Shown: in pieces, positions 1 to 64,000 of the stretch
Position numbering within the stretch: the stretch's first letter is position 1
Layout of the letters: every line of letters begins with the position of its first letter
Source: Lentilactobacillus kribbianus
GTDB lineage: Bacteria > Bacillota > Bacilli > Lactobacillales > Lactobacillaceae
Reading direction: 5' to 3'
Assembly: GCF_013184075.1 (NCBI RefSeq)
Contig: NZ_JABEQQ010000001.1
Span: 434,001-498,000 of the forward strand
DNA length: 64,000 nucleotides
Notes under the pieces: generated by a model
The model's input: only the letters and a program-made list of their open reading frames with translations
The model's database searches: none
What the model was told of the DNA's origin: nothing
Made by a program: the position numbers and the translations under genes

Positions 1-753
1 GAAGGTCAAATTCTAGTAGATGGGTTAACTGCCATTCAAGAAGTAATGTTTAAAATTACCAACTGGGTGATGCGCTTGGCCCCTATTGGAGTTTGTGCTT
101 TAATTGGGGTAACGGTTGCTGAAATGGGTCTAAAAGCCTTAGCACCACTAGGCTACTTCATTTTACTAACTTACGCTGCAATGATCTTTTTCGTAATAGT
201 TGTTTTGGGTATCGTTGCTAAAATGCATCACATTGAATTTTTCACGCTATTAAAAGTAATTAAAAACGAAATCATTTTGGCCTTTACGACTGCTAGTTCA
301 GAAGCCGCATTACCCAATATGATGAACAAAATGCAAAAATACGGAGTTAGTCAGGGAATCGTTTCATTTGTTATTCCCACCGGATATACATTTAATCTAG
401 ATGGTTCCGCCATTTACCAAGCAATGGGAGCTTTATTTTTAGCTCAGGCCTACCATATTCATTTGAGTATCGGCCAACAAATTACCCTTCTAGTGGTTTT
501 AATGATTACTTCTAAAGGTATGGCTGGAGTGCCGGGAGCTTCCTTTGTGGTCCTACTAGCTACTGTAGCTACTATCGGCGTTCCAATGGCCGGCTTAACC
601 TTTATTGCCGGAATTGATCGGATTGTCGATATGGGTAGAACCGCCGTTAACGTGGTGGGAAATTCCTTAGCTGCCATTATTATGGGAAAAGCAGAACACG
701 AATTTGATGAAACTAAATACGAAGCTTATTTAAAAGAATTGGATTTAAAATAA
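1..753 (+). CDS. Dicarboxylate/amino acid:cation symporter (DAACS family), C-terminal part
   Basis: The reading frame is open from the first base, so the gene begins upstream of the window and only about 250 C-terminal residues are present. The visible part has several hydrophobic segments and the DAACS signature IPTGYTFNLDGSAIY, which forms part of the re-entrant loop and substrate/cation site in GltP/GltT-type carriers. The family imports glutamate, aspartate or C4-dicarboxylates with H+ or Na+ at the cell membrane. Substrate cannot be decided from this fragment. A strong hairpin terminator follows 15 bases after the stop. Confidence 0.9.
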   Translation, partial: EGQILVDGLTAIQEVMFKITNWVMRLAPIGVCALIGVTVAEMGLKALAPLGYFILLTYAAMIFFVIVVLGIVAKMHHIEFFTLLKVIKNEIILAFTTASSEAALPNMMNKMQKYGVSQGIVSFVIPTGYTFNLDGSAIYQAMGALFLAQAYHIHLSIGQQITLLVVLMITSKGMAGVPGASFVVLLATVATIGVPMAGLTFIAGIDRIVDMGRTAVNVVGNSLAAIIMGKAEHEFDETKYEAYLKELDLK

Positions 754-767
754 ATTCATTAAAAAAT

Positions 768-806
768 AGGTTGTAACAAACTTAAAGTTTGTTACAACCT
801 TTTTTC
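768..806. terminator. Rho-independent terminator shared by convergent genes
   Basis: An inverted repeat of about 16 bp (AGGTTGTAACAAACTT with its complement) is followed by a T run on the plus strand and has a T-rich tail on the minus strand too. It lies between the convergent symporter and aquaporin genes and probably serves both. Confidence 0.85.
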
Positions 807-815
807 TTCGGTTAA

Positions 816-1526
816 TTATTTAAGAAGTGCTTCTAAGCCCGTAGCTAAAATAGCCCCAACGATAGGACCACACATTGGAATCCAAGCGTAGTTCCATTCT
901 GCGGATGATTGTTTATTAGGTAAAGGTAAGAGAGTATATACCAAACGTGGACCCCAATCACGGGCAGGATTTAACGCGAAACCAGTAGTCGTTCCCAAAC
1001 CAATCCCAACAACGGTAATTACCAAACCAACAATTAGCGGCTTCAATCCCGTGGTGAAATCACCCAAGTTCAATAGCACAAAAATAAAGGCAAACGTCGC
1101 AATTACTTCTGACATAAAATTATAAAACGGCGCATAAATAGCGGGACGAGTAGCAAAAATACCAACGCCATTACCTTCTTGACTAGTAGTTGCTTTAAAT
1201 TGCGGAATGAACATGAAAGCCGCCACCGCAGCTCCCACCATGGCCCCTAAAAATTGCCCGATAATATAAGGAAGTACCTGTCCCCAAGGAAATAAGCCAA
1301 ATAAAGCATACGCAATCGTCACTGCGGGATTTAAGTGACCTTGGGTACCAAACATGGCTGCCACATAAACACCCATGGTTACGGCGATGCCCCACGCCAA
1401 ACTGACGTATAACCAATCACCTTGACTACCATACGTTTTTTTCAAATTAATCCCAGCACTAGTGGCCGTTCCAAATAAAATTAAAACCATTGTTCCTAAA
1501 AATTCACCGGTAAATCCATTCACCAC
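816..1526 (-). CDS. glpF: Aquaporin-family glycerol facilitator
   Basis: An MIP-family channel of about 236 residues with six hydrophobic segments and both NPA boxes: HLNPAVTIAYA in the first half and FALNPARDWGPR in the second. The Asp after the second NPAR is typical of glycerol-conducting (GlpF-type) channels rather than strict water channels. It should let glycerol and perhaps other small solutes such as lactic acid or dihydroxyacetone cross the membrane; the solute is inferred. The frame opens with GTG at 1532, but the AAAGGA ribosome site fits the GTG at 1526 better. No glycerol kinase gene is adjacent. Confidence 0.88.
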   Translation of the reverse strand: MVNGFTGEFLGTMVLILFGTATSAGINLKKTYGSQGDWLYVSLAWGIAVTMGVYVAAMFGTQGHLNPAVTIAYALFGLFPWGQVLPYIIGQFLGAMVGAAVAAFMFIPQFKATTSQEGNGVGIFATRPAIYAPFYNFMSEVIATFAFIFVLLNLGDFTTGLKPLIVGLVITVVGIGLGTTTGFALNPARDWGPRLVYTLLPLPNKQSSAEWNYAWIPMCGPIVGAILATGLEALLK

Positions 1527-1653
1527 GTTCACATCCTTTATTTTCTTTGTAAGCGTTATAATACCCTTTATATTAGCATATTTACCCTAATTTATATGGT
1601 CTTATTTCAGCAAACTTTGCATAAAAATAATTTTTATCGGCTTTTTTCCATAT

Positions 1654-1684
1654 AAAAAGGTATTATTTCGAAAAATAATACCTT
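1654..1684 (-). terminator. Terminator of the YjeM-like transporter gene
   Basis: Read on the minus strand, AAGGTATTATTT pairs with AAATAATACCTT and is followed by TTTTTATA. It lies just past the stop codon of the transporter gene. Confidence 0.8.
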
Positions 1685-1692
1685 GTAGTTAC

Positions 1693-3198
1693 TTATTTAT
1701 TTTGGCTATTGATTTTTTTAGCCCGTTTCGTTTGAGTTGAGTAAAGAATTAAGGCAACGGCCCCAAAGAATACCGGTCCGATGATGGTCCAAAAGGCGGT
1801 CATATAATCGTGTTCTAAAATAGGTTCCACTGCCGTAAAGACAATTCCTAACGTTAGTACCGCTAAGATAATAGCCACAATGGTATTTGTCCAAAATTTA
1901 CTCTTAAAAGCCACGAATGGTCGGTTCAAGTCCGTCCGTTTCTTAAAGAACGGAAAGGCCCCTACTAAGAATAAGTATGGAACGGTAGTCGAAATGTTTC
2001 CCATATCCGTAAGAATTAAGTAGAACTTTTGTGCTCCTGAACCGCCAAAGGAAACTAATAAGACCACGGCAGAAATCAAAATGGCTTGCATCCACATGGC
2101 AAAAGCTGGCATGCCATGCTTGTTTAACTTAGTCATCTTTTCTGGCCAGAGTTCTTTTGGTGAGCCCATGATAAAGGACTTCAATGGTGAGTAAACCATC
2201 AAGAAGAAAGAACCCACAAAACCAAGAAATGATGCCAAGCCCGTAAAACGAGCTAAGCTGTTACCAACCATCACTGAAGTAGCGTGTGACCAACCCAGAC
2301 TATCACCTAAGAAGAAGCCCAAGTTATTCATCAAAACGTAGGTAATATTACCTAAATTGACGTTGTCACCACCGATGACCTTATGCCAGTTAGCACTAAC
2401 TCCCCAAAAGAAGATGGAGATTGCATAGAAAACCGTGATTAAAATAGTACTAATAATAATACCGCGAGGAAAGTTTTTCTCTGAGTTATCAATGTTTTCA
2501 ACAATTCCCCCCATCGATTCCATTCCTCCATATGCGAAGATGGCATAAACGATAAATGAGAAAATGGCGATCGGTGACTGAAATGCTGGACTAGGTGATT
2601 TAGTGAAACTAGCTAGACCATGAATTGGTTCCTGGAAGTGACCATGATTAACAAATAGCAAAATAATAGAAGCTGCTAGAAAAATAGCAGTCAAAATCAT
2701 AATAAACGTTCCACCAATAGAACCTACCCGCTTAATGGAGTCAATCCCCTTGGTAGTAAAAAAGGTCACGACAATAATCCAAAAGAACCCTAGTAACCCA
2801 ATTGTTTGGACTGATGATAAACCAAACAGGCTCCAAGTTTGCGTCTGATCAGAACCGCTGATCATGGTACTCATCGGAATCCAGACCCGAGATGATGTCG
2901 ATACCATCCAGACCATCCAACTAGCTAACCAGATGAAAGTCCCTACAAACGCAAATTTCTCGCCAACAGATTCTGACAACCATGAATAAAAACCACCATG
3001 ATCGTCTTTTAAGGCGGAACCATACTCAGCAAACATTAACCCTGATGGTAAAAAGAAAATAATGGCAGCAAATACATACCAAATAATACTAGCGTAACCC
3101 ATTTGGGCATAAGCAATTGTTACGTTCCCAAATCCATAAATAGCGGTAAAAATCATTAAGATTAATCCCACCAGCGATATCTTCGACTTCTTTACCAT
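1693..3198 (-). CDS. yjeM: YjeM-like APC-superfamily amino acid transporter
   Basis: A polytopic membrane protein of 501 residues with about 12 hydrophobic segments. The start (KISLVGLILMIFTAIYGFGN) and overall length match YjeM / glutamate:GABA antiporter-like members of the APC superfamily. It is expected to move an amino acid or an amino acid/amine pair, but the substrate is not known. The ATG at 3198 is preferred to an upstream TTG because of its spacing from AAGGGGAG and GAGG. The gene stands alone with its own terminator, and no decarboxylase is next to it. Confidence 0.82.
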   Translation of the reverse strand: MVKKSKISLVGLILMIFTAIYGFGNVTIAYAQMGYASIIWYVFAAIIFFLPSGLMFAEYGSALKDDHGGFYSWLSESVGEKFAFVGTFIWLASWMVWMVSTSSRVWIPMSTMISGSDQTQTWSLFGLSSVQTIGLLGFFWIIVVTFFTTKGIDSIKRVGSIGGTFIMILTAIFLAASIILLFVNHGHFQEPIHGLASFTKSPSPAFQSPIAIFSFIVYAIFAYGGMESMGGIVENIDNSEKNFPRGIIISTILITVFYAISIFFWGVSANWHKVIGGDNVNLGNITYVLMNNLGFFLGDSLGWSHATSVMVGNSLARFTGLASFLGFVGSFFLMVYSPLKSFIMGSPKELWPEKMTKLNKHGMPAFAMWMQAILISAVVLLVSFGGSGAQKFYLILTDMGNISTTVPYLFLVGAFPFFKKRTDLNRPFVAFKSKFWTNTIVAIILAVLTLGIVFTAVEPILEHDYMTAFWTIIGPVFFGAVALILYSTQTKRAKKINSQNK

Positions 3199-3332
3199 TA
3201 ACCTCAAACTCCCCTTCTCAACTTACATAATAGCTAGATTATAACCACTTGTGGTTATTTATGCAACGCTTTTCGATTTAAAAGAAATATTATACATAAA
3301 ATTGGGAGTGAAATGTATATTTAATAACCAAT

Positions 3333-3387
3333 AAAAAAGACGGTAAATGCCGTTTTAATAACTTTAAACGCCCTTTACCATCTTATA
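3333..3387 (-). terminator. Terminator of the 50-aa membrane peptide gene
   Basis: On the minus strand, AAGATGGTAAA and GGCGTTT pair with AAACGGC and TTTACCGTCTT across a short loop, followed by TTTTTTATT. It lies directly behind the small gene at 3394-3546 and supports that gene being transcribed. Confidence 0.75.
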
Positions 3388-3393
3388 AAAATA

Positions 3394-3546
3394 TTATTTA
3401 GCCTTAATAAATGAATAAACACAACCAATCAGCATCCCCAAAATCATCAGATACATTGACCAAGTCATTTCCATCATCATTATGCAAATTAGTGAAGCTA
3501 TGTAAATTACGATTTGAATAAATAAAATGGTGCGATTAGATCCCAC
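3394..3546 (-). CDS. Small hydrophobic peptide, 50 aa, GTG start
   Basis: A frame of 50 codons begins with GTG at 3546, seven bases after a perfect GGAGGTG ribosome site, and ends with TAA. The peptide has two hydrophobic stretches (about residues 7-24 and 30-46) separated by a short polar turn with MEMTWS, then ends SFIKAK, as expected for a hairpin membrane peptide. A terminator follows at once. I do not recognise a family. The strong ribosome site and the terminator are the main reasons to call it real. Confidence 0.6.
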   Translation of the reverse strand: MGSNRTILFIQIVIYIASLICIMMMEMTWSMYLMILGMLIGCVYSFIKAK

Positions 3547-3654
3547 GGTTAATCACCTCCATAATTCATTCTACCTTAATTAGCCAAACTGTCTATTATC
3601 TCAACTCGAAAACAAAAAATTGTCTGATGCCTGAAGCTGTGATAAAATCAAACC

Positions 3655-3930
3655 AATTACTGAAAACCGATAAAGCGGACAAGTACCTTTGATGAATTTG
3701 TTAGCGAGCTAAGGATAGTGAAAGCTTAGTGAAATAGTCATTGGAAAATAACACCCCTTTTGGTTGCAATCTGAACGAATTATTTTTAGTAGGATTAGCC
3801 GTTACCGCAACGTTACCAGCGGAGCGTATTTGATACGTTAATTGAGTTGGTTTGCATTAAGCAAGCAATTTGGGTGGTACCGCGGAAAGACCTTTCGTCC
3901 CTAGTTTTATGGGATTAAGGTCTTTTTTAT
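3655..3930 (+). promoter_or_regulatory. T-box leader of asnS (asparagine specifier)
   Basis: The 5' leader of asnS carries the T-box core GGTGGTACCGCGG at 3873-3885, which binds the uncharged tRNA acceptor end. It is followed by the terminator stem from AAAGACC to GGTCTTTTTT at 3886-3930. A stem I region with an AGCGAGC element lies near 3711. An AAC triplet at 3750-3752 is the likely specifier, matching asparagine and the gene downstream. Uncharged tRNA-Asn should stabilise the antiterminator and raise asnS expression. Confidence 0.9.
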
Positions 3931-3957
3931 TTTGTCAGATTTGAAAGGAGTAATAAT

Positions 3958-5358
3958 ATGCCAGAAACAATTACTATTAAAGAATTATTTAGCGATCACC
4001 ATTATGCTGAAGATCAACTTATTACTATCCACGGCTGGGTTAAAACTGTTCGAGGATCTAAACGAGTTGGGTTTATCGAATTAAGCGATGGATCTACTTT
4101 TAAACGGGCCCAAATCGTAATGCAAAGTGATTTACCCGATTATAGTGAATTAACTAAGTTGCCCATTAGTTCAACCATTGCGGTAACTGGTACCGTGGTT
4201 TATACGCCAGAAGCCAAGCAACCATTAGAAATTCATGCCACCGATATTACGGTAGAAGGGGCTTCTGATAATGATTACCCTCTTCAAAAAAAGAAACATA
4301 CTTTTGAATACCTCAGAACGATGGCTCATTTACGTCCCCGGACTAACACTTTTTACGCCGTTTTTCGGATTCGTTCTTTAGCTGCCTTTGCGATACATCA
4401 ATACTTGCAATCACAAGACTTCGTTTACGTTAACACGCCCATCATCACCGCTAGCGATGCTGAAGGCGCCGGGGAAATGTTTAGAGTAACTACTCTAGAC
4501 CTAAACAACCTACCAAAGGATGAAGCTGGTAATGTTGATGATCACGAAGATTTCTTCAAAAAAGAAGCTAACTTAACTGTTAGTGGTCAATTAGAAGCTG
4601 AACCATTTGCTTTAGCCTTTCGCAATGTTTATACTTTCGGTCCCACTTTCCGGGCTGAAAACTCACATACTTCCCGTCACGCTTCTGAATTTTGGATGAT
4701 TGAACCCGAAATGGCATTTGCTGATTTGCAAGACATCATTGATGAATCAGAAGGATTATTGAAATACGTAGTGGAATACTTATTTGAACACGCTGCCGAT
4801 GAACTGCAATTCTTAAACGATAACGTCGATGAACACTTAATCGAACGCTTGGAATTAACTCGTGATGAACCATTTGCTCAAATCACTTATACCCAAGCTA
4901 TCGATATGTTAAAAGAAGCTGAGGCTGACGTTGATTTTGAAGTTCCCGTTTATTGGGGCCTTGATTTGGAAAGTGAACACGAACGTTACCTTTCTGAACA
5001 AGTATTTAAAAAACCGGTCTTCATCACTGATTACCCTAAAGATATTAAAGCCTTCTATATGCGTGCTAACGATGATGACAAAACAGTTGCTGCCGTTGAC
5101 TTGTTAGTACCAGAAATCGGTGAATTAATCGGTGGTAGTCAACGTGAAGAACGTTTGGACGTCTTATCAGCTAAAATTGCTGAAGAAGAAATGCCATTAG
5201 AAGAATACAAGTGGTACTTAGAATTACGTAAATATGGTGAAACTGTTCATTCTGGTTTCGGAATTGGGTTTGAACGATTACTTATGTACGTAACAGGGAT
5301 GGATAACATTCGAGATGTGATCCCTTATCCAAGAACGCCGGGTAATGCGGAATTCTAG
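3958..5358 (+). CDS. asnS: Asparaginyl-tRNA synthetase
   Basis: A class IIb aminoacyl-tRNA synthetase of 466 residues that charges tRNA-Asn. An N-terminal OB-fold anticodon-binding domain (about residues 17-105) is followed by the catalytic core with motif 2 ([20 protein letters not shown]) and motif 3 ([16 protein letters not shown]). It is somewhat longer than the usual 430 residues because of an acidic insertion around residues 180-210 ([16 protein letters not shown]), which is often seen in lactobacillar AsnS. An AAAGGAG ribosome site precedes the ATG. Expression is under the T-box leader immediately upstream. Confidence 0.97.
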
Positions 5359-5436
5359 AGTGTAATCAAGGCGATTAGACTTTGAATTTCTGATTAGAAA
5401 ATGCACAATATTTAGATCGGTAGGCACCACTAATTA

Positions 5437-5487
5437 AAAATCGTTGGATAGTTTAGTCGTAAAGGCTACTATTCAACGATTTTTATT
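5437..5487 (+). terminator. Terminator downstream of asnS
   Basis: AAATCGTTGGATAG pairs with CTATTCAACGATTT and is followed by TTTATTT, about 80 bases after the asnS stop. Confidence 0.75.
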
Positions 5488-5628
5488 TAGACAAAAATAT
5501 TCAAAGTAGAAATGCTGCTTTCAGTACGCCATAATCCATAATTTATTCAAGGCCCCATTTCCCCAGTTAATCCTAACTAAGCGTAAAATGAACTTATAAT
5601 ATAAGCGCTGTTAAGGAGAGACCAGATT

Positions 5629-6228
5629 ATGCTGACTAATTTCATCAAAGCCACATCCGCTTTTTTAGCAACCAATATGGATGACCTCTTTTTACTGGTG
5701 ACATTCTTGATGGTGGTGACCACTCAGGCAGATTCTCAAAAACGTGCCAGTTTAACCAAAGTATTTATCGGCCAAATTACCGCCTTTATCGTGATATTAC
5801 TAATCGCTGATTTAGGTAGTTTGGGTATTCGTCTTTTACCTACCAAATTCATTGCTGGATTGGGTGCAGTTCCATTGATGATGGGACTACATATTTTTTG
5901 GAGTGAACACGAAACTAAACGCGAACACCAAAAGCAAAAAATTAAGAGTCAAAATATCATTTCTATTGGTTTAGTTTTTACTACTATTTTAGCTGACGGT
6001 GGTGATAATTTAGGGGTTTACATTCCTTATTTCTCGACTCTTAGTAATGGAGAACTTTTTGTCACTAATCTTTATTTACTCTTTTTAATCTGTGTCTGGT
6101 GTCTAGTAGGACTACGACTTTCTCACATTCCCGAATTCGAAACCTTTTTCCACAAATATGGTGAAAATATTACTGGTGTCATTTTAGTAGGGTTAGGATT
6201 TATGTTAATTGTGGATGGTCTTAGTTAG
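5629..6228 (+). CDS. cadD: Cadmium-resistance-type transporter (CadD family)
   Basis: A 199-residue membrane protein with about five or six hydrophobic segments. It has the CadD hallmarks ATNMDDLFLL near the N-terminus and LADGGDNLGVYIP in the middle, the latter an acidic repeat likely involved in cation handling. CadD-family proteins confer modest cadmium or zinc resistance in staphylococci, but many chromosomal members are untested, so metal export is inferred. The ATG follows AAGGAGAG. No CadX/CadC-type regulator is adjacent, and a terminator follows directly. Confidence 0.82.
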   Translation: MLTNFIKATSAFLATNMDDLFLLVTFLMVVTTQADSQKRASLTKVFIGQITAFIVILLIADLGSLGIRLLPTKFIAGLGAVPLMMGLHIFWSEHETKREHQKQKIKSQNIISIGLVFTTILADGGDNLGVYIPYFSTLSNGELFVTNLYLLFLICVWCLVGLRLSHIPEFETFFHKYGENITGVILVGLGFMLIVDGLS

Positions 6229-6239
6229 TTGCTAAATAA

Positions 6240-6269
6240 AAAAGCCTCCCTTATAGGGACGCTTTTTTA
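6240..6269. terminator. Bidirectional terminator between cadD and ppdK
   Basis: AAAAAAGC.TCCC pairs with GGGA.GCTTTTTT across a TTATA loop. Both strands have a T tail, so it can end both convergent transcripts. Confidence 0.8.
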
Positions 6270-6281
6270 TTTTCAGGTTTA

Positions 6282-8894
6282 TTAGGCTTTAATATGTGCT
6301 TGCGCAGCAGCTAGACGAGCCACTGGCACTCTAAATGGTGAACAGGAAACATAACTAATACCGATCGTTTCAAAGAAATTAATGGAAGCCGGATCACCAC
6401 CCACTTCACCACAAACTCCAATTGGCAACTCTGGATTAGTTTGACGACCCCGATCAACCGCCATCTTCATAAGTTGACCAACTCCTTCAATATCCACCGT
6501 TTGGAATGGATCCGCGGGAAGAATTCCTTGTTTAATATATTCAGGCATAAAGGAACCCACATCATCTCGTGAATAGCCAAAGGTTAGTTGGGTTAAATCA
6601 TTGGTTCCAAAGCTAAAGAAATCGGAAACTTCAGCAATTTGATTAGCCGTCACACAAGCTCGTGGCATTTCCATCATCGTACCAACCGTATACTGTAGCT
6701 TAAGATCACGGTCTTTAAGCATCACCTTAATTTGATCCACCACTAGTTTGCGAACCCAACTCATTTCGGTTTTCGAATCGGTTAGTGGAATCATGATATG
6801 GGGTTGCACCACTTGTCCTTCATCATATAAACGAATTACCGCAGTTATAATAGCTTGCACCTGCATTTGGTAAATATCAGGGAAAGTAACCGCTAATCGA
6901 TCACCTCGATGACCTAACATCGGGTTTAATTCTTTTAAGGCCGCGGTCCGTTCTCGCAATTGTTCGGGGGCAATTCCCGTTTGTTCAGACACCATTTTGA
7001 TTTCTTTTTCATCATGAGGTAAAAATTCATGCAATGGTGGGTCCAGTAAGCGAATTGTCACTGCTTTATTACCAGCTAATTTGTAAAGTTGATAAAAATC
7101 ATCTTGTTGCATCTGTAGTAATAATGACAACGGTTCTTTGCGACCACTAACGTCTTCAGCTAAAATTAAGCGTCGCATTTGTAGTAACCGTTCTGGCTTG
7201 AAAAACATATGCTCAGTTCTCGTTAACCCGATACCATCAGCATCAAACTCCAAGGCTTTTTGAAAATCGGCCGGTGTATCGGCATTGGTATAAACGTCCA
7301 TGCCGGCGTATTCTTTGGCCCAGTCGAGCAGCACTGACAAATCCCCCTTAATGGATGCATCAGTAGTGGCAATTTGCCCCAAGTATAAGTTTCCCGTGGT
7401 GCCATCTACTGACAGCCAATCCCCTTCATGAATAACATGACCATTAACCTTGGCCTGTTTCGTTTCATAATTCACACTTAATTCATTCGCACCAACCACC
7501 CCAGTGGCTCCCATCCCCCGGGCCACTACTGCAGCGTGTGAGGTCATTCCACCGCGTGACGTCACAATAGCTTGACTCACGATCATTCCTTCAATATCTT
7601 CCGGTGAAGTATCTTGCCGTACTAAGACCACTTGATGACCATTGTCACTAGCTTGTTTGGCATCGCTAGCCGTAAAGTAAGCTTGACCAGTAGCCGCGCC
7701 TGGTGAAGCAGGTAAACCAGTGGTTAAAATTTCTTGGTCATCCATTTCTGCTTGATCAAATTCGGGATGTAACATGGTAGACACCGAATCCGGGCTAATT
7801 CGTAGCAGTGCCTCCGCTTTTGTAATTAAGCCTTCATTCACTAAATCAACCGCAATTTTCACGGCTGCATCAGGAGTTCGTTTACCATCTCGAGCTTGTA
7901 ATAGATACATTTTACCGTGTTCAATGGTAAATTCTAAATCCTGCATGTCGCGGTAATGCGTTTCTAATTTTTCAGCGGTTTCCGCTAATTGTTTATATAA
8001 ATAAGGAGCTTCATTTTTTAATACCGAAACATCTTCAGGGGTCCGAATTCCAGCTACCACGTCTTCACCTTGCGCATTTTGTAAGTATTCTCCAAACAGC
8101 GCTTTTTCTCCAGTAGCCGGATTGCGCGTAAACGCCACCCCAGTTCCAGAATCGCGACCAGCGTTACCAAAAACCATTTCTTGAACGTTAACGGCCGTTC
8201 CTAAAGTTTCTGGAATATTATTTTCTCGTCGATAAATTTTGGCCCGGTTATTATTCCATGACTTAAATACTGCCGTAATGGCTGCTAGTAATTGTTCCTT
8301 TGGATCTTGCGGAAATTCTCCGCGGGCTGATCGTAAGTATAACTGCTTGAATTGCGCTACGATGGCCTTTAAATCGCTAATAGTTAAATCAAGGTCGGAG
8401 TGGTAATTTTTGCGTTCCTTAATATCAGTTAAGACCTGATCAAAAGCCCCTTCTTCAATCCCGTAAACCACGTTACCAAACATCGCTAATAATCGGCGGT
8501 AACTATCATAGGCAAACCGTTCATTATTAGTTAATTGAGCTAATGCTTGGACCGTACAGTCATTTAATCCAATATTTAAAATCGTGTCCATCATCCCTGG
8601 CATCGAAATTTTAGCACCGGAACGAACTGAAATTAGCAGGGGATTTTGGTCATCGTTAAATTTTTTTCGAGTATCACGATTTAATTTTTCAATTGCGGCG
8701 TCTAGTTGGCTCAATAAATCTGCGCTTAGATGATGCGAAGCTTGGTAATTGTGACAAGCCTCAGTAGTAATGGTAAAACCGTGAGGAACCGGCAAACCTA
8801 AATTAGTCATTTCTGCCAAATTAGCCCCTTTACCACCTAATAAATCGCGCATGTTCATGTTACCTTCCGCAAACGTGTAAATTAATTGAGTCAT
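6282..8894 (-). CDS. ppdK: Pyruvate, phosphate dikinase
   Basis: An 870-residue cytoplasmic enzyme interconverting pyruvate + ATP + Pi and PEP + AMP + PPi. The N-terminal ATP-grasp domain (starting YTFAEGNMNMRDLLGGKGANL) is followed by the swivelling phosphohistidine domain with GGMTSHAAVVARGMG (about 440-460) and a C-terminal PEP/pyruvate TIM barrel ending with GVCGEVGGDP, which holds the catalytic Cys. The length equals that of full PPDK. Upstream on the same strand is a CcpN-like regulator, and a cre-like site lies before the start, so it is probably tied to carbon status. Its role is likely PEP supply or gluconeogenic flux during growth on acids. Confidence 0.96.
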   Translation of the reverse strand: MTQLIYTFAEGNMNMRDLLGGKGANLAEMTNLGLPVPHGFTITTEACHNYQASHHLSADLLSQLDAAIEKLNRDTRKKFNDDQNPLLISVRSGAKISMPGMMDTILNIGLNDCTVQALAQLTNNERFAYDSYRRLLAMFGNVVYGIEEGAFDQVLTDIKERKNYHSDLDLTISDLKAIVAQFKQLYLRSARGEFPQDPKEQLLAAITAVFKSWNNNRAKIYRRENNIPETLGTAVNVQEMVFGNAGRDSGTGVAFTRNPATGEKALFGEYLQNAQGEDVVAGIRTPEDVSVLKNEAPYLYKQLAETAEKLETHYRDMQDLEFTIEHGKMYLLQARDGKRTPDAAVKIAVDLVNEGLITKAEALLRISPDSVSTMLHPEFDQAEMDDQEILTTGLPASPGAATGQAYFTASDAKQASDNGHQVVLVRQDTSPEDIEGMIVSQAIVTSRGGMTSHAAVVARGMGATGVVGANELSVNYETKQAKVNGHVIHEGDWLSVDGTTGNLYLGQIATTDASIKGDLSVLLDWAKEYAGMDVYTNADTPADFQKALEFDADGIGLTRTEHMFFKPERLLQMRRLILAEDVSGRKEPLSLLLQMQQDDFYQLYKLAGNKAVTIRLLDPPLHEFLPHDEKEIKMVSEQTGIAPEQLRERTAALKELNPMLGHRGDRLAVTFPDIYQMQVQAIITAVIRLYDEGQVVQPHIMIPLTDSKTEMSWVRKLVVDQIKVMLKDRDLKLQYTVGTMMEMPRACVTANQIAEVSDFFSFGTNDLTQLTFGYSRDDVGSFMPEYIKQGILPADPFQTVDIEGVGQLMKMAVDRGRQTNPELPIGVCGEVGGDPASINFFETIGISYVSCSPFRVPVARLAAAQAHIKA

Positions 8895-8963
8895 ATTATC
8901 CTTCTTTCTGATAAATAATACATTGCATTTGATATGTATAACGTAACTTATCGCGAAATAAAA

Positions 8964-8977
8964 TGCAAGCGTTTTCG
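8964..8977 (-). promoter_or_regulatory. cre-like site upstream of ppdK
   Basis: On the minus strand the sequence CGAAAACGCTTGCA matches the CcpA consensus TGWAANCGNTNWCA at 13 of 14 positions. It lies about 70 bases upstream of the ppdK start, downstream of the ccpN terminator, where a CcpA roadblock or operator would act. Confidence 0.6.
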
Positions 8978-9015
8978 AAAAAACTAATTTTTATCTAATT
9001 ATAATCTCATAAATA

Positions 9016-9046
9016 TAAAAAAGACGCCCATTAGGACGTCTTTTTG
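9016..9046 (-). terminator. Terminator of the ccpN-like gene
   Basis: On the minus strand AAAAAGACGTCC pairs with GGGCGTCTTTTTT across TAAT, followed by a T run. It implies that ppdK has its own promoter. Confidence 0.8.
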
Positions 9047-9067
9047 GCATATACCACTTTAATTAAA

Positions 9068-9679
9068 TTAGCTTCGTTCAATAAAGTGTTGAAAAATACG
9101 ATTTTTCGTAATTTTACCAATTACATGACGACTCCCCGCCTTTTCAGCTACGGGAAGTGAATCGACTTCATGTTCTAATAAGAGCTTGCCAGCTTCTAGG
9201 ACCGTAGTATCCGGGGTAGCCATCACAATGTTAGGCATTCTGGTCATTACCACTCCAGCCAACATTGATTTAGGATTATCGCTAGTAAAGCTAGCTCGCA
9301 AAAGATCTTTGCGAGAAATCAAGCCTACCAATTGATCGTTAGCATCCACAACATAAAGTGAACCAACATCCTCAATGAACAACTTAGTCACCGCATCTTG
9401 CATACTAGCATCTTCGCCGATTTCGGTAGTGGGTAACAAAATATCTTTAATCGGAATACCGTACAAATTATCATAATCGACTTTATTAGGTTGTTCTGTT
9501 CGGTAAATATAACCGACTTTAGGCCGAGCTGCGAGGACTTCAATCGCCGTTAGTAACCGCAAATCAGCTCGTAATGTTGGCACACTTAACCCTAAAGCTT
9601 CCCCGATTTCTTCTCCCGTCATGGGGCTGTTTTCTTTGAGCATTTGTACAATTTTATTTTGTCGTTCAGTTAGCTCCAT
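9068..9679 (-). CDS. ccpN: CcpN-like transcriptional repressor (HTH plus two CBS domains)
   Basis: A cytoplasmic regulator of 203 residues. An N-terminal helix-turn-helix (about 1-60, MELTERQNKIVQML ... GEALGLSVPTLRADLRLL) is followed by a pair of CBS domains (about 75-200) that sense adenine nucleotides in this family. B. subtilis CcpN represses gluconeogenic genes. Here it lies just upstream of ppdK, its probable target. The ATG at 9679 follows GGGAGG at good spacing and is preferred to an earlier start at 9703. A ppsR/yqfL gene, which often accompanies it, is not present here. Confidence 0.88.
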   Translation of the reverse strand: MELTERQNKIVQMLKENSPMTGEEIGEALGLSVPTLRADLRLLTAIEVLAARPKVGYIYRTEQPNKVDYDNLYGIPIKDILLPTTEIGEDASMQDAVTKLFIEDVGSLYVVDANDQLVGLISRKDLLRASFTSDNPKSMLAGVVMTRMPNIVMATPDTTVLEAGKLLLEHEVDSLPVAEKAGSRHVIGKITKNRIFQHFIERS

Positions 9680-9821
9680 CAATTTTCCTCCCATGTTTAT
9701 CACGTCATTATTAAAATAATTATAGCATCATTTTAGACTTTAACGTCAGAATTAAATTGCCAAATGCTAGTAATAGGTGTAAATTATATACTTACATTTA
9801 ATAAGTAAACGAGGTCCTATT

Positions 9822-10472
9822 ATGGAAACTAGCAAAGCAATCAAAACCCGGCGCTCAATTCGCGATTTTAAGTCCACCCCCGTCGAAAAAGACGTCTTGG
9901 TAGACATTATTAAAGCAGCACAGCAAGCCCCTTCTCAGGCCAACTCTCAACCATGGCACGTTTATTTAGCTACAGGAGATACCTTAACAGAATACAAACG
10001 GCGTTTTCAACAGCTGAGTCAAGCTAATAAGAAAAGTAAACTATTCTTAGAAAAAGCGCAAACCGGTCAATGGTCACCAACTGAACAAATTAAAATGGCC
10101 AAGTGGAATGTGGAACTAGCACAAACTTTAGATGGCATGCAATATATCTACTCCAACAGTCAATACGCCCTCTATAACGCTCCTGCCATTGCCATCTTGA
10201 CTTTACCTAAAAATAGTCCCGCATGGTCCATTTATGATTTAGGCGCTTTTGCCCAAACTTTAATGTTAGCAGCTACCGATCATGGCCTAGCTAGTATTTC
10301 CGCTAGTGAGTTCGTCAAGTATCCAGAATTAGGTTACGGTGTTTTAGATATTTCCAAAAAAGAAGTCGCCGTTATGGGTATTGGATTAGGATATGAAGAT
10401 TCCACTCGCCAAATTAACCAACTACACACTAGTCGGCAACTACTACAAGATACCCTCACTTTTTTCGCCTAA
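9822..10472 (+). CDS. Nitroreductase family protein
   Basis: An FMN-dependent oxidoreductase of 216 residues. It has the N-terminal RRSIRDFKSTPV segment, PSQANSQPWHVYLATG (FMN and substrate contacts) and the C-terminal VMGIGLGYEDSTRQIN segment characteristic of NfnB/NfsB-like nitroreductases. It is a paralogue of the protein at 55664-56311, with which it shares length and motif layout. The physiological substrate (quinones, flavins, nitro compounds) is unknown. It is monocistronic, with a GAGG ribosome site and a terminator behind it. Confidence 0.88.
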   Translation: METSKAIKTRRSIRDFKSTPVEKDVLVDIIKAAQQAPSQANSQPWHVYLATGDTLTEYKRRFQQLSQANKKSKLFLEKAQTGQWSPTEQIKMAKWNVELAQTLDGMQYIYSNSQYALYNAPAIAILTLPKNSPAWSIYDLGAFAQTLMLAATDHGLASISASEFVKYPELGYGVLDISKKEVAVMGIGLGYEDSTRQINQLHTSRQLLQDTLTFFA

Positions 10473-10481
10473 ATAAACAAT

Positions 10482-10515
10482 AAAAAACCAGCCAAACTAT
10501 TTGGCTGGTTTTTTA
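10482..10515 (+). terminator. Terminator of the nitroreductase gene
   Basis: AAAAAACCAGCCAAA pairs with TTTGGCTGGTTTTTT, about 10 bases after the stop codon. Confidence 0.9.
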
Positions 10516-10699
10516 GCAAGTAATCAGAACTTGTCTCCGTTAAGGGGCAAGGCTGATACTTTCAAATAATAATGACTATTCAAAAAGTACCACCCCCTTT
10601 CCATTTAATGCCCCTATCCTAATTCAAAAATCATCAAAAAGCAAGGCAAAACCCTTTTCAATCGTTAATTACAAATATTTTCAATAAACTATAATATTT

Positions 10700-10927
10700 T
10701 CATTTTTTACTAGTAGATTTTCTTTTTTTCAATTTTTTGAGATAATCCGTCATCTTTTCTTTTTCGTGAGTTTTATGATCCAACTTATCATTATACCAAT
10801 CGATTTTTCAATTCACTATTTTCAAACTATCTAACCGATCCCTAATTTCGATTTCGGAATGGCGCCGCGTTTGTTCTAATAAATTTTTTCGTTGTTTGAT
10901 GGTTTCGTCACCTTGAACTCGCCACTG
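10700..10927 (-). pseudogene. Remnant of a MerR-family regulator (C-terminal part)
   Basis: No annotated-size gene lies in 10473-10900, but the minus strand reads VQGDETIKQRKNLLEQ, then RDRLDSLKIVN, a stop, then KIDWYNDKLDHKTHEK and ends with TGA at 10700. This is the coiled-coil dimerisation helix and tail of MerR-type regulators, which typically read N-W-K-I-D-Y-Y at this point. The in-frame TGA at 10808-10810 sits where Trp (TGG) is expected, so it looks like a nonsense mutation. The DNA-binding N-terminus is missing and the frame runs into the neighbouring remnant. The assignment is by eye. Confidence 0.55.
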
Positions 10928-11733
10928 AAAAAGCCAACACCTATTTGTTTGCTCATCCCGGTGACACCAACGATGGTAATTCAGTTACATACGCTGCACC
11001 TGCATATACCCAATATAAAGTTGGTCGTAAAGTAATGGATACCACTGATTACAAGAACGACAAATTAACAATTACTAAAGCCGCTACTCGTACCCGTGAA
11101 GGAGATCGTTGGGTATACGTAACTGACTCAACTCACCCAGAAGTAAGTAGCTGGATTAAGTCAACCGGACTGAAAAATTATAAGTCTAATGGCGTCAATC
11201 AAACTACTGCCAGCCGTGTATTTAATTACAGTAACTATGATGTAGCTGGTCAAAAGACTACAAGTACCATTTCTAACCTTAGTGGCTTACGTTTACTTTA
11301 CAATTCCAATGTAAACTTCACTAATGCTATTAACACATTTAACCGTGATACTGCCGTTAAGGGTAACAAAGCCGATATTCTTTCGCAAAAGGACTTATTA
11401 GCTGCCCTGAAAAAGGATGGTTTAACCACTGTTTATATGAATTTAACCCCTACTTTGCTTAAAAGAATTCCTGGTGGCATCCTAGATAACTTGGATAAGA
11501 CCGGTATTTTCATTAAGTTTAACCTTGATAAAGATGCCCTGCCAAAAAATGTTCACTATGGTGATAACATTCGACTTTCCTATACTGTAGAACTCCAAAA
11601 TATTTACGTCAAAGAACCTAACCAAACTATCATCGAAGACAACACTAAGAACAAAGATGGTTACTACGCTATTTCCATGAACAATGATGTCATTCGCAGT
11701 ATTGTCAGCACCATCGCAACAATGGAATTCTAA
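10900..11733 (+). pseudogene. 5'-truncated gene for a secreted/surface protein of unknown family
   Basis: The frame is open from 10900, runs through TEKANTYLFAHPGDTNDG and ends at TAA, giving about 270 residues. There is no ribosome site, and the only nearby start (TTG at 10945) leaves no signal peptide. The composition (rich in Asn, Thr, Lys, Asp; no Cys) and the segment TYAAPAYTQYKVGRKV are those of an exported repeat/SH3-like domain, followed by a second domain rich in beta strands ending IVSTIATMEF. It appears to be the C-terminal part of a larger extracellular protein whose 5' end was lost when it joined the MerR remnant. It could alternatively be a leaderless gene. I do not recognise the family. 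Confidence 0.5.
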
Positions 11734-11810
11734 TTTAAACTTGCTTTGCATCATTCCCCAAACACAATTAAATCCACATTAAGCTAAGCATGAATTGCCA
11801 CATTCTTAGC

Positions 11811-11850
11811 AAAAGAACTCCTAATCTTTTAGTAGATTAGGAGTTCTTTA
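11811..11850. terminator. Bidirectional terminator
   Basis: AAAGAACTCCTAATCT pairs perfectly with AGATTAGGAGTTCTTT, with T/A tails on both sides. It separates the truncated surface gene from the convergent glycerophosphodiesterase gene. Confidence 0.9.
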
Positions 11851-11854
11851 TTTT

Positions 11855-13660
11855 TTAAACCGTCTTGCTATCTTCTGAGGCTTCAAATTCATTCATCAGT
11901 GCTAATAACAAGTTAGCATAACTAGGATGATCAGTATTTTGCTTGATTTCAGTCTGCAACGAGTGCAGTTGATCAGTAATAATTGCATTAGTACCTAAAA
12001 ACATCATTTCATCCATCTGGTTAACATCGTTTACCGTCCAAGCATAAACTTGTTGGTGGCGTTCGTCAGCATTGGAAATAAAACTAGAATTTAAGGTAGT
12101 CGCTTCCATGGTATAGGCATTAGCCTTAGTTTCTGGAAAGGTTAAATTATACGGCAAGATAAAGCTAACAAACAACTTGGGTGCCTGCTGCTTGAGTTGC
12201 GTGACTACCGGATATGATAAGGTATGCACGCGATCATGGTGTTTTAATAAACTTTGTTCGTACCGTTTCACAAAAAGTTGAGTCATATTAGCACTATCAT
12301 GAGGCGTTACTTTGATTTCTACTAACAATTTTTGGTGTAGCTGGTGCGCTGTTTTCAAATAGTCATCAAAGCTGGCAATCTTGGCATGATGACCGTTTTC
12401 TCTGACCGTGATCTTAGTTAACTGTTGTAACGTTAATTGATACGGTGCTTTATTAATGCCCGCCAAATCTTGTAAATTTTCATCATGCATCACCACAAAT
12501 TTATGATCCTTAGTTTCATGAATATCCATCTCCACGTAATCAGGATGTTCTTGACTAGTTAATCTTAATGCCGGTAGAGTATTTTGCACGCCATTGCCGT
12601 TATCCACCCCTCGATGAGAAATGGCCATGGGCCGACTTAAAGCTAACCCCTTTAGCACAGCAACATTATATATGACTAAACTGGCGGCCGTGAATACCAA
12701 CATCGTTGCCGTGAGTAATCGAAGAATTCTACGATGACCCTTTTTGCGGTTACCGAATTGTATTTTGGCCGTTTCCACCGGCACAGCAAAATCTTCACTC
12801 CCATCCAACATGAGTCCCGCGGCCATCGCCGGAACATAACAACTCATCAGTTCAGCAACGAATTCCATAATAAACAAATTCAGCATGGCACTAGCAAAAG
12901 CCACTCGGGTCGTATCCAGATACGTTTGCGCACCGTATATCAATGCGTAAACCACTGCTGTAACCATTGAGCTGACCCCAGCAATTAACAAAAAACTAGC
13001 TAAGTAAAACCATAATCGTCCACGCGTTTTTTGCCAGCTCAACTTAATCGCTGTTTTGGCCGAAGTATGACTTAATATCATAAATGGTAAGGTCAAAAAT
13101 AAACGAATACCAATATAGCCAATAACCAAATAAAAAAGTACTAGCCCCGCGGTGTACAACGGGTTTTGTAAAAAGAAATCCATAAGAAAACCAGGAATTT
13201 TAACTTTATTCAATAACGGTGTTCGTAAAAATAAACTACCAAACGGTAAAATAATAATAAAATAGCCTAAAAAGAATACAAAGGTTAGCGGCGAAGCCAC
13301 CTTTAAACTAGCTACCGTTTGTCGCAATACTTGCATTAAAGTTTCCGATTTTCCATGTTGAATATTGCGAACACTAAGTAAAATAAACGCAAACTGCCAG
13401 TAGATAACTATTAAAATGACAATTAATTCCACAATTAAAATTAGGGCCACCACAATATGTCCCGTTAAAATTTCACCAATATTATTAAATGATATGTATG
13501 GAATTTTAGTAACCCTTAACAACCAACTGGTAAACCAATTAAAGGTAGAAACCGCTAATAACGCTACTACTGCTGAAGTTAAGAAAAATAATAAAACATA
13601 ACTAGCCCAATGTTTAAAAAAACGTTTGTTAGCATCACGAAAGTTCTGCCATGCAGTCAT
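11855..13660 (-). CDS. Membrane-anchored glycerophosphodiester phosphodiesterase
   Basis: A 601-residue protein. The N-terminal half (about 1-330) is a multi-pass GPDPase membrane domain with roughly eight hydrophobic segments. The C-terminal half is a GDPD TIM barrel beginning AISHRGVDNGNGVQNTLPAL and carrying YVEMDIHETKD and VVMHDENL, the metal and acid/base residues of the family. It hydrolyses glycerophosphodiesters, perhaps from lipoteichoic acid or lipid turnover, to glycerol-3-phosphate and an alcohol. The ATG at 13660 follows AAGGAGG at ideal spacing; an in-frame upstream start at 13762 lacks such a site. Confidence 0.92.
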   Translation of the reverse strand: MTAWQNFRDANKRFFKHWASYVLLFFLTSAVVALLAVSTFNWFTSWLLRVTKIPYISFNNIGEILTGHIVVALILIVELIVILIVIYWQFAFILLSVRNIQHGKSETLMQVLRQTVASLKVASPLTFVFFLGYFIIILPFGSLFLRTPLLNKVKIPGFLMDFFLQNPLYTAGLVLFYLVIGYIGIRLFLTLPFMILSHTSAKTAIKLSWQKTRGRLWFYLASFLLIAGVSSMVTAVVYALIYGAQTYLDTTRVAFASAMLNLFIMEFVAELMSCYVPAMAAGLMLDGSEDFAVPVETAKIQFGNRKKGHRRILRLLTATMLVFTAASLVIYNVAVLKGLALSRPMAISHRGVDNGNGVQNTLPALRLTSQEHPDYVEMDIHETKDHKFVVMHDENLQDLAGINKAPYQLTLQQLTKITVRENGHHAKIASFDDYLKTAHQLHQKLLVEIKVTPHDSANMTQLFVKRYEQSLLKHHDRVHTLSYPVVTQLKQQAPKLFVSFILPYNLTFPETKANAYTMEATTLNSSFISNADERHQQVYAWTVNDVNQMDEMMFLGTNAIITDQLHSLQTEIKQNTDHPSYANLLLALMNEFEASEDSKTV

Positions 13661-13785
13661 AATATTCCTCCTTAGTTTCTTATAATTAAAGAGTATCATT
13701 GAAATCAAAGGGAACCAAGCAAAATGGCCGAATAAACAATAGGTCAATGCTATTATTAACATAACAATAATTAGGGGTGACTGTA

Positions 13786-14664
13786 ATGAAAATTGGATTT
13801 ATTGGTACGGGTGTCATGGGTACCGGAATAATTTTGAATTTATTAAAAACTAATCACCAAGTAACCGTTTATAATCGTACTAAAGCGCACGCCCAAACGG
13901 TATTAGATGCCGGGGCCAATTGGGCAGACTCACCGGCGGCGGCTGCACAAAATGCTGAAGTAACTATTTCAATGGTGGGGTTTCCTAAAGATGTCGAAGA
14001 AATCTACTTCGGTGATCAGGGTATTTTAGCTGGAGCGCAACCACAAACGATTGTAGTTGATATGACCACCAGCACCCCCGCCTTAGCAATTAAGATTGCT
14101 GAAGCTGCGCACCAAAATAATTTACTCTCACTGGACGCACCAGTATCTGGTGGTGACATTGGTGCTCAAAACGGTACTTTAACCGTCATGGCTGGTGGCG
14201 ATAAACCGGCTTTTGATTTCTTAGTTCCTTTATTTTCGGCTATCGCTCAACGAGTAAGCTATTTTGGCAATGCTGGTAGTGGACAGCACACTAAAATGGC
14301 CAACCAAATTATGATTGCCGGGACGATGACTGGATTAACCGAAATGTTAGTTTACGCTCAAAGTGCTGAATTAGACCTCCAAGCTGTTTTAGCCACTCTT
14401 TCTGCTGGTGGTGCTGATAACTGGAGTATGGATAACTACGTACCACGAATTTTAAAAGATGATTATACGCCAGGTTTTTTTGCCAAACATTTCTTAAAAG
14501 ATTTACGCATTGCCCTCCAAGAGGCTGACCGGATGGAACTTAATCTACCTGCTACCAAGTTAGCCAAACAATTATACGAAATCATGGTTAATGTCGATCA
14601 TCTGGGTGATGATGGTACCCAGGGATTAATTTTGACATATCCTAAATGGAAACCAGTCAAATAA
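13786..14664 (+). CDS. NAD(P)-dependent beta-hydroxyacid dehydrogenase (3-hydroxyisobutyrate dehydrogenase family)
   Basis: A 292-residue dehydrogenase. The N-terminal Rossmann motif GFIGTGVMG binds NAD(P). The substrate motif LDAPVSGGDIGAQNGTLTVMAGG and the catalytic Lys region GSGQHTKMANQIM follow in the family order, and a helical C-terminal domain closes the active site. The family oxidises or reduces short beta-hydroxyacids such as 3-hydroxyisobutyrate, tartronate semialdehyde or glyoxylate; which one is not evident here. The ATG at 13786 is preferred to the GTG at 13777, which overlaps the AGGGGTGA ribosome site. Confidence 0.9.
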   Translation: MKIGFIGTGVMGTGIILNLLKTNHQVTVYNRTKAHAQTVLDAGANWADSPAAAAQNAEVTISMVGFPKDVEEIYFGDQGILAGAQPQTIVVDMTTSTPALAIKIAEAAHQNNLLSLDAPVSGGDIGAQNGTLTVMAGGDKPAFDFLVPLFSAIAQRVSYFGNAGSGQHTKMANQIMIAGTMTGLTEMLVYAQSAELDLQAVLATLSAGGADNWSMDNYVPRILKDDYTPGFFAKHFLKDLRIALQEADRMELNLPATKLAKQLYEIMVNVDHLGDDGTQGLILTYPKWKPVK

Positions 14665-14693
14665 AAAAACGCTGCTACGGCAGCGTTTTTTAT
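14663..14693. terminator. Bidirectional terminator
   Basis: AAAAAACGCTGC pairs with GCAGCGTTTTTT across TACG. It overlaps the end of the convergent amidase gene and can serve both transcripts. Confidence 0.9.
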
Positions 14694-15358
14694 TTTATTT
14701 TTTCATTGGTAATAGCTTGAATGTATCCTTTAGCAATTTTGTCCATATTTTTATTTAATTTTTTATAATCAGATCTATTATCAATAAAAGCTGTTTCGAT
14801 CAAACTGTAATCAATATGACGTCTCCGCAAAACATTACAATTACGTAAGTTAGTCCGATAACTATAACCACGATAAGCGGGATTCAATCCAATATATTTT
14901 TTGATAACTGCAGCCGTTCGTTTATCTCTTGGAGTAGGCTTTTTCTTTTGAATGATAACATGGCCACCGTGACCACCAGCAGCATCTAAATGAAACATAA
15001 TAACGGTCGTATTTTTGGGTACCTTATAAGAACCTTTATGATAGACAAATGTATCTCTTACAATGTTATGTTTGGGATTGTAAAACGTAATATCACTACG
15101 TTTAGTTTTTTTGGCGTATTTTTTTAATTTAGGTAACATTTTTTTACGTAAATAGTTAGCTTCACTAGCCCCATTACCGCGGGCACCAGGGTCACCAGCA
15201 CCATGACCCATAACTAATAAATATTTATGTTTTTTAGGTGCTTTTTTAGTGGTTTTAGCAGCTGCTACCGTTGGGGTAACAACGGTTGAAGCTAAGGCCC
15301 CCATTCCTAGGGTTCCCACCGTTAATAAGGCCGCCAATACTTTTTTGGTTTTTTTCAT
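14690..15358 (-). CDS. Secreted N-acetylmuramoyl-L-alanine amidase-like protein
   Basis: A 222-residue exported, very Lys-rich protein. A signal peptide (KKTKKVLAALLTVGTLGMGAL, cleavage near AAAK) precedes an Amidase_3-like domain with zinc ligands visible as LVMGHGAGDPGARGNGASE, MFHLDAAGGHGG and the catalytic Glu in LIETAFIDN. It is expected to cut the amide between MurNAc and L-Ala in peptidoglycan. It is the last gene of a three-gene wall operon with an L,D-transpeptidase and a beta-lactamase-like serine hydrolase, 24 bases behind the former. No separate cell-wall-binding domain is visible; the strong positive charge may hold it to the wall. Confidence 0.85.
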   Translation of the reverse strand: MKKTKKVLAALLTVGTLGMGALASTVVTPTVAAAKTTKKAPKKHKYLLVMGHGAGDPGARGNGASEANYLRKKMLPKLKKYAKKTKRSDITFYNPKHNIVRDTFVYHKGSYKVPKNTTVIMFHLDAAGGHGGHVIIQKKKPTPRDKRTAAVIKKYIGLNPAYRGYSYRTNLRNCNVLRRRHIDYSLIETAFIDNRSDYKKLNKNMDKIAKGYIQAITNEKIK

Positions 15359-15382
15359 TATGTAACTCCTTTAGTTTAATTG

Positions 15383-15913
15383 TTAGTAAATATGGACTTT
15401 AGTTCCCCGTGGCACTTTTTTGTAAATCCAATAAGCATCTGGAATTGTCAATCGAATGCAACCGTGTGAGACAGGTTTACCCAATTTTTTAGCCTCTGAC
15501 TTAATATATTTACCCTTTTTATTGGTAGGAACCGTGTGGAACAAATAAATACCATTATATAACCAGGACGTCCAATACTTAGCCCCTTCTTTAGACGACT
15601 TATTGTAAAAAGACTTGCCTCGATTTTGAATATGAAAGGTGCCCCTTGGCGTTGAATTATAAATACCGGTCGAGCAAACCATCGTATATAGAGCCTTTTT
15701 TTGCTTTTTACGCATTACGTAAACTCGTTGTTTCTTAATATTAACTTTTAACCAATCACCCTTTTTCAACTTAGGGTAAGCCTTTTTTTGTGATGGCTTT
15801 TGCCAATTAACGGTTTTGGCCTGTGCGATGGTGGCTGCACTCCCCAAACCGATTTCACTAGCCCCCAAAGTCAGAATGGCCGTTAACACAAATATCCATT
15901 TAAATTTTTTCAA
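15383..15913 (-). CDS. Secreted L,D-transpeptidase (YkuD family)
   Basis: About 176 residues with a signal peptide (KKFKWIFVLTAILTLGASEI) and a YkuD catalytic domain. The active site is seen as HTVP, then GKPVSHGCIRLTIPDAYWIY, with the nucleophilic Cys in SHGCIRL. These enzymes make or exchange 3-3 crosslinks or attach groups at D-centres in the wall. The apparent ATG at 15922 directly abuts AGGAGGG, so the TTG at 15913 is the better start. It lies between the amidase gene and the broken serine hydrolase gene on the same strand. Confidence 0.88.
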   Translation of the reverse strand: MKKFKWIFVLTAILTLGASEIGLGSAATIAQAKTVNWQKPSQKKAYPKLKKGDWLKVNIKKQRVYVMRKKQKKALYTMVCSTGIYNSTPRGTFHIQNRGKSFYNKSSKEGAKYWTSWLYNGIYLFHTVPTNKKGKYIKSEAKKLGKPVSHGCIRLTIPDAYWIYKKVPRGTKVHIY

Positions 15914-15927
15914 TTCAATCATCCCTC

Positions 15928-16757
15928 CTATTTATGTTTATCTAAATAATTAACCACGTCGCGGCCTAAGCGATTCATGCCTTGATATTGATAATACTGA
16001 TTACCACTTTGGGCCATAACGACCACAGTGTAGACCCCCTGTTTGGTTTTAAATAAGGCCGCATCATTTTGCACCCCTTTAGTAGGAAATTCGCCCGTTT
16101 TGTTATAAACCTTAGCACCCCGAACCAATTTAGGAAGTTTACTGTGATTTTTACACCCTTGTAACAAAGCCAGCATTTTAGAATCATATTTTGGTCCCAG
16201 TAATTGACGTTGATATACTCGCCGCAAAAAGCTAGTTAGATCTACGGCAGTAGTGTAGTTATCTTTTCCCTTATTTATCGCTTTAAAATCAAGCATGTAT
16301 CGCTTTAAATTGGTGTTTTTAAATTGAAATTTTTTTACAATTTTATTAACGGCACCGATACCGCCCACTCGATGAACTAAACGATTGGTTGCCGCATTAT
16401 CGGAATTATGAATCATTAATTTCAAATCAGCTTTAGTTTTGGCACTAAGTTTTAACTGTGCCGCTTAGCTTTATCATAAACACTCAGCATCACAAAGACT
16501 TTGATAGTACTAGCAGCTCGTTGCTTACCAATTTTTTGATTACCCGTATTCATTTTTAATGGTCGTTTATTTAACCTGGTGACTTTAACAGACCACTTGC
16601 CGTGAGCCGCCTTCATATCTCGCTGAACTAATTTTTGAATTGCTATCGTTTCTTTACTCAAGCTAGTCGCATGCACTGGAACCAACCCGCTAAACCAGCT
16701 AATAACAATTACTAACACCAGTTTTGTCAACCACGTTAGTCTAATATTACGGCGCAT
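15928..16757 (-). pseudogene. Beta-lactamase-like serine hydrolase, broken by a one-base frameshift
   Basis: Two adjacent frames together make one class A beta-lactamase-like protein. The first (16757-16452) has GGAGG, a signal peptide and the SxxK motif in AASTIKVFVMLS, then runs out of frame after YDKAKRHS. The second continues from QLKLSAKTKADLKLMIH with the SDN motif (NSDNAATNRLV) and the KTG motif (VYNKTGEFPTKG) to YLDKHK. Frames rejoin if one base is added near 16461-16463. All three catalytic motifs are intact, so the lesion is recent or is a sequencing error. Such proteins in this operon context may act on wall peptides rather than antibiotics. Confidence 0.85.
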
Positions 16758-16958
16758 TATTATGTTCCTCCAATTATCGACTTAATTCTTAAATTAATTA
16801 TATTTTTACTATAAAATAATTGTTACATTAAATTACACTAATAATTATAGCTGAGTTCACTGAATATGTATAGGTTTTTTACTCATTTGCAATAATGATA
16901 AATTGTGTCACAATAGCAATGAAACCGTTTGCTGATAAATATAAAAGGAGATTTTAAA

Positions 16959-17426
16959 ATGAACTCAGCCCATAATCAACCCGTAGTTGGTCCTATGTCC
17001 TTTGATGATGGAACTATCAATTTCCCAACTGGCAAGCTACCCTTAAAAACTTTAAAGGGCATTTTTGACGTTTTACCGTTTGAATTTGATTTCGTAGATG
17101 CCGACAATCAATTTGTTTGGTATTCTGATAACGGGCATCGGCAGGCTCGCCGTGAACCAAGCCAAGTTGGTCATCCCGTTTCAAATTGTCATCCAGCCCA
17201 GGCGGTTGATAAAGTCATGGCGGTCCTCAATGCACTAAAACAAGGCAAAGTCGACAAGCTAGTAATGCCTTATCAAAAAAACGGGCATACGAACTATAAT
17301 GTTTATTATGCGGTTCGCGATGATGATGCTAATTATTTAGGTTGTTTAGAACTCACCATCGATCCAACCGTTTTTGATCTGGATGCCGCAACCAGTATAG
17401 CTCAAATTAAAAATTTATTTGCTTAA
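16959..17426 (+). CDS. PAS-domain protein
   Basis: A 155-residue cytoplasmic protein. The central part, from LKGIFDVLPFEFDFVDADNQFVWYSD to the C-terminus, is a PAS fold like those at the end of DUF438/hemerythrin-type proteins, with GHPVSNCHPAQAVDKV as the conserved helix segment. It lacks an output domain. It may bind a small ligand or heme and signal through a partner; that is inference. The ATG follows AAGGAGA. A 49-aa membrane peptide gene follows 62 bases later on the same strand. Confidence 0.75.
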   Translation: MNSAHNQPVVGPMSFDDGTINFPTGKLPLKTLKGIFDVLPFEFDFVDADNQFVWYSDNGHRQARREPSQVGHPVSNCHPAQAVDKVMAVLNALKQGKVDKLVMPYQKNGHTNYNVYYAVRDDDANYLGCLELTIDPTVFDLDAATSIAQIKNLFA

Positions 17427-17488
17427 ATTCGATCTGCTATAATATTAGCAATATGATTAAAACCTGTTCCTACACGAAAGGAAACACT

Positions 17489-17638
17489 ATGAAAAACAAT
17501 GATGAACGTAAACCGCAAACCACCGGTGATAGCCAAAAACCTTTTAAAAATGCAGACGCTAAAAAAAGTGATCAACTAATGTTTTGGCTCTTAATTGCCG
17601 TCATTATTTGTTCACCTCTGCTAAGATTCATCCACTAA
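17489..17638 (+). CDS. Small single-pass membrane protein, 49 aa
   Basis: Begins with ATG after AAAGGAAA. A very polar N-terminal half (MKNNDERKPQTTGDSQKPFK) is followed by one hydrophobic helix (LMFWLLIAVIICSPLLRF). A terminator follows immediately. It may be co-transcribed with the PAS protein gene upstream. Family and function are not recognised. Confidence 0.6.
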   Translation: MKNNDERKPQTTGDSQKPFKNADAKKSDQLMFWLLIAVIICSPLLRFIH

Positions 17639-17640
17639 AT

Positions 17641-17680
17641 AAAAAAACGTTACCTACTAATTAGGTAACGTTTTTTATTT
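17641..17680. terminator. Bidirectional terminator
   Basis: AAAAAACGTTACCTA pairs with TAGGTAACGTTTTTT across CTAAT. It lies between convergent genes and overlaps the last bases of the MBL-fold gene. Confidence 0.9.
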
Positions 17681-18540
17681 TATAGATTAAGTGCATTGTA
17701 CATAATGACATATTGTGAGTTACCACATTGATGAGCCATTGGTTGACTAGTTTCAGTAGCCTGAACCGGTTTGGTTGGTAACTGAGTCACTGGTTTATCG
17801 GCTTGAGCCTTACCAGCTTCAATTTCATAAATTCCTTTTCCTAAAATTGCCAAAATATCATCTGAAAAAGCTTGAGGTTGATGAGTACTATACAATTTAT
17901 TATCGTCATGGTTGCCTAAAACTTCTTTTAGGTGTGACAAGCCTTGTTTCCAATCACTCAAAGAGGCACTGTTTTCGCCAAAAATAATACTCATAGAACC
18001 ACTAGCTAAACCATCACCAGTAAAGGCCATGTGTCGATCAGTATCAACATAAGCTAAACTTCCCTTACTATGACCGGGTAATCCCACCGCCCGCAAAACA
18101 GCACCGCCTAATTCCAAAGCATCGCCATCATGAATTTGCATATATTCAAATGAATCTGCCGCTAGCATATTGGCTTTCATGTAATCAACTAATTCTTTAT
18201 TGTGCTCACTAACGGTCGCCACCGTATTTAACCGTGTTTCAGTCGTAGCATTTTGTTTCATCAATTCAGCATCGGCTGGGTGCATAAAAACTCCTTTAAA
18301 GGCCGAGGCACCACCAATATGATCAGCATCACCATTAGTTAGTAAAGCCACGATTTGTTTATCAGTAATTTTACGAATTACTTTTTTTAAGCCGTCATCA
18401 ATGCCTAATCCAGTATCAATCAAAACTGCTCGAGTAGTTCCGACGATCAATTGTTGAGAAATCGAAACAGTTTCGCTGATATTTTCACTAATATTATAAA
18501 CGTCATCAGCTAATGACGTTACGGTATATAAATTATCCAT
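17680..18540 (-). CDS. Metallo-beta-lactamase-fold protein with a divergent metal motif
   Basis: A 286-residue cytoplasmic protein of the MBL superfamily: VLIDTGLGIDDG, then TNGDADHIGGASAF, then LPGHSKGSLAYVDTDRHMAFTGDG and a late STHQPQAF histidine. The usual HxHxDH is here N-G-D-A-D-H, so the first His is Asn and the second is Asp. The remaining Asp-His pair and later His and Asp ligands are kept. Function is unknown; candidates are a hydrolase of thioesters or phosphoesters. The ATG at 18540 follows AAGGAAG. A weak cre-like motif (TGCAAGCGTTTTA) lies upstream at 18564-18576. Confidence 0.8.
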   Translation of the reverse strand: MDNLYTVTSLADDVYNISENISETVSISQQLIVGTTRAVLIDTGLGIDDGLKKVIRKITDKQIVALLTNGDADHIGGASAFKGVFMHPADAELMKQNATTETRLNTVATVSEHNKELVDYMKANMLAADSFEYMQIHDGDALELGGAVLRAVGLPGHSKGSLAYVDTDRHMAFTGDGLASGSMSIIFGENSASLSDWKQGLSHLKEVLGNHDDNKLYSTHQPQAFSDDILAILGKGIYEIEAGKAQADKPVTQLPTKPVQATETSQPMAHQCGNSQYVIMYNALNL

Positions 18541-18759
18541 TGTCAAACTTCCTTTATTTTAAATGCAAGCGTTTTATAGCCTTATACCACTATCTTACCG
18601 AGGTGATGAAGGTCTGGCAAGTTAGGAATGATAAATAGTATTCAATTTTTACTATTTGTTTTTTTTATTATAGCGATAAAAATGATTGTTTTGACTTATG
18701 GCTAAGATATTTCTAGAATAATACTTGTAAATAAATAACGAATGAAGGAGAATTAGTTA

Positions 18760-19746
18760 ATGTTAACTTTCTTAAAAAAGGTACCAATGGCAATGTGTGG
18801 TTTGATTTTAGGCATCGCCTCATTGGGAAATCTATTTGTTGCTGAAAAAATGACTGTTGTAAGTAATGTCTGCGGCGTCATTAGCATGCTAATGATTGCT
18901 TTAATTATCTTGAAAGTTTTATTTGCTTTTAACTCCGTAGCAACCGAACTTCAAAATCCAGTCGCTGCTTCCACTTTTCCCACCTTCACAATGGCTTTAA
19001 TGGTTATTTCTACCTACTGGGGTCGCTGGGGATTTCATAATTTTGGCTTAACTCTTTGGTGCATTGCCATCGTAATTCACCTAAGTATTACAGCCATCTT
19101 TGTTTACCTTCACTTACTTAAACCAGCTGTTAAAATGAAGCACGTCTACCCTAGTTGGTTCGTCACTTTTGTTGGCATCGGCGTAGCACCAGTCACTGCG
19201 GCTCAATTTTTACCTAACGTTGGTAAAATTTTACTTTACGTGGCACTCGCCTTCTACGCTGTCTTACTACCAATCATCTTATGGCGCTTATACAGCGAAC
19301 GTGAAATGCCCGAAGGAACTTTACCTTTGATCACTATCACTGCCGCACCAGCATCACTATGTTTAACTGGTTACTTACTTTCATTTACCACCATTAATTC
19401 TATTTTTGCCATTAGCTTAGGTATTCTAGCTCAGATTCTTTATTTTGGTACCTTGCTAGCCATGGCCCGCATTTACATTTCCGCTGAACATTCATTAATC
19501 AAATTCTATCCTAGTTTTGCTGCCTTTACTTTCCCATTGGTAATTTCATCAACCGGTCTTTATTACCTATCACAACGCATCGCTGGTTTGCATACTTGGG
19601 GGACCGGCTTGGCCTTAGCAGAACAAACTATCGCTAGCTTGATGATTGTCTATGTTCTCTTCCAATATGGTAAATTTCTTTATGGATTGTTTGTTCAATC
19701 CCTACATGAAACTGATCACGTCATGGAAATGACTGAAAATAAGTAA
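18760..19746 (+). CDS. TDT-family transporter (tellurite-resistance/dicarboxylate transporter type)
   Basis: A 328-residue membrane protein with about ten hydrophobic segments and no large soluble part. The start (KKVPMAMCGLILGIASLGNL) and regular helix pattern fit the TDT/SLAC1 superfamily, whose members carry C4-dicarboxylates, tellurite-related anions or other anions. No substrate can be assigned. It is a single gene with AAGGAGAA before the ATG and its own terminator. Confidence 0.8.
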   Translation: MLTFLKKVPMAMCGLILGIASLGNLFVAEKMTVVSNVCGVISMLMIALIILKVLFAFNSVATELQNPVAASTFPTFTMALMVISTYWGRWGFHNFGLTLWCIAIVIHLSITAIFVYLHLLKPAVKMKHVYPSWFVTFVGIGVAPVTAAQFLPNVGKILLYVALAFYAVLLPIILWRLYSEREMPEGTLPLITITAAPASLCLTGYLLSFTTINSIFAISLGILAQILYFGTLLAMARIYISAEHSLIKFYPSFAAFTFPLVISSTGLYYLSQRIAGLHTWGTGLALAEQTIASLMIVYVLFQYGKFLYGLFVQSLHETDHVMEMTENK

Positions 19747-19748
19747 TC

Positions 19749-19778
19749 AAAAAGACAACTCGTAGGAGTTGTCTTTTT
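19749..19778 (+). terminator. Terminator of the TDT-transporter gene
   Basis: AAAAAGACAACTC pairs with GAGTTGTCTTTTT, three bases after the stop codon. The A/T tails allow activity in both directions. Confidence 0.85.
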
Positions 19779-19795
19779 AATGCTTTAATTTTACC

Positions 19796-20773
19796 TTACC
19801 ACAAATATTCCACTGGGTTCTTAATATACTTATTATAGACATCTTGAACCACTTGCATTTGCTCAGTAGTAAAGGCTGGTAGTGCAGCTGCTTCAGCATT
19901 TGCTGTGATTTGACTTGGTTTACTTGCCCCCGGAATAACGGCAGAAACTTCATCATACATTAAAATATACCGCAAAGCCATGGCTGCCAAATTATCCGTA
20001 CCTAGCCGTTGCTTCAACTCATCGGCGGCCTTAACTCCAGTAGCGTAATCAACCCCAGAAAAAGTTTCGCCTTTATCAAAGGCTTCCCCATTACGGTTAA
20101 ATGAACGATGATCTTCCTTACCAAACTTAGTCTCATTGGTATATTTACCACTCAACAAACCACTAGCTAATGGTACTCGTGCCAAAATACCAACATTAGC
20201 TGCTTTCGCTTCTGCAAAGAACTGTTCAGCAGGGCGGAGCCGGAACATATTAAAGATAATTTCAACCGCTGAAATATCGAATTGCAGAGCCTTCATAGCT
20301 TCTTCTACTCGTTCCACACTGACCCCATAGTTTTGAATCTTACCGGCCTTTTTCATCTCATCTAATGTCGCAAAAACACTAGGATCGTAGTAAACGCTAG
20401 TTGGTGGGCAATGAAGCAATACTAAATCTAATGAATCTACATCCATATTTTTGAGCGAACTATCCACAAAGGCGATCAAATTTTCTTTAGAATAATTAGC
20501 CACCGTGTGAGGTTCAATCTTACGACCCATTTTAGTAGAATAATGAATTTCTGGGTGTCGCTTAAGGAATTGACCAACCGCATGTTCACTTAAGCCATCT
20601 TGATAAATATCAGCAGTATCAAAATAATTAACCCCAGATTGATAAGCTGCTTCTAGTGTATCCATGGCATCCTGTTCATCAAATGGATCTCCCCATTTTG
20701 AACCTAATTGCCAGGTTCCCAAGGATACTTCACTAATTTTAAAACCAGTTTTACCTAATGTTCTAAATTCCAT
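19796..20773 (-). CDS. Aldo/keto reductase
   Basis: A 325-residue NADPH-dependent TIM-barrel reductase. The catalytic tetrad is visible as NYFDTADIY (Asp, Tyr), STKMGRKIEP (Lys) and LVLLHCPP (His). The C-terminal SAVIPGASKPSQITANAEAA segment is the cofactor phosphate-binding region. It resembles the YccK/AKR11-like group that reduces aldehydes or opens sugars; the substrate is unknown. The ATG at 20773 follows GGAGG; the start at 20788 falls within that ribosome site and is rejected. Confidence 0.9.
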   Translation of the reverse strand: MEFRTLGKTGFKISEVSLGTWQLGSKWGDPFDEQDAMDTLEAAYQSGVNYFDTADIYQDGLSEHAVGQFLKRHPEIHYSTKMGRKIEPHTVANYSKENLIAFVDSSLKNMDVDSLDLVLLHCPPTSVYYDPSVFATLDEMKKAGKIQNYGVSVERVEEAMKALQFDISAVEIIFNMFRLRPAEQFFAEAKAANVGILARVPLASGLLSGKYTNETKFGKEDHRSFNRNGEAFDKGETFSGVDYATGVKAADELKQRLGTDNLAAMALRYILMYDEVSAVIPGASKPSQITANAEAAALPAFTTEQMQVVQDVYNKYIKNPVEYLW

Positions 20774-20847
20774 ATTCTCTTCCTCCAAAGCTGTTTGATA
20801 ATCTCATCATAGTTGATAAATTCAGGGGTTACAATGTTTGCACACAT

Positions 20848-20879
20848 AAAAAAGCTACCGAAAAATTCGGTAGCTTTTG
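20848..20879 (-). terminator. Terminator of the lemA-htpX operon
   Basis: AAAGCTACCGAA pairs with TTCGGTAGCTTTT; on the minus strand the hairpin is followed by TTTTTTATG. It lies just past the htpX stop. Confidence 0.85.
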
Positions 20880-20882
20880 ATA

Positions 20883-21860
20883 TTATTGCGAATCGTCCGA
20901 TTCACCTAAAACTCGTTTCAAAGCCGCAATCCGTTCATCTAGTGGCGGATGATCATCCATCATTCTCGACCACCAAGATCGCTTATGTTCTTTGCCAAAT
21001 AGCGGTTCAACTAGGTAAAGTCCGGCCGCTTGTGGTGACAAAACATTAGCTGCTGGTTGAGGTCCCTGGAGTTTTTCAAGAGCACTAATTAATCCTTGAG
21101 GATTACCAGTTAATTCCGAACCAGAGACATCGGCGAGTGATTCTCGTTTTCTGGATAAAACTTTTTCTAACAAATAACTAATGGGTAGCCCCACTACTAA
21201 AATAATTCCGCCTAACGCCATCATGGCAATACCAAAATAAGCTGACGTATTATCTTTTTCGTCGCTACTACGATAGTAAGACATTGATTGACCGACTCGC
21301 ATTAAGCCATAGCCCATCAAACTAATAAAGCCCACTAAAGCAATCGACAACGTGGTCACTCGAATATCATAATTTTTCACGTGACTCATTTCATGAGCAA
21401 TCACGCCTTCTAATTCTTCTCGATTCATGATATCTAATAAGCCTTGCGTCACTGACACACTCGCCTTATTTGGACTCATTCCGGTAGCAAAAGCATTCGG
21501 TGAGTTATCCGGAACCACATATACCCGGGGCATCGGCATCCCAGATGCAATACTTAATTCCGTAACGATGTTATAGACTTGTCGATACTGTTCGTTAGGT
21601 GAATTCTCAAAGATTTCTTGCCCTTTATTCATTCGAATAATTTCTTGGCCACCCTGCCAGTACCGGTACAAAATATAAAGCACCAAAAAGACTTCTAGCC
21701 AAATCATGACTTGGGCCACTGTGACCATGTCACCACTAGTTAAGACGTACGCAACCACGAAAAAAATTACGTTAATCAATAATAAAAATAAGGCAATAGT
21801 CCAAGCCGATCGCCGTTTATTAGCACTAACTTGGGCCCCCAAGGTATCCAATTTAGCCAC
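20883..21860 (-). CDS. htpX: Membrane metalloprotease HtpX
   Basis: A 325-residue M48B zinc protease of the membrane. Two N-terminal transmembrane helices precede the zinc motif LEGVIAHEMSHVKNYD; two more helices follow, and the third ligand Glu is in SRKRESLADVSG. It degrades misfolded membrane proteins during stress. A GTG start at 21860 follows GAGGTGA. The gene lies 10 bases after lemA on the same strand, a pairing common in lactobacilli. Confidence 0.95.
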   Translation of the reverse strand: MAKLDTLGAQVSANKRRSAWTIALFLLLINVIFFVVAYVLTSGDMVTVAQVMIWLEVFLVLYILYRYWQGGQEIIRMNKGQEIFENSPNEQYRQVYNIVTELSIASGMPMPRVYVVPDNSPNAFATGMSPNKASVSVTQGLLDIMNREELEGVIAHEMSHVKNYDIRVTTLSIALVGFISLMGYGLMRVGQSMSYYRSSDEKDNTSAYFGIAMMALGGIILVVGLPISYLLEKVLSRKRESLADVSGSELTGNPQGLISALEKLQGPQPAANVLSPQAAGLYLVEPLFGKEHKRSWWSRMMDDHPPLDERIAALKRVLGESDDSQ

Positions 21861-21870
21861 TTAAATCACC

Positions 21871-22461
21871 TCAGAACTTAACTTCTGGAACTTTTTCATC
21901 AGCCGCATCAACTGGTAATTGATCGCGTTTAGAAAAACCAAACATACCGGCAAATAAATTAGCTGGAAATGATTGGATCTTGGTGTTATAGTCTCGAACT
22001 ACTCGATTAAAGTTAGTCCGGCTAGCGGCAACTCGGTTTTCAGTAGTAGTTAATTCTTCTTGTAATTGGCTAAAGTTTTGTGAAGCCTTCAAATCAGGAT
22101 AGTTTTCAGCGATAGCAAATAACCGACCTAATCCAGCGGTAGCAGAATCATTGGCCTTCACTCGTTGAGCTAAATCAACGTTATCATTAGCCATCGTTTT
22201 GGCATCATTTTCCAAGCTAGATAGAGGTTCACTGGTTCCAGCATTACGAGCTGCAATGGTATCCATAAAAGTATCATGTTCATGCTTAGAGTAGCCCTTA
22301 ACGGTATTGACCAAGTTCGGAATCAAATCTGCCCGTCGTTTCAATTGAACGCCGATTTGACTTTCGGATTCATCCACCATGTTCCGGGATTTAACCATGC
22401 CGTTATAAATTAAAATTCCAATAACCACAATTACGGCAATAACAACTAGTGCAATAATCAT
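21871..22461 (-). CDS. lemA: LemA family protein
   Basis: A 196-residue protein with one N-terminal membrane helix (IALVVIAVIVVIGILIY) and a long helical body starting VDESESQIGVQLKRRADLIPNLV, the LemA signature. The helical domain is probably exposed outside the membrane. The function is not established; it co-occurs with htpX here and in many Firmicutes, suggesting a role in membrane-protein quality control. Confidence 0.93.
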   Translation of the reverse strand: MIIALVVIAVIVVIGILIYNGMVKSRNMVDESESQIGVQLKRRADLIPNLVNTVKGYSKHEHDTFMDTIAARNAGTSEPLSSLENDAKTMANDNVDLAQRVKANDSATAGLGRLFAIAENYPDLKASQNFSQLQEELTTTENRVAASRTNFNRVVRDYNTKIQSFPANLFAGMFGFSKRDQLPVDAADEKVPEVKF

Positions 22462-22544
22462 TGTAAATCCTTCTTTCTGTTGGCGGCTATGGCCGCTGTT
22501 TTCATTAGTGTATCAAGGTATGTATTAGGTAGCAAGAAAGATAA

Positions 22545-23144
22545 TCAAATATTAATTTGTTTCGATACAGAATTATGATTTTTTCTATAATAAATCAAAA
22601 TTAACAATGAAATATCTAACAAAATTAAGTATATAGAGAATGAAACCGAAGCAATTGTCCATCTGGTAGCAGTGATCAAACTAGAAACATCCGTAAAAAT
22701 ACCACCTATATAATATATAGACGCTTCTGACTCCGGAGAACGCCAAATTTTAACAAACGTAGGAATAGCTGCCATTAAATCACTAAAAATGGAAAATACA
22801 ATAGCTAAATTTGGATCTTTAGACAAATACCATACTATTAAAGATAAAACAGATAAAATTCCACAAATATAGTCCAAGTAACTTAAAGACCAGTAAGAAC
22901 TTTTATTAATGAATGACGCAATCAACACTAATAGTGGCATAAATCCGGCCATAAATACGGGTACTATTGGTTTCCAATCAGCTCCAGCAGATAATGAAGC
23001 AAACGTAGAAATCATCGGAGATATCGTCCATAATAACCAAGTTACACGATTAGGTTGTACTTTCCCTTGAATTGTATCGAACAAATAAAATGATCCACAA
23101 ATAAATGATACTATAGCACCTAATATTGTGATAAAACTCATCAT
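22545..23144 (-). CDS. Membrane protein of unknown function (PQ-loop-like)
   Basis: A 199-residue protein with about seven hydrophobic segments. Each half holds a short polar loop before a helix, GKVQPNRVTWLLWTI and WRSPESEASIYYIGGI, which resembles the internal repeat of PQ-loop/SemiSWEET-type transporters. That resemblance is by eye only. The gene is AT-rich with AT-rich flanks like the adjacent hdc cluster, and it may have arrived with it. A GGATGG ribosome site precedes the ATG ATG start. No terminator is obvious. Confidence 0.55.
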   Translation of the reverse strand: MMSFITILGAIVSFICGSFYLFDTIQGKVQPNRVTWLLWTISPMISTFASLSAGADWKPIVPVFMAGFMPLLVLIASFINKSSYWSLSYLDYICGILSVLSLIVWYLSKDPNLAIVFSIFSDLMAAIPTFVKIWRSPESEASIYYIGGIFTDVSSLITATRWTIASVSFSIYLILLDISLLILIYYRKNHNSVSKQINI

Positions 23145-23313
23145 ATAAAAACATCCATCCTTTTTAAGTTTTAAAAATAAAATTAAAACAACAAAAATAA
23201 TTATAGACTACAATGACAAAAATTAAACAATCAAATTTTATTATTGAATCTTATTATCACAGCTACACGTATAAATCAAAAAGGTTTATACTAATTGTGT
23301 ATGTATGAACAAA

Positions 23314-23359
23314 ATAAAAAGACAATCTACGATTGAATTTAATCAATAGTAGATTGTCT
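23314..23359 (-). terminator. Terminator for minus-strand transcripts leaving hisRS
   Basis: AGACAATCTAC (23320-23330) pairs perfectly with GTAGATTGTCT (23349-23359), with an inner ATTGA/TCAAT helix. On the minus strand it is followed by TTTTTATTTTG. It lies about 300 bases beyond the hisRS stop, so the segment between would be 3' UTR or a separate small RNA. Confidence 0.75.
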
Positions 23360-23429
23360 CATAATACTTCAATTTTAAGCTTTCGAGTTTAATTTATCTC
23401 GCGCTTTCTTGAAGTAATACATTTGAAGC

Positions 23430-23537
23430 ATACAAAATAATGACTATGTCAGGAATCACTATCTTGTATTATATATCTGATGACTATGTCAGGAATCATT
23501 AGATATATACGTGATAACTATGATCAGTAATTATCAC
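23430..23537. repeat. Tandem array of three hairpins with a conserved loop
   Basis: Three adjacent hairpins lie at 23430-23469, 23471-23508 and 23511-23537. Their stems differ: ATACAAAATAATGA with TCACTATCTTGTAT; ATATATCTGATGA with TCATTAGATATAT; GTGATAA with TTATCAC. All three have nearly the same loop, CTATGTCAGGAA, the third being CTATGATCAGTAA. Units are 1-2 bases apart. Differing stems around a constant loop suggest selection on RNA structure or a repeated protein-binding site. Strand is uncertain: the first stem has two wobble pairs only on the minus strand, the second one wobble only on the plus strand. The rest of 23145-23657 is AT-rich non-coding DNA. Confidence 0.6.
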
Positions 23538-23565
23538 ATTGCAACAACTTAATTATTTTCTAGAA

Positions 23566-23598
23566 GATTGCTATTTCTATAGCTGTCTTTTTATTTTT
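23566..23598 (+). terminator. Possible plus-strand terminator after the hairpin array
   Basis: GATTGCTAT pairs with ATAGCTGTC (one mismatch and one wobble) and is followed by TTTTTATTTTT on the plus strand. No plus-strand gene precedes it, so it would fit a small plus-strand RNA containing the three hairpins. Confidence 0.4.
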
Positions 23599-23615
23599 AA
23601 TTAAAATGCTCCAAT

Positions 23616-23642
23616 GTAATAACTACTATAAGTAGTTATTAC
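23616..23642. repeat. Perfect palindrome just after hisRS
   Basis: GTAATAACTACT and AGTAGTTATTAC form a perfect 12-bp inverted repeat with a three-base centre, 15 bases beyond the hisRS stop. There is no good T tail on the minus strand, so it is more likely an mRNA 3'-end stabiliser or partial terminator. Confidence 0.5.
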
Positions 23643-23657
23643 AACATATTTTACGAT

Positions 23658-24944
23658 TTAATTCAAAAATTTTTGAGGATTATCTTTAAAATCGTTTATT
23701 TTAATGATTTTGGTTTCAGACGATCCTTCCTTAGATATTTGAAACTCTCCGGATTCTACTTCTTTTTTGCCGATAACAGCATAGTATTTAGCTTTGACTC
23801 TAAAGGCCTCTTTAATTTGTGATTTTAATTTTCTATCTTGATAATTTTTTTCACCAAAAATACCTTTTTTTCTAATAGAATCAAGAATAGTAAATGCTAA
23901 GTTATCTCCTTCTTTATCTGCAGCTGCAAAGAAAATATCGGGAGAATCATTAGGTATAATATCAGGATTTTCTTTTTGAATTAAAATAAGTAATCGTTCG
24001 ACACCAATACCATATCCAATTCCACCTTCATCAGGTCCACCCAACTGTGAAATCAATCCATTGTATCGTCCACCACCACAAACTGTCACGTAATCTCCTC
24101 CAAATGCATCAGAGTCAGACATAATTTCAAAGATAGTGTGTGTATAATAATCAAGCCCACGAACCATATTAGAATCAATTTCGTAACTAATATTCAATTC
24201 ATCTAATAATGACTTCACCTCATTAAAATATTTTAATGAGTAATCGTTTAATGAATCCAAAATAGAAGGCGCATTCTCTACTATTTTTTTATCATTTTTA
24301 TCCTTACTGTCTAGAACTCTTAAAGGGTTTTTATACAGTCTAGATTTCGAATCTTCACTTAATTCATCATAAAATGGTTCTAAATATTCAATAAGACTTT
24401 TTCTATAATTTTCTCTTGTTTCATTATCGCCCAAAGAATTTATAGCCAATTTTAAGTTATCAATACCTAATCTGTGGAAAAATTCAATAGCCTCAGAAAT
24501 AACCTCTACATCAATTTGGGGAGATTCACTATTTAAAGCCTCGCAACCTATTTGAGTAAACTGACGCTGACGTCCAGACTGCGGACGTTCATATCTAAAC
24601 ATCGGCCCCATATAATAAACCTTATATGGTTTAGGATATTCAGGTCCGAAAAGTTTGTTTTCAACATAGGATCTAACAACTCCCGCTGTACCCTCAGGTC
24701 GTAAAGCTAAACGTCTACCACCTTTATCCATAAAATCATACATTTGTTTTTCAACAATATCAGATGTATCCCCCACGTTACGAGCAAACACATTATAATC
24801 TTCAAAAATAGGAGTTCTAATTCCTCTATAACCATACTCGCGAAATGTTTTCTCTGCTATATTTTCAACTTTTTCCCACAATTGTGATTCACCCGGTAAA
24901 ATATCTGCTGTACCTTTTGGTTTTTGATAATTAAGTTCGACCAT
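23658..24944 (-). CDS. hisS: Histidyl-tRNA synthetase of the histamine cluster
   Basis: A 428-residue class IIa synthetase that charges tRNA-His. It shows motif 2 (YMGPMFRYERPQSGRQRQFTQIG), the histidine A motif (MVRGLDYYTHTIFEI) and motif 3 (GGIGYGIGVERLLILI), followed by the anticodon-binding domain. It is the hisRS gene that closes hdc clusters in lactobacilli, Oenococcus and Tetragenococcus. It is probably a second copy beside the housekeeping gene, which is not in this window. It has its own T-box leader. Codon use appears AT-richer than in asnS of the same window, as expected for acquired DNA. Confidence 0.96.
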   Translation of the reverse strand: MVELNYQKPKGTADILPGESQLWEKVENIAEKTFREYGYRGIRTPIFEDYNVFARNVGDTSDIVEKQMYDFMDKGGRRLALRPEGTAGVVRSYVENKLFGPEYPKPYKVYYMGPMFRYERPQSGRQRQFTQIGCEALNSESPQIDVEVISEAIEFFHRLGIDNLKLAINSLGDNETRENYRKSLIEYLEPFYDELSEDSKSRLYKNPLRVLDSKDKNDKKIVENAPSILDSLNDYSLKYFNEVKSLLDELNISYEIDSNMVRGLDYYTHTIFEIMSDSDAFGGDYVTVCGGGRYNGLISQLGGPDEGGIGYGIGVERLLILIQKENPDIIPNDSPDIFFAAADKEGDNLAFTILDSIRKKGIFGEKNYQDRKLKSQIKEAFRVKAKYYAVIGKKEVESGEFQISKEGSSETKIIKINDFKDNPQKFLN

Positions 24945-24954
24945 ATGAATTCTC

Positions 24955-25215
24955 CTTTCAAAAAAAAAGCGCCCTCTAAAGTATTTTATATACTTTAGAG
25001 GGCGCTAAACCGCTGTTCCACCTCAATTTACAGTATCCTCAAAGACACTGCCTCAGTAAGTTTGAAAATTCAAACTCAAGCTATAACGTTGCTCAACGGA
25101 ATTTACTAAATTCATTATATTCATATTTTAGACTTAGAAACGAATGTGAATTACATTGAAAACCAGATTTCATCATATACTGGATCTCTGTTTAAATTAC
25201 AACAATGATTTTAAG
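24955..25215 (-). promoter_or_regulatory. T-box leader of hisRS (histidine specifier)
   Basis: On the minus strand the hdcB-hisRS gap contains an AGAGATCC...GATG stem I element, then AATTCACATTCG with a CAC triplet at 25148-25146 as likely specifier. Next comes a T-box-like core GAGGTGGAACAGCGG and a very strong terminator: GCGCCCTCTAAAGTAT and its complement followed by nine or more T at 24960-25003. The core departs from the usual GGTGGNACCGCG by GAACAGCGG. Uncharged tRNA-His should allow read-through into hisRS. Confidence 0.88.
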
Positions 25216-25264
25216 TTCGTTTTAATTAGTCACATAATACAATATTGTCTTTCAACATGTCAAG

Positions 25265-25789
25265 CTATTTGCCCGCCTTAGGATAAACAGGATTAGCATC
25301 ATCATACTCATAATGACTAATATGCCCCTCCTGCATCCATTTGCGTAATCTATCAACTTCTTCAGCATGATCTGGATCTAATAACTGAGGGAATTCATGG
25401 CGAATTGTATTATCATATCCCGCAATATTTATTTCTCTAGGCTTTGTATCTTGAACAAAGTCAAAAACTCGTCCAAAAATAATGTTTTCAGGGTGCCATA
25501 CTATACCATCACGCAAAGCAATCATAAATTCTCCACATGGTGCTCCAGTAATAAATTTCGCACTAGTAACATCAGACTTTTCAACTGTTAGTAGTTCATT
25601 TTTATTCATCTTATAGACTCTCTTAACAGATGTTAGATAGATATCAATACTTGTACCATTATTATCTAGAACAACTTGGCTAAGTTTGTCATTAATATCA
25701 TCAATATATTCTGATACAAATTCAGGAATTTTATCGCTTGGAATGACTGACTCAATCACTTGTAAATTATTATTAACTGCAATCGTCAT
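25265..25789 (-). CDS. hdcB: Histidine decarboxylase maturation protein HdcB
   Basis: A 174-residue cytoplasmic protein encoded directly after hdcA, with the length and position of HdcB. In Lactobacillus 30a and Streptococcus thermophilus HdcB is needed to convert pro-HdcA to the active pyruvoyl enzyme. Conserved-looking segments are KRVYKMNKNELLTVEK and AGYDNTIRHEFPQLLDPDHAEEVDRL. The ATG at 25789 follows TTGGAGA; the start at 25801 has no ribosome site. There is no signal peptide or membrane helix. Confidence 0.93.
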   Translation of the reverse strand: MTIAVNNNLQVIESVIPSDKIPEFVSEYIDDINDKLSQVVLDNNGTSIDIYLTSVKRVYKMNKNELLTVEKSDVTSAKFITGAPCGEFMIALRDGIVWHPENIIFGRVFDFVQDTKPREINIAGYDNTIRHEFPQLLDPDHAEEVDRLRKWMQEGHISHYEYDDANPVYPKAGK

Positions 25790-25806
25790 GATAATCTCCA
25801 ATCTTT

Positions 25807-25834
25807 AAATACTAATCAGGAGTTATTAGTATTT
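25807..25834. repeat. Inverted repeat at the hdcA-hdcB junction
   Basis: AAATACTAAT and ATTAGTATTT form a perfect 10-bp stem around AACTCCTG on the minus strand. It overlaps the hdcA stop codon (25826-25828) and lies just before the hdcB ribosome site. It has no poly-T tail and may instead be a processing or attenuation hairpin setting the hdcA:hdcB ratio. Confidence 0.65.
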
Positions 25835-26776
25835 AATTTTTCCATCTTTTGATAATGATTCATATCCCATCTTATCAAGCCATTCTGGGAGTGTAATGTT
25901 TTCCATGATATCCATATCTTTATCAGGAGTAAGAATAGAGCCACCAGGAATCGAATCAATAGGCATAGCAATGTAAGGCGCAACGGTGATTGCGTTACCA
26001 ACTTGACCTGGTTCCATCATTGCATGAGCAAATCCAATCCATGAGCTTGTAAATACGGCACCGCCATTTTCACCAGTTGTGTTTTCACCACAAGCAGCGA
26101 TTGACTTAGCCATAGCTTCACGACGACCTTTTAAATATTCAATCAATTCATCTTCATTAGGTGTTTCCCATACACCAGCATCTTCAACGTACATGCTGGA
26201 ATACTTAGTAGGGTCTTTTGCAAATGAGATTGCAATAGCTGACCAAACACCATATCCTTGACCAGGCTTCATATCGGCATCATTCTTTGGACGTTCTGCA
26301 GTAACACCTTTATTAGCACAAACAATGAATGAACCCGGAGCTGGGTAATGACGCATATCATCTTTAGTACCAAAATATTCAACAAGAGTATCTTGTAAAG
26401 GCTTTGCGTCATAAATAGGAAGTTCACTACCATCCCATTGTTTTTCAGTAAACAATGGTTTAGCTTTATCAATTTCTGGGTTATGTAAAATATCGTAACC
26501 TAGAACAGTACCTTGTACTCCGGAAAAACTTGATGCTGTAGTCATATTAATTTGACCGATATAAGCATTCTTAGTTTCAGCACGGTCGTATGAAACGATA
26601 CCATCAAGTACCATATCATCTGTCTTATCAACAACGCCTGCATCTACTTTCAAACCAGAAACATATCCAGCACCAATATTATCTGGTTCCATGTAACCAC
26701 GTGACCATTTCTTATAGGGACTGATAGAGGTGCGATCAACACCAAGTGAATGTAACTTTGCTTCTAATTCTGACAT
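25826..26776 (-). CDS. hdcA: Pyruvoyl-dependent histidine decarboxylase (proenzyme)
   Basis: A 316-residue proenzyme that converts histidine to histamine and CO2 in the cytoplasm, consuming a proton. The start MSELEAKLHSLGVDRTSISP and the core AYIGQINMTTASSFSGVQG match Gram-positive HdcA. Autocleavage is expected between the two serines of TTASSF (Ser82-Ser83 with Met1 counted; the classic Ser81/Ser82), giving beta and alpha chains with an N-terminal pyruvoyl group. VEDAGVWETPNEDE holds the catalytic Glu. The segment near residues 235-245 (ENTTGENGGAVF) looks longer than in the Lactobacillus 30a enzyme. The ATG at 26776 follows GGAGG. Confidence 0.98.
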   Translation of the reverse strand: MSELEAKLHSLGVDRTSISPYKKWSRGYMEPDNIGAGYVSGLKVDAGVVDKTDDMVLDGIVSYDRAETKNAYIGQINMTTASSFSGVQGTVLGYDILHNPEIDKAKPLFTEKQWDGSELPIYDAKPLQDTLVEYFGTKDDMRHYPAPGSFIVCANKGVTAERPKNDADMKPGQGYGVWSAIAISFAKDPTKYSSMYVEDAGVWETPNEDELIEYLKGRREAMAKSIAACGENTTGENGGAVFTSSWIGFAHAMMEPGQVGNAITVAPYIAMPIDSIPGGSILTPDKDMDIMENITLPEWLDKMGYESLSKDGKIKY

Positions 26777-26813
26777 ATATGAAACCTCCAAATGTATTAT
26801 TTGAAAAACTTCA

Positions 26814-26827
26814 AGAAAGCGCTTTAA
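26814..26827. promoter_or_regulatory. cre-like site upstream of hdcA
   Basis: AGAAAGCGCTTTAA is a near-palindrome matching the CcpA site TGWAANCGNTNWCA except at the first base and the C near the end. It lies about 40 bases upstream of the hdcA start, so CcpA could repress hdcA when sugar is plentiful. Confidence 0.5.
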
Positions 26828-26959
26828 TGTTGTTTACAAGCATATGATAACACAAGTTAATAAATTAACAAGGCTATTTTCATAAATTATTTAATTATTT
26901 TATATAGTAATTCCAAAAAGTTTATACATCAATGTTTTAGTACATTTAAGTAAAATAAA

Positions 26960-27013
26960 AAGTATCAAATTCAAGAATTAGGCTGAAGGAATTCATGAAT
27001 TTGATACTTTTTT
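26960..27013 (-). terminator. Terminator of hdcC
   Basis: On the minus strand AAAGTATCAAATTCA pairs with TGAATTTGATACTTT across an imperfect inner helix, followed by TTATTTTA. It separates hdcC from hdcA, so hdcA probably has its own promoter in 26830-26960. Confidence 0.85.
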
Positions 27014-27019
27014 AATTAT

Positions 27020-28480
27020 TTATGAAATTAATGCATAGACACCGTAAATCCCCACCACAATAATGATTGCGGCAAAAATCCATTCTCCACGAGTAAATAC
27101 TCGCTTATTATGTTGTTTTCTTGCCCATACGTAGAATGGAATACCAATGGCATAAACAATAAACGCAATTGCAATATATCTAATACCGGCTGAAAATGCC
27201 ATAATTAAAGTATACAAGAACGCTAGAACGCCAATTATCATGGCCTTCTTTGGTGAATGTTTTGAACCTTGATCGAATTTTTTGGTCTTATGACTAATCT
27301 TTAACAGATACATTTCTGAAATCAAATAAGGTGGAATGGTCATTGTACCAACAACGGTTAACAGCATTTGATAAGCATTCAAATCAAAGTGAGCAAAAAT
27401 AATAACAATTTGAATTACTAAAGTAGCCATAAGTACTGAAAAATCTGGAACACCATTTTTAGATACATGTGCAAAAGCTTTTGGGAATGACCCATCTTCT
27501 GCAGCAGCGTGTTGTGGCAACTCCGCTGACATTTGAATCCACGAAATCCAACTTGAAAATACAGCAAAAAGCAATGCCACAGTAATCACATCACGACCAA
27601 TAGTACTATGCCATAAGTCAGTTAAAATATATGCCGTAGATGGTGATGTTAAATTGGCCAATTGACCATATGAATAAACACCAAGCGACAACATACCAAC
27701 TAATGTGTACATAACAATACAAATCACAAAACCAGCAATGGTTGCCTTAGATACTTGCTTAGGATCTTTTGCTTTCCCTGACATAACAACAGCACCTTCA
27801 ACACCACCAAATAACCATAGTGTAACCATCATAGTAGCCATAACCTGGTGAAATACACTTCCCATTGGTTTATCACTAAGAGATGGAACGGCCTTTGTCG
27901 CATTTGCATTAGTAGTAAATGTGGTTAAATTAAAATGTGAAATAACAGTTACTAAAAATACCACAATAACAGCTAACAAAATTGCGGTTGCTACTTTTTG
28001 AACAGTGCTTGAAACTTCAACACCCTTTAAAACCAACGCCGATAATGCCCAAGTAATAATTGAAGCACCAATGACAGAAGGCCAATTATTTCCTCCAGTA
28101 AATGTACCTGGGAAGAAATAATCAAGAGTACTCATTGTTAAAACAGCATATGCCGCATTAGCTGCACACTCACATATGAAATATCCCCATGCAGTAAAGA
28201 AACCTGTAAATGAACCAAAACCAACTTCGCCATACTTATATAATCCAGCGGTTAAATCCGGTTTTACATCACTAAGAATTACAAAAGTTTCTGCAATAAA
28301 CCAAATACCAATAGCCGTGGTAATCCATGCAATTATTTGTGCATTAACCCCAGCAACAATCGACATATTTTTAGGTAAATCAAATACACCAGAACCAACC
28401 ATTGCGCTGACACAAAGAGCAACAAGGCCGACGAACCCCATTTTACCTGCTTGAACATTCTTTGACTTTGAATCGTCCAT
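27020..28480 (-). CDS. hdcC: Histidine/histamine antiporter
   Basis: A 486-residue APC-superfamily exchanger with 12 hydrophobic segments, starting GKMGFVGLVALCVSAMVGSGVFDLP, the basic amino acid/polyamine antiporter hallmark. It swaps external histidine for internal histamine, and with HdcA generates proton motive force and acid resistance. It is the first gene of the hdcC-hdcA-hdcB-hisRS series, all on the minus strand. The ATG at 28480 follows AAAGGGTG; the frame extends upstream to 28570 but without a ribosome site. The symbol hdcP is used in some species. Confidence 0.95.
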   Translation of the reverse strand: MDDSKSKNVQAGKMGFVGLVALCVSAMVGSGVFDLPKNMSIVAGVNAQIIAWITTAIGIWFIAETFVILSDVKPDLTAGLYKYGEVGFGSFTGFFTAWGYFICECAANAAYAVLTMSTLDYFFPGTFTGGNNWPSVIGASIITWALSALVLKGVEVSSTVQKVATAILLAVIVVFLVTVISHFNLTTFTTNANATKAVPSLSDKPMGSVFHQVMATMMVTLWLFGGVEGAVVMSGKAKDPKQVSKATIAGFVICIVMYTLVGMLSLGVYSYGQLANLTSPSTAYILTDLWHSTIGRDVITVALLFAVFSSWISWIQMSAELPQHAAAEDGSFPKAFAHVSKNGVPDFSVLMATLVIQIVIIFAHFDLNAYQMLLTVVGTMTIPPYLISEMYLLKISHKTKKFDQGSKHSPKKAMIIGVLAFLYTLIMAFSAGIRYIAIAFIVYAIGIPFYVWARKQHNKRVFTRGEWIFAAIIIVVGIYGVYALIS

Positions 28481-28501
28481 AGTGCAGACACCCTTTCTTA
28501 A

Positions 28502-28519
28502 AAGCATTAATAAATGCTT
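28502..28519. repeat. Hairpin in the hdcC 5' leader
   Basis: AAGCATT and AATGCTT form a perfect 7-bp stem with an AATA loop, ending about 10 bases before the hdcC ribosome site on the minus strand. It could affect mRNA stability or translation. Confidence 0.4.
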
Positions 28520-28548
28520 CACATATTTAATTTTTGTAAACAACATGT

Positions 28549-28562
28549 AGTCAGCGCTTTCA
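28549..28562 (-). promoter_or_regulatory. cre-like site upstream of hdcC
   Basis: Read on the minus strand, TGAAAGCGCTGACT fits TGWAANCGNTNWCA at 13 of 14 positions. It lies about 70 bases upstream of the hdcC start, near the expected promoter. Confidence 0.6.
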
Positions 28563-28679
28563 AAGTTCATTATTACACTATTATCTTACTAATACAACAA
28601 AAATTAGCCAATCAGTAATTAAATGATATATCACAACTGATAGACTAATTTATGTCCTAATTTCTTATAATCACTTATT

Positions 28680-29540
28680 TCACAACACATCCAACGGTTG
28701 CTTCTTAATCGGTTTTGGATAGTATTTCGCAATTGCTTGCCACTCAGTCGCACTTAACTCTAAATCCATGGCCGCCAAATTAGCCAATACGTGTTTTACT
28801 TGGCTAGACTGTGGAATAGCCAAGGTTTCACCATTGCGAATTACCCAGGCTAACATCAACTGAAAAACCGAAACTTGGTGGTTAGTTGCAATCTCTTTTA
28901 AAACTGGATTAGCAAGCAAATGATTACCTAACGTATCCGCTTGAGCGATTGGTGAATAGGCAATTAGCGGTAACTGATGAGCTTGCATCCACGGTATTAA
29001 ATCATATTCAATTCCTCGTGAACCCAAATTATACAGCACTTCATTAGTAACACAGTGATTACCGTTTTCAATTTGCCACAGGGCTTGCATATCTGCGGTG
29101 TCAAAATTAGAAACGCCCCAATGCAAAATTTTTCCGGCCTTTTTAGCGGCTTCCATTGCGGCCACCGTTTCGGTAAGAGAAATATTTCCCGTCCAATGCA
29201 GTAAGTATAAATCCAAATAATCGGTGCCCAAACGCTGTAAACTCGCATCTAAACTTTTAGGGAGTAAATCCATGGAAGCATTCCACGGATAGACCTTGGA
29301 AATTAGATAAAGGTCGGAACGAACAAACGAAGAAATCGCTTCCCCCACTAAGGTTTCCGACCGACCTTCACCATACATTTCAGCAGTATCAACTGCCACT
29401 ACCCCTCGTTTTAAGCCCTGCTTAATTCCCGCCTGTAAGGCCGCAATTTCTAAGGATCGTCGGCTAGTATCATCCCCCATATGCCACGTTCCTAGTCCCA
29501 TTGGTAATACTTTTTGCCCGGCCAAATTTACCATTTTCAT
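28680..29540 (-). CDS. Aldo/keto reductase (YtbE/2,5-diketogluconate reductase-like)
   Basis: A 286-residue TIM-barrel NADPH reductase. Catalytic residues appear in VVAVDTAEMYGEGRSE (Asp, Tyr), LISKVYPW (Lys) and YLLHWTG (His). The C-terminal cofactor-binding segment is LAIPQSSQVKHVLANLAAM. The substrate is not known. It lies between the hdc island and the nucleotidase operon, with its own AAAGGAG ribosome site, and marks the return of the more typical base composition of the window. Confidence 0.9.
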   Translation of the reverse strand: MKMVNLAGQKVLPMGLGTWHMGDDTSRRSLEIAALQAGIKQGLKRGVVAVDTAEMYGEGRSETLVGEAISSFVRSDLYLISKVYPWNASMDLLPKSLDASLQRLGTDYLDLYLLHWTGNISLTETVAAMEAAKKAGKILHWGVSNFDTADMQALWQIENGNHCVTNEVLYNLGSRGIEYDLIPWMQAHQLPLIAYSPIAQADTLGNHLLANPVLKEIATNHQVSVFQLMLAWVIRNGETLAIPQSSQVKHVLANLAAMDLELSATEWQAIAKYYPKPIKKQPLDVL

Positions 29541-29596
29541 TTGTTAACGCTCCTTTACTAGCTTTAATTATCACTTTACCATTAGTCCCCCTGATA

Positions 29597-29629
29597 AAAA
29601 AAAAAAACATCCGGCACTGGATACTTTTT
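29597..29629 (-). terminator. Terminator of the phnDCEE-nucleotidase operon
   Basis: On the minus strand GTATCC and GGATGT pair across AGTGCC and are followed by a run of 12 or more T. It overlaps the very end of the nucleotidase gene. Confidence 0.8.
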
Positions 29630-31184
29630 AATATTTCACTGTAAAATTTTGGGGTTGTTGAGCCACCACTAAGGGATGTTTTTCTAAATAATCCGTAATT
29701 AACTCTGTCATATCCATATTAACCTCACGCACTACTTTATCCGCTGAAAACATCGGGTAGTCACCGCCACCGTTACCCCGGTACTGATTCATTGTGATCA
29801 ATAAAGTTTGATTAGGGGTCACCGGTTGGCCATGGTATTGTAACTGGATTACTCGCTCGCCCACTGGACGGTTTAAATCAAAAGTGTACTCAATCCCCGA
29901 GTAAAAATCATAATTAAAATGCTGGAACTTGGGTTTTAAAAAAGCTGCTGCTACCACTACTCGATTAGCTTGCAACGCAAAGTAGCTGGCACTCCGTTCT
30001 AATGCTAACTTCAAATCGGCACCACTAATCCGTTCTACTACCAAAGTATTAGGATAAACGTAACTATTTAGCACTTGTCTAATAGTTATCACAGACCCAT
30101 AACCATGCACTTCGTCATTAAAAAGGGCCGTCGCTGCAATATCGGTCTTAGTGGCTGCCATTTGTACTTGATTAATAAATTGTAAGTACGCATGCCCTTC
30201 CAGTCGTGCTTTTAAGGGATCAGTGACAATCATCTGGTCACCCACCACTCGTCCAAGTGGTTGATCCAACCAATGTTGCATATCATTCTCCAATTGTAGG
30301 GTATTGCTCATTAACGTCGGATCCGGAGCTTCAGTTGCCGTTGCCAGTAATTTAGCAGTAGAATTCGTCACTTGGTTATCGGCATTTAATTGAAGTTCAA
30401 TCAACCCCACCATTTGACCACGTTCCCCCGGCTGAGTTACTGGCACTCCGTTAATTAGTTGGGCAATTTGACGATGTTGATGTCCCGTTATCAAAGCATC
30501 AATCCCAGAAACCTCAGTTAAAATGCGAGAACCTTCATTTTCATTAGTTAACGGTTCCGTGGCTAAGCCAGTGTGAGGATCATATTCTAAGCCGCCATGA
30601 TACGAAACCACCACCACATCAGCCATCTTTCGTAACTTTGGTACCCACTTTTTAGCGGTAGCTAGGGCTGATTCAAATTTCAAGCCGGGAAGATGTTCTG
30701 CTCGTTCCCAGCGGGGGACAAAGGCGGTGGTCAGGCCGAGGATCGCGATCTTAACGCCTTGTTGTTCAATAATTTGATAGGGTTGATCCACAATATGTTG
30801 CGCCCTTCCCCCCTTGATATTAGCGCCTAATAAGGGGTAATTTCGCTCTGTTTCAGTGGAACGAAGATAAGCTAAGCCATAATTAAATTCATGATTACCT
30901 AATACTCCCGCATCATAGCCGATGTCAGCTGTAATTTGCGAAAATATACTTTGCTTAGCAACCGGCAGCTTTTTCACTACATAACTAGTTAATGGTGAGC
31001 CTTGAATCCAATCACCATTTTCAATAGCTATTACTATCTCATCAGCCGATGCCGTTTGTTTGTACCGTTTAATAATCCCCGCGGCCTTAAGCATGCCGTA
31101 TTCTGCTACGTTAGTTTTGGTACTGTAATTAGTAGGATATAAATATCCATGGACATCACTAGTAGATAAAATTTTAATTTTCAT
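29628..31184 (-). CDS. Cytoplasmic 5'-nucleotidase / metallophosphatase (UshA-like)
   Basis: A 518-residue two-domain enzyme. The N-terminal calcineurin-like metal site is visible in STSDVHGYLYPTNY, NGDWIQGSPL, LGNHEFNYGL and ITGHQHRQ. The C-terminal 5'-nucleotidase domain follows, with LNSYVYPNTLVVERISGADL and NQYRGNGGGDYP for base recognition. Relatives hydrolyse 5'-, 3'- or 2',3'-cyclic nucleotides. Unlike UshA it starts directly at MKIKILSTSDVHG without a signal peptide, so it should act inside the cell. It is the fifth gene of the operon, one base after phnE2, which argues that it processes what the transporter imports. Confidence 0.9.
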   Translation of the reverse strand: MKIKILSTSDVHGYLYPTNYSTKTNVAEYGMLKAAGIIKRYKQTASADEIVIAIENGDWIQGSPLTSYVVKKLPVAKQSIFSQITADIGYDAGVLGNHEFNYGLAYLRSTETERNYPLLGANIKGGRAQHIVDQPYQIIEQQGVKIAILGLTTAFVPRWERAEHLPGLKFESALATAKKWVPKLRKMADVVVVSYHGGLEYDPHTGLATEPLTNENEGSRILTEVSGIDALITGHQHRQIAQLINGVPVTQPGERGQMVGLIELQLNADNQVTNSTAKLLATATEAPDPTLMSNTLQLENDMQHWLDQPLGRVVGDQMIVTDPLKARLEGHAYLQFINQVQMAATKTDIAATALFNDEVHGYGSVITIRQVLNSYVYPNTLVVERISGADLKLALERSASYFALQANRVVVAAAFLKPKFQHFNYDFYSGIEYTFDLNRPVGERVIQLQYHGQPVTPNQTLLITMNQYRGNGGGDYPMFSADKVVREVNMDMTELITDYLEKHPLVVAQQPQNFTVKY

Positions 31185-31185
31185 T

Positions 31186-31995
31186 TTAAACTAACTTCTT
31201 TCGTAACCAACCCGATAGACTATCAATGGCTAACACCATGATAATAATTCCCAACAAAATAATTCCGACCCGCGGCCAATTTCTAGTCTGAATGGCAAAC
31301 AGCATCGGCGTACCAATGCCTCCCGCCCCAACCATTCCCAGAATAGTAGCGGAACGAACGGCAATTTCAAACCGATACAATGTATAAGAAATGAATTCGG
31401 GTAAAATAGTCGGTAACGTTGCTAAAGCAAAAACTTGCGTTGCATTACCTCCTACACTTACAATAGCCTCTTCAGCGCCGTCATCCATATTTTCAATAGC
31501 TTCACTAAATAGTTTTCCTAACATTCCCACTGAATGAACTCCCACAGCTAGTACTCCCGCATACGAACCGGGCCCAACTGCTTTAATAAACATGATCGCC
31601 AATACAATTTCGGGAAATGTTCGGATTAACGTTAAGACAAATTTGCCACTGGTCGAACGGACGTGCCATTTTTCACTTGGACTTTGAGCAGCCCAAAAGG
31701 CGAACGGAACACTAATAACCGCTGAAATAATAGTTCCCAAAAAGGCAATTGCTAGGGTTTGGACAATTAAAGATACTAAATCTTCGCCACTACCATTATA
31801 GACATAGGCCCAATCGGGATGAAAAATACCTGAAATAATAGATTTAGATACTGAACTAGCCGATGCCTGAATGCCACTTAGCTTTAGTCCTTGCAGCGAC
31901 CAAACATAAATAATCAAGACAATCAAAGCCCAAAAGAGCCAACCGTAACGGTCATAGTAACTTTTTTTAATTGTTAATTCCGGTGATTTTTCCAT
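31186..31995 (-). CDS. phnE: ABC transporter permease, PhnE family (second copy)
   Basis: A 269-residue permease with about six hydrophobic segments and the cytoplasmic EAA-like loop AIENMDDGAEEAIVSVGGNATQVF that docks on the ATPase. It pairs with the preceding permease as a heterodimer. Start and stop codons overlap (TAATG) with the upstream gene, implying translational coupling. By homology it belongs to the phosphonate/phosphite-type importers, but the operon's control elements suggest a nucleotide-related substrate (inference). Confidence 0.92.
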   Translation of the reverse strand: MEKSPELTIKKSYYDRYGWLFWALIVLIIYVWSLQGLKLSGIQASASSVSKSIISGIFHPDWAYVYNGSGEDLVSLIVQTLAIAFLGTIISAVISVPFAFWAAQSPSEKWHVRSTSGKFVLTLIRTFPEIVLAIMFIKAVGPGSYAGVLAVGVHSVGMLGKLFSEAIENMDDGAEEAIVSVGGNATQVFALATLPTILPEFISYTLYRFEIAVRSATILGMVGAGGIGTPMLFAIQTRNWPRVGIILLGIIIMVLAIDSLSGWLRKKLV

Positions 31996-32792
31996 TACAT
32001 TAATCGCTCCCTCAAGTAATTACTAATGATATTAATGATAAAGACTACCACTAAGGTCATAATGATAATTACTGCTGTTTGACTATAGTTAAATTCATTT
32101 AATGAGCGCTGTAAGTACACCCCAATTCCGCCGGCACCCAAATATCCTAGAACCGTGGAAGCTCGGACATTAATTTCTAAAGTATACAAAAAATAACTAA
32201 TAAATTGGTTAAGGACCTGCGGGACAACCGCGAAATGAATGATTTGTAATTTACGTGCCCCCACAGATTTCATAGCCTCGATAGGGCCTTCATCAATGGT
32301 TTCAATAACTTCATAAAATAATTTAGAAACCATCCCAAACGAAAAGATAGCCAAGGTCACCACCCCGGCGGTAGCGCCAATACCAAATACCGCGACAAAA
32401 ATGGCGGCTAATAACAAGTCGGGTAAGGTTCGGACCAAATCCAACCCAAACCGCACCAGCCCCCGGATCCATGAATTTTGCACAATATTGCTAGCAGCTA
32501 AAAATGCCAATGGGATTGCAAAGCAGGTACCAATTGTAGTCCCAATAATGGCCATTTGGATCGTTTCTAAGATAGGTTGCCCAATAATAGTAATGTAAGC
32601 CCAATCGGGATGGGCCATTCGGACTAACAAATTGGTGAACTGATCTAAATTACCCCAAAACATGGCCAGATCCACCCCGGCTACTTGTGCCGATAAAATA
32701 ATTAATAGCCCGGTAATTATTACTAGACTAATAGTTTTAAGATGATACTTTTGCCACCAAGATTGTCGTGGCAACCGCTTCATTACATCCAT
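31995..32792 (-). CDS. phnE: ABC transporter permease, PhnE family (first copy)
   Basis: A 265-residue permease with the same fold as its downstream partner. The loop VIETIDEGPIEAMKSVGARKLQII is the ATPase contact. Hydrophobic segments are spread over the whole length. It starts nine bases after phnC behind AGGAGG. The two permeases are related but clearly different, as usual for PhnE1/PhnE2 pairs in lactobacilli. Confidence 0.92.
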   Translation of the reverse strand: MDVMKRLPRQSWWQKYHLKTISLVIITGLLIILSAQVAGVDLAMFWGNLDQFTNLLVRMAHPDWAYITIIGQPILETIQMAIIGTTIGTCFAIPLAFLAASNIVQNSWIRGLVRFGLDLVRTLPDLLLAAIFVAVFGIGATAGVVTLAIFSFGMVSKLFYEVIETIDEGPIEAMKSVGARKLQIIHFAVVPQVLNQFISYFLYTLEINVRASTVLGYLGAGGIGVYLQRSLNEFNYSQTAVIIIMTLVVVFIINIISNYLRERLM

Positions 32793-32801
32793 GCTGTCCT
32801 C

Positions 32802-33554
32802 CTACATTGGCTGATAAATTTGATTTAGATCCTCTTCCGTTACCTGATCAATGGGTTCGTCATATACTAATTGACCAGCTCTCATTCCCACAATCCGATC
32901 CGCATATTTCAGAGCTAACGGTACTGAATGTAGATTAACAATCACTGTAATGCCATCTTCTTGATTTAATTTTTGCAAATCATTCATAACCGCTGTCGTC
33001 GTTAACGGATCCAGCGACGCAATCGGTTCGTCAGCTAAAATAATCTTGGGATCTTGCATCAAGGTACGAGCAATTGCTACTCGTTGTTGCTGACCGCCCG
33101 ACAATTGATCAGCACGCATATAAATTTTTTCTAACAAGTTAACTCGATCCAACGCTTGGGCGGCTTTTCGCTTGTCGGCTTTAGAATAAAGACCTAAGAT
33201 GCTTTTCCAGGTAGGATAATAACTAATTTTGCCCGATAAAACGTTATGTTCCACGCTAGAGCGCTTAACCAAGTTAAAATTTTGAAAAATCATCCCGACT
33301 TTGCGCCGCAACTCCCTTAATGCGGTTCCTTTCAGCGTGGCCACTTCAACCCCATCCACCAACACCTTACCGGAACTGGGGCGGTGCATTTGATTAATCG
33401 TCCGCATTAAGGTACTCTTGCCAGCTCCTGATAGCCCTACCACCACCAAAAATTCTCCTGGATTAACTTTTAAATTAATCGCTTTTAATCCCACCGTACC
33501 GTTGTCATAAACTTTATTAACATTTTGAAATTCAATAATTGGTTGGGCCTTCAT
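32802..33554 (-). CDS. phnC: ABC transporter ATPase, PhnC family
   Basis: A 250-residue ATP-binding subunit. The Walker A motif is GLSGAGKST, the signature is [15 protein letters not shown] and Walker B is [14 protein letters not shown], with the H-loop in NLHSVPLA. It energises import through the two PhnE-like permeases. The ATG at 33554 follows GGAGG; the frame extends to 33599 without a ribosome site. It lies between the binding protein gene and the permease genes. Confidence 0.93.
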
Positions 33555-33645
33555 CTGGTATATCCTCCAAAAAAATGGCTGGAAATACTCAATAATCATA
33601 TTTCGGCAGCCATTTCTATTATTAATTTTTACGTTCTCAATTTAA

Positions 33646-34584
33646 TTAATTATCTAATTTCGCAGCTTCTTTGTCGTATTTACGAATAATATCAAAGTTA
33701 CTATCTTTGGAATCAACATATCCTTCGTGACTATAGACACTCGAGATGATTTGGTGACCTTTCTTGGTTTTAGCAATATCTTTAAAGGCTTGCGAAATTT
33801 TCTTTTGCCATTTTGCACTCATATCGCCTCTAACCGTGATGGTATCATTAGGAATTTTATCAGTAGTATAAATCGGTACTACTTTTTGCATTACGTCCGG
33901 TTCATCTTTTTGCACTAACTTGCGTGCCCCTTGGAAAACAAAGGCGGCATCGGTATTTTTGTTATATACCGACAAGACCCCTTGATCGTGGCCTTTTACT
34001 TGTACCGTTTTAATCTTATCTTTGTTGATGTTAACGCCGTGATTAAGCATTTCTACCGCCGGATAAATCCAGCCAGCAGTGGAGGTAGTATCTTGCGTAG
34101 CAATAGTTTTATTCTTTAAATCCTTAAGATTTTTAATCCCGCTATCTTTGCGAACCAAGATTTGCGAACGATAATAGTCAACTAATTGTTTAGTGGCTTG
34201 GTCATTGGGCTCCTTAACTCCATACCGTTGTGCTTGTAATAAGACCTTAGCGTTATATTGTTTATGGGCCAAAACATAAGCATCTGGTGGCAAATAACCC
34301 ACATCGACTTTCTTAGATCCCATTGCTTCCACAATGGTATTGTAGTCAGTGGAAACAGCGACTTTTACCGGAATCCCCAATTCCTTTTTCAATAGTCCTT
34401 CTAGGGGTTTAGCCTTAGCCTCAATTGTGCCCGCATTAGACGATGGCACAAACTCAACGGTTAACTTCTTAGGAGTGTAGTTGGTACTCTTTTGAGCCGT
34501 TTTACCACAGCCGACAAGGCCAACGGACAATAAAAGCAACGAAGCCGCAACAATTCCGTATTTCACATGGTGGTTAGATATCAT
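33646..34584 (-). CDS. phnD: ABC transporter substrate-binding lipoprotein, PhnD family
   Basis: A 312-residue exported lipoprotein. The lipobox is LSVGLVGC, with Cys at about residue 26 anchoring it to the outer face of the membrane. The mature domain begins KLTVEFVPSSNAGTIEAKAKPLEGLL and has VGYLPPDAYVLA and TQDTTSTAGWIYPAVEML, the PhnD/PtxB-like ligand pocket with its Ser-Thr-Ser anion-binding turn. The family binds phosphonates or phosphite, but the PyrR and PurBox-like elements upstream suggest a nucleotide or nucleoside phosphate. The ATG at 34584 follows GGAGGG. Confidence 0.9.
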   Translation of the reverse strand: MISNHHVKYGIVAASLLLLSVGLVGCGKTAQKSTNYTPKKLTVEFVPSSNAGTIEAKAKPLEGLLKKELGIPVKVAVSTDYNTIVEAMGSKKVDVGYLPPDAYVLAHKQYNAKVLLQAQRYGVKEPNDQATKQLVDYYRSQILVRKDSGIKNLKDLKNKTIATQDTTSTAGWIYPAVEMLNHGVNINKDKIKTVQVKGHDQGVLSVYNKNTDAAFVFQGARKLVQKDEPDVMQKVVPIYTTDKIPNDTITVRGDMSAKWQKKISQAFKDIAKTKKGHQIISSVYSHEGYVDSKDSNFDIIRKYDKEAAKLDN

Positions 34585-34630
34585 CAAATGGTCCCTCCAA
34601 AAATATATTATCGTTCCTGGTTCATGAAAT

Positions 34631-34660
34631 ATCTTAGTCCATACGAACGAACTTAGTCAA
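34631..34660 (-). promoter_or_regulatory. Candidate promoter of the phnDCEE operon
   Basis: On the minus strand TTGACT (34660-34655) is followed after 18 bases by TAAGAT (34636-34631), about 50 bases upstream of the phnD start. The spacer holds one of the CGAAC boxes, so a repressor there would block this promoter. Confidence 0.45.
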
Positions 34661-34687
34661 TAATAATTTAATTTAAGTTCGTGTTTT
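34641..34687. promoter_or_regulatory. PurBox-like pair of CGAAC elements
   Basis: On the minus strand AAAACACGAACTTAA (34687-34673) is followed 16 bases later by the inverted copy CTAAGTTCGTTCGTAT (34656-34641). A third copy, AAACACGAACTAT, lies on the plus strand at 34735-34747. The cores resemble the PurR PurBox (AWWWCCGAACWWT) and the forward-reverse layout is like that of known PurR operators. Assignment to PurR is inference. Confidence 0.45.
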
Positions 34688-34763
34688 ATCGTTTTAAAAG
34701 CTTATATACAGCTTTAAATTATTTTTTAAACAACAAACACGAACTATATTCCTTAACAAGCAC

Positions 34764-34900
34764 GAAAAAAGCCTCTTGTCTGTTCAGACAAAGAGGCTAG
34801 TTTTTAGTTGCGTTGATTTAGAGGTTCCCTAAATAAAGGGAGCACTTTACCGGCAACTTGATAGCCTCACGGGACTAATTTAAAGTTACTTATCGATTTA
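34764..34900 (-). promoter_or_regulatory. PyrR-type attenuator upstream of phnD
   Basis: On the minus strand AGTCCCGTGAGGCT (34876-34863) matches the PyrR-binding loop consensus ARUCCNGNGAGGYU. Its GAGGCTA can pair with TAGCCTC of the following terminator, giving the antiterminator. The terminator itself is AGCCTCTTTGTCTG with CAGACAAGAGGCT and TTTTTTC at 34799-34765. This is the standard PyrR layout: UMP/UTP-bound PyrR holds the anti-antiterminator and transcription stops. The next gene on this strand is phnD, about 180 bases on; no pyr biosynthesis gene is present. Confidence 0.82.
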
Positions 34901-34943
34901 ATGGGTTAATTTATCCTAGCATGTTAATCCTGATTTGACTAGC

Positions 34944-37247
34944 CTAACTTGTCGGCAAAGACACCGTGATGGCGGGATGATCACTTGTTAATTCAATCGT
35001 TTGGTTGGCAATCACCATTTTGCCATACCCGCCCTTGACAAGCGTCACTGTCACTTCAGTCTGCATAATTTCAAACGCATATTCGCAATCTCGTAACGTT
35101 AACTTAAATGCTAATCGTTGCCATTGAATCGGTAAATGGGGCTGTAATGTAAAGACAGCAGCGTTATTCATAACGCCAGCAAATCCATAAATAATAGCTT
35201 GCCATGATCCGCCAGCATTACCAGCATGAATACCGTTAGCAGTGTTTTTTTGTAGGTCTAATAAATCCGTTTGAACTGCTTCCGTAAAGAAATTATAGGC
35301 TTCATCGGCATACCCAATTCTAGCTGCCAAAATAGCAAATGACGAGCGAGATAAGCTGGAATCGTGACTGGTAATGGGTTCATAGAAATCATAATCTCGT
35401 TTGAGTTGTTCCAACGGGTTACCATTAGGAAATAAAATATCCGCTAGCACCGTATCTGCTTGCTTGTTAACCTGATAGTGATAAAGCGTCAGTGGGTGGT
35501 GATGCAGTAGCAATGGAAACTTACCAGAGTCAATATCTTCTAGCGGCATTCGTTTAAGTTGATTAAAGTCTTGAAACTGAAGTTTAATTTGCTTTTGCTG
35601 ATCGTATGGCAAGTAAATCGAGCGAGCTGCATCAGTCATTGCCTCAATTTCAGCATCAGTAATCCCCAACCAACTCAATAAATCAGCATCCTTTTCACTA
35701 AGAATATGGGCATACTTGACCGCCATTTCTAAATTATGTTGCACCATGACGTTAGTGTAGTAATTATTATTTACCAAAGCACTATATTCATCAGGACCAG
35801 TTACTGTATTAATAACAAACCAACGTTTTCCATCAATTTCAGCGTAATTACCATATTCAAGCCAAAAGCGGGCCGTTTGCACTAACATTTCAAAACCACT
35901 TTGCCGTAAAAATTCATAATCTTCGGTCACCGTAACATATTGATCAATAGCATAGGCAATATCTGCATTAATATGAAATTGAGCTAACCCTGCTGGCCAG
36001 TACGAACTAGCCTCTCGACCATTAATAGTGCGCCAAGCAAAAGTCGCCCCAGTTAAGAAGCCCAGGTTACGGGCTTGTTGCAAAGCCATCGGTAAGGTTT
36101 GCGCTCTAAATTCCAGTAGTTTGCGAGCAGTTTGCGGTTGAGTATAAATGAAAAATGGTAGCATAAAAATTTCAGTATCCCAAAAATATTGACCGCCATA
36201 GCCGTTACCGGTCAGGCCTTTAGCTGGAATGTTAGTGCGTCCATCACGACCAACTGATTGATTAAGTTGAAATAAATCAAATCGCAAACTAGTTTGCACA
36301 CTCTTATCACCATCAATTGCAATGTCACTATGCTGCCAGAATTTGGCCCACTTCTCGGCTGAAACTGCGAAAGCTTCATCGAATTTCACCTGGTGCATTG
36401 CCTTTAAGAAATCAGCGTTAGAAAATCCCTCATTATTATTAACCACTGGTCCAATACCGTAAATAAAACTCAGTTGCTTAAGTCGCCCTGCTTCTGCTTG
36501 GTAGGTAGTGCGATAGCCCAATTCATCTGGAGTATTCAATTCCATTTCACTGACCATATCATCTTCTTGATCCACCAAATGCCAGGTTAAGGTCACTGAT
36601 TGTTGACTTTGTGAGGTCATGACCTCGTATGCCGGTTGTAATTTATTAGACAACGGAAAACCATTTAATAAGCCCATACTGTGATTAACTCGGACATCAT
36701 CAGTAGGTTCATTGGTGTTTTGATTAACATTATCATGTTGCTTAATGATGGTTACCGTCCGGTTAAAATTAAGTGGTAACACTGAATAACGAATACCATA
36801 TACCGCCTCATCGGCTAAGCTCGCAAAGCTTTCAATCATTAGATGAAATTGTTCTTGTGCTGGTGTGGTTACGGCAAATTTTTCTTTTAGTTGCCCCGTT
36901 TTCATATCTAAGTTTTTATCGAGTAACAAGATATCAAATGGCGTTTTTCTAGAATCGCTAGTACCCACAATCATTTGGAGGGCGCGCGGATCCATTAAGC
37001 GATTAATAATTTGATCATTTTCCGCGTAATTACTATATTTTTCCCCGTAGCTTAACGGTCGATAATCGTAAAAACCGTTCACAAATAACCCCGGTGCTCC
37101 GAGGAACTGATCCGCATTACCTTGAAACGGATTAGAATCTCGCACCCCAAAATGTCCGTTGGCTAAACTATAAATTGTTTCCAAGAAAAGTTGTTCATTG
37201 CTTTTAAGATCTGGCAAATGAATTTGAAATGACGGTTCTTGCACCAT
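34944..37247 (-). CDS. GH65 glycoside phosphorylase (maltose phosphorylase-like)
   Basis: A 767-residue cytoplasmic enzyme of GH65. An N-terminal beta-sandwich (about 1-270) precedes the (alpha/alpha)6 barrel with KGLTGNGYGGQYFWDTEIFMLP and VTGPDEYSALVNNNYYTN, where the Glu is the catalytic acid, then a C-terminal jelly roll. Such enzymes split maltose, trehalose, kojibiose or nigerose with phosphate to beta-glucose-1-phosphate and glucose. Maltose is the most likely in lactobacilli, but the specificity loop was not compared. A HAD phosphatase gene lies 20 bases upstream in the same operon. No beta-phosphoglucomutase gene is evident. Confidence 0.9.
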   Translation of the reverse strand: MVQEPSFQIHLPDLKSNEQLFLETIYSLANGHFGVRDSNPFQGNADQFLGAPGLFVNGFYDYRPLSYGEKYSNYAENDQIINRLMDPRALQMIVGTSDSRKTPFDILLLDKNLDMKTGQLKEKFAVTTPAQEQFHLMIESFASLADEAVYGIRYSVLPLNFNRTVTIIKQHDNVNQNTNEPTDDVRVNHSMGLLNGFPLSNKLQPAYEVMTSQSQQSVTLTWHLVDQEDDMVSEMELNTPDELGYRTTYQAEAGRLKQLSFIYGIGPVVNNNEGFSNADFLKAMHQVKFDEAFAVSAEKWAKFWQHSDIAIDGDKSVQTSLRFDLFQLNQSVGRDGRTNIPAKGLTGNGYGGQYFWDTEIFMLPFFIYTQPQTARKLLEFRAQTLPMALQQARNLGFLTGATFAWRTINGREASSYWPAGLAQFHINADIAYAIDQYVTVTEDYEFLRQSGFEMLVQTARFWLEYGNYAEIDGKRWFVINTVTGPDEYSALVNNNYYTNVMVQHNLEMAVKYAHILSEKDADLLSWLGITDAEIEAMTDAARSIYLPYDQQKQIKLQFQDFNQLKRMPLEDIDSGKFPLLLHHHPLTLYHYQVNKQADTVLADILFPNGNPLEQLKRDYDFYEPITSHDSSLSRSSFAILAARIGYADEAYNFFTEAVQTDLLDLQKNTANGIHAGNAGGSWQAIIYGFAGVMNNAAVFTLQPHLPIQWQRLAFKLTLRDCEYAFEIMQTEVTVTLVKGGYGKMVIANQTIELTSDHPAITVSLPTS

Positions 37248-37267
37248 ATTGATCCCCCACTTATTTC

Positions 37268-38092
37268 TTAATGACCTGTTAATACCAATTTATTAATCGC
37301 TTCCGCCACGCCCGTACTGTAATCGGCAGTGGTGACATAATCAGCAATTGCTTTAATTTCAGGGATACCATTGGCTACTGCCACGCCCGTCCCGGCCGCT
37401 GTTAGCATGGTCAAATCATTAAAATTATCCCCCAAGGCTAACACTTCTGCGCGTTTAATTCCTAATCTGGTCGCCAAAGCTAACACCGCCCGACCTTTAT
37501 CAACGCCCGCTTGATTCACTTCTACATATAATCCCGAAGAATAAGTACAATTAATAGTGGTACCTAATGCATGGATTAATGCATCGTGCATTTGGACTTG
37601 GACGGCGCGATCAGGGTGCATCGCAATAATTTTGATGATGGTTTGATCAGCGAAAATACTAAAATCTAACTCAGTCATTTCGTGATAGCTAACGTGGCGG
37701 GTGCGCATATACTCCCGATCATCATCTAAAATACGATAAATATAAATATCATCTAACGTGTAAACGTGAATATCTGCTGTCTCAAATTGCGCCAAAGTAT
37801 TAAAAACCTGCTGGGCTTGTTGAAAAGCCATGCCGTGACTAAAAATCACGCGGTTGCCTGCGTTTTCTACCGTCGCGCCCCCATTAAACGAAATCACATA
37901 TTCATTGGGTTGTTGTTTTAAATCCAGCTTGTGCAATAACCGTTGGACCGTTTGAAAGTTACGCCCCGTTGTCGGCACAAATTTGACTCCTTGAGCCACG
38001 GCCGCTTTAATAGCTGCAATATTTTCCGCTGAAATACTACCATCTGCTTTTAGTAAAGTTTCATCCAAATCACTGGCAATTAATTTATACAT
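37268..38092 (-). CDS. Cof-type HAD-superfamily phosphatase
   Basis: A 274-residue soluble phosphatase. HAD motif I is IASDLDETLLK (nucleophile Asp), motif II is FVPTTGR, and motif IV is ALGDNFNDLTML; a type IIB cap (about 85-190) lies between. The class dephosphorylates sugar phosphates, flavin or pyridoxal phosphates; the substrate here is unknown, perhaps glucose phosphate from the neighbouring phosphorylase. The ATG at 38092 follows GGGAGG. Confidence 0.88.
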   Translation of the reverse strand: MYKLIASDLDETLLKADGSISAENIAAIKAAVAQGVKFVPTTGRNFQTVQRLLHKLDLKQQPNEYVISFNGGATVENAGNRVIFSHGMAFQQAQQVFNTLAQFETADIHVYTLDDIYIYRILDDDREYMRTRHVSYHEMTELDFSIFADQTIIKIIAMHPDRAVQVQMHDALIHALGTTINCTYSSGLYVEVNQAGVDKGRAVLALATRLGIKRAEVLALGDNFNDLTMLTAAGTGVAVANGIPEIKAIADYVTTADYSTGVAEAINKLVLTGH

Positions 38093-38126
38093 AAAAAGCC
38101 TCCCTATCCTTTTTAAATCCCGCAGG

Positions 38127-38972
38127 CTATTCCTCATATAGTGCTTTTGAATGGACCATTTTCCGATCTAATAATAGTTCTACCGTTTGATTCATCCGCT
38201 TTTTAAAGGTCGGATTTTCTAGCAACATCGTGCTCAAGACATCTAAAACGTACACGATTCCTAGTTGAGAATTGACAAAGCGGGTATTTTTAACCAAATC
38301 GCTGTTCTTAACGACCACCGAATAATCTGCCAGCTTGACTAAGGGACTGTTAACGAAAGCGGTGATAGCCACCACGGTGGGGTGACTGCGCTTAGCTAGT
38401 TTAATGGCATCATTAATTTCACTGGAATTACCTGAGGTCGACAAAGCAATGATAATATCGTCTTTTTTGATCAAGCGACTAGTAACATAAATCATATGAG
38501 TATCAGATAAAGCTACCGTGTTTAAGCCCATTCGCACCATGCGTTGAGCCATTTCTTGAGCACTGTATCCAGAGCTACCTAATCCCACCACGAAAATTCG
38601 CGGGGCCGCAGCAATCAATTGCACGATTATTTTAAGCATTTTAACATCTAACTTACGCCAAGTATATTCCAAAACATTTTCATAAAATGATTCCACTTGC
38701 CCCACGATAGTATTAGGAATCGTTTCCTTTTTGATGGTCGTCAACGATGCTTCAGCTAGCTTGACTTTAAATTCAGCAAAATCAGTGCAATCCATTTTAC
38801 GAATAAATCGGGTAATCGTAGAGGTACTTACTTCGGCTTTTTTAGCTAAAGTAGTAATTCCCATTGATTTAACATGATCTGGATCTTGCAAGGATTTCAT
38901 CGCGACCTTTCGTTCTTGCCGTGATAAGGTTGGAAAGCGTTGTTCGATCGTTTCCACAATGTTACTATTCAT
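38127..38972 (-). CDS. RpiR/MurR-family regulator (NanR-like)
   Basis: A 281-residue repressor. The N-terminal HTH_6 domain (about 1-77) has LAKKAEVSTSTITRFIRKMDCTDF as its recognition region. The C-terminal SIS domain (about 125-260, VVGLGSSGYSAQEMAQRM and ALSTSGNSSEI) binds phosphosugars. Next to nanE and nanA it probably senses ManNAc-6-P or GlcNAc-6-P and controls the sialic acid genes. GAGGTGA precedes the ATG. It lies downstream of nanE, separated by a terminator-like hairpin. Confidence 0.88.
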   Translation of the reverse strand: MNSNIVETIEQRFPTLSRQERKVAMKSLQDPDHVKSMGITTLAKKAEVSTSTITRFIRKMDCTDFAEFKVKLAEASLTTIKKETIPNTIVGQVESFYENVLEYTWRKLDVKMLKIIVQLIAAAPRIFVVGLGSSGYSAQEMAQRMVRMGLNTVALSDTHMIYVTSRLIKKDDIIIALSTSGNSSEINDAIKLAKRSHPTVVAITAFVNSPLVKLADYSVVVKNSDLVKNTRFVNSQLGIVYVLDVLSTMLLENPTFKKRMNQTVELLLDRKMVHSKALYEE

Positions 38973-39002
38973 TTCTATTCACCTCATATCGCTTATTTTA
39001 GC

Positions 39003-39053
39003 GAAAATAAAAGCGCTTCTCTTTATTATAAATGATAATTAGAGAAACGCTTT
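39003..39053 (-). terminator. Terminator-like hairpin between nanE and rpiR
   Basis: On the minus strand AAAGCGTTTCTCTAATTAT pairs, with small interruptions, with ATAATAAAGAGAAGCGCTTTT, followed by ATTTT. It would limit read-through from nanA-nanE into the regulator gene. Confidence 0.65.
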
Positions 39054-39061
39054 CATAATTT

Positions 39062-39754
39062 TTATTTAGGGAGTGCTTTCATAAATTCGGTAGCGATAAC
39101 TAGTGGTCGAGTAATTGCACTTCCCACGACCACCGTATGAGCGCCTAAATCTAGAGCTCGCCGCATTTTAGTCGGGGTATCAATTCGACCCTCTACCACA
39201 ATCGGGGTCTTGGTAAATTCCAGTAATTGCTTTAAATAAGCAAAGTCATCATCAGCAATATTTAAGCCTTCAGATGCTGGTGTGTAACCCCGCATCGTCG
39301 TCCCAATCATGTCAAAGCCTAATTGATCAGCTACTTGAGCATTTTCAAACGTATCCGTATCGGCCATTAGCAAGGTATCCGGAAATTCTTGCCTAAATTG
39401 AGTCACAATATCACTCAATTGCTCATCATGTGGTCTTTTTTGACCAGTTACCTGACAAGCTACTACTGCCACACCAGTAGCGGCAATCGCCCGCATCTCT
39501 TTCATCGTGGGGGTAATGTATACTGGTGAATCTGGATAATCAACCTTCGCAATGCCAATCATCGGTAAACCTGTTTCATCTTGAATAGCCTGAATATCGA
39601 CAACCGAGTTGGCACGAATAGCTGCTGCTCCAGCCTGTTTAGCCGCACGAGCCATCCGGGCCATGATAAAGGAACTGTGAAGTGGCTCATCTGGCAAAGC
39701 CTGACAAGAAATGATTAACTTGTTTTTCACATCATTTAAAAAATTATTCACCAT
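39062..39754 (-). CDS. nanE: N-acetylmannosamine-6-phosphate 2-epimerase
   Basis: A 230-residue TIM-barrel enzyme converting ManNAc-6-P to GlcNAc-6-P. Family motifs are AAIRANSVVDIQAIQ, MIGIAKVDYPDSPVYITPT, LMADTDTFENA, MIGTTMRGYTP and VVEGRIDTPTKMRRALDLGA. The ATG at 39754 follows AAAGGGG; the upstream start at 39781 overlaps the end of nanA. It is the second gene of a nanA-nanE transcript, 16 bases behind nanA. Confidence 0.93.
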   Translation of the reverse strand: MVNNFLNDVKNKLIISCQALPDEPLHSSFIMARMARAAKQAGAAAIRANSVVDIQAIQDETGLPMIGIAKVDYPDSPVYITPTMKEMRAIAATGVAVVACQVTGQKRPHDEQLSDIVTQFRQEFPDTLLMADTDTFENAQVADQLGFDMIGTTMRGYTPASEGLNIADDDFAYLKQLLEFTKTPIVVEGRIDTPTKMRRALDLGAHTVVVGSAITRPLVIATEFMKALPK

Positions 39755-39770
39755 TTTTTGAGCCCCTTTT

Positions 39771-40643
39771 CTATTCAGCAAAATACTTTGCGATAATTTT
39801 GCGGGCTCCGTCCTTCATTTCAGGAGTTGGTTTGCTCATTGGTGATTTGCAGACCCCGGCATTAACTCCTTTTTCAGCAAAGAGTAACTTAATAGTGGGG
39901 TAAAGATCATTATCAATTACATCCATAATGTAGTCGTTAGTTTCGTGTTGTAATTTCAACGCTTTGTCCATGTCACCGGCTTCAAAAGCTTCGATTTCTT
40001 GTTTGGCACGTGGTGCGTTCAAATTATAGGTTGAACCAATGGCCCCATCCACTCCTAAGACTAAAGCTGACAATAAAGTTTCATCAGTACCGTAATAGAT
40101 GGTCTTTTCTGGGAAACGTTCCGTAAGACGTTCCAACAATAAGAAATCATTATTAGTATATTTGATTCCCACAATCTTAGGATTATCAAATAATGAAGCA
40201 AATTGATCTAACGATAAAGAAACCCCGGATAAGGCTGGAATTGAATAGATAATTAATTGAGTGTCAATACCAGCCAAAATTTCATCATAATAATTTTTAA
40301 TTTGGTCAAAAGTAAAGTGATAATAAAATGGTGGAACAGCTGAAATCGTCTTGTAACCTAGTTCAGTAACGTATTTAGCCAATTCTTTAGCTTCCGAAAC
40401 ATTGACTGAACCTACTTGAGCAATCAAATCAACAGCACCATTATTTTCTTCAAAAGCGGTTTTATAAACTAATTTCTTTTCATCAGTACTTAACATGAAA
40501 CTTTCACCGGTACTGCCACCGACGTAAAGTCCATCGATATGATTTACGTCAATATTGTAACGAACCATTTCACGAATGCCCTGTTCATTGATTGTGTCAT
40601 CATCATTAAAAGCGGTCATGAGTGCAGAATACAGTTTCTTCAT
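39771..40643 (-). CDS. nanA: N-acetylneuraminate lyase
   Basis: A 290-residue class I aldolase splitting N-acetylneuraminate into ManNAc and pyruvate. It has GLYVGGSTGESFMLS (carboxylate-binding GSTGE loop), the catalytic Tyr in LIIYSIPALSG, the Schiff-base Lys in KIVGIKYTNND and YYGTDETLLSALVLGVDGAIGSTYN. All are as in NanA rather than dihydrodipicolinate synthase. It is transcribed divergently from the nanK-symporter genes across a 260-base shared control region. Confidence 0.95.
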   Translation of the reverse strand: MKKLYSALMTAFNDDDTINEQGIREMVRYNIDVNHIDGLYVGGSTGESFMLSTDEKKLVYKTAFEENNGAVDLIAQVGSVNVSEAKELAKYVTELGYKTISAVPPFYYHFTFDQIKNYYDEILAGIDTQLIIYSIPALSGVSLSLDQFASLFDNPKIVGIKYTNNDFLLLERLTERFPEKTIYYGTDETLLSALVLGVDGAIGSTYNLNAPRAKQEIEAFEAGDMDKALKLQHETNDYIMDVIDNDLYPTIKLLFAEKGVNAGVCKSPMSKPTPEMKDGARKIIAKYFAE

Positions 40644-40848
40644 AGTAAAAGATCCTCATTTCATTTTTTTGGTTTGTGTAATAGTTAGTGACTTATCAAT
40701 CGCTGACTAAAAGATAGCCTAAGAGAATTTTTATTTCAAATATTAATCACGGTAATTATTTTCATTTTGTCTTTTTATACTTGCTATTATCCATTTTCAA
40801 TTTGTTTGAAAAATATTTATTTGAGGAAGAAAAAAACATATGATACCA

Positions 40849-40862
40849 TGAAATCGCTTACT
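40849..40862 (+). promoter_or_regulatory. cre-like site upstream of nanK
   Basis: TGAAATCGCTTACT matches TGWAANCGNTNWCA at 13 of 14 positions. It lies about 40 bases before the nanK start in the nanA-nanK divergent region (40644-40902), which otherwise holds AT-rich promoter DNA. Confidence 0.6.
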
Positions 40863-40902
40863 TTTATTGCAAACTTTTTCACAGCCAAAGGAGATTTCCA
40901 CA

Positions 40903-41757
40903 ATGACATATTTAGCTTTCGACGTTGGTGGTACCACCATTAAATACGGCTTAGTTCACGATGATTTATCCATTTCTCAACATGGCAAAAAAACGACCAA
41001 TAATAACTTAAATAACCAGATTCTAAATACCATTTTAATCACTGCTGAATACTTTCAGCAAATGGAGCCAACCATTGCTGGGATTGGGATTAGCACCGCT
41101 GGTACAGTAGGTCATGATGGTAGTATTCAGTATGCTGGTCCCACTATTCCTAATTATCAAGGAACCAAGTTACAGGAAATAGTTACCCAACAAACCGGCC
41201 TACCCACTCACGTTATTAATGATGTTGACGCCGCTTTGTTAGGAGAATGGCAGGCTGGAGCTGCTCAAAACAATCAACGGGTATACTGCGTTGCTATTGG
41301 AACTGGAATTGGTGGCGCCTTTTTAGTGAACGGTCAATTAATCCAAGGAAAACACGGCACTGCTAATTCTTTAGGAACCACCCTATTTGATTCTCGTTCC
41401 CAGACTAATTACGAACAACGAGCCGCTACCTTGGTCTTAGAACGTGACTTAAAACCTTTAGCTACCAGTGTACAAAAAGCTTTTGAACTCGCTAAACAGG
41501 GCCAACAACCGTTTAATAAAATGATTCGTAATTGGGTGAGTGAGGTTGCATGTGGCTTGGCGCAAGTGATCTTGTTACACGATCCGGATCTAATTATCAT
41601 TGGTGGTGCCGTCTCACTTCAAGGGGATTATTTGCTGAATATGTTAACCGCTGAACTGAAAAAACAATTACCACCCGAATTAAATCAAACTCAAATCAAA
41701 ATGGCTCAACTCGCTAACGACGCTCAATTGATCGGGGCTATTACTCCCTTTTTGTAA
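40903..41757 (+). CDS. nanK: ROK-family kinase, probable N-acetylmannosamine kinase
   Basis: A 284-residue sugar kinase. The N-terminal phosphate motif is LAFDVGGTTIKYGL, GIGISTAGTVGHDG follows, and the ATP site is VAIGTGIGGAFLVNG. Context in the nan locus suggests it phosphorylates ManNAc to ManNAc-6-P. The cysteine-rich zinc motif usual in ROK proteins is absent: the region after IQGKHGTANSLG has no Cys-x-Cys-Gly. The ATG at 40903 follows AAAGGAG; the frame extends to 40867 without a ribosome site. Confidence 0.87.
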   Translation: MTYLAFDVGGTTIKYGLVHDDLSISQHGKKTTNNNLNNQILNTILITAEYFQQMEPTIAGIGISTAGTVGHDGSIQYAGPTIPNYQGTKLQEIVTQQTGLPTHVINDVDAALLGEWQAGAAQNNQRVYCVAIGTGIGGAFLVNGQLIQGKHGTANSLGTTLFDSRSQTNYEQRAATLVLERDLKPLATSVQKAFELAKQGQQPFNKMIRNWVSEVACGLAQVILLHDPDLIIIGGAVSLQGDYLLNMLTAELKKQLPPELNQTQIKMAQLANDAQLIGAITPFL

Positions 41758-41768
41758 AAAAAAATAAA

Positions 41769-41782
41769 AGAAACCGTTTTCA
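41769..41782 (+). promoter_or_regulatory. cre-like site between nanK and the TIM-barrel gene
   Basis: AGAAACCGTTTTCA differs from TGWAANCGNTNWCA only at the first base. It lies about 130 bases before the TIM-barrel gene and suggests a second, CcpA-sensitive transcription unit for that gene and the symporter. Confidence 0.55.
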
Positions 41783-41908
41783 AAATCAAATAAATCTGTT
41801 ACACTTTGGCTTGTAATAGTTAAGCAAAACTTCAATCGCTACAAACAACGCATCGTGGTGCGTTTGTTTGTGGCCTTTTTTAATACAAATTTTTTGGAGG
41901 ACGAAAAT

Positions 41909-42661
41909 ATGTCTGTTTCGATTAATACTGCTGTATTTGAAAATGAAGTTAAGAAAAACGGCAAATCTCAATTGGATTGCTTAAACGAATTAGTAGGTCA
42001 ACCAATTGATGCCATAGAAGTTCGGGGCGAGTTTTTTAATGAAGCTACCAAAATAGCTGAATTAACTGCCATTCAACAGTTATGTGTACAAAATAATTGG
42101 CAATTATTTTACTCAGTGCCTGAAGAAATGTTTTATGAAAATCAAATCAACGAACAGCTTTCGGATTATCTAAAAATGGCTAAGGACTTTAACATTACTA
42201 ATTTAAAGTTTAGCTTAGGAGACTTAAACTTCAATGACATGGATCAATTAAACGACACCTGTCAGACGCTAGAAATGCTACTAGCTAGCACTTTACCCAC
42301 CGTTACTATCGAAAACCAACCGAATGATAACGGTAAGATGCCCCAATTTCTCACTAAAATTGAATACTTGACAAAAACGGTGACGCATCTCGGTTATACG
42401 TTTGATTCTGGTAATTGGTACTGGATTAATCAACAACCAGAACAAGCCTATAAACAATTGGCTCAATATACCACCATCTTTCATTTAAAAAACGTCCACG
42501 ATCGTCAAACAACCATGTTAGCTGATGGTGATACTGATTGGCAACAACTGTTAAGAATGACTAATCCCGTTGTTCCGGTGTTCTTGGAATACAATATCCC
42601 CACCAATTTAATCGCTTCTGAAATCAAACTAGTGAATGATTTTCTGGAAGCTATTCACTAA
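41909..42661 (+). CDS. Sugar phosphate isomerase/epimerase-like TIM-barrel protein
   Basis: A 250-residue xylose-isomerase-like/AP-endonuclease-2-like barrel. Likely metal ligands are spread in the usual order: AIEVRGEFF, TIENQPND, YTFDSGNWYW, FHLKNVHD and FLEYNIP. The substrate is unknown. It lies between nanK and the sialic-acid symporter, 40 bases ahead of the latter, so it may act on sialic acid or an amino sugar, for example as an epimerase or mutarotase substitute (inference). The ATG at 41909 follows TTGGAGG; an earlier start at 41855 has no ribosome site. Confidence 0.75.
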   Translation: MSVSINTAVFENEVKKNGKSQLDCLNELVGQPIDAIEVRGEFFNEATKIAELTAIQQLCVQNNWQLFYSVPEEMFYENQINEQLSDYLKMAKDFNITNLKFSLGDLNFNDMDQLNDTCQTLEMLLASTLPTVTIENQPNDNGKMPQFLTKIEYLTKTVTHLGYTFDSGNWYWINQQPEQAYKQLAQYTTIFHLKNVHDRQTTMLADGDTDWQQLLRMTNPVVPVFLEYNIPTNLIASEIKLVNDFLEAIH

Positions 42662-42700
42662 TTCAACTACTAAAATTGTTTAAGAAATGAGGTTCATACC

Positions 42701-44215
42701 GTGGAAAAAAGTAATTTCGGGACCCTTAATTGGATCGTCCTAATCGCTTATTTGATCATTATGCTTCTAATCGGGTTCGGCTTCAGTCGTAAAAGTCAAA
42801 AGAGTTCGCAAGATTTCTTTAAGGCTTCTAGCAGTAAAATTCCGGCTTGGGCTGTTGGATTTAGTATTTTTGCGACTACCCTTAGTGCCATTACTTATAT
42901 GTCGACTCCCGAAAAATCATTTTTAACTGATTGGTCGTACGCTTTTGGTAACCTTGCTATTTTTTTAATCGCTCCGATTTTGATTCACTTCTATATTCCG
43001 TTTTATTCTAAGCTACACGTGACTACCGCTTATGAATACTTAGAGTTTCGTTTCAATCCCTTTTTACGAGTTTTCAGTAGTTTGTTGTTCGTTTTATTTC
43101 ATATCGGTCGAATCGCAATTGTAATTTACTTACCAACTATGGCACTAGTATCTTTTGTTAATATTAATCCATATTTGATTGCCACCTTAATTACCGTTTT
43201 ATGTATTATTTATACTTACTACGGTGGAATGGAAGGGGTTATCTGGAGTGATGTTATCCAGGGATTCTTACTACTGATCGGGGCCGTCTTAATTATCTTC
43301 TTTGCCGTTAAGTACACCCATGGGGGCTGGGCAACGGTAGCCCATGATACCGCTGTACACGGTAAAATTTTAAAGAAAGCCGACTTCTCATTTAGCTTGA
43401 TGCAGGCTACAGTTCCGGTTATTTTAATCGGGCAAATCTTTAATACTTTATACCAATACACCGCCTCTCAAGATGTGGTACAACGCTATACCACTTCAAC
43501 TGATAATAAAGAAATTGCCAAATCTATTTGGACCAATGCCTTACTATCTCTGATTACCATTCCACTATTTTATGGGATGGGAACTATCTTATACAGTTTC
43601 TATCACCACGGTGGTCATTTACCAGCTGGCTTTAACACCACCGCGTTGGTACCATACTTTGTATTAAAGGAAATTCCTGCTGGTGTCGCTGGTTTGATTA
43701 TTGCCGCCATTTTTGCCGCTTCACAAGCAACCATTGCCTCTAGTTTAAATAGTGCGGCTGCTTGTATTGTGACTGATTTCCAAAAACGATTCATGAAAGA
43801 TAAAAGCGATAAAATGAGTATGAAAATTACTCGTTGGAGTATCTTATTAATCGGCTTCTTTAGCTTGATTGTCACCTTAGTTTTAATCAAGTTACACAGT
43901 TCTGATATGATCGATACATACCTAGGACTCTTTGGCTTATTCGGCGTTCCAATCGCCGGGATCTTTGCTCTCGGTATTTTAAGTGAACGGGCTAACGGCT
44001 TTGGTGCCACAGTAGGGTTAATCGTCATTTCTCTGATTTGTTACTTCATTCAAACCAATGGGGTCAATGCCTTGTTAGTAAGTATTATTGGTTTCTTAGG
44101 GAGTATGCTCTTAGGTTATATTTTCAGTTTGATGAAACCAAGCAGCAACAAAGATGTCCGTGGTTTAACTTATAAAACTATCAATGAAAATTACGATATG
44201 CGCGGTAAAAATTAA
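42701..44215 (+). CDS. nanT: SSS-family sodium:solute symporter, probable sialic acid transporter
   Basis: A 504-residue carrier with about 13 hydrophobic segments. LNWIVLIAYLIIMLLIGFGFS and SIFATTLSAITYMSTPEKSF are the SSS first and second helix signatures with sodium ligands. SSS-type NanT carriers take up N-acetylneuraminate in several Firmicutes, and the gene neighbours support that here. It begins with GTG at 42701 and ends with a terminator. Confidence 0.85.
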   Translation: MEKSNFGTLNWIVLIAYLIIMLLIGFGFSRKSQKSSQDFFKASSSKIPAWAVGFSIFATTLSAITYMSTPEKSFLTDWSYAFGNLAIFLIAPILIHFYIPFYSKLHVTTAYEYLEFRFNPFLRVFSSLLFVLFHIGRIAIVIYLPTMALVSFVNINPYLIATLITVLCIIYTYYGGMEGVIWSDVIQGFLLLIGAVLIIFFAVKYTHGGWATVAHDTAVHGKILKKADFSFSLMQATVPVILIGQIFNTLYQYTASQDVVQRYTTSTDNKEIAKSIWTNALLSLITIPLFYGMGTILYSFYHHGGHLPAGFNTTALVPYFVLKEIPAGVAGLIIAAIFAASQATIASSLNSAAACIVTDFQKRFMKDKSDKMSMKITRWSILLIGFFSLIVTLVLIKLHSSDMIDTYLGLFGLFGVPIAGIFALGILSERANGFGATVGLIVISLICYFIQTNGVNALLVSIIGFLGSMLLGYIFSLMKPSSNKDVRGLTYKTINENYDMRGKN

Positions 44216-44220
44216 TTAAT

Positions 44221-44268
44221 AAAAAAATCAGTAACTATTCTCACTACGAAATTAGTTACTGATTTTTA
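44221..44268 (+). terminator. Terminator of the sialic-acid uptake transcript
   Basis: AAAAATCAGTAACTA pairs with TAGTTACTGATTTTT, six bases after the symporter stop. Confidence 0.9.
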
Positions 44269-44332
44269 GTTAGTTTTCAAATTATTGATCATCTATATTT
44301 TATGCTACACTGCCTAGTAAGGAGGTGTCAAA

Positions 44333-44803
44333 ATGAGTGATTTTTACAATTTTACTGAAACTGAGATGAGTGGTCAAAAGATTGATTTCAACGAATTTAA
44401 GGGTAAAGTCGTCCTCTTAATGAATACCGCCAGTAAGTGTGGCTTTGCTCCCCAGTTGGAGGGCTTTGAAGGTCTATATCAGAAATATCATGAGCAAGGA
44501 CTGGCCGTACTGGGACTGCCTTCCAACCAGTTTCGCCAAGAACTAGCCAGTGACGAAGAAACTGCCGAGTACTGTTCGGTTCATTTTGGAGTTACCTTTC
44601 CGATGACTAAGCAGATTTGGGTTAATGGTAAAGAGGCTGATCCACTTTTCACTTACCTTAAAGAACAAACTAACACCGGTCGCATCAAATGGAACTTCAC
44701 TAAGTTCTTAATTGGCCGGGATGGTGAAGTAATCAAGCGTTACTCACCACGTACCAAACCAGAACAAATTGAACCAGATATTATTAAAGCGTTACAAAAA
44801 TAA
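44333..44803 (+). CDS. Thiol peroxidase of the glutathione peroxidase family
   Basis: A 156-residue thioredoxin-fold peroxidase. The peroxidatic Cys36 is in MNTASKCGFAPQ, and the Gln, Trp and Asn of the tetrad are in GLPSNQF and IKWNFTKFLIG. The selenocysteine of animal enzymes is replaced by Cys. In bacteria without much glutathione it probably uses thioredoxin to reduce hydroperoxides. AAGGAGG precedes the ATG. Confidence 0.93.
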   Translation: MSDFYNFTETEMSGQKIDFNEFKGKVVLLMNTASKCGFAPQLEGFEGLYQKYHEQGLAVLGLPSNQFRQELASDEETAEYCSVHFGVTFPMTKQIWVNGKEADPLFTYLKEQTNTGRIKWNFTKFLIGRDGEVIKRYSPRTKPEQIEPDIIKALQK

Positions 44804-44804
44804 A

Positions 44805-44841
44805 AAAAGAACCGCCATCCATAGCGATGGCGGTTCTTTTT
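44805..44841 (+). terminator. Terminator of the peroxidase gene
   Basis: AAAGAACCGCCATC pairs perfectly with GATGGCGGTTCTTT across CATAGC, followed by TT. Confidence 0.9.
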
Positions 44842-44859
44842 GATTGTAGCTCAGTGGTC

Positions 44860-44901
44860 AAAAAGAATCCCACCCCAGCTGAACTGAAATGAGATTCTTT
44901 T
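44860..44901 (-). terminator. Terminator of the giant surface protein gene
   Basis: On the minus strand AAAAGAATCTCA pairs with GGGATTCTTTTT around a loop containing CAGCTG, and a T run follows. It lies 12 bases after the gene's stop. Confidence 0.7.
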
Positions 44902-44912
44902 ATTAACTATTG

Positions 44913-47900
44913 TTAGCTGCGCTTCTTTCGATACAGATAATAACCGCTCACTGCTAATATCATTAAGCCGAGTACGGTCAATAAGAAGTATGCTCGACCT
45001 TCACCAGTTTGTGGTAAAAATCCTAAGCCGCCCTTCTTACCAGTATCTGATCCGGTAGTGGTGGTTGTTCCTGAAGTTGGCGGAGTTCCAGTATCATCAG
45101 TATCCGGTGGCGTGATTCCTTCTTCTTCAGGTGGTTCAATTCCAAACTGATTGTAGAAGTGAACTGATTGAGTATTATCGCTAGTCAACGCTAACTCACC
45201 ACTCAACTTATTACCAGCTCGTTTAACGTTATTACCTTCAACTTCGGTAGTGAAGCGTTCATCTTGCGTCGATTCTACTACCTGGTAACTGATGCCTGCT
45301 GGCAATTTGAAGGTAATGGAATCTTGATTACTTAACTTGAAAGTGTATTCGTTTTGTTCGTTTACTTCCAAATTAATAAATGGATTGTGATTCTTGGAAG
45401 CGGTAATTGGAGTTACATATGGTTCCGTATGGTTTTCAAAGAGCCGCAACTTAAACTCGAAAGCTTCCTTGGTCGTGCTACCGGTAACCGTCTTATCGAT
45501 GGTTAATGTATGCACCTTTGGTTGGTCCAAGTATTGGTTATTAACCAATAATTCTTGAGCCTCATCTAATGTGATGACTGGAGCAGTATCACTTGTTTCA
45601 CTACCTTTAACTTGATAAGTAGCTTGGTAAGTGTCACTATTTTGTTCCTTAGCCATCACCTTTTGGCCCTGTTTCAAGTTCTTGATGTGAATTGTTTGGT
45701 CCTTTTTTAAAACCGTAGTCGTGTGACCATTATTAACGGTCAGCACTCCTTCCGTTACTTTATGACCATCTTCTAATAAATCATAGTCGTATTGGTGGAA
45801 GTCACTCAACAGATAATCGTCTAAATTAGCTTCAGTTAAACCACTGGTATCATTCTTCAATAGGTAAATATCGAAGCGATACTTGCCATCTGGATCAATT
45901 GACGCTTTATCAGACTGAGCAGAAACGGTTTTAGTTAATTTGAAATCGGCGGTTAAGAATTCATTACGGAATTGGAAACCACCTAGTTCATCTTCTTGAA
46001 CTGTTAATGCTTCCGTTTGGTGACCAGCAATCCAATCATTAGCGGCCACTTTGCGGTGAGAAGTTTGGTAATCTGCATTTGTCGTTTCGACTACCGTGGC
46101 CTTCGTACCAGTCTTTAAGCCACTAATTAAGGCTTGTTGTCCATCCTTTAATTTAAATTCTAGTTGGTTATCAGTAGCACTCACATCCGTACTACTAATC
46201 TTTTTGCCGTTTTCTAAGATGGTTAATTGGAACGTATTATCGACGTCACCATCAAAGTTAACTTTAAAGGTAAACTCTTCCTTAGCTTCATGAGTTGGCA
46301 AATTAGTTACCTGCTTTTCAACTAGCAAGGCACCAGTATGATCTTGGTTATAGAAAGTGATTGCTTGTGTATCATCATCTTTAATTGTGGCAGTGTCAGA
46401 TGATAATCCACTTTGCAATGGTTTGTTATTTAATTGGTTGCTAGTCTGGTACTGGGTATCGGCTGTTTCCGTCACCTGAATTGTCGTTTCGACTGCTAAA
46501 CCACTTAAAATCAAACGCTCATTATTCTTTAACGTTACTTTAGCTTTACCTTCATCATTAAATGATACCGTGGTAGCTTCACTGTCACCATTGCTCTTGA
46601 TGAGTTGTCCCTTAACTTCACCAGTTAATTTATCGGTAGTTAATTCAAACGCGAAGTCCTTATCAGTAGCTGCACCCACAACTTGTTTAGAAAGTTGGAA
46701 GGTTCCGCTTGGTAAGTGATTATTGAAATTAATTAGTCGATCAACGTCTTCGTTAATTTCCACGTGACCTGAAAGGTAACCTTCATCAGTAGTTTCACTA
46801 CCGGTGGCTGGGGTAGCAGTAGTTTCGTATGGATCATCGGCATCCTTAACTTCTAAGGCCCGGGCTTTTAATGCTTGCGGTAAACCGCTAATAAACATTC
46901 GCTCACCATCTTTTAATTCAAAGTCTTTAGTTAATCGGAAATTACCATCGGCATCAGCATCTGTGATAAACGTAACGTCTTTAGTAGCACCAACAGTTTG
47001 ATCATCAGCATTTAAAATCTTAGCCGTAAAGGTCTTCCCCGCTACCTTAGTTGCCTGTTCGCCACTAACTAACACATTGAACTTAAAGACCTGGTCTTTG
47101 TCAGCGGTGGGGCCCGTGACTTGCTTTCTAACTACTAAATCACCTAGATGATTAGAGTTGATAATATCAACGACTGTTCTTTCAGTTTCACTTAGTTGAA
47201 TACCATCTCGTTCATTACTTAGGATAGGTTCATCACCATTCACTGACATTTCCGTTTGGTAACCTTGACTATCAGTTTCGGTTACCTTATAGTCAATGGT
47301 CTTCTTGGTCAGTGGGTTGGTAATAAAGAGATCCATTAACGTCGCTGATTCCGTTGCCTTGAGCTTAATTACATCACTCTTTCCGCTAACAAACTGAACC
47401 TTACCCGTAGTGCCATCTGAATAAGCAATGTTGAAACTACCGTTAATGCTATCGTCAATTTCCTCACCGTTCATGGCTTCGACCTTAAAGCTAAATTGCT
47501 TGTTGGTACTTTCGCCCTTGGTGGTCTTGTGAAGCTTGAGGGCACCGACTTCGGGGTTGTTGGTGTTAGGGATATTCATCACATGTAATCCATTGTCTTT
47601 ATCTCTGTAACTAAACTCTGGGCTCGTGTAATTACCGTGATAACCGTCAGGGGCCTTGGTCTCAATTACTCGATAAGTTTTAGAGCGGTTCAATAGATTA
47701 AATTGAAGAATACCAGAACTACTAGTAGTCCCCACTTGATCTAAATTAGCCATATTTTTGGTGTCTTGCCAATTACCATCAGCATCTTTTTCTTGCAGCT
47801 TGAATTCGGCGCCTACTAAAGGCTTATTAGTTTGTTGATCATATTTTTTAATCAAGACTTCATAGGAGTAGTAAATACCACTAGTATGCACGCTCAGTTC

Positions 47901-50900
47901 AGATTCAGTATTAACCTCGTAGTCTTCTGCCGTTAAACTTAGTTTATTTTGAATCTTGTTACTACTACTATTATCAATCTTAGTAAGGTATTCAATATAG
48001 AGTGGTTTATTTACCTTGTAGCCATTAGCAAATGTTAGGGTAAATCCTTCAGCGTTATTTCCAATCATATCGATCTTATAATCGTAATCATTTGGATCGG
48101 TGATATTATCGACTAACATTTTATTAGTCTTAGTCAATTCCGGAGTGCCATCAGATTTGTAGCCTGTCACCTTAGCCTCATATAGCTTAAAGGCCATGTT
48201 TCCGCTAGCATCATTTAACATTAAATGGTGACCGCCCGTTGGCGTATCCGTAATTTTTAGGTTTGAGTAGTTACTTAAATCTTTAGCCGAAATATTGATG
48301 TAACCATCCCATTTAATCGTTCCATCGCCTTGATCCTTACCCGTTTTTTGCATGTAGTAATCTTGCATTTGCATGGAAGTTGAGGCCTTAACGTTCATAT
48401 CTTTTCCATTATAGTTAACCACTGCCTTATTATAATATTCTTCTTTCGACGGTTGGGCTATTTCAGCTTTAACCCAGGCATCAAAATCAATCGGCGTCTT
48501 AAACTTCAGCGCAAGGGCCTTATTTCCCATATCTTCTTTAAATCTAATCTTAAAGGTTTGGGCATACTTTCCATGGCCAGCTTCGGTAGTAACCAATTCG
48601 TACTTATCCGCGCTAACTTTTTCTTCGGCAATAACGATTTTATCGTTATTATTTTCATCATTAGTCCGTGTAATTTCATAAAGTTCATAACCGGCTTGCT
48701 CCGGATTTTCGTTAAGAAATGATAGATAGTTAACCCCATCTTTATTTAAGGTATCAGTAAAGGATACTTCATTTCCTTTATTAAAGGTGGTTAATTCTCG
48801 CGTGTTAAACCCGATAGTCCACGCTACATTTCCCGTCAGCGGTGTATCATCAGTATCTAAATTCAACTTGGCGTCTTTGTAAGCATCCTTGAATATTTTT
48901 TCAGGTAATATAACGTCTTCGTAATCTTTGCCAGTATAACCATCTACCTCATAATTAGCCAAATTACTTAACTTTTGATTTGTAATTAAGTTATAGTCGT
49001 AAGTGGTTTTATTAACTTTTACGTTAATCTGCTGTCCAGAATATTTAGACGATGGTAGGTTGATGGTAAAAGTATTTTTCCCATCAACTTTCTTAAATTC
49101 AAAACTATTTTCCGTAATCCCACTAGTGTTATCAGCAATCAACTGGGTTAAGGTTTGTCCATTAATTATAATTTGTTTTAAATCGTAACTAGTACCTTCT
49201 TTAGCAAAATCCATTCCCACTGGTAAAGTATCGGTTAGGACGTAATTGCCAGTAAAGGTCCATTTTTGTCTGTTGGCAATAATGTTCCAATCAATAGTTT
49301 GCTTCTTAACATCGTGAGCAGCGGTGGTCTTATCAATGCCCGAATATGTCTTGGAAGTGTTGGCATCGCCTTTTTCTGTATTATTGACGTACCACTTAAA
49401 TTCGTTCTTTATATTATCAATATTCTCGTCACTGGTACTATTAGAAATTTCACTAGTATAAATAATACGGAGATACTTATTCTTCAATGCCGTCACGTCC
49501 GCATCATTCTTAACCGCTCCCGTAATATTATCACCACTGGAAGTAGTAGTAAATAATGAAGTTACATCCTCGGATGGATTAAAGTTTTCAAAATTACTAG
49601 CTTCGATCGCCTTAATAGTCGGATTTTTAGTTCCTACCATCGTGTCTTTAAAGTTTAAGTTTTTTAAGTCTGCTTCACTAAGTTCGAAGGTAGCCAACTT
49701 AACTGTCCATTGATATTTGCCACCGACAACATCCAACTTCTTAGTTGTCCCTGTATTCGTTCTTTCAACCGATGCTTCTACTGAACCAATATTGCTATCG
49801 CCCATTTGCGCTTCAATTTTGTTCCAGTATTTTGTAACGTCAAAATTGGTAACCTTAGTCTTCAGGACAATGCTAATCTTCGTGATTTTGACATCCTGGC
49901 TAAAGGTGATTTTTCCGGTCCGTAAATCAAGATTATAATGACTCTTATCTAACTGACTATCACCATTGATAAGAATCGCCATTTCCTCATTAAATAATTC
50001 ATGGGTATCATTAAGGGGGGTATCAATTAGCGTTAAATCAGTTAATGAACCATTAGCTTTAACATCGATCGTCCAATCAATTACGTTAGCTTCAGTGGTA
50101 CTAAACTTACCTGATTTAGCAATTAACTTCGTACTTTCATTAACCTTTAATTCAAATTCATAATCTTCCCGATATTCTACGCTCACTGGCCCTGAACCGG
50201 GATATTTACCTTCAATACCAAATTGAAATTCTCCGTCACCTTCTAAAGGACCGGAATTAGTGAACGTAAAAGTTACCCTAGCATCGTTACCATCAGCTGT
50301 TTCTTCAATCTTGTAAGTACCAAAAATTTCATCAACCCCTAATGGATTTTTCCCCACCAGATCACCAGAAAGGTCTCCCTTACCGTTATTGATATTTGAG
50401 AGTCCTTTGATAGTGAATGAATAACTATCACCTTTCTTTAGTCCTTCCGGTTTACTATCCTTAATTTTTTCATTAATGTCATTAACTTTAAAATCATATG
50501 TTAATGCAAATTTAGAACCGTCTTTGATATTAGCTGGTAATTGATCCCCCGAATTAATGATATAAGGAGTCCCACTACCAATTTGCAATTGAATTTGGCT
50601 AAAGAAACTTTTTCCGTTTAGCATCTCGCTAACGTCAGTGCCAGTCTCTGCTCTCGGTGACAAATTACTCTTCAACTTCTCTATATCCGCACCGTCGTCG
50701 GAATCACCGTCAGCATCATCGTCACTAGATTCTGACTTAGCATTGTCACTGCTACTATTTTTGGGGGTCTTATTCTGCTTTGAAGTACCACCATTAGTCT
50801 GTGATTTAACCGTAGTTTGGTCTTTACTGGTTGCTTTGATGGAAGAATTTTTACGATCTTCTTTAGCCTGGCTACTTTCTTTATCGTTACGACTTTTACT

Positions 50901-51506
50901 CTTTTTAACAGTAGTATTATTTGTGCTGTTATTGACATTAGAATCATCTGAACCGGCAGACAATGCATCTTCAGTAGTAGTCACTTCAGAAATATCATTT
51001 TGAGCCTCGGTATCATTAGCAGCCGTTTGCTTTTTAACAATACTAATCTCACCAAATTCAAACTTTTCTTGTTGTATTTTCAGTGTTAAATCTTGTTTAT
51101 CCATTAAACCAGCGGCAGTCACTTGTAAATAAAGATGAACTTGTTGTGTCTCATCAGCGTTCAAATTCAAAGTATAGCCTTGCTTTTTATCGCCCGCTAA
51201 AGAAACCCGTTCTGGTAACGGTGCTTGTTTAAATTCTGCAATACTAAATTTATCAGCTGAAAAAGCCAGTTTATTCTTACCTGGACGCAGTTCAGTCGTT
51301 AAATCAAACGTATATTGTTCACCCTTAATTAAATCAGCAGTTACTTTTTGCTGTTGATCTTTAAAGGTCAACTTTTTTTCCTGTTTATCTGCGTCACTGC
51401 TATCAGCAAATGCGGCCACAGCACTCATTTGGTTCCCAAAAACGAAAAGAATCGTAATTATAATATTTACCACTTTTAAGATGGGGGTAGCTGTTTTTTC
51501 TTTCAT
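44913..51506 (-). CDS. Giant LPXTG-anchored surface adhesin (2197 aa)
   Basis: Signal peptide (about 1-35, VVNIIITILFVFGNQMSAVAAF), an adhesion-type N-domain, a low-complexity Ser/Asp/Lys/Asn linker (about 170-285), and long beta-rich collagen-adhesin-like domains (about 290-1200). Then comes one SpaA/Cna_B domain (about 1212-1315, KPLVGAEFKLQEKD ... YRVIETKAPDGY, with the Glu of an intramolecular isopeptide bond). Six related repeats of about 130 residues begin ALKLHKTTKG, DLVVRKQVTG, TFQLSKQVVG, ALLVEKQVTN, DFKLTKTVSA and TLTIDKTVTG. The C-terminus is LPQTGEG, a membrane helix and KKRS, a sortase A target. Binding partner unknown. The ATG at 51506 follows GGAGG. Confidence 0.93.
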   Translation of the reverse strand: MKEKTATPILKVVNIIITILFVFGNQMSAVAAFADSSDADKQEKKLTFKDQQQKVTADLIKGEQYTFDLTTELRPGKNKLAFSADKFSIAEFKQAPLPERVSLAGDKKQGYTLNLNADETQQVHLYLQVTAAGLMDKQDLTLKIQQEKFEFGEISIVKKQTAANDTEAQNDISEVTTTEDALSAGSDDSNVNNSTNNTTVKKSKSRNDKESSQAKEDRKNSSIKATSKDQTTVKSQTNGGTSKQNKTPKNSSSDNAKSESSDDDADGDSDDGADIEKLKSNLSPRAETGTDVSEMLNGKSFFSQIQLQIGSGTPYIINSGDQLPANIKDGSKFALTYDFKVNDINEKIKDSKPEGLKKGDSYSFTIKGLSNINNGKGDLSGDLVGKNPLGVDEIFGTYKIEETADGNDARVTFTFTNSGPLEGDGEFQFGIEGKYPGSGPVSVEYREDYEFELKVNESTKLIAKSGKFSTTEANVIDWTIDVKANGSLTDLTLIDTPLNDTHELFNEEMAILINGDSQLDKSHYNLDLRTGKITFSQDVKITKISIVLKTKVTNFDVTKYWNKIEAQMGDSNIGSVEASVERTNTGTTKKLDVVGGKYQWTVKLATFELSEADLKNLNFKDTMVGTKNPTIKAIEASNFENFNPSEDVTSLFTTTSSGDNITGAVKNDADVTALKNKYLRIIYTSEISNSTSDENIDNIKNEFKWYVNNTEKGDANTSKTYSGIDKTTAAHDVKKQTIDWNIIANRQKWTFTGNYVLTDTLPVGMDFAKEGTSYDLKQIIINGQTLTQLIADNTSGITENSFEFKKVDGKNTFTINLPSSKYSGQQINVKVNKTTYDYNLITNQKLSNLANYEVDGYTGKDYEDVILPEKIFKDAYKDAKLNLDTDDTPLTGNVAWTIGFNTRELTTFNKGNEVSFTDTLNKDGVNYLSFLNENPEQAGYELYEITRTNDENNNDKIVIAEEKVSADKYELVTTEAGHGKYAQTFKIRFKEDMGNKALALKFKTPIDFDAWVKAEIAQPSKEEYYNKAVVNYNGKDMNVKASTSMQMQDYYMQKTGKDQGDGTIKWDGYINISAKDLSNYSNLKITDTPTGGHHLMLNDASGNMAFKLYEAKVTGYKSDGTPELTKTNKMLVDNITDPNDYDYKIDMIGNNAEGFTLTFANGYKVNKPLYIEYLTKIDNSSSNKIQNKLSLTAEDYEVNTESELSVHTSGIYYSYEVLIKKYDQQTNKPLVGAEFKLQEKDADGNWQDTKNMANLDQVGTTSSSGILQFNLLNRSKTYRVIETKAPDGYHGNYTSPEFSYRDKDNGLHVMNIPNTNNPEVGALKLHKTTKGESTNKQFSFKVEAMNGEEIDDSINGSFNIAYSDGTTGKVQFVSGKSDVIKLKATESATLMDLFITNPLTKKTIDYKVTETDSQGYQTEMSVNGDEPILSNERDGIQLSETERTVVDIINSNHLGDLVVRKQVTGPTADKDQVFKFNVLVSGEQATKVAGKTFTAKILNADDQTVGATKDVTFITDADADGNFRLTKDFELKDGERMFISGLPQALKARALEVKDADDPYETTATPATGSETTDEGYLSGHVEINEDVDRLINFNNHLPSGTFQLSKQVVGAATDKDFAFELTTDKLTGEVKGQLIKSNGDSEATTVSFNDEGKAKVTLKNNERLILSGLAVETTIQVTETADTQYQTSNQLNNKPLQSGLSSDTATIKDDDTQAITFYNQDHTGALLVEKQVTNLPTHEAKEEFTFKVNFDGDVDNTFQLTILENGKKISSTDVSATDNQLEFKLKDGQQALISGLKTGTKATVVETTNADYQTSHRKVAANDWIAGHQTEALTVQEDELGGFQFRNEFLTADFKLTKTVSAQSDKASIDPDGKYRFDIYLLKNDTSGLTEANLDDYLLSDFHQYDYDLLEDGHKVTEGVLTVNNGHTTTVLKKDQTIHIKNLKQGQKVMAKEQNSDTYQATYQVKGSETSDTAPVITLDEAQELLVNNQYLDQPKVHTLTIDKTVTGSTTKEAFEFKLRLFENHTEPYVTPITASKNHNPFINLEVNEQNEYTFKLSNQDSITFKLPAGISYQVVESTQDERFTTEVEGNNVKRAGNKLSGELALTSDNTQSVHFYNQFGIEPPEEEGITPPDTDDTGTPPTSGTTTTTGSDTGKKGGLGFLPQTGEGRAYFLLTVLGLMILAVSGYYLYRKKRS

Positions 51507-51674
51507 TTTGATTGCCTCCATTTATTAAGTATTATGCGTCAATTCGAATTTAGATTAATCTTTTTCTTATCAAGAATATAAAATATATGTGTGATTAATC
51601 TGTGGTTGGAATATGAAGTTTTCCTGTTCTCAATTCACAAATGACATCGCTGTTTAGTTATCAATTCTTGATTT

Positions 51675-51711
51675 TATAATAGTTAACGGGGTTGTGAAAT
51701 CGACTATTATA
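51675..51711. repeat. Inverted repeat upstream of the adhesin gene
   Basis: TATAATAGT and ACTATTATA form a perfect 9-bp inverted repeat spaced by 19 bases, about 170 bases upstream of the adhesin start. It may be an operator or overlapping -10 elements facing each other. The rest of 51507-51771 is AT-rich with no gene seen. Confidence 0.4.
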
Positions 51712-51715
51712 CCTT

Positions 51716-51765
51716 AAAAAAACTGTTATTATCATTTAAAAAATGATAATAACAGTCTCTTTTTT
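51716..51765 (-). terminator. Terminator of the TetM-like gene
   Basis: CTGTTATTATCATTT pairs perfectly with AAATGATAATAACAG; on the minus strand the tail is TTTTTTAAGG. It lies just after the stop of the GTPase gene. Confidence 0.85.
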
Positions 51766-51771
51766 ATATTA

Positions 51772-53703
51772 TTAATTTTTTTGGTAATCAACATGTGCCA
51801 TTTGTGGTACTTGATCCCAAGCCACTGGGTAACCGGCGCCATGAGCGCAAAAAACGGAATCGGGAGTATTGGCTAAATCACCCGCCGGATTGTAATTCAT
51901 GTCTTCAACCACCCTTTTCTCATCATGGCAGGGTTGGTAGCCAGCGAAAACACATTCTAATTGTCCCTGACCGTGAGTATAGGCGTTTACTTCTTGAACA
52001 TAGGTCTGCATAGTGGCTACTGGTGCCGTCCCAGTAATAGTAGTCATTTCTTCATTAGGGTCGTCAGTTACTAACGGAGCCATTTGACCCTGCATCCGTT
52101 GAATATCAGTCATGGCGCGCCCGATTTGATCAGCCGGAATAGTTAGCCGAAATTGATACCAGGGTTCTAATAATTGCAGCGCTCCCCGTTGTTTTAACAT
52201 CATCAACCCTTGCCGCAAAGCCCGCCAAGTGGCTTCACGAAAATCGCCGCCCACCGTATGCACATTACTAGCGCGCCCGTTAATTAATGTCACTTTAATA
52301 TCAGTAATAGGCGCACCAATCAGTACCCCGCGGTGTTCTTTAGCTTGCAGCGCCGTTAAAATTTGGTGTTGCCAGTTGCGATCCAATACTTCAATGGCAC
52401 AGTCACTCTGAAAACTAATCCCACTGCCTCGAGGGGCTGGTTCCATCAATAAATGCACTTCCGCATAATGCCGTAGCGGTTCAAAATGCCCCACCCCTTC
52501 CATCGGCTCCGTAATGGTTTCTTTATATAAAATAGAACCCTCACCAAACTCAACCGTCAAATCAAATCGATCGCTTAACAACTGCCGCAAAACCTCCAAC
52601 TGAATGACTCCCATTACTTGGATTCGAATTTCTTGTAATTGCTCCGACCAGGTTACATGTAATTGAGGGTCTTCATCTTCTAATTCTTTAAAGGCTGCCA
52701 AGCAGGTTTGAATATCGTTGCCATTAGGTACCACCGTGTAATTTAATACCGGTTGTAATAAGGGGCTTCTCTCGTCGTTAGTCTGCCCTAATCCTTGGCC
52801 CGGATAAGTCTGGGTTAGCCCAGTTAAAGTGCAAACTTGGCCGGCGCTGATTTCCGATTGAATCGTGAACTTGGTACCGTTATAAACGCGAATTTGATTA
52901 ATTTTTTGCTCATCAACGATTACTTGTCGCGGTTGTAAACGGCCCCCGGTCAAGCGTATCCATGTTAAACGTTCTCCTTTTGCGTCATGCGATATTTTAA
53001 AAACTCGCGCACCAAATTCGCGTTCGGTTTGCGTCTGAACACTCCATTTTTTTAATCCGGCCAACAAGGTAGCGACTCCGTCTAATTTTAAAGCTGCCCC
53101 AAAATAAACGGGAAAAACTAAGCGTTTGGCAATAGCTTGTTGAATGGTTGGCGTAGTTAAAGCATCACTAGCTAAATATTCATCTAACATATCATCACTT
53201 TGCATAGCGATTTCTTCTAACGATTCTGAAACATCATCAAACGCGACACATCCAGTAGCCAATTCCGTTTTTAATTGATTTAGTATCCCCTGCTCGTCGG
53301 TTCCGGGGGCATCCATTTTATTAACAAAAATAAACGTTGGTACTTGATACTGTTCTAACAATCGCCATAACGTGCGCGTATAGCCCTGAATGCCATCCGT
53401 GGCCGCTACTACCAAAACCGCATAATCCAATACTGAGAGTACTTGTTCAGTTTGTGACGCAAAATCAACGTGACCCGGTGTATCTAATAATGTGACTGCC
53501 AAATCTTGATACTGAAATTGGGCTTCGTGAGAAAAAATAGTAATTCCACGTTGTTTTTCTAAATCATCCGGATCTAAAAAGGCATCGCCATTGTCCACCC
53601 GACCTAATTGCCGTAACATGCCGGCTTGATACAACATTGCTTCTGATAACGTAGTTTTGCCGGCGTCAACATGGGCGACAATTCCAGCCACAATTTTTTT
53701 CAT
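51772..53703 (-). CDS. Tet(M)-like ribosomal-protection/EF-G-family GTPase
   Basis: A 643-residue translational GTPase. G1 is AHVDAGKTT, G2 lies in KQRGITIFSHE, G3 is DTPGHVDF and G4 is NKMD, followed by EF-G domains II-V. The length and order match Tet(M/O/W)-type proteins. Chromosomal homologues in many lactobacilli carry this name without known tetracycline resistance, so a housekeeping ribosome function is at least as likely. There is no Tet(M) leader peptide or mobile element around it. CGGAGAA-type ribosome site (reading AAGGAGAACGAT) precedes the ATG. Confidence 0.85.
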   Translation of the reverse strand: MKKIVAGIVAHVDAGKTTLSEAMLYQAGMLRQLGRVDNGDAFLDPDDLEKQRGITIFSHEAQFQYQDLAVTLLDTPGHVDFASQTEQVLSVLDYAVLVVAATDGIQGYTRTLWRLLEQYQVPTFIFVNKMDAPGTDEQGILNQLKTELATGCVAFDDVSESLEEIAMQSDDMLDEYLASDALTTPTIQQAIAKRLVFPVYFGAALKLDGVATLLAGLKKWSVQTQTEREFGARVFKISHDAKGERLTWIRLTGGRLQPRQVIVDEQKINQIRVYNGTKFTIQSEISAGQVCTLTGLTQTYPGQGLGQTNDERSPLLQPVLNYTVVPNGNDIQTCLAAFKELEDEDPQLHVTWSEQLQEIRIQVMGVIQLEVLRQLLSDRFDLTVEFGEGSILYKETITEPMEGVGHFEPLRHYAEVHLLMEPAPRGSGISFQSDCAIEVLDRNWQHQILTALQAKEHRGVLIGAPITDIKVTLINGRASNVHTVGGDFREATWRALRQGLMMLKQRGALQLLEPWYQFRLTIPADQIGRAMTDIQRMQGQMAPLVTDDPNEEMTTITGTAPVATMQTYVQEVNAYTHGQGQLECVFAGYQPCHDEKRVVEDMNYNPAGDLANTPDSVFCAHGAGYPVAWDQVPQMAHVDYQKN

Positions 53704-53757
53704 ATCGTTCTCCTTAATTAATCATGAAAAAAGGCGTTGGAAACTAAGTCCCCCGCC

Positions 53758-54591
53758 TTAATTATTTTGTAACAAGGTTGCAAAGGCAGCCGTTGTCATA
53801 TTTGGAACCACTCGTTGTCGTTTTAAATTATACCATCCCTGTTGCTTAACATTAGCCATTCCTGGTTCCGTAGTAATGCCAATCTTGTAACCCGCTTGTT
53901 TCGCCAGTCGGGCCGTGGCATTATTCACCCGTCCGGCCGGATAACAAATCAATTGGGTATCTTGATGCAGTTTTTGATCTAGCCAACGTTTGGAATCAGT
54001 TAATTCTTTTTCTTGTTGCTGATCCGTTAACTCATTTAAATCCAAGTGTTTTACCGTGTGACTTTGAAATTCTACCAAATGAGTTTGACGCATTTTTTGC
54101 ACCTGTTTCAAAGTCAAATGATTATGGTGTTTAGCAAAACTAGTGATGTAATTAATAGTAGTTTTAATATGGTATTTTTTGATAATAGGTAGCGCCTTGG
54201 TGTAGTTATCTTTGTAAGCATCATCCATCGTTACCCAAACTACCTTTTTTTGTGGTAATTGGTTGGTCTTAAAGGCGCGAATGGCCTCTGCTGTAGTCAA
54301 AGTATAATAGTGGTGTTTATGTAAATAGTTCATTTGTTGCTCAAACTCAGCACTAGGAACTCGTAAACTATTACCTTGCGAAATGCTATGATACATCAAA
54401 ATCGGAATATTCACGTTTTTTTGGTATTGATGCCATGGTTTGGCTTGTGATTGTTTTTTGGGCTTAACTGGTTGCAAACTCGCTGCCTGAGTACTTGAAG
54501 AGGCAGCCGAATTACTTTTTTTCGCCTGACAACCGCTAGTTAACAACATTAAGCTCATTAGTCCCCCGACTAAAGCCCAACTAGTTTTCAT
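53758..54591 (-). CDS. Polysaccharide deacetylase lipoprotein
   Basis: A 277-residue lipoprotein with lipobox LLTSGC (Cys about residue 21), a Ser/Ala/Gln-rich linker, then a NodB-homology CE4 domain: PILMYHSI, WVTMDDAYKDN (metal and catalytic Asp), FQSHTVKHLD (H-x3-H metal ligands) and ICYPAGRVNNAT. It probably removes acetyl groups from a wall or extracellular polysaccharide outside the membrane, similar to IcaB/PgaB-type enzymes. The substrate is unknown. It is 54 bases downstream of the GTPase gene's start region on the same strand and has its own AGGGGGAA ribosome site. Confidence 0.88.
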   Translation of the reverse strand: MKTSWALVGGLMSLMLLTSGCQAKKSNSAASSSTQAASLQPVKPKKQSQAKPWHQYQKNVNIPILMYHSISQGNSLRVPSAEFEQQMNYLHKHHYYTLTTAEAIRAFKTNQLPQKKVVWVTMDDAYKDNYTKALPIIKKYHIKTTINYITSFAKHHNHLTLKQVQKMRQTHLVEFQSHTVKHLDLNELTDQQQEKELTDSKRWLDQKLHQDTQLICYPAGRVNNATARLAKQAGYKIGITTEPGMANVKQQGWYNLKRQRVVPNMTTAAFATLLQNN

Positions 54592-54676
54592 AGATAATTC
54601 CCCCTTGATTATTCCCTTTTAATATAACATAACTTTCCAACAAACAAATCGAATAGTATGTGCTTACGTTTTTATT

Positions 54677-55495
54677 TTAAAGTCCCAAAACCGTCCTAGT
54701 CGCTGCCAAATCATTCATTGAAAAGATATGAATACCGTCAACTTCGTGTTGCTTTAAGTCCTCAATTTGATGCCTAGTAAATGCCAGTCCGGCCTGGCGA
54801 AAGGCCACTGGATCATCAGCGTATTGGTCGATGATCGCTTGAACCGCTGGAGTTATGGGGATATGCAAATTTTGGGTAAGGTTCTTCATCAAATGCAGAC
54901 TAGTAATTGGCAGCACTCCAGCAATTATTGGTACTTGGATTCCAATCGTGCGAGCCTGTTGAACGAAGCGGTAAAAAACGTCGTTAGCAAAAAATATTTG
55001 GGAAATCACTTGTTGCGCTCCAGCGGTCACTTTTAATTTTAGATAGTCTAAATCAACCGCTAAAGATGGGGCTTCTGGGTGTTTGGCCGGATAACCAGCG
55101 ACACTAATATCAAAGCCGCCCAGTTGCTGCAAATACTCAATTAAATCCAGCGCATGCAAAAAATCCCCCACGGGTTGATTGCCTTGCAGCGCTCCCCGGA
55201 GTGCCATAACGCGCGAAACCCGCATTGCCTTTAATTGCTGCACCATTTGTTGCACGCTGGCTTTAGTTTCGTACAGTCCTGGTAAATGGGCTACTGCTGG
55301 TAAATGAAGTTGATTTTCAATCACATCTAATGTCTGCATACTGGCTGCTTTGTTAGTTGGTGTTTGACCGGCTCCCAAGGTTACCGCTACCGTGGTTGGA
55401 TGTAATAATGGGAGTCCCGCTAGCATTTCTTGATATGCCGGTAGTTTATCCGGGCTACTGGGCGGTACGATTTCGATAGAAACGGGAATGCTCAT
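54677..55495 (-). CDS. metF: Methylenetetrahydrofolate reductase-family protein
   Basis: A 272-residue FAD/folate TIM barrel. It begins PVSIEIVPPSSPDKLPAY (folate-site Glu), then VAVTLGAGQTPTNKAA, VMALRGALQGNQPVGDF and AGAQQVISQIFFANDVFYRF, all in MTHFR order. It should reduce 5,10-methylene-THF to 5-methyl-THF for methionine synthesis. No metE, metH or other methionine gene lies next to it, so its use is unclear. AAGGAGC precedes the ATG. Confidence 0.88.
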   Translation of the reverse strand: MSIPVSIEIVPPSSPDKLPAYQEMLAGLPLLHPTTVAVTLGAGQTPTNKAASMQTLDVIENQLHLPAVAHLPGLYETKASVQQMVQQLKAMRVSRVMALRGALQGNQPVGDFLHALDLIEYLQQLGGFDISVAGYPAKHPEAPSLAVDLDYLKLKVTAGAQQVISQIFFANDVFYRFVQQARTIGIQVPIIAGVLPITSLHLMKNLTQNLHIPITPAVQAIIDQYADDPVAFRQAGLAFTRHQIEDLKQHEVDGIHIFSMNDLAATRTVLGL

Positions 55496-55663
55496 GGTAA
55501 GATGCTCCTTTCACATAAGATACTATTGTTAATTATAGCTTAATTCAGCGCGATTATAAGCCGCACTAATTAAATAGTAGTTAACACCCCTGCTTGTTTT
55601 TATTTTTCCACGCGTTAAAATTACACTTACAAATAGTTATTAAAGATAAGAGGAGGTTCTCTA

Positions 55664-56311
55664 ATGCAACCCACTGATTTATTAACTCAACGACATTCTA
55701 CCCGGCGCTTTACCAACCAACCTGTACCCTTGGATTTATTAAAGACCATCATCACTGAAGCCCAACGGAGCCCTTCTTGGGAAAATACCCAACCCTGGAA
55801 ATTATACTTAGCCGTGGGGCAAACAGCTGCTAAGATCAGAAACAGTCACGCCGCTCACGCCCAAGCTCATGACAAGAGTTGGACAGAAGTGGTCCCACCC
55901 AAAGAATGGGCCGCTCATCCCCAAGCCAATATGGATCAGTGGAGTCAAGACCTCAAGTCTCAATTAAGTGCCCCTGATGTGGACGATTTTATGCAAGCCC
56001 AAGGCCAATTATTTGATGCTCCAGCCATTTTATACATCACTATCCCTAAAGATGCTTCGAGTTATTCCGTTTATGATGCTGGAGGCTTTGGTAACAGCCT
56101 CGTCTTAGCCGCTTATAATCACGGCGTAGATTCAGTCACTGCCTATGAATTCATCCGGTTTCCGGCCGAGGTGCGCGAACAGTTTGCGATACCAGCTGAT
56201 GAATCGCTATTGATTGGCATTGGTCTGGGGTATGCCACCAACTCTAAGGTAAACAAATTTCAGACTCAGCGGGAACCATTAGCTGATATTTTACAAATTA
56301 GTGGTCAATAA
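55664..56311 (+). CDS. Nitroreductase family protein (second copy)
   Basis: A 215-residue FMN oxidoreductase starting LLTQRHSTRRFTNQPV, with PSWENTQPWKLYLAVG and the C-terminal LIGIGLGYATNSKVN. It is a clear paralogue of the protein at 9822-10472, sharing the same domain layout, including a central helical insertion before APAILYITIPKDASSYSVYDAGGF-type sequence. Substrate unknown. AGAGGAGG precedes the ATG and a terminator follows. Confidence 0.88.
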   Translation: MQPTDLLTQRHSTRRFTNQPVPLDLLKTIITEAQRSPSWENTQPWKLYLAVGQTAAKIRNSHAAHAQAHDKSWTEVVPPKEWAAHPQANMDQWSQDLKSQLSAPDVDDFMQAQGQLFDAPAILYITIPKDASSYSVYDAGGFGNSLVLAAYNHGVDSVTAYEFIRFPAEVREQFAIPADESLLIGIGLGYATNSKVNKFQTQREPLADILQISGQ

Positions 56312-56356
56312 AAAAGAACCAGTGACTAGCTCTTGGGCTAATGACTGGTTCTTTTA
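56311..56356 (+). terminator. Terminator of the second nitroreductase gene
   Basis: AAAGAACCAGTCACT-like arm (AAGAACCAGTGACTAGC) pairs with GCTAATGACTGGTTCTT with one bulge, followed by TTATG. Confidence 0.8.
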
Positions 56357-56424
56357 TGGTATCTAATACTTGCTTATGGTAAATCATTACCAGCCATAAT
56401 ATCCCTCTCATAAATTTGGCAAAC

Positions 56425-56457
56425 AAAAAAAGGTCGATTACTGCTCATCGACCTTTC
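56425..56457 (-). terminator. Terminator of the YxeA-like gene
   Basis: On the minus strand AAAGGTCGATGAG pairs with AATCGACCTTT around CAGT, followed by a TTTTG tail. Confidence 0.85.
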
Positions 56458-56462
56458 TCTGA

Positions 56463-56846
56463 TTATTTTTGATTTAATTTGTCCTTCACTGCATCCGGTA
56501 CCTTATCTTTACTTACGTAATTAGGGCCCTTGACCACGCGCTTGTCTGAAATTTCTGCCTTTACCGTTGCATTAGGGGTAAATGGCTTAGGATCAGATCC
56601 CATCACTTCGTATGGTAGGGTTTCGGTTTTACCATCTGTTCGCACAAAATGCAGCTTATAAGAATAGGAATAGGAATCAGCAACCTTCTTACCATTATCA
56701 TCGACCGTGGCTTCGCGCTTAGGTACTTGATTAGGAATTACCGCATAGGCGGGATGTCCTTGATAAGTTTGGGTATAATACTGCCAGCCAAAGTAACCAC
56801 CAACAGCTAATATTAAAAGTGCAATAAGCGAAATAATTTTTTTCAT
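56463..56846 (-). CDS. YxeA-family exported protein (DUF1093)
   Basis: A 127-residue protein with an N-terminal membrane/signal helix (KKIISLIALLILAVGGYFGW) and a small beta-rich DUF1093 domain (YAVIPNQVPKREATVDDNG ... YSYSYKLHFVRTDGK). The family forms an OB-like fold and its function is unknown; relatives sit near bacteriocin or stress genes. GGAGGG precedes the ATG. Monocistronic. Confidence 0.82.
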   Translation of the reverse strand: MKKIISLIALLILAVGGYFGWQYYTQTYQGHPAYAVIPNQVPKREATVDDNGKKVADSYSYSYKLHFVRTDGKTETLPYEVMGSDPKPFTPNATVKAEISDKRVVKGPNYVSKDKVPDAVKDKLNQK

Positions 56847-56976
56847 AATTTTAACCCTCCATCTTTAAAAATAATTGTAGCATACATTTTTCTGGAGTCT
56901 TAGCAAAAGAACTTCCAAAATTAAAAATAGTTCATAATGGTATAATAAGTGCCAAGATCATTCTTCGGAGGTTATC

Positions 56977-58092
56977 ATGAGCTTTTATCTTATGCCCGTC
57001 ATCACTGCAATTATTTTGTTCCCGCTTGCGGCCTTTTTATTAAGTATTCCGTATGCTGCTTGGCAATATCATGTTTATGGTTCCATTTCTAAATTTAAAC
57101 TACTCATCGTTTTTAGCTTCATCTTTTATTTATTATGTGCTTATTTTTTAATTATTCTACCACTGCCCGATAAAAATTTTGTCGCGCATTTGCGTACCCC
57201 TTGGTGCCAACTAGTCCCCTTTAACGCGCTCCACTACTTTATTACTCACACCAGCTGGCGCCCGCTAGAATTCAGCACTTATTTAACTGCCTTCAAGCAA
57301 AATGCCTTTATTCAACCGTTCTTTAACCTCGTTTTAACAATTCCTTTGGGCGTTTATCTACGTTATTTGACTAAATGGTCCTTGCCAAAAATTATTTTAG
57401 CTAGTTTTTTACTTTCCCTCTTTTTTGAATTAACTCAACTAAGTGGCCTTTATTTCATCTATCCCCGTCCTTATCGCTTGTTTGACGTTGATGATTTAAT
57501 TTTAAATACCAGCGGGGGCGTTTTCGGTTACCTGCTCGAACCAATGCTAACTAAATTATTTCCTTCTATTGATCAATTAAATCAATTAGAAAGAAACGAT
57601 CGCGATACCGCCAGCTTTTGGCGCCGACTGACCGCTTTGACGGTGGATTTGCTTATTTTCAATCTGGGCTTTGATCTGCTAGCCCTCCTGAATCCTAATT
57701 GGGGCCTGACTAACTTGAGTAGTTTTATCGTGGGGGTCAGTCTTTATTTTATCGCCTTACCTTATTACTGGCAGGGAGCCACCCTGGGGAAACGGTTAGT
57801 CAAAATTAAGTTAGTCAACGCCGATGAAACTCCCATTAAGTTACCAGCGCTCATTAGTCGCCAAATATGGTTACATGGCTTGGGGTTAGCTAATCTTCAT
57901 TACCTTATGCCAACCATCTACCAACATTTCACAGCAGCTCACCAGCAATATCGGGTCTTTTACCTCCTGATTTTTATTATCGCAATCCTAGTTTTAGGCT
58001 TATTTTTCATCAATGCCGTGATTTTAATTATTAATAAAAAACGACGGATATTTTATGAATATCTCACTCACACCAAAGAAATTGGTTATTAA
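56977..58092 (+). CDS. VanZ-RDD fusion membrane protein
   Basis: A 371-residue protein with an N-terminal VanZ-like domain (about 35-200: YFLIILPLPD, NLVLTIPLGVYLRY, FFELTQLSGLYF, RLFDVDDLILNTSGGVFGY). A C-terminal RDD domain follows (about 210-350: RRLTALTVDLLIF, GATLGKRLVKIKLV). The VanZ domain is named for a protein affecting teicoplanin susceptibility, but most members are uncharacterised. The fusion occurs in lactobacilli. CGGAGG precedes the ATG. Confidence 0.85.
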   Translation: MSFYLMPVITAIILFPLAAFLLSIPYAAWQYHVYGSISKFKLLIVFSFIFYLLCAYFLIILPLPDKNFVAHLRTPWCQLVPFNALHYFITHTSWRPLEFSTYLTAFKQNAFIQPFFNLVLTIPLGVYLRYLTKWSLPKIILASFLLSLFFELTQLSGLYFIYPRPYRLFDVDDLILNTSGGVFGYLLEPMLTKLFPSIDQLNQLERNDRDTASFWRRLTALTVDLLIFNLGFDLLALLNPNWGLTNLSSFIVGVSLYFIALPYYWQGATLGKRLVKIKLVNADETPIKLPALISRQIWLHGLGLANLHYLMPTIYQHFTAAHQQYRVFYLLIFIIAILVLGLFFINAVILIINKKRRIFYEYLTHTKEIGY

Positions 58093-58158
58093 TTAGCTTG
58101 TAAAAAGTAAGTAGTAGTGGTATTTTAAAACTACTTTATTAATAGGAAGTGACGGTAA

Positions 58159-58476
58159 ATGGTGATGCGTGATCTTAATTTCGATACTAAAGTCGGACTT
58201 AAAATCTTAGCCCAGCGCTGGTATGCAGTCTTGTTGATTCAACTTCAGTCCACTCACATTGATTTTATGACCATTAGAAACCAAGTCCGTGGCCTCTCCA
58301 CACTGCACCTGCTTACGACCTTGGTGGAATTAGAACAAATGGGCTTGGTGGCGGCTAACGACCATTACCAATATCAATTAACCGCGGCGGGCCTAAAAGC
58401 CCAAGAGTTACTCCGCCAAATCACGGTATTGGGCCATCATGAATTAAATCAACTAAGCGGCCGTTGGAGCTTATAA
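58159..58476 (+). CDS. Small winged-helix regulator (HxlR-like)
   Basis: A 105-residue protein whose whole length fits one winged-helix domain. GLKILAQRWYAVLLIQLQ matches the HxlR first helices, LSTLHLLTTLVELEQMGLV the recognition helix, and YQYQLTAAGLKAQELLRQI the wing and last helix. HxlR regulators normally have an N-terminal Cys that senses electrophiles, but none is present here. Its target is unknown; the convergent isochorismatase-like gene is one candidate. Confidence 0.65.
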   Translation: MVMRDLNFDTKVGLKILAQRWYAVLLIQLQSTHIDFMTIRNQVRGLSTLHLLTTLVELEQMGLVAANDHYQYQLTAAGLKAQELLRQITVLGHHELNQLSGRWSL

Positions 58477-58511
58477 AAAAAGATTAAGTCTAAAGACTTA
58501 ATCTTTTTATT
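58474..58511. terminator. Bidirectional terminator
   Basis: AAAAAGATTAAGTCT pairs with AGACTTAATCTTTTT across AA. It sits between two convergent genes. Confidence 0.9.
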
Positions 58512-58513
58512 AT

Positions 58514-59152
58514 TTATCTAACTTTTAAAAACGAACCAGCGTCCAATAAAATCTTAGAATATCCCGGTACGGTGGCTTTATTAATATCGTAATTACGTTG
58601 AAATTCACAAGCTAGTTGCGGAATGGAAGTCATTTGGGCTCCCTTAACTTGCATCCGCATAATCGCTGCATTGTGCGCATCAACTGACGAACCGGCCACA
58701 CAATCTAGCACGGGATACACTTCATAGCCTTCTTTTAACGCATCCAAAGTCGGAAATGAAAGGCAGGCTTCTGTCCAAAGGGCCGCAATGATTAATTTTT
58801 TACGGCCGGTAGCATGAACGGCATCGTAAAAGTTTTTGTCTTCCCAAGCATTAATAGACATCCGATCATAAACGTTAATGTCACCAAAAGCTTCTCTTAA
58901 AGCTGGAAATGATGGTTCATTCCCACCAGAAGTAACGTTAACTGTCGAAGCAATCACGGGTACGTTGTATAGTTTTCCTAATTCTACCAAATCAACGACG
59001 TTGCGCATGATTTTGGCAGTGTTAGCTGATTCTTGGGTGAGCAACTGCGTTGGTTGATAATCAATTACCGCAATCACTGAATTTTCTGGATCAATTAAAT
59101 TATCTTCCTTAGAATCCCGTAACTTCATACTATTTGGCTTAATCAGTGGCAT
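58514..59152 (-). CDS. Isochorismatase-family cysteine hydrolase (YcaC-like)
   Basis: A 212-residue hydrolase. The catalytic Asp is in AVIDYQPTQLL, the Lys in RKKLIIAALW and the Cys in LWTEACLSFPTLDALKEGYEVYPVLDC, in family order. The sequence and WTEAC context resemble YcaC-like hydrolases of unknown substrate rather than nicotinamidases. It is a single gene with AGGGGGAA before the ATG. The 59153-59401 region upstream holds AT-rich DNA with no gene seen. Confidence 0.87.
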   Translation of the reverse strand: MPLIKPNSMKLRDSKEDNLIDPENSVIAVIDYQPTQLLTQESANTAKIMRNVVDLVELGKLYNVPVIASTVNVTSGGNEPSFPALREAFGDINVYDRMSINAWEDKNFYDAVHATGRKKLIIAALWTEACLSFPTLDALKEGYEVYPVLDCVAGSSVDAHNAAIMRMQVKGAQMTSIPQLACEFQRNYDINKATVPGYSKILLDAGSFLKVR

Positions 59153-59401
59153 AAATAAATTCCCCCTAAAATATTTATATGTAATCTATGGAACACTCAC
59201 AGAATAAATTGGCCGGCAGTTAAAGTCAACGAAAGCGACTTACTAAACGATATTAACTAATGCCCCTTATCCTAAATGACAAATATGGCACACATTACTC
59301 TAAACGAAACATTCGCCTCAAAGTTGTAAATTCAGCAAAACTGCTTCGTAACATTGATGCCGTAAGATAAGCATATAAATTTGAGAAATGAGGAATTAAT
59401 T

Positions 59402-59935
59402 TTGAAACTTTCATTACGATTAACTTTACTAGCAACTATGGGCTTGATGGGCGCCACTATCGCTACTACTGATACAGCCAGTGCCGATACTTACACTAAC
59501 TATAATGGTCAAGCAACTACTCAAACCTATAACTACAATTATGCAAACTCAACCACTACTAACCAAACTGATGCTACTAGCGGGGTTGTCAGTTATGCTA
59601 AAAAATTGGCTAACATGAACATCCCTTATGTTTGGGGCGGAGCCAGCTTAAGTGGCATGGATTGTTCTGGTTTAACTGCTTACGTTTACCAACATGCGGC
59701 GGGCATTAACCTAGCTCATAATACCGTTGCCCAAGAAAGCCAAGTGACTTACAAGAGTGTTAGCCAAGCTCAACCTGGTGATTTATTATTCTGGGGTAGC
59801 AAGGGCGCTTCATATCACGTCGCCATTTACATTGGTAACAACCAATATGTGGCCGCACCACAACCAGGTCAAAATGTAGAAGTAGAAACCATCAATGCTG
59901 CCTTCATGCCAAGCTTTGCTGGCCAAGTTAAATAA
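59402..59935 (+). CDS. Secreted NlpC/P60 cell-wall hydrolase
   Basis: A 177-residue exported peptidase. The signal peptide is KLSLRLTLLATMGLMGATIA, with cleavage near TASADT. A short Tyr/Asn/Thr-rich linker leads to an NlpC/P60 domain (about 70-177): YVWGGASLSGMDCSGLTAYVYQ (Cys nucleophile), YHVAIYIG (His) and AAPQPGQNV. It cuts D-Glu-diaminopimelate/lysine peptide bonds in the wall. The TTG at 59402 after GAGGAA is the best start; an upstream TTG at 59381 would put charged residues before the signal. Confidence 0.92.
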   Translation: MKLSLRLTLLATMGLMGATIATTDTASADTYTNYNGQATTQTYNYNYANSTTTNQTDATSGVVSYAKKLANMNIPYVWGGASLSGMDCSGLTAYVYQHAAGINLAHNTVAQESQVTYKSVSQAQPGDLLFWGSKGASYHVAIYIGNNQYVAAPQPGQNVEVETINAAFMPSFAGQVK

Positions 59936-59943
59936 TTAATTGT

Positions 59944-59970
59944 AAAAGTCGGTTATGACCGACTTTTTTT
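59944..59970 (+). terminator. Terminator of the NlpC/P60 gene
   Basis: AAAGTCGGT pairs with ACCGACTTT around TATG, followed by TTTT. Confidence 0.85.
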
Positions 59971-60053
59971 GTGGTTAAATTTAAATGTGATAAGATAATA
60001 ACTATCATATTATGTAACTTTATAATCAATTAAACTCGTAAGGAGATTCATTC

Positions 60054-60770
60054 ATGACCTGGTTCATCCTCATTATTGCCGCTTTTTTAGGCGCCCTAGT
60101 TCAAGGTCTCACTGGTTTTGGTTCCGTCATCATCATGATGATTTTTTTACCATCTATTTTACCAATGACTCAAGCAGCCGGAATCGGTGGCGTCATTATG
60201 TTCAGCAGTGTGTTAACCCTCACTATTCGTTATCGTCACGAATTTAAGCTCAAACGAGTACTGCCACCGTTTATCGTTTACGCAGCCGTTGCCACTTGGT
60301 CCGTTCATCTTAGTAGCGTGTTAGATACCCATGTTTTGCGCTTAATGCTAGGAGGGTTACTGGTAGCATTATGCCTTTACTTTACCTTTTCCAAAACTGC
60401 TGGCAGTCAAAAATATCCTTTATGGATTTCTCTAATTTTCATGATTATTTCCGGTTTTTTTAACGGTCTTTTTGGTATTGGTGGCCCCTTAATGGCGCTT
60501 TATTTCTTATCATTATCTAAATCCATGCCGGATTATTTGGGTAATATTCAAGGATTTTTCTTAATTGATGCTATTTATATCACTGCCATTCGAGTCTTTA
60601 ACGGTATCTTAGGTACGACTGAAGTCCCAGCAATCATTGTTGGGATGATTGCGGCTACGTTGGGAACTATCGTAGCTACTCGGCTATCAACTCGATGGAA
60701 CTTAGAAACATTAAAACCCCTGATTTATGGTTTTATTGGACTGAGCGGAATATATTATCTTTTCTTCTAA
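60054..60770 (+). CDS. TauE/SafE-family sulfite/organic anion exporter
   Basis: A 238-residue membrane protein with about eight helices in two related halves: FLGALVQGLTGFGSVIIMM and ISGFFNGLFGIGGPLMALYFLS are the twin glycine-rich signature loops. Family members export sulfite, sulfoacetate or similar anions, or are uncharacterised. AAGGAGA precedes the ATG. A terminator follows. Confidence 0.87.
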   Translation: MTWFILIIAAFLGALVQGLTGFGSVIIMMIFLPSILPMTQAAGIGGVIMFSSVLTLTIRYRHEFKLKRVLPPFIVYAAVATWSVHLSSVLDTHVLRLMLGGLLVALCLYFTFSKTAGSQKYPLWISLIFMIISGFFNGLFGIGGPLMALYFLSLSKSMPDYLGNIQGFFLIDAIYITAIRVFNGILGTTEVPAIIVGMIAATLGTIVATRLSTRWNLETLKPLIYGFIGLSGIYYLFF

Positions 60771-60775
60771 ATACT

Positions 60776-60828
60776 AAAAAAGGAATACAATCAAAGCCTA
60801 TAAATAGCTTTGATTGTATTCCTTTTTT
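60776..60828. terminator. Bidirectional terminator
   Basis: AAAAAAGGAATACAATCAAAGC pairs, apart from the inner bases, with GCTTTGATTGTATTCCTTTTTT. It ends both the exporter transcript and the convergent opuA transcript. Confidence 0.93.
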
Positions 60829-61732
60829 ATTTGTTCTTCAAATCTTCAATCGAATTAATATTAGTCATATACTTAGGTACTGCTAAGCCGACTCGTGCCC
60901 CCTTTAAATTAGGACCCAAATCGACAAACTTACCTTGATAGTCATGATAATACTTGGCGGACGTAGTCGGTAACCAAGCTGCCACTTGAGCATCGGCAAC
61001 ATTGGTAGCAATGGAAGCCCACATTGGTTGCATTTCCATCGCTTGGGTAGTGACATTATAGCCTAAGCCACGAAGAACTTCCGCTACTACATTAGTTGAA
61101 GCAATTTCGGAATCCCAAGCTACATAAGTTAGTTTAATAGTTGTTTTTCCAGTTACTTTGCTAATTCCTTTGGTCCAAGTATGAACCTTATCCGGATTAG
61201 CTTTAAGCCACTCTTGAGCTGCTTTTTGTGGATCTTTACCGTTATTAATTTGCATCATTACTTGAGACATTTCTGCTGGCGTCCAGTTAAAGCGATCCAA
61301 CATTTCATAAGCTTGTGGTTGATCCTTTTGTAATCCTTTACGCACAATAGTATGAATACTTTCAGTTTTACCATAAACTTGCTTGGGATCTTTTAAAAAT
61401 TTGATTGGATATTTAGTAAACATCCAGTGTGGTTGCCACCCGGTAATCACAATTGGTTGTTGGTGCTTAATAGCTTTATCCAAAGTACTAGTCATTGCAG
61501 CTGTCGAACTAGTTTGTAATTGCCAGTTATTTTGAGCCAGTCCGTATTGAGTTAATGCTGTTTGAGTAGAGGCCATGATGCCAGCACCTGCATCAATTCC
61601 CGTAATGGTGTAATTAATTTGAGATCCCAACTTTTGCTTAGCATTATACTTAGGAGCTTCAGTGCTACAACCACTCAGCAGAAGGACTAACGTTAAAACG
61701 ACTGGTAATAAAAAGGTCAATTTCTTTTTCAC
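60827..61732 (-). CDS. opuAC: Glycine betaine/choline-type ABC transporter binding lipoprotein
   Basis: A 301-residue lipoprotein with lipobox VLLLSGC and a mature OpuAC-type type II binding domain (INYTITGIDAGAGIMASTQTAL ... GWQPHWMFTKYPIKFL). The aromatic residues of the PHWMF segment suit a quaternary ammonium ligand. It delivers glycine betaine or a related osmolyte to the permease. Last gene of the three-gene operon, 10 bases after the permease gene. Confidence 0.92.
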   Translation of the reverse strand: MKKKLTFLLPVVLTLVLLLSGCSTEAPKYNAKQKLGSQINYTITGIDAGAGIMASTQTALTQYGLAQNNWQLQTSSTAAMTSTLDKAIKHQQPIVITGWQPHWMFTKYPIKFLKDPKQVYGKTESIHTIVRKGLQKDQPQAYEMLDRFNWTPAEMSQVMMQINNGKDPQKAAQEWLKANPDKVHTWTKGISKVTGKTTIKLTYVAWDSEIASTNVVAEVLRGLGYNVTTQAMEMQPMWASIATNVADAQVAAWLPTTSAKYYHDYQGKFVDLGPNLKGARVGLAVPKYMTNINSIEDLKNK

Positions 61733-61742
61733 GCTCGTCCTC

Positions 61743-62594
61743 CTATTTATTTTTGCTCTGAGATTTATTGAAGGCTTGCGTTACCCGGTCAAGAATAATT
61801 GCCAACACAACAATAGCAAAACCAGCGGTAAAACCACTACCAGCATCATTACGTCCTACGGCAAAGTACACTTGAGTACCCAATCCCATTGCCCCAATCA
61901 TTGAGGCAATTACTACCATAGATAGAGATAACATCATACTTTGATTGACCCCAGCCATAATAGTAGACTTAGCAATTGGTAGTTGCACTTGAGTCAGCGT
62001 CTGCCAACTAGTAGAGCCAAATGAATTGGCAGCTTCTATCAGGTCTTCTGGCACTTGACGAATTCCCAAGTTAGTCATTCTTACAGTTGGAGGCATCGCA
62101 AAAATAACTGATGCAACTACTCCTGGAGCCATCCCAATTCCAAAGAATGCAACCGCAGGAATCAAATAAACAAAGGCTGGCATTGTCTGCATAAAATCTA
62201 AAATCGGATTGACAATCGTTTTAACTTTATTGCTTTTAGCCATCCAAATCCCTAACGGAATTCCAATTACAATCGCAATTAAACTAGAAGTTAGTACTAA
62301 CGTAAGGGTTTGAGTCATATCTCGCCAATATCCTTGATTGGCAATATACCAAAATCCCAGCACTTCTAAAATTATTAAACTCCATTTTTGTTTATTGCGG
62401 TTAGCATACAAAGTAATAGCCACAATTATTACCACAAATAACCATGCTGGTAATAAATCAAATAACCATTGAAATGAATTAATAATGGCATTTAAGAAAT
62501 TAGTGATTCCTTGAAAGAAACCTTCAAATTGAGTTAACCAATTAACAAATTCATTAACCCATTTTGCAAGTGGCAACTTAGGTAAATTAAACAT
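61743..62594 (-). CDS. opuAB: Glycine betaine/choline-type ABC transporter permease
   Basis: A 283-residue permease with about six or seven helices and the ATPase-docking loop LGIRQVPEDLIEAANSFGSTSWQTLTQVQLP. Length and start resemble ProW/OpuAB. Its start overlaps the end of the ATPase gene by 8 bases, implying coupled translation. Confidence 0.92.
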   Translation of the reverse strand: MFNLPKLPLAKWVNEFVNWLTQFEGFFQGITNFLNAIINSFQWLFDLLPAWLFVVIIVAITLYANRNKQKWSLIILEVLGFWYIANQGYWRDMTQTLTLVLTSSLIAIVIGIPLGIWMAKSNKVKTIVNPILDFMQTMPAFVYLIPAVAFFGIGMAPGVVASVIFAMPPTVRMTNLGIRQVPEDLIEAANSFGSTSWQTLTQVQLPIAKSTIMAGVNQSMMLSLSMVVIASMIGAMGLGTQVYFAVGRNDAGSGFTAGFAIVVLAIILDRVTQAFNKSQSKNK

Positions 62595-63786
62595 AGTCTA
62601 CACCTCCATTACCGTTTAATGCATCTAAAATCGCACCACGAATAATAATACCTCGTAGTCGTTTTTTATCATCCAATACCGCAATTGGAATTGGAGAATG
62701 TGATGCTTCGTCCATCATATCTTTTAGTGGTGTATCTAGTGCAACGGTTGGAACATCATGCCTAAGAATCCCCGTCAAAGAACGATTATTATCTTTAATC
62801 AATTGAATTACATCAGCTGAATCAATTAAGCCCACCATTTGATGCTTATTATCAATCACGTAAAGACTGGAGATTTCATTTTCTCGCATCCGCCGTAATG
62901 CTAGACGCGGACCATCCTTTTCAATATTTACCGTAACTGGTCTAATCATAACCTTGCTGGCAGTCAGCACTTTACTTCGATCAACGTCTTCAATAAAGCG
63001 TTCGACATAGTCATTAGCTGGATGTGTCAAAATATCTTCTGGCGACCCAATTTGCACAATCTCACCATCACGCATAATCATAATATGATCCCCAATTCTC
63101 AATGCCTCATTAAGATCATGAGAAATAAAAATAATGGTTTTTTGCATATTTTCTTGTAAATCTAATAATTCATTTTGCATTTCTTTTCTGTTAAGGGGAT
63201 CTAACGCAGAAAAAGCCTCATCCATCAATAAGATTTCTGGATCATTAGCCAATGCTCTAGCCAGCCCAACTCGCTGCTGCATTCCCCCAGAAAGTTGAGT
63301 GGGATATTGATCGTTGTAGCCGGTTAAGCCCACCATTTCGAGAGCTTTAGCGGCTTTTTGTTGGCGATCAGTTTTATCCATTCCTTGAATTTCCAAGCCA
63401 TATTCAGCATTTTCTAAGACCGTTCGATTTGGTAATAACGCAAAATTTTGAAACACCATACTCATTTTATGACGACGCATATTTCTTAGTTCATCTTTGT
63501 TCATAGTCATTACGTCCTTGCCGTCCAAAATGACTTGACCATTAGTGGGGTCAATTAGTCGATTTATCATTCTAATCGTAGTGGATTTACCACTACCAGA
63601 AAGGCCCATAATCACAAATATTTCTCCGTCTTCCACCGTAAAATTGGCTCGATCAACTCCGATCGTAGCTCCAGTTTCCTTCAAAATATCTGCTTTACTA
63701 GCTCCATCCGTGAGGAGTTTCTTGGCCTTATTGACCCGTTTTCCAAAAATTTTAGTTAAGTTCTTAACCTCTACTTTAGTAGTCAA
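62587..63786 (-). CDS. opuAA: Glycine betaine/choline-type ABC transporter ATPase with CBS domains
   Basis: A 399-residue ATPase. Walker A is MGLSGSGKST, the signature is LSGGMQQRVGLARALA and Walker B is EILLMDEAFSALDP. The C-terminal tandem CBS domains (about 280-395) sense ionic strength or c-di-AMP in OpuA homologues. It starts with TTG at 63786, seven bases after AAGGAGG. It drives osmolyte uptake under osmotic stress. Confidence 0.93.
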   Translation of the reverse strand: MTTKVEVKNLTKIFGKRVNKAKKLLTDGASKADILKETGATIGVDRANFTVEDGEIFVIMGLSGSGKSTTIRMINRLIDPTNGQVILDGKDVMTMNKDELRNMRRHKMSMVFQNFALLPNRTVLENAEYGLEIQGMDKTDRQQKAAKALEMVGLTGYNDQYPTQLSGGMQQRVGLARALANDPEILLMDEAFSALDPLNRKEMQNELLDLQENMQKTIIFISHDLNEALRIGDHIMIMRDGEIVQIGSPEDILTHPANDYVERFIEDVDRSKVLTASKVMIRPVTVNIEKDGPRLALRRMRENEISSLYVIDNKHQMVGLIDSADVIQLIKDNNRSLTGILRHDVPTVALDTPLKDMMDEASHSPIPIAVLDDKKRLRGIIIRGAILDALNGNGGVDYV

Positions 63787-63830
63787 GCAACAACCTCCTT
63801 AAGTTATAAATTTGGCCCTTGAGACCAATA

Positions 63831-63873
63831 TACAAAAAAGAACTCATCCAATTAGATAAGTTCTCTTTTTTTA
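63831..63873. terminator. Hairpin with T tails upstream of opuAA
   Basis: AAAAAGAACTCATCC-like arm (AAAAGAACTCATC) pairs with GATAAGTTCTCTTTT with small defects, and both strands have T tails. It lies about 45 bases upstream of opuAA. It may end a plus-side gene beyond the window or act as an attenuator in the opuA leader. The rest of 63874-64000 is AT-rich, with TATACT and TATAAT elements near 63940 on the minus strand. Confidence 0.55.
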
Positions 63874-64000
63874 AAACGTATATACTACCCTAACATAAAT
63901 AAAATATGTTGTAAAATCAGTCTTTTTGATTATAAAAGTATACCTTTTCACAATTAAATTCGAATTTTATAAATATCTCACTCTTTAAAAATCAACCGAA

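Follow-up and report, generated by a model that had tools for sequence, protein, structure and literature searches.

The operon annotated for phosphonate uptake in the window (the whole 64,000-nucleotide stretch analysed) combines a phnD-phnC-phnE-phnE-nucleotidase layout and conserved partners with an RF00515 attenuator and conserved promoter boxes, in a genome encoding both PyrR and PurR (Table 1). Because of these pyrimidine- and purine-type control signals, the internal nucleotidase and an apparent purine and pyrimidine auxotrophy, the operon probably imports whole nucleotides (5'-, 3'- or cyclic) and would be induced by a shortage of either class. We thus propose, with moderate confidence, that it serves the salvage of intact nucleoside phosphates under two-promoter PyrR/PurR control. 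More tentatively, it may belong to an ABC importer type that is common among Gram-positive bacteria, takes up intact nucleotides of both classes, purine and pyrimidine, and is hidden as a phosphonate transporter, with a PyrR/PurR OR gate in one auxotrophic clade; it could be the missing transporter behind the IMP and AMP uptake reported for lactobacilli.

Table 1 Features of the phn-nucleotidase operon and its upstream region in the window.
Feature	Position	Strand	Basis
phnD, substrate-binding protein	33646..34584	-	PF12974 7.8e-57; TIGR01098 above cut-off
phnC, ABC ATPase	32802..33554	-	TIGR02315 347.5 bits, cut-off 266.1
phnE1, permease	31995..32792	-	TIGR01097 287.5 bits, cut-off 216.7
phnE2, permease	31186..31995	-	TIGR01097 256 bits, cut-off 216.7
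Metallophosphatase/nucleotidase, CpdB/UshA superfamily, probably cytoplasmic	29628..31184	-	PF02872 and PF00149 above cut-off
PyrR-dependent transcription attenuator RF00515	34763..34890	-	55.6 bits vs gathering 54
Attenuator terminator	34765..34798	-	RF00515 alignment; 5' arm can alternatively pair with PyrR loop
Putative distal promoter P1, TAGTCA-N17-TAGGAT, extended -10 (TGC)	34913..34941	-	Inference
Proximal promoter P2, TTGACT-N18-TAAGAT, GTTCG inside spacer	34631..34660	-	Conservation
Upstream GTTCG box	34740..34744	-	Present in both L. senioris loci too
PurBox-like inverted pair CGAAC-N24-GTTCG	34648..34681	-	CGAAC 34681-34677, GTTCG 34652-34648

Operon genes, partners and apparent host auxotrophy

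The gene order given in the first-pass annotation was borne out, with intergenic distances of 9, -1 and 1 bases among the last four genes. The phnD-phnC gap spans 91 bases and contains a hairpin followed by a T-run. A plasmid search turned up close copies on a few plasmids, without bearing on function. The catalytic metallophosphatase motif DVHG lies at residue 10 of the nucleotidase, leaving no room for a signal peptide, in keeping with the earlier prediction that the protein lacks one. Its best NCBIfam match was the CpdB-type PRK09420 (219.3 bits, cut-off 486) and its nearest solved structures were 3qfk (uncharacterised) and 4q7f. The host genome carries a second nucleotidase paralogue.

We further investigated the occurrence of these partners among relatives. 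phnD and the nucleotidase gene lay within 9 kb of each other in 40/201 family genomes, representing 15 genera. A nucleotidase match was detected in the fetched flank of 56/80 named phnD loci and was not seen in that of the remaining 24, some of these flanks being short and two of the 24 having a nucleoside hydrolase. At two Furfurilactobacillus-type loci (L059 and L061), a nucleoside hydrolase directly follows phnE2 and takes the nucleotidase's place. At locus L075, a nucleotidase lies near phnD, and a PF01676 gene, presumably deoB-like, and a DeoC gene are found beyond phnE2. Deo-type genes adjoin a Staphylococcus operon.

The host, which resembles Lentilactobacillus senioris, seems to lack the capacity for purine and pyrimidine synthesis. 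No PF02729 match, and hence no pyrB, was found in the window genome. Nor was pyrB found in two L. senioris genomes, whose four PF02729 hits scored as carbamoyltransferases for ornithine or putrescine and stayed well short of the cut-off with the aspartate model. purF above cut-off was absent from all three genomes with a leader on phnD. G011 and G023, two further genomes of the genus in which no pyrB-class match was obtained, had no phnD orthologue. purF was missing in 42/70 phnD carriers versus 34/131 other genomes (P = 3.5e-6), and in 23/40 genomes with the full operon versus 53/161 without (P = 0.006), both tests ignoring kinship; 28/70 phnD carriers kept purF. The absence of C-P lyase, searched as PhnJ, was confirmed (0/24 genus genomes; not found in the window genome or in either L. 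senioris genome; the E. coli control was found).

The PyrR leader and the promoter region

The first-pass annotation had placed a PyrR-binding loop, an antiterminator arm and a terminator upstream of phnD, and a covariance scan of the whole 64-kb window agreed, returning RF00515 above its gathering score (E = 6.4e-5). The binding loop (34852-34890, minus strand) was also recovered by an independent model, R1, based on the binding loops of 25 PyrR leaders of other genes (40.3 bits, E = 1.8e-4, 1.28 Mb searched). The leader folded better than 200/200 shuffles (z = -3.2). An antiterminator can form by pairing of GAGGCTA (34868-34862) with its complement TAGCCTC (34799-34793) in the terminator arm. 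The PyrR protein itself is encoded in the host genome (NF003548, 265.9 bits, cut-off 218). The other PyrR leaders in the three genomes are of two kinds, with one example of each scanned: some precede a gene of the uracil-permease type, others a nucleoside deoxyribosyltransferase gene with an NCS1-type permease gene downstream; the sole other leader of the host genome heads a uracil-permease-type gene.

Model R1 detected the loop upstream of phnD in 3/81 loci (the window plus 80 named homologue loci), all from the L. senioris clade. The earlier reading of the operon as a nucleotide importer is partly supported. The pyrimidine- and purine-type signals, the layout and the lack of C-P lyase were borne out, and new evidence points to a nucleotide-type substrate, but conservation of the leader, whose absence would count against that reading, is limited: R1 did not recover it upstream of 78/80 other phnD homologues (at least two of these loci having an upstream stretch shorter than 200 bases), and one of the two remaining copies is damaged. 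One extra R1 match with E under 1 (L062:3002-3040, minus strand) was rejected as it was not upstream of phnD, and an Rfam scan of nine of the 80 relatives' loci found only L21 leaders, located elsewhere. A text match hinting at a riboswitch was also rejected, the passages concerning phn_DUF6, a different transporter.

This distribution raises the question of whether the leader is a relic of a lost pyr operon that no longer controls phn, leaving the purine promoter alone to matter. pyrB is missing in all three genomes with the leader, phnD elsewhere does without it, both L. senioris leaders fall below the RF00515 gathering score of 54 (49.8 and 41.8 bits) and that of strain YQ005 has lost seven bases of the terminator 5' arm. 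However, the window leader scores above gathering and retains its antiterminator pairing. Comparison of the window with L. senioris DSM 24302 also revealed an invariant binding loop and a diverged middle hairpin, with the terminator kept in both. We therefore regard a relic as rather unlikely and retain PyrR control as the preferred reading.

Three CGAAC boxes, two of them PurBox-like, had been described around the proximal promoter; all three were recovered, the third lying within the P2 spacer. The GTTCG at 34652-34648 sits between the -35 (TTGACT, 34660-34655) and -10 (TAAGAT, 34636-34631) elements on the minus strand. Judged by consensus alone, P2 did not exceed chance expectation (14 promoter-like sites versus 15.0 expected), and its support is conservation rather than consensus match. 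GTTCG occurred in a promoter spacer in 34/81 phnD upstream regions, all Lactobacillaceae (shuffle mean 0.6, maximum 3 in 100 shuffles), and the inverted pair at a spacing of N22-27 in 15/81 (shuffle mean 0.04). A similar pair (CGAAC-N25-GTTCG) precedes purE in G054, and one to three boxes precede purE or purC in five further genomes. Among three pur-bearing genomes compared, G054 had one box before phnD and none was present in the stretch read for G052 and G206. The strict pair was not enriched genome-wide (4 versus 7 for the reversed control). The host encodes a Bacillus-type PurR (TIGR01743, 351 bits, cut-off 258.7).

The putative P1 keeps TGnTAGGnT in L. senioris. Its consensus is weak, matching at 8/12 positions, and it is therefore absent from the promoter scan listing. 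The PyrR leader lies upstream of P2, so P2 transcripts would bypass it. In the L. senioris clade, P1 and P2 may form an OR-like circuit. Transcripts from P1 would cross the PyrR attenuator and terminate when UMP is plentiful; P2, downstream of the terminator and with a PurR-type operator between its -35 and -10, would fire when purines are short. We infer that both PyrR and PurR act on this operon, the latter presumably through repression at P2.

The PhnD pocket and the candidate substrate

PhnD is a predicted lipoprotein with a lipobox-like Cys26 (read by eye), and its structure was modelled with a pLDDT of 86.7. Distant Lentilactobacillus PhnD paralogues (30-33%) were left out of this system because two of those read adjoin a gene that we take to be pdxS-like. 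The position of the barrier tyrosine (Tyr208 of 5lv1), whose role in phosphite/methylphosphonate binders is described in PMC12718374, corresponds to Asp247, which is invariant in 36 alignment rows. The Glu177/Asp205 pair of E. coli PhnD corresponds to Gly219/Asp247, with one of the two kept; both sites were mapped by eye. Judged from this alignment, PhnD is without the barrier tyrosine of PtxB-type binders and half of the 2-aminoethylphosphonate pair.

Could the phosphonate label nonetheless be correct, with phosphonate, phosphite or phosphate as the imported substrate and with purine control explained by a demand for phosphate that follows nucleotide synthesis? PhnC and both PhnE products exceed their phosphonate equivalog cut-offs (TIGR02315, TIGR01097), the folds closest to the PhnD model are PtxB, ArrX, HtxB and PhnD, and the title of PMC10284923 describes a marine PhnD1 as probably transporting inorganic phosphate. 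Conversely, PhnD scores below the cut-off of the PhnD equivalog TIGR03431 (159.9 versus 261.1) and carries Asp at the barrier tyrosine position, PhnJ is absent from 24/24 genus genomes, the partners are a nucleotidase or nucleoside hydrolase, and a phosphorus importer would have no evident need of PyrR control, all of which make this explanation quite improbable.

A general organic phosphate importer, taking sugar phosphates and glycerol phosphates with nucleotides among several substrates, is likewise unlikely. The nucleotidase superfamily is broad and GpxB, of the same family and PhnD fold, takes G1P and G3P according to PMC12718374, but the partners identified here and the regulatory signals belong to nucleotide metabolism.

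A nucleotide-type substrate is favoured by the lack of detectable pyrB and purF, nucleoside hydrolase as the alternative partner, the Staphylococcus deo-type genes and the pocket residues. Organophosphate ligands have precedents in the PhnD fold, namely G1P in GpxB and, going by the title of its PDB entry, ATP in XAC2383. The ligand of PhnD is thus presumably a nucleotide. Under whole-nucleotide import, PhnD would capture a 5'-NMP, 3'-NMP or 2',3'-cyclic NMP via its phosphate, PhnC-PhnE-PhnE would import it driven by ATP, and the internal nucleotidase would strip the phosphate and release the nucleoside into salvage.

Relation to known systems

Bacteria are usually thought to remove the phosphate outside and then take up nucleosides. 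In Lactobacillus gasseri PA-3 (2017), IMP incorporation was observed and a transporter at the cell surface was named among the possible routes; that study states that lactic acid bacteria had not previously been reported to show uptake of this kind (PMC5374387). The phn-nucleotidase operon offers a concrete, testable candidate transporter. Its ligand, once shown, would re-label a large family, as the same genes are annotated for phosphonate uptake in other genomes. If true, the two-promoter design would be a compact natural circuit sensing both nucleotide classes.

A related L. lactis operon contains cpdC, which we take to be a cyclic-nucleotide phosphodiesterase-type name. An expression-based network connected this phnB-phnC-llmg_0315-cpdC operon, which combines Phn-type ABC genes with cpdC, with the purine gene cluster; unlike here, the part of the paper available mentions no PyrR leader and assigns no substrate (PMC3547956). 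The purine link of a similar operon is therefore already in print. A PyrR leader on a phn operon was not found reported in our literature search, which was largely without subscription papers. The Streptococcus suis nucleotide ABC transporter was set aside, being a three-gene purine-uptake operon with 'phosphonate' absent from the text available (PMC12707516).

GpxB, a glycerol-phosphate importer of the PhnT family with an Arg223/Thr247 pair, resembles PhnD in its fold, in lacking the barrier aromatic and, under the proposed reading, in binding an organophosphate, but is from marine bacteria and shares 18% identity over the fold (PMC12718374). The CpdB/UshA/YfkN nucleotidases share the Metallophos and 5_nucleotid_C domains; unlike these, the operon's enzyme has no room for a signal peptide and falls below the cut-offs of all 14 NCBIfam models matched. 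Finally, the leader has the loop, antiterminator pairing and terminator of the RF00515 attenuators known from pyr operons and uracil permease genes, with a PyrR gene in the genome, yet here it heads a phn operon, precedes a second, purine-type promoter and occurs in a clade without pyrB.

Operon genes and the terminal nucleotidase

The host genome is 1.51 Mb in size and 99.18% complete, and the window represents 64 kb of it. Lentilactobacillus senioris was the nearest named relative found, with PhnD 90% identical. The first-pass annotation had described a phnD-phnC-phnE-phnE-nucleotidase operon ending in a cytoplasmic enzyme, and this gene order was confirmed on the minus strand. The nucleotidase is most likely cytoplasmic, as its catalytic motif starts at residue 10. 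A paralogue (46% identical) is located away from the phn operon (window genome, G000:C1:706001-707548). Between phnD and phnC, a hairpin precedes a T-run, its loop exceeding the length limit of the terminator scan; this element possibly sets more binding protein than transporter. A T-box leader elsewhere in the window (100.1 bits) lies 5' of an ORF that we take to be an asparaginyl-tRNA synthetase.

Window coordinates of the phn operon, its leader and other RNA elements
Feature	Position	Strand
RF00515 match	34763-34890	minus
phnD	34584-33646	minus
Hairpin and T-run	33569-33615	minus
phnC	33554-32802	minus
phnE (first)	32792-31995	minus
phnE (second)	31995-31186	minus
Nucleotidase, 518 residues	31184-29628	minus
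T-box leader	3661-3905	plus

PyrR attenuator and nucleotide metabolism in the genus

The PyrR leader proposed upstream of phnD was recovered with RF00515 at 55.6 bits (gathering score 54). It was one of only two matches in the window genome (E up to 0.001), the second heading a gene with uracil permease as its best model (421.6 bits, below the 477 cut-off; NCS2 family above cut-off). A binding-loop model, derived from 25 PyrR leaders that precede genes other than phnD in the genus, was run on 81 phnD loci (1.28 Mb). Its only matches in phnD leaders were that of the window, at 40.3 bits, and those of the two L. senioris genomes, at 36.3 bits; the leader was not detected upstream of the remaining 78 phnD homologues, at least two of which have fewer than 200 upstream bases in the locus. 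The loop does not differ between the window and L. senioris DSM 24302, while the middle hairpin has diverged, and the complete L. senioris leaders scored 49.8 and 41.8 bits against RF00515, below gathering. In the phnD leader of L. senioris YQ005, a seven-base deletion takes out the terminator and antiterminator arm, so attenuation has probably been lost in what would be a natural broken attenuator. A PyrR loop in Lapidilactobacillus dextrinicus (L062:3002-3040 (-), 36.7 bits) heads another gene near the phn locus.

Among 24 genus genomes, a close phnD orthologue (91-100%) occurred only in G000 and the two L. senioris genomes (G018, G019), each with an RF00515 match upstream; six further genomes had weaker, partial matches. 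By score class, pyrB was missing in these three, G011 and G023, and split in G010; the calls checked individually, four matches of G018 and G019, were ornithine and putrescine carbamoyltransferases. No purF above cut-off was found in these same six genomes. The window genome, the one in which PyrR and PurR were looked for, retains pyrR, carA, a carB-like gene, pyrF, a pyrE-like gene and pyrD. The large-subunit model matches only the first 632 of 840 residues of the carB-like gene (L144:11374-13896), below cut-off. In L. senioris the other PyrR leaders precede either a gene of the uracil permease type or a nucleoside deoxyribosyltransferase gene accompanied by an NCS1-type permease (a pair scanned in one genome); therefore, every PyrR leader found in this clade (E up to 0.001) precedes genes of a salvage type, including phn. 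The uracil-permease-type gene behind its leader is in two frames in DSM 24302 (208 and 234 residues; L149, 3' of 10057-10173 (-)) versus one in YQ005. The reported absence of C-P lyase was borne out, as PhnJ was absent from all 24 genomes.

Purine-type promoter and operon partners

PurBox-like boxes at the phnD promoter, also predicted initially, were corroborated. In the promoter 3' of the attenuator (TTGACT-N18-TAAGAT), GTTCG lies within the spacer and CGAAC 5' of it, the pair spanning 34 bases. GTTCG within a TTGnnn/TAnnnT spacer occurred in 34/81 phnD upstream regions (mean 0.6, maximum 3 in 100 shuffles), whereas nine further words scored between 0 and 5; the inverted pair (N22-27) occurred in 15/81 (mean 0.04 in shuffles), and 17/81 (0.085) had a direct pair at 85-100 bases, although these loci are related and the counts are not independent events. 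One to three boxes were found 5' of purE or purC in G001, G002, G012, G052 and G206, the last two having no box 5' of phnD in the stretch read. G054 carries a similar CGAAC/GTTCG pair (N25) 5' of purE and a single box at its own phnD. The window genome encodes a Bacillus-type PurR, with boxes also 5' of purR. The placement of a box inside the promoter spacer would point to repression by PurR, although L. lactis PurR is described as an activator (PMC3547956).

Across 201 Lactobacillaceae genomes, phnD (E up to 1e-60) was present in 70; in 40 of these, from 15 genera, the nucleotidase (E up to 1e-100) lay no more than 9 kb away. purF was missing from 42/70 phnD carriers versus 34/131 others (Fisher test, P = 3.5e-6, kinship ignored), and from 23/40 full-operon genomes versus 53/161 others (P = 0.006). 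The fetched flank contained the nucleotidase at 56 of 80 named phnD loci. Among the 24 where none was seen, L059 and L061 carry an inosine-uridine nucleoside hydrolase directly 3' of phnE2, and Enterococcus L063 has a diacylglycerol-kinase-type gene next instead. In Staphylococcus schweitzeri (L075), the nucleotidase is on the opposite strand, separated from phnD by one gene, and DeoC and PF01676 genes, the latter presumably phosphopentomutase-like, lie past phnE2.

Ligilactobacillus hayakitensis (L046) has three tandem phnD copies 5' of phnC, and its phnE2 match falls into two parts that overlap. A plasmid of Lactiplantibacillus plantarum, 17.5 kb in size, carries a 79% identical phnD (NZ_CP017411.1:7681-8550), and Lactobacillus crispatus and Staphylococcus epidermidis plasmids carry relatives at about 60%. 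In other Lentilactobacillus (L114, L116), a distant PhnD-type protein, perhaps a vitamin B6 phosphate transporter, adjoins a gene we take to be pdxS-like.

Probable function and comparison with known systems

Most likely, the phn transporter would import nucleoside phosphates, the nucleotidase would remove the phosphate inside the cell, and shortage of either nucleotide class would raise expression. Given the nucleotidase scores (219 bits CpdB-like versus 118 UshA, both below cut-off), nucleotides released by RNA decay, whether 3'- or 2',3'-cyclic, would be as plausible as 5'-nucleotides. Our literature search found no report of a PyrR attenuator on a phn-type operon, of its coupling to pyrB loss, or of a nucleotide substrate for such an operon. 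The purine link is known from L. lactis, where a phn-cpdC operon is tied to the purine gene cluster (PMC3547956).
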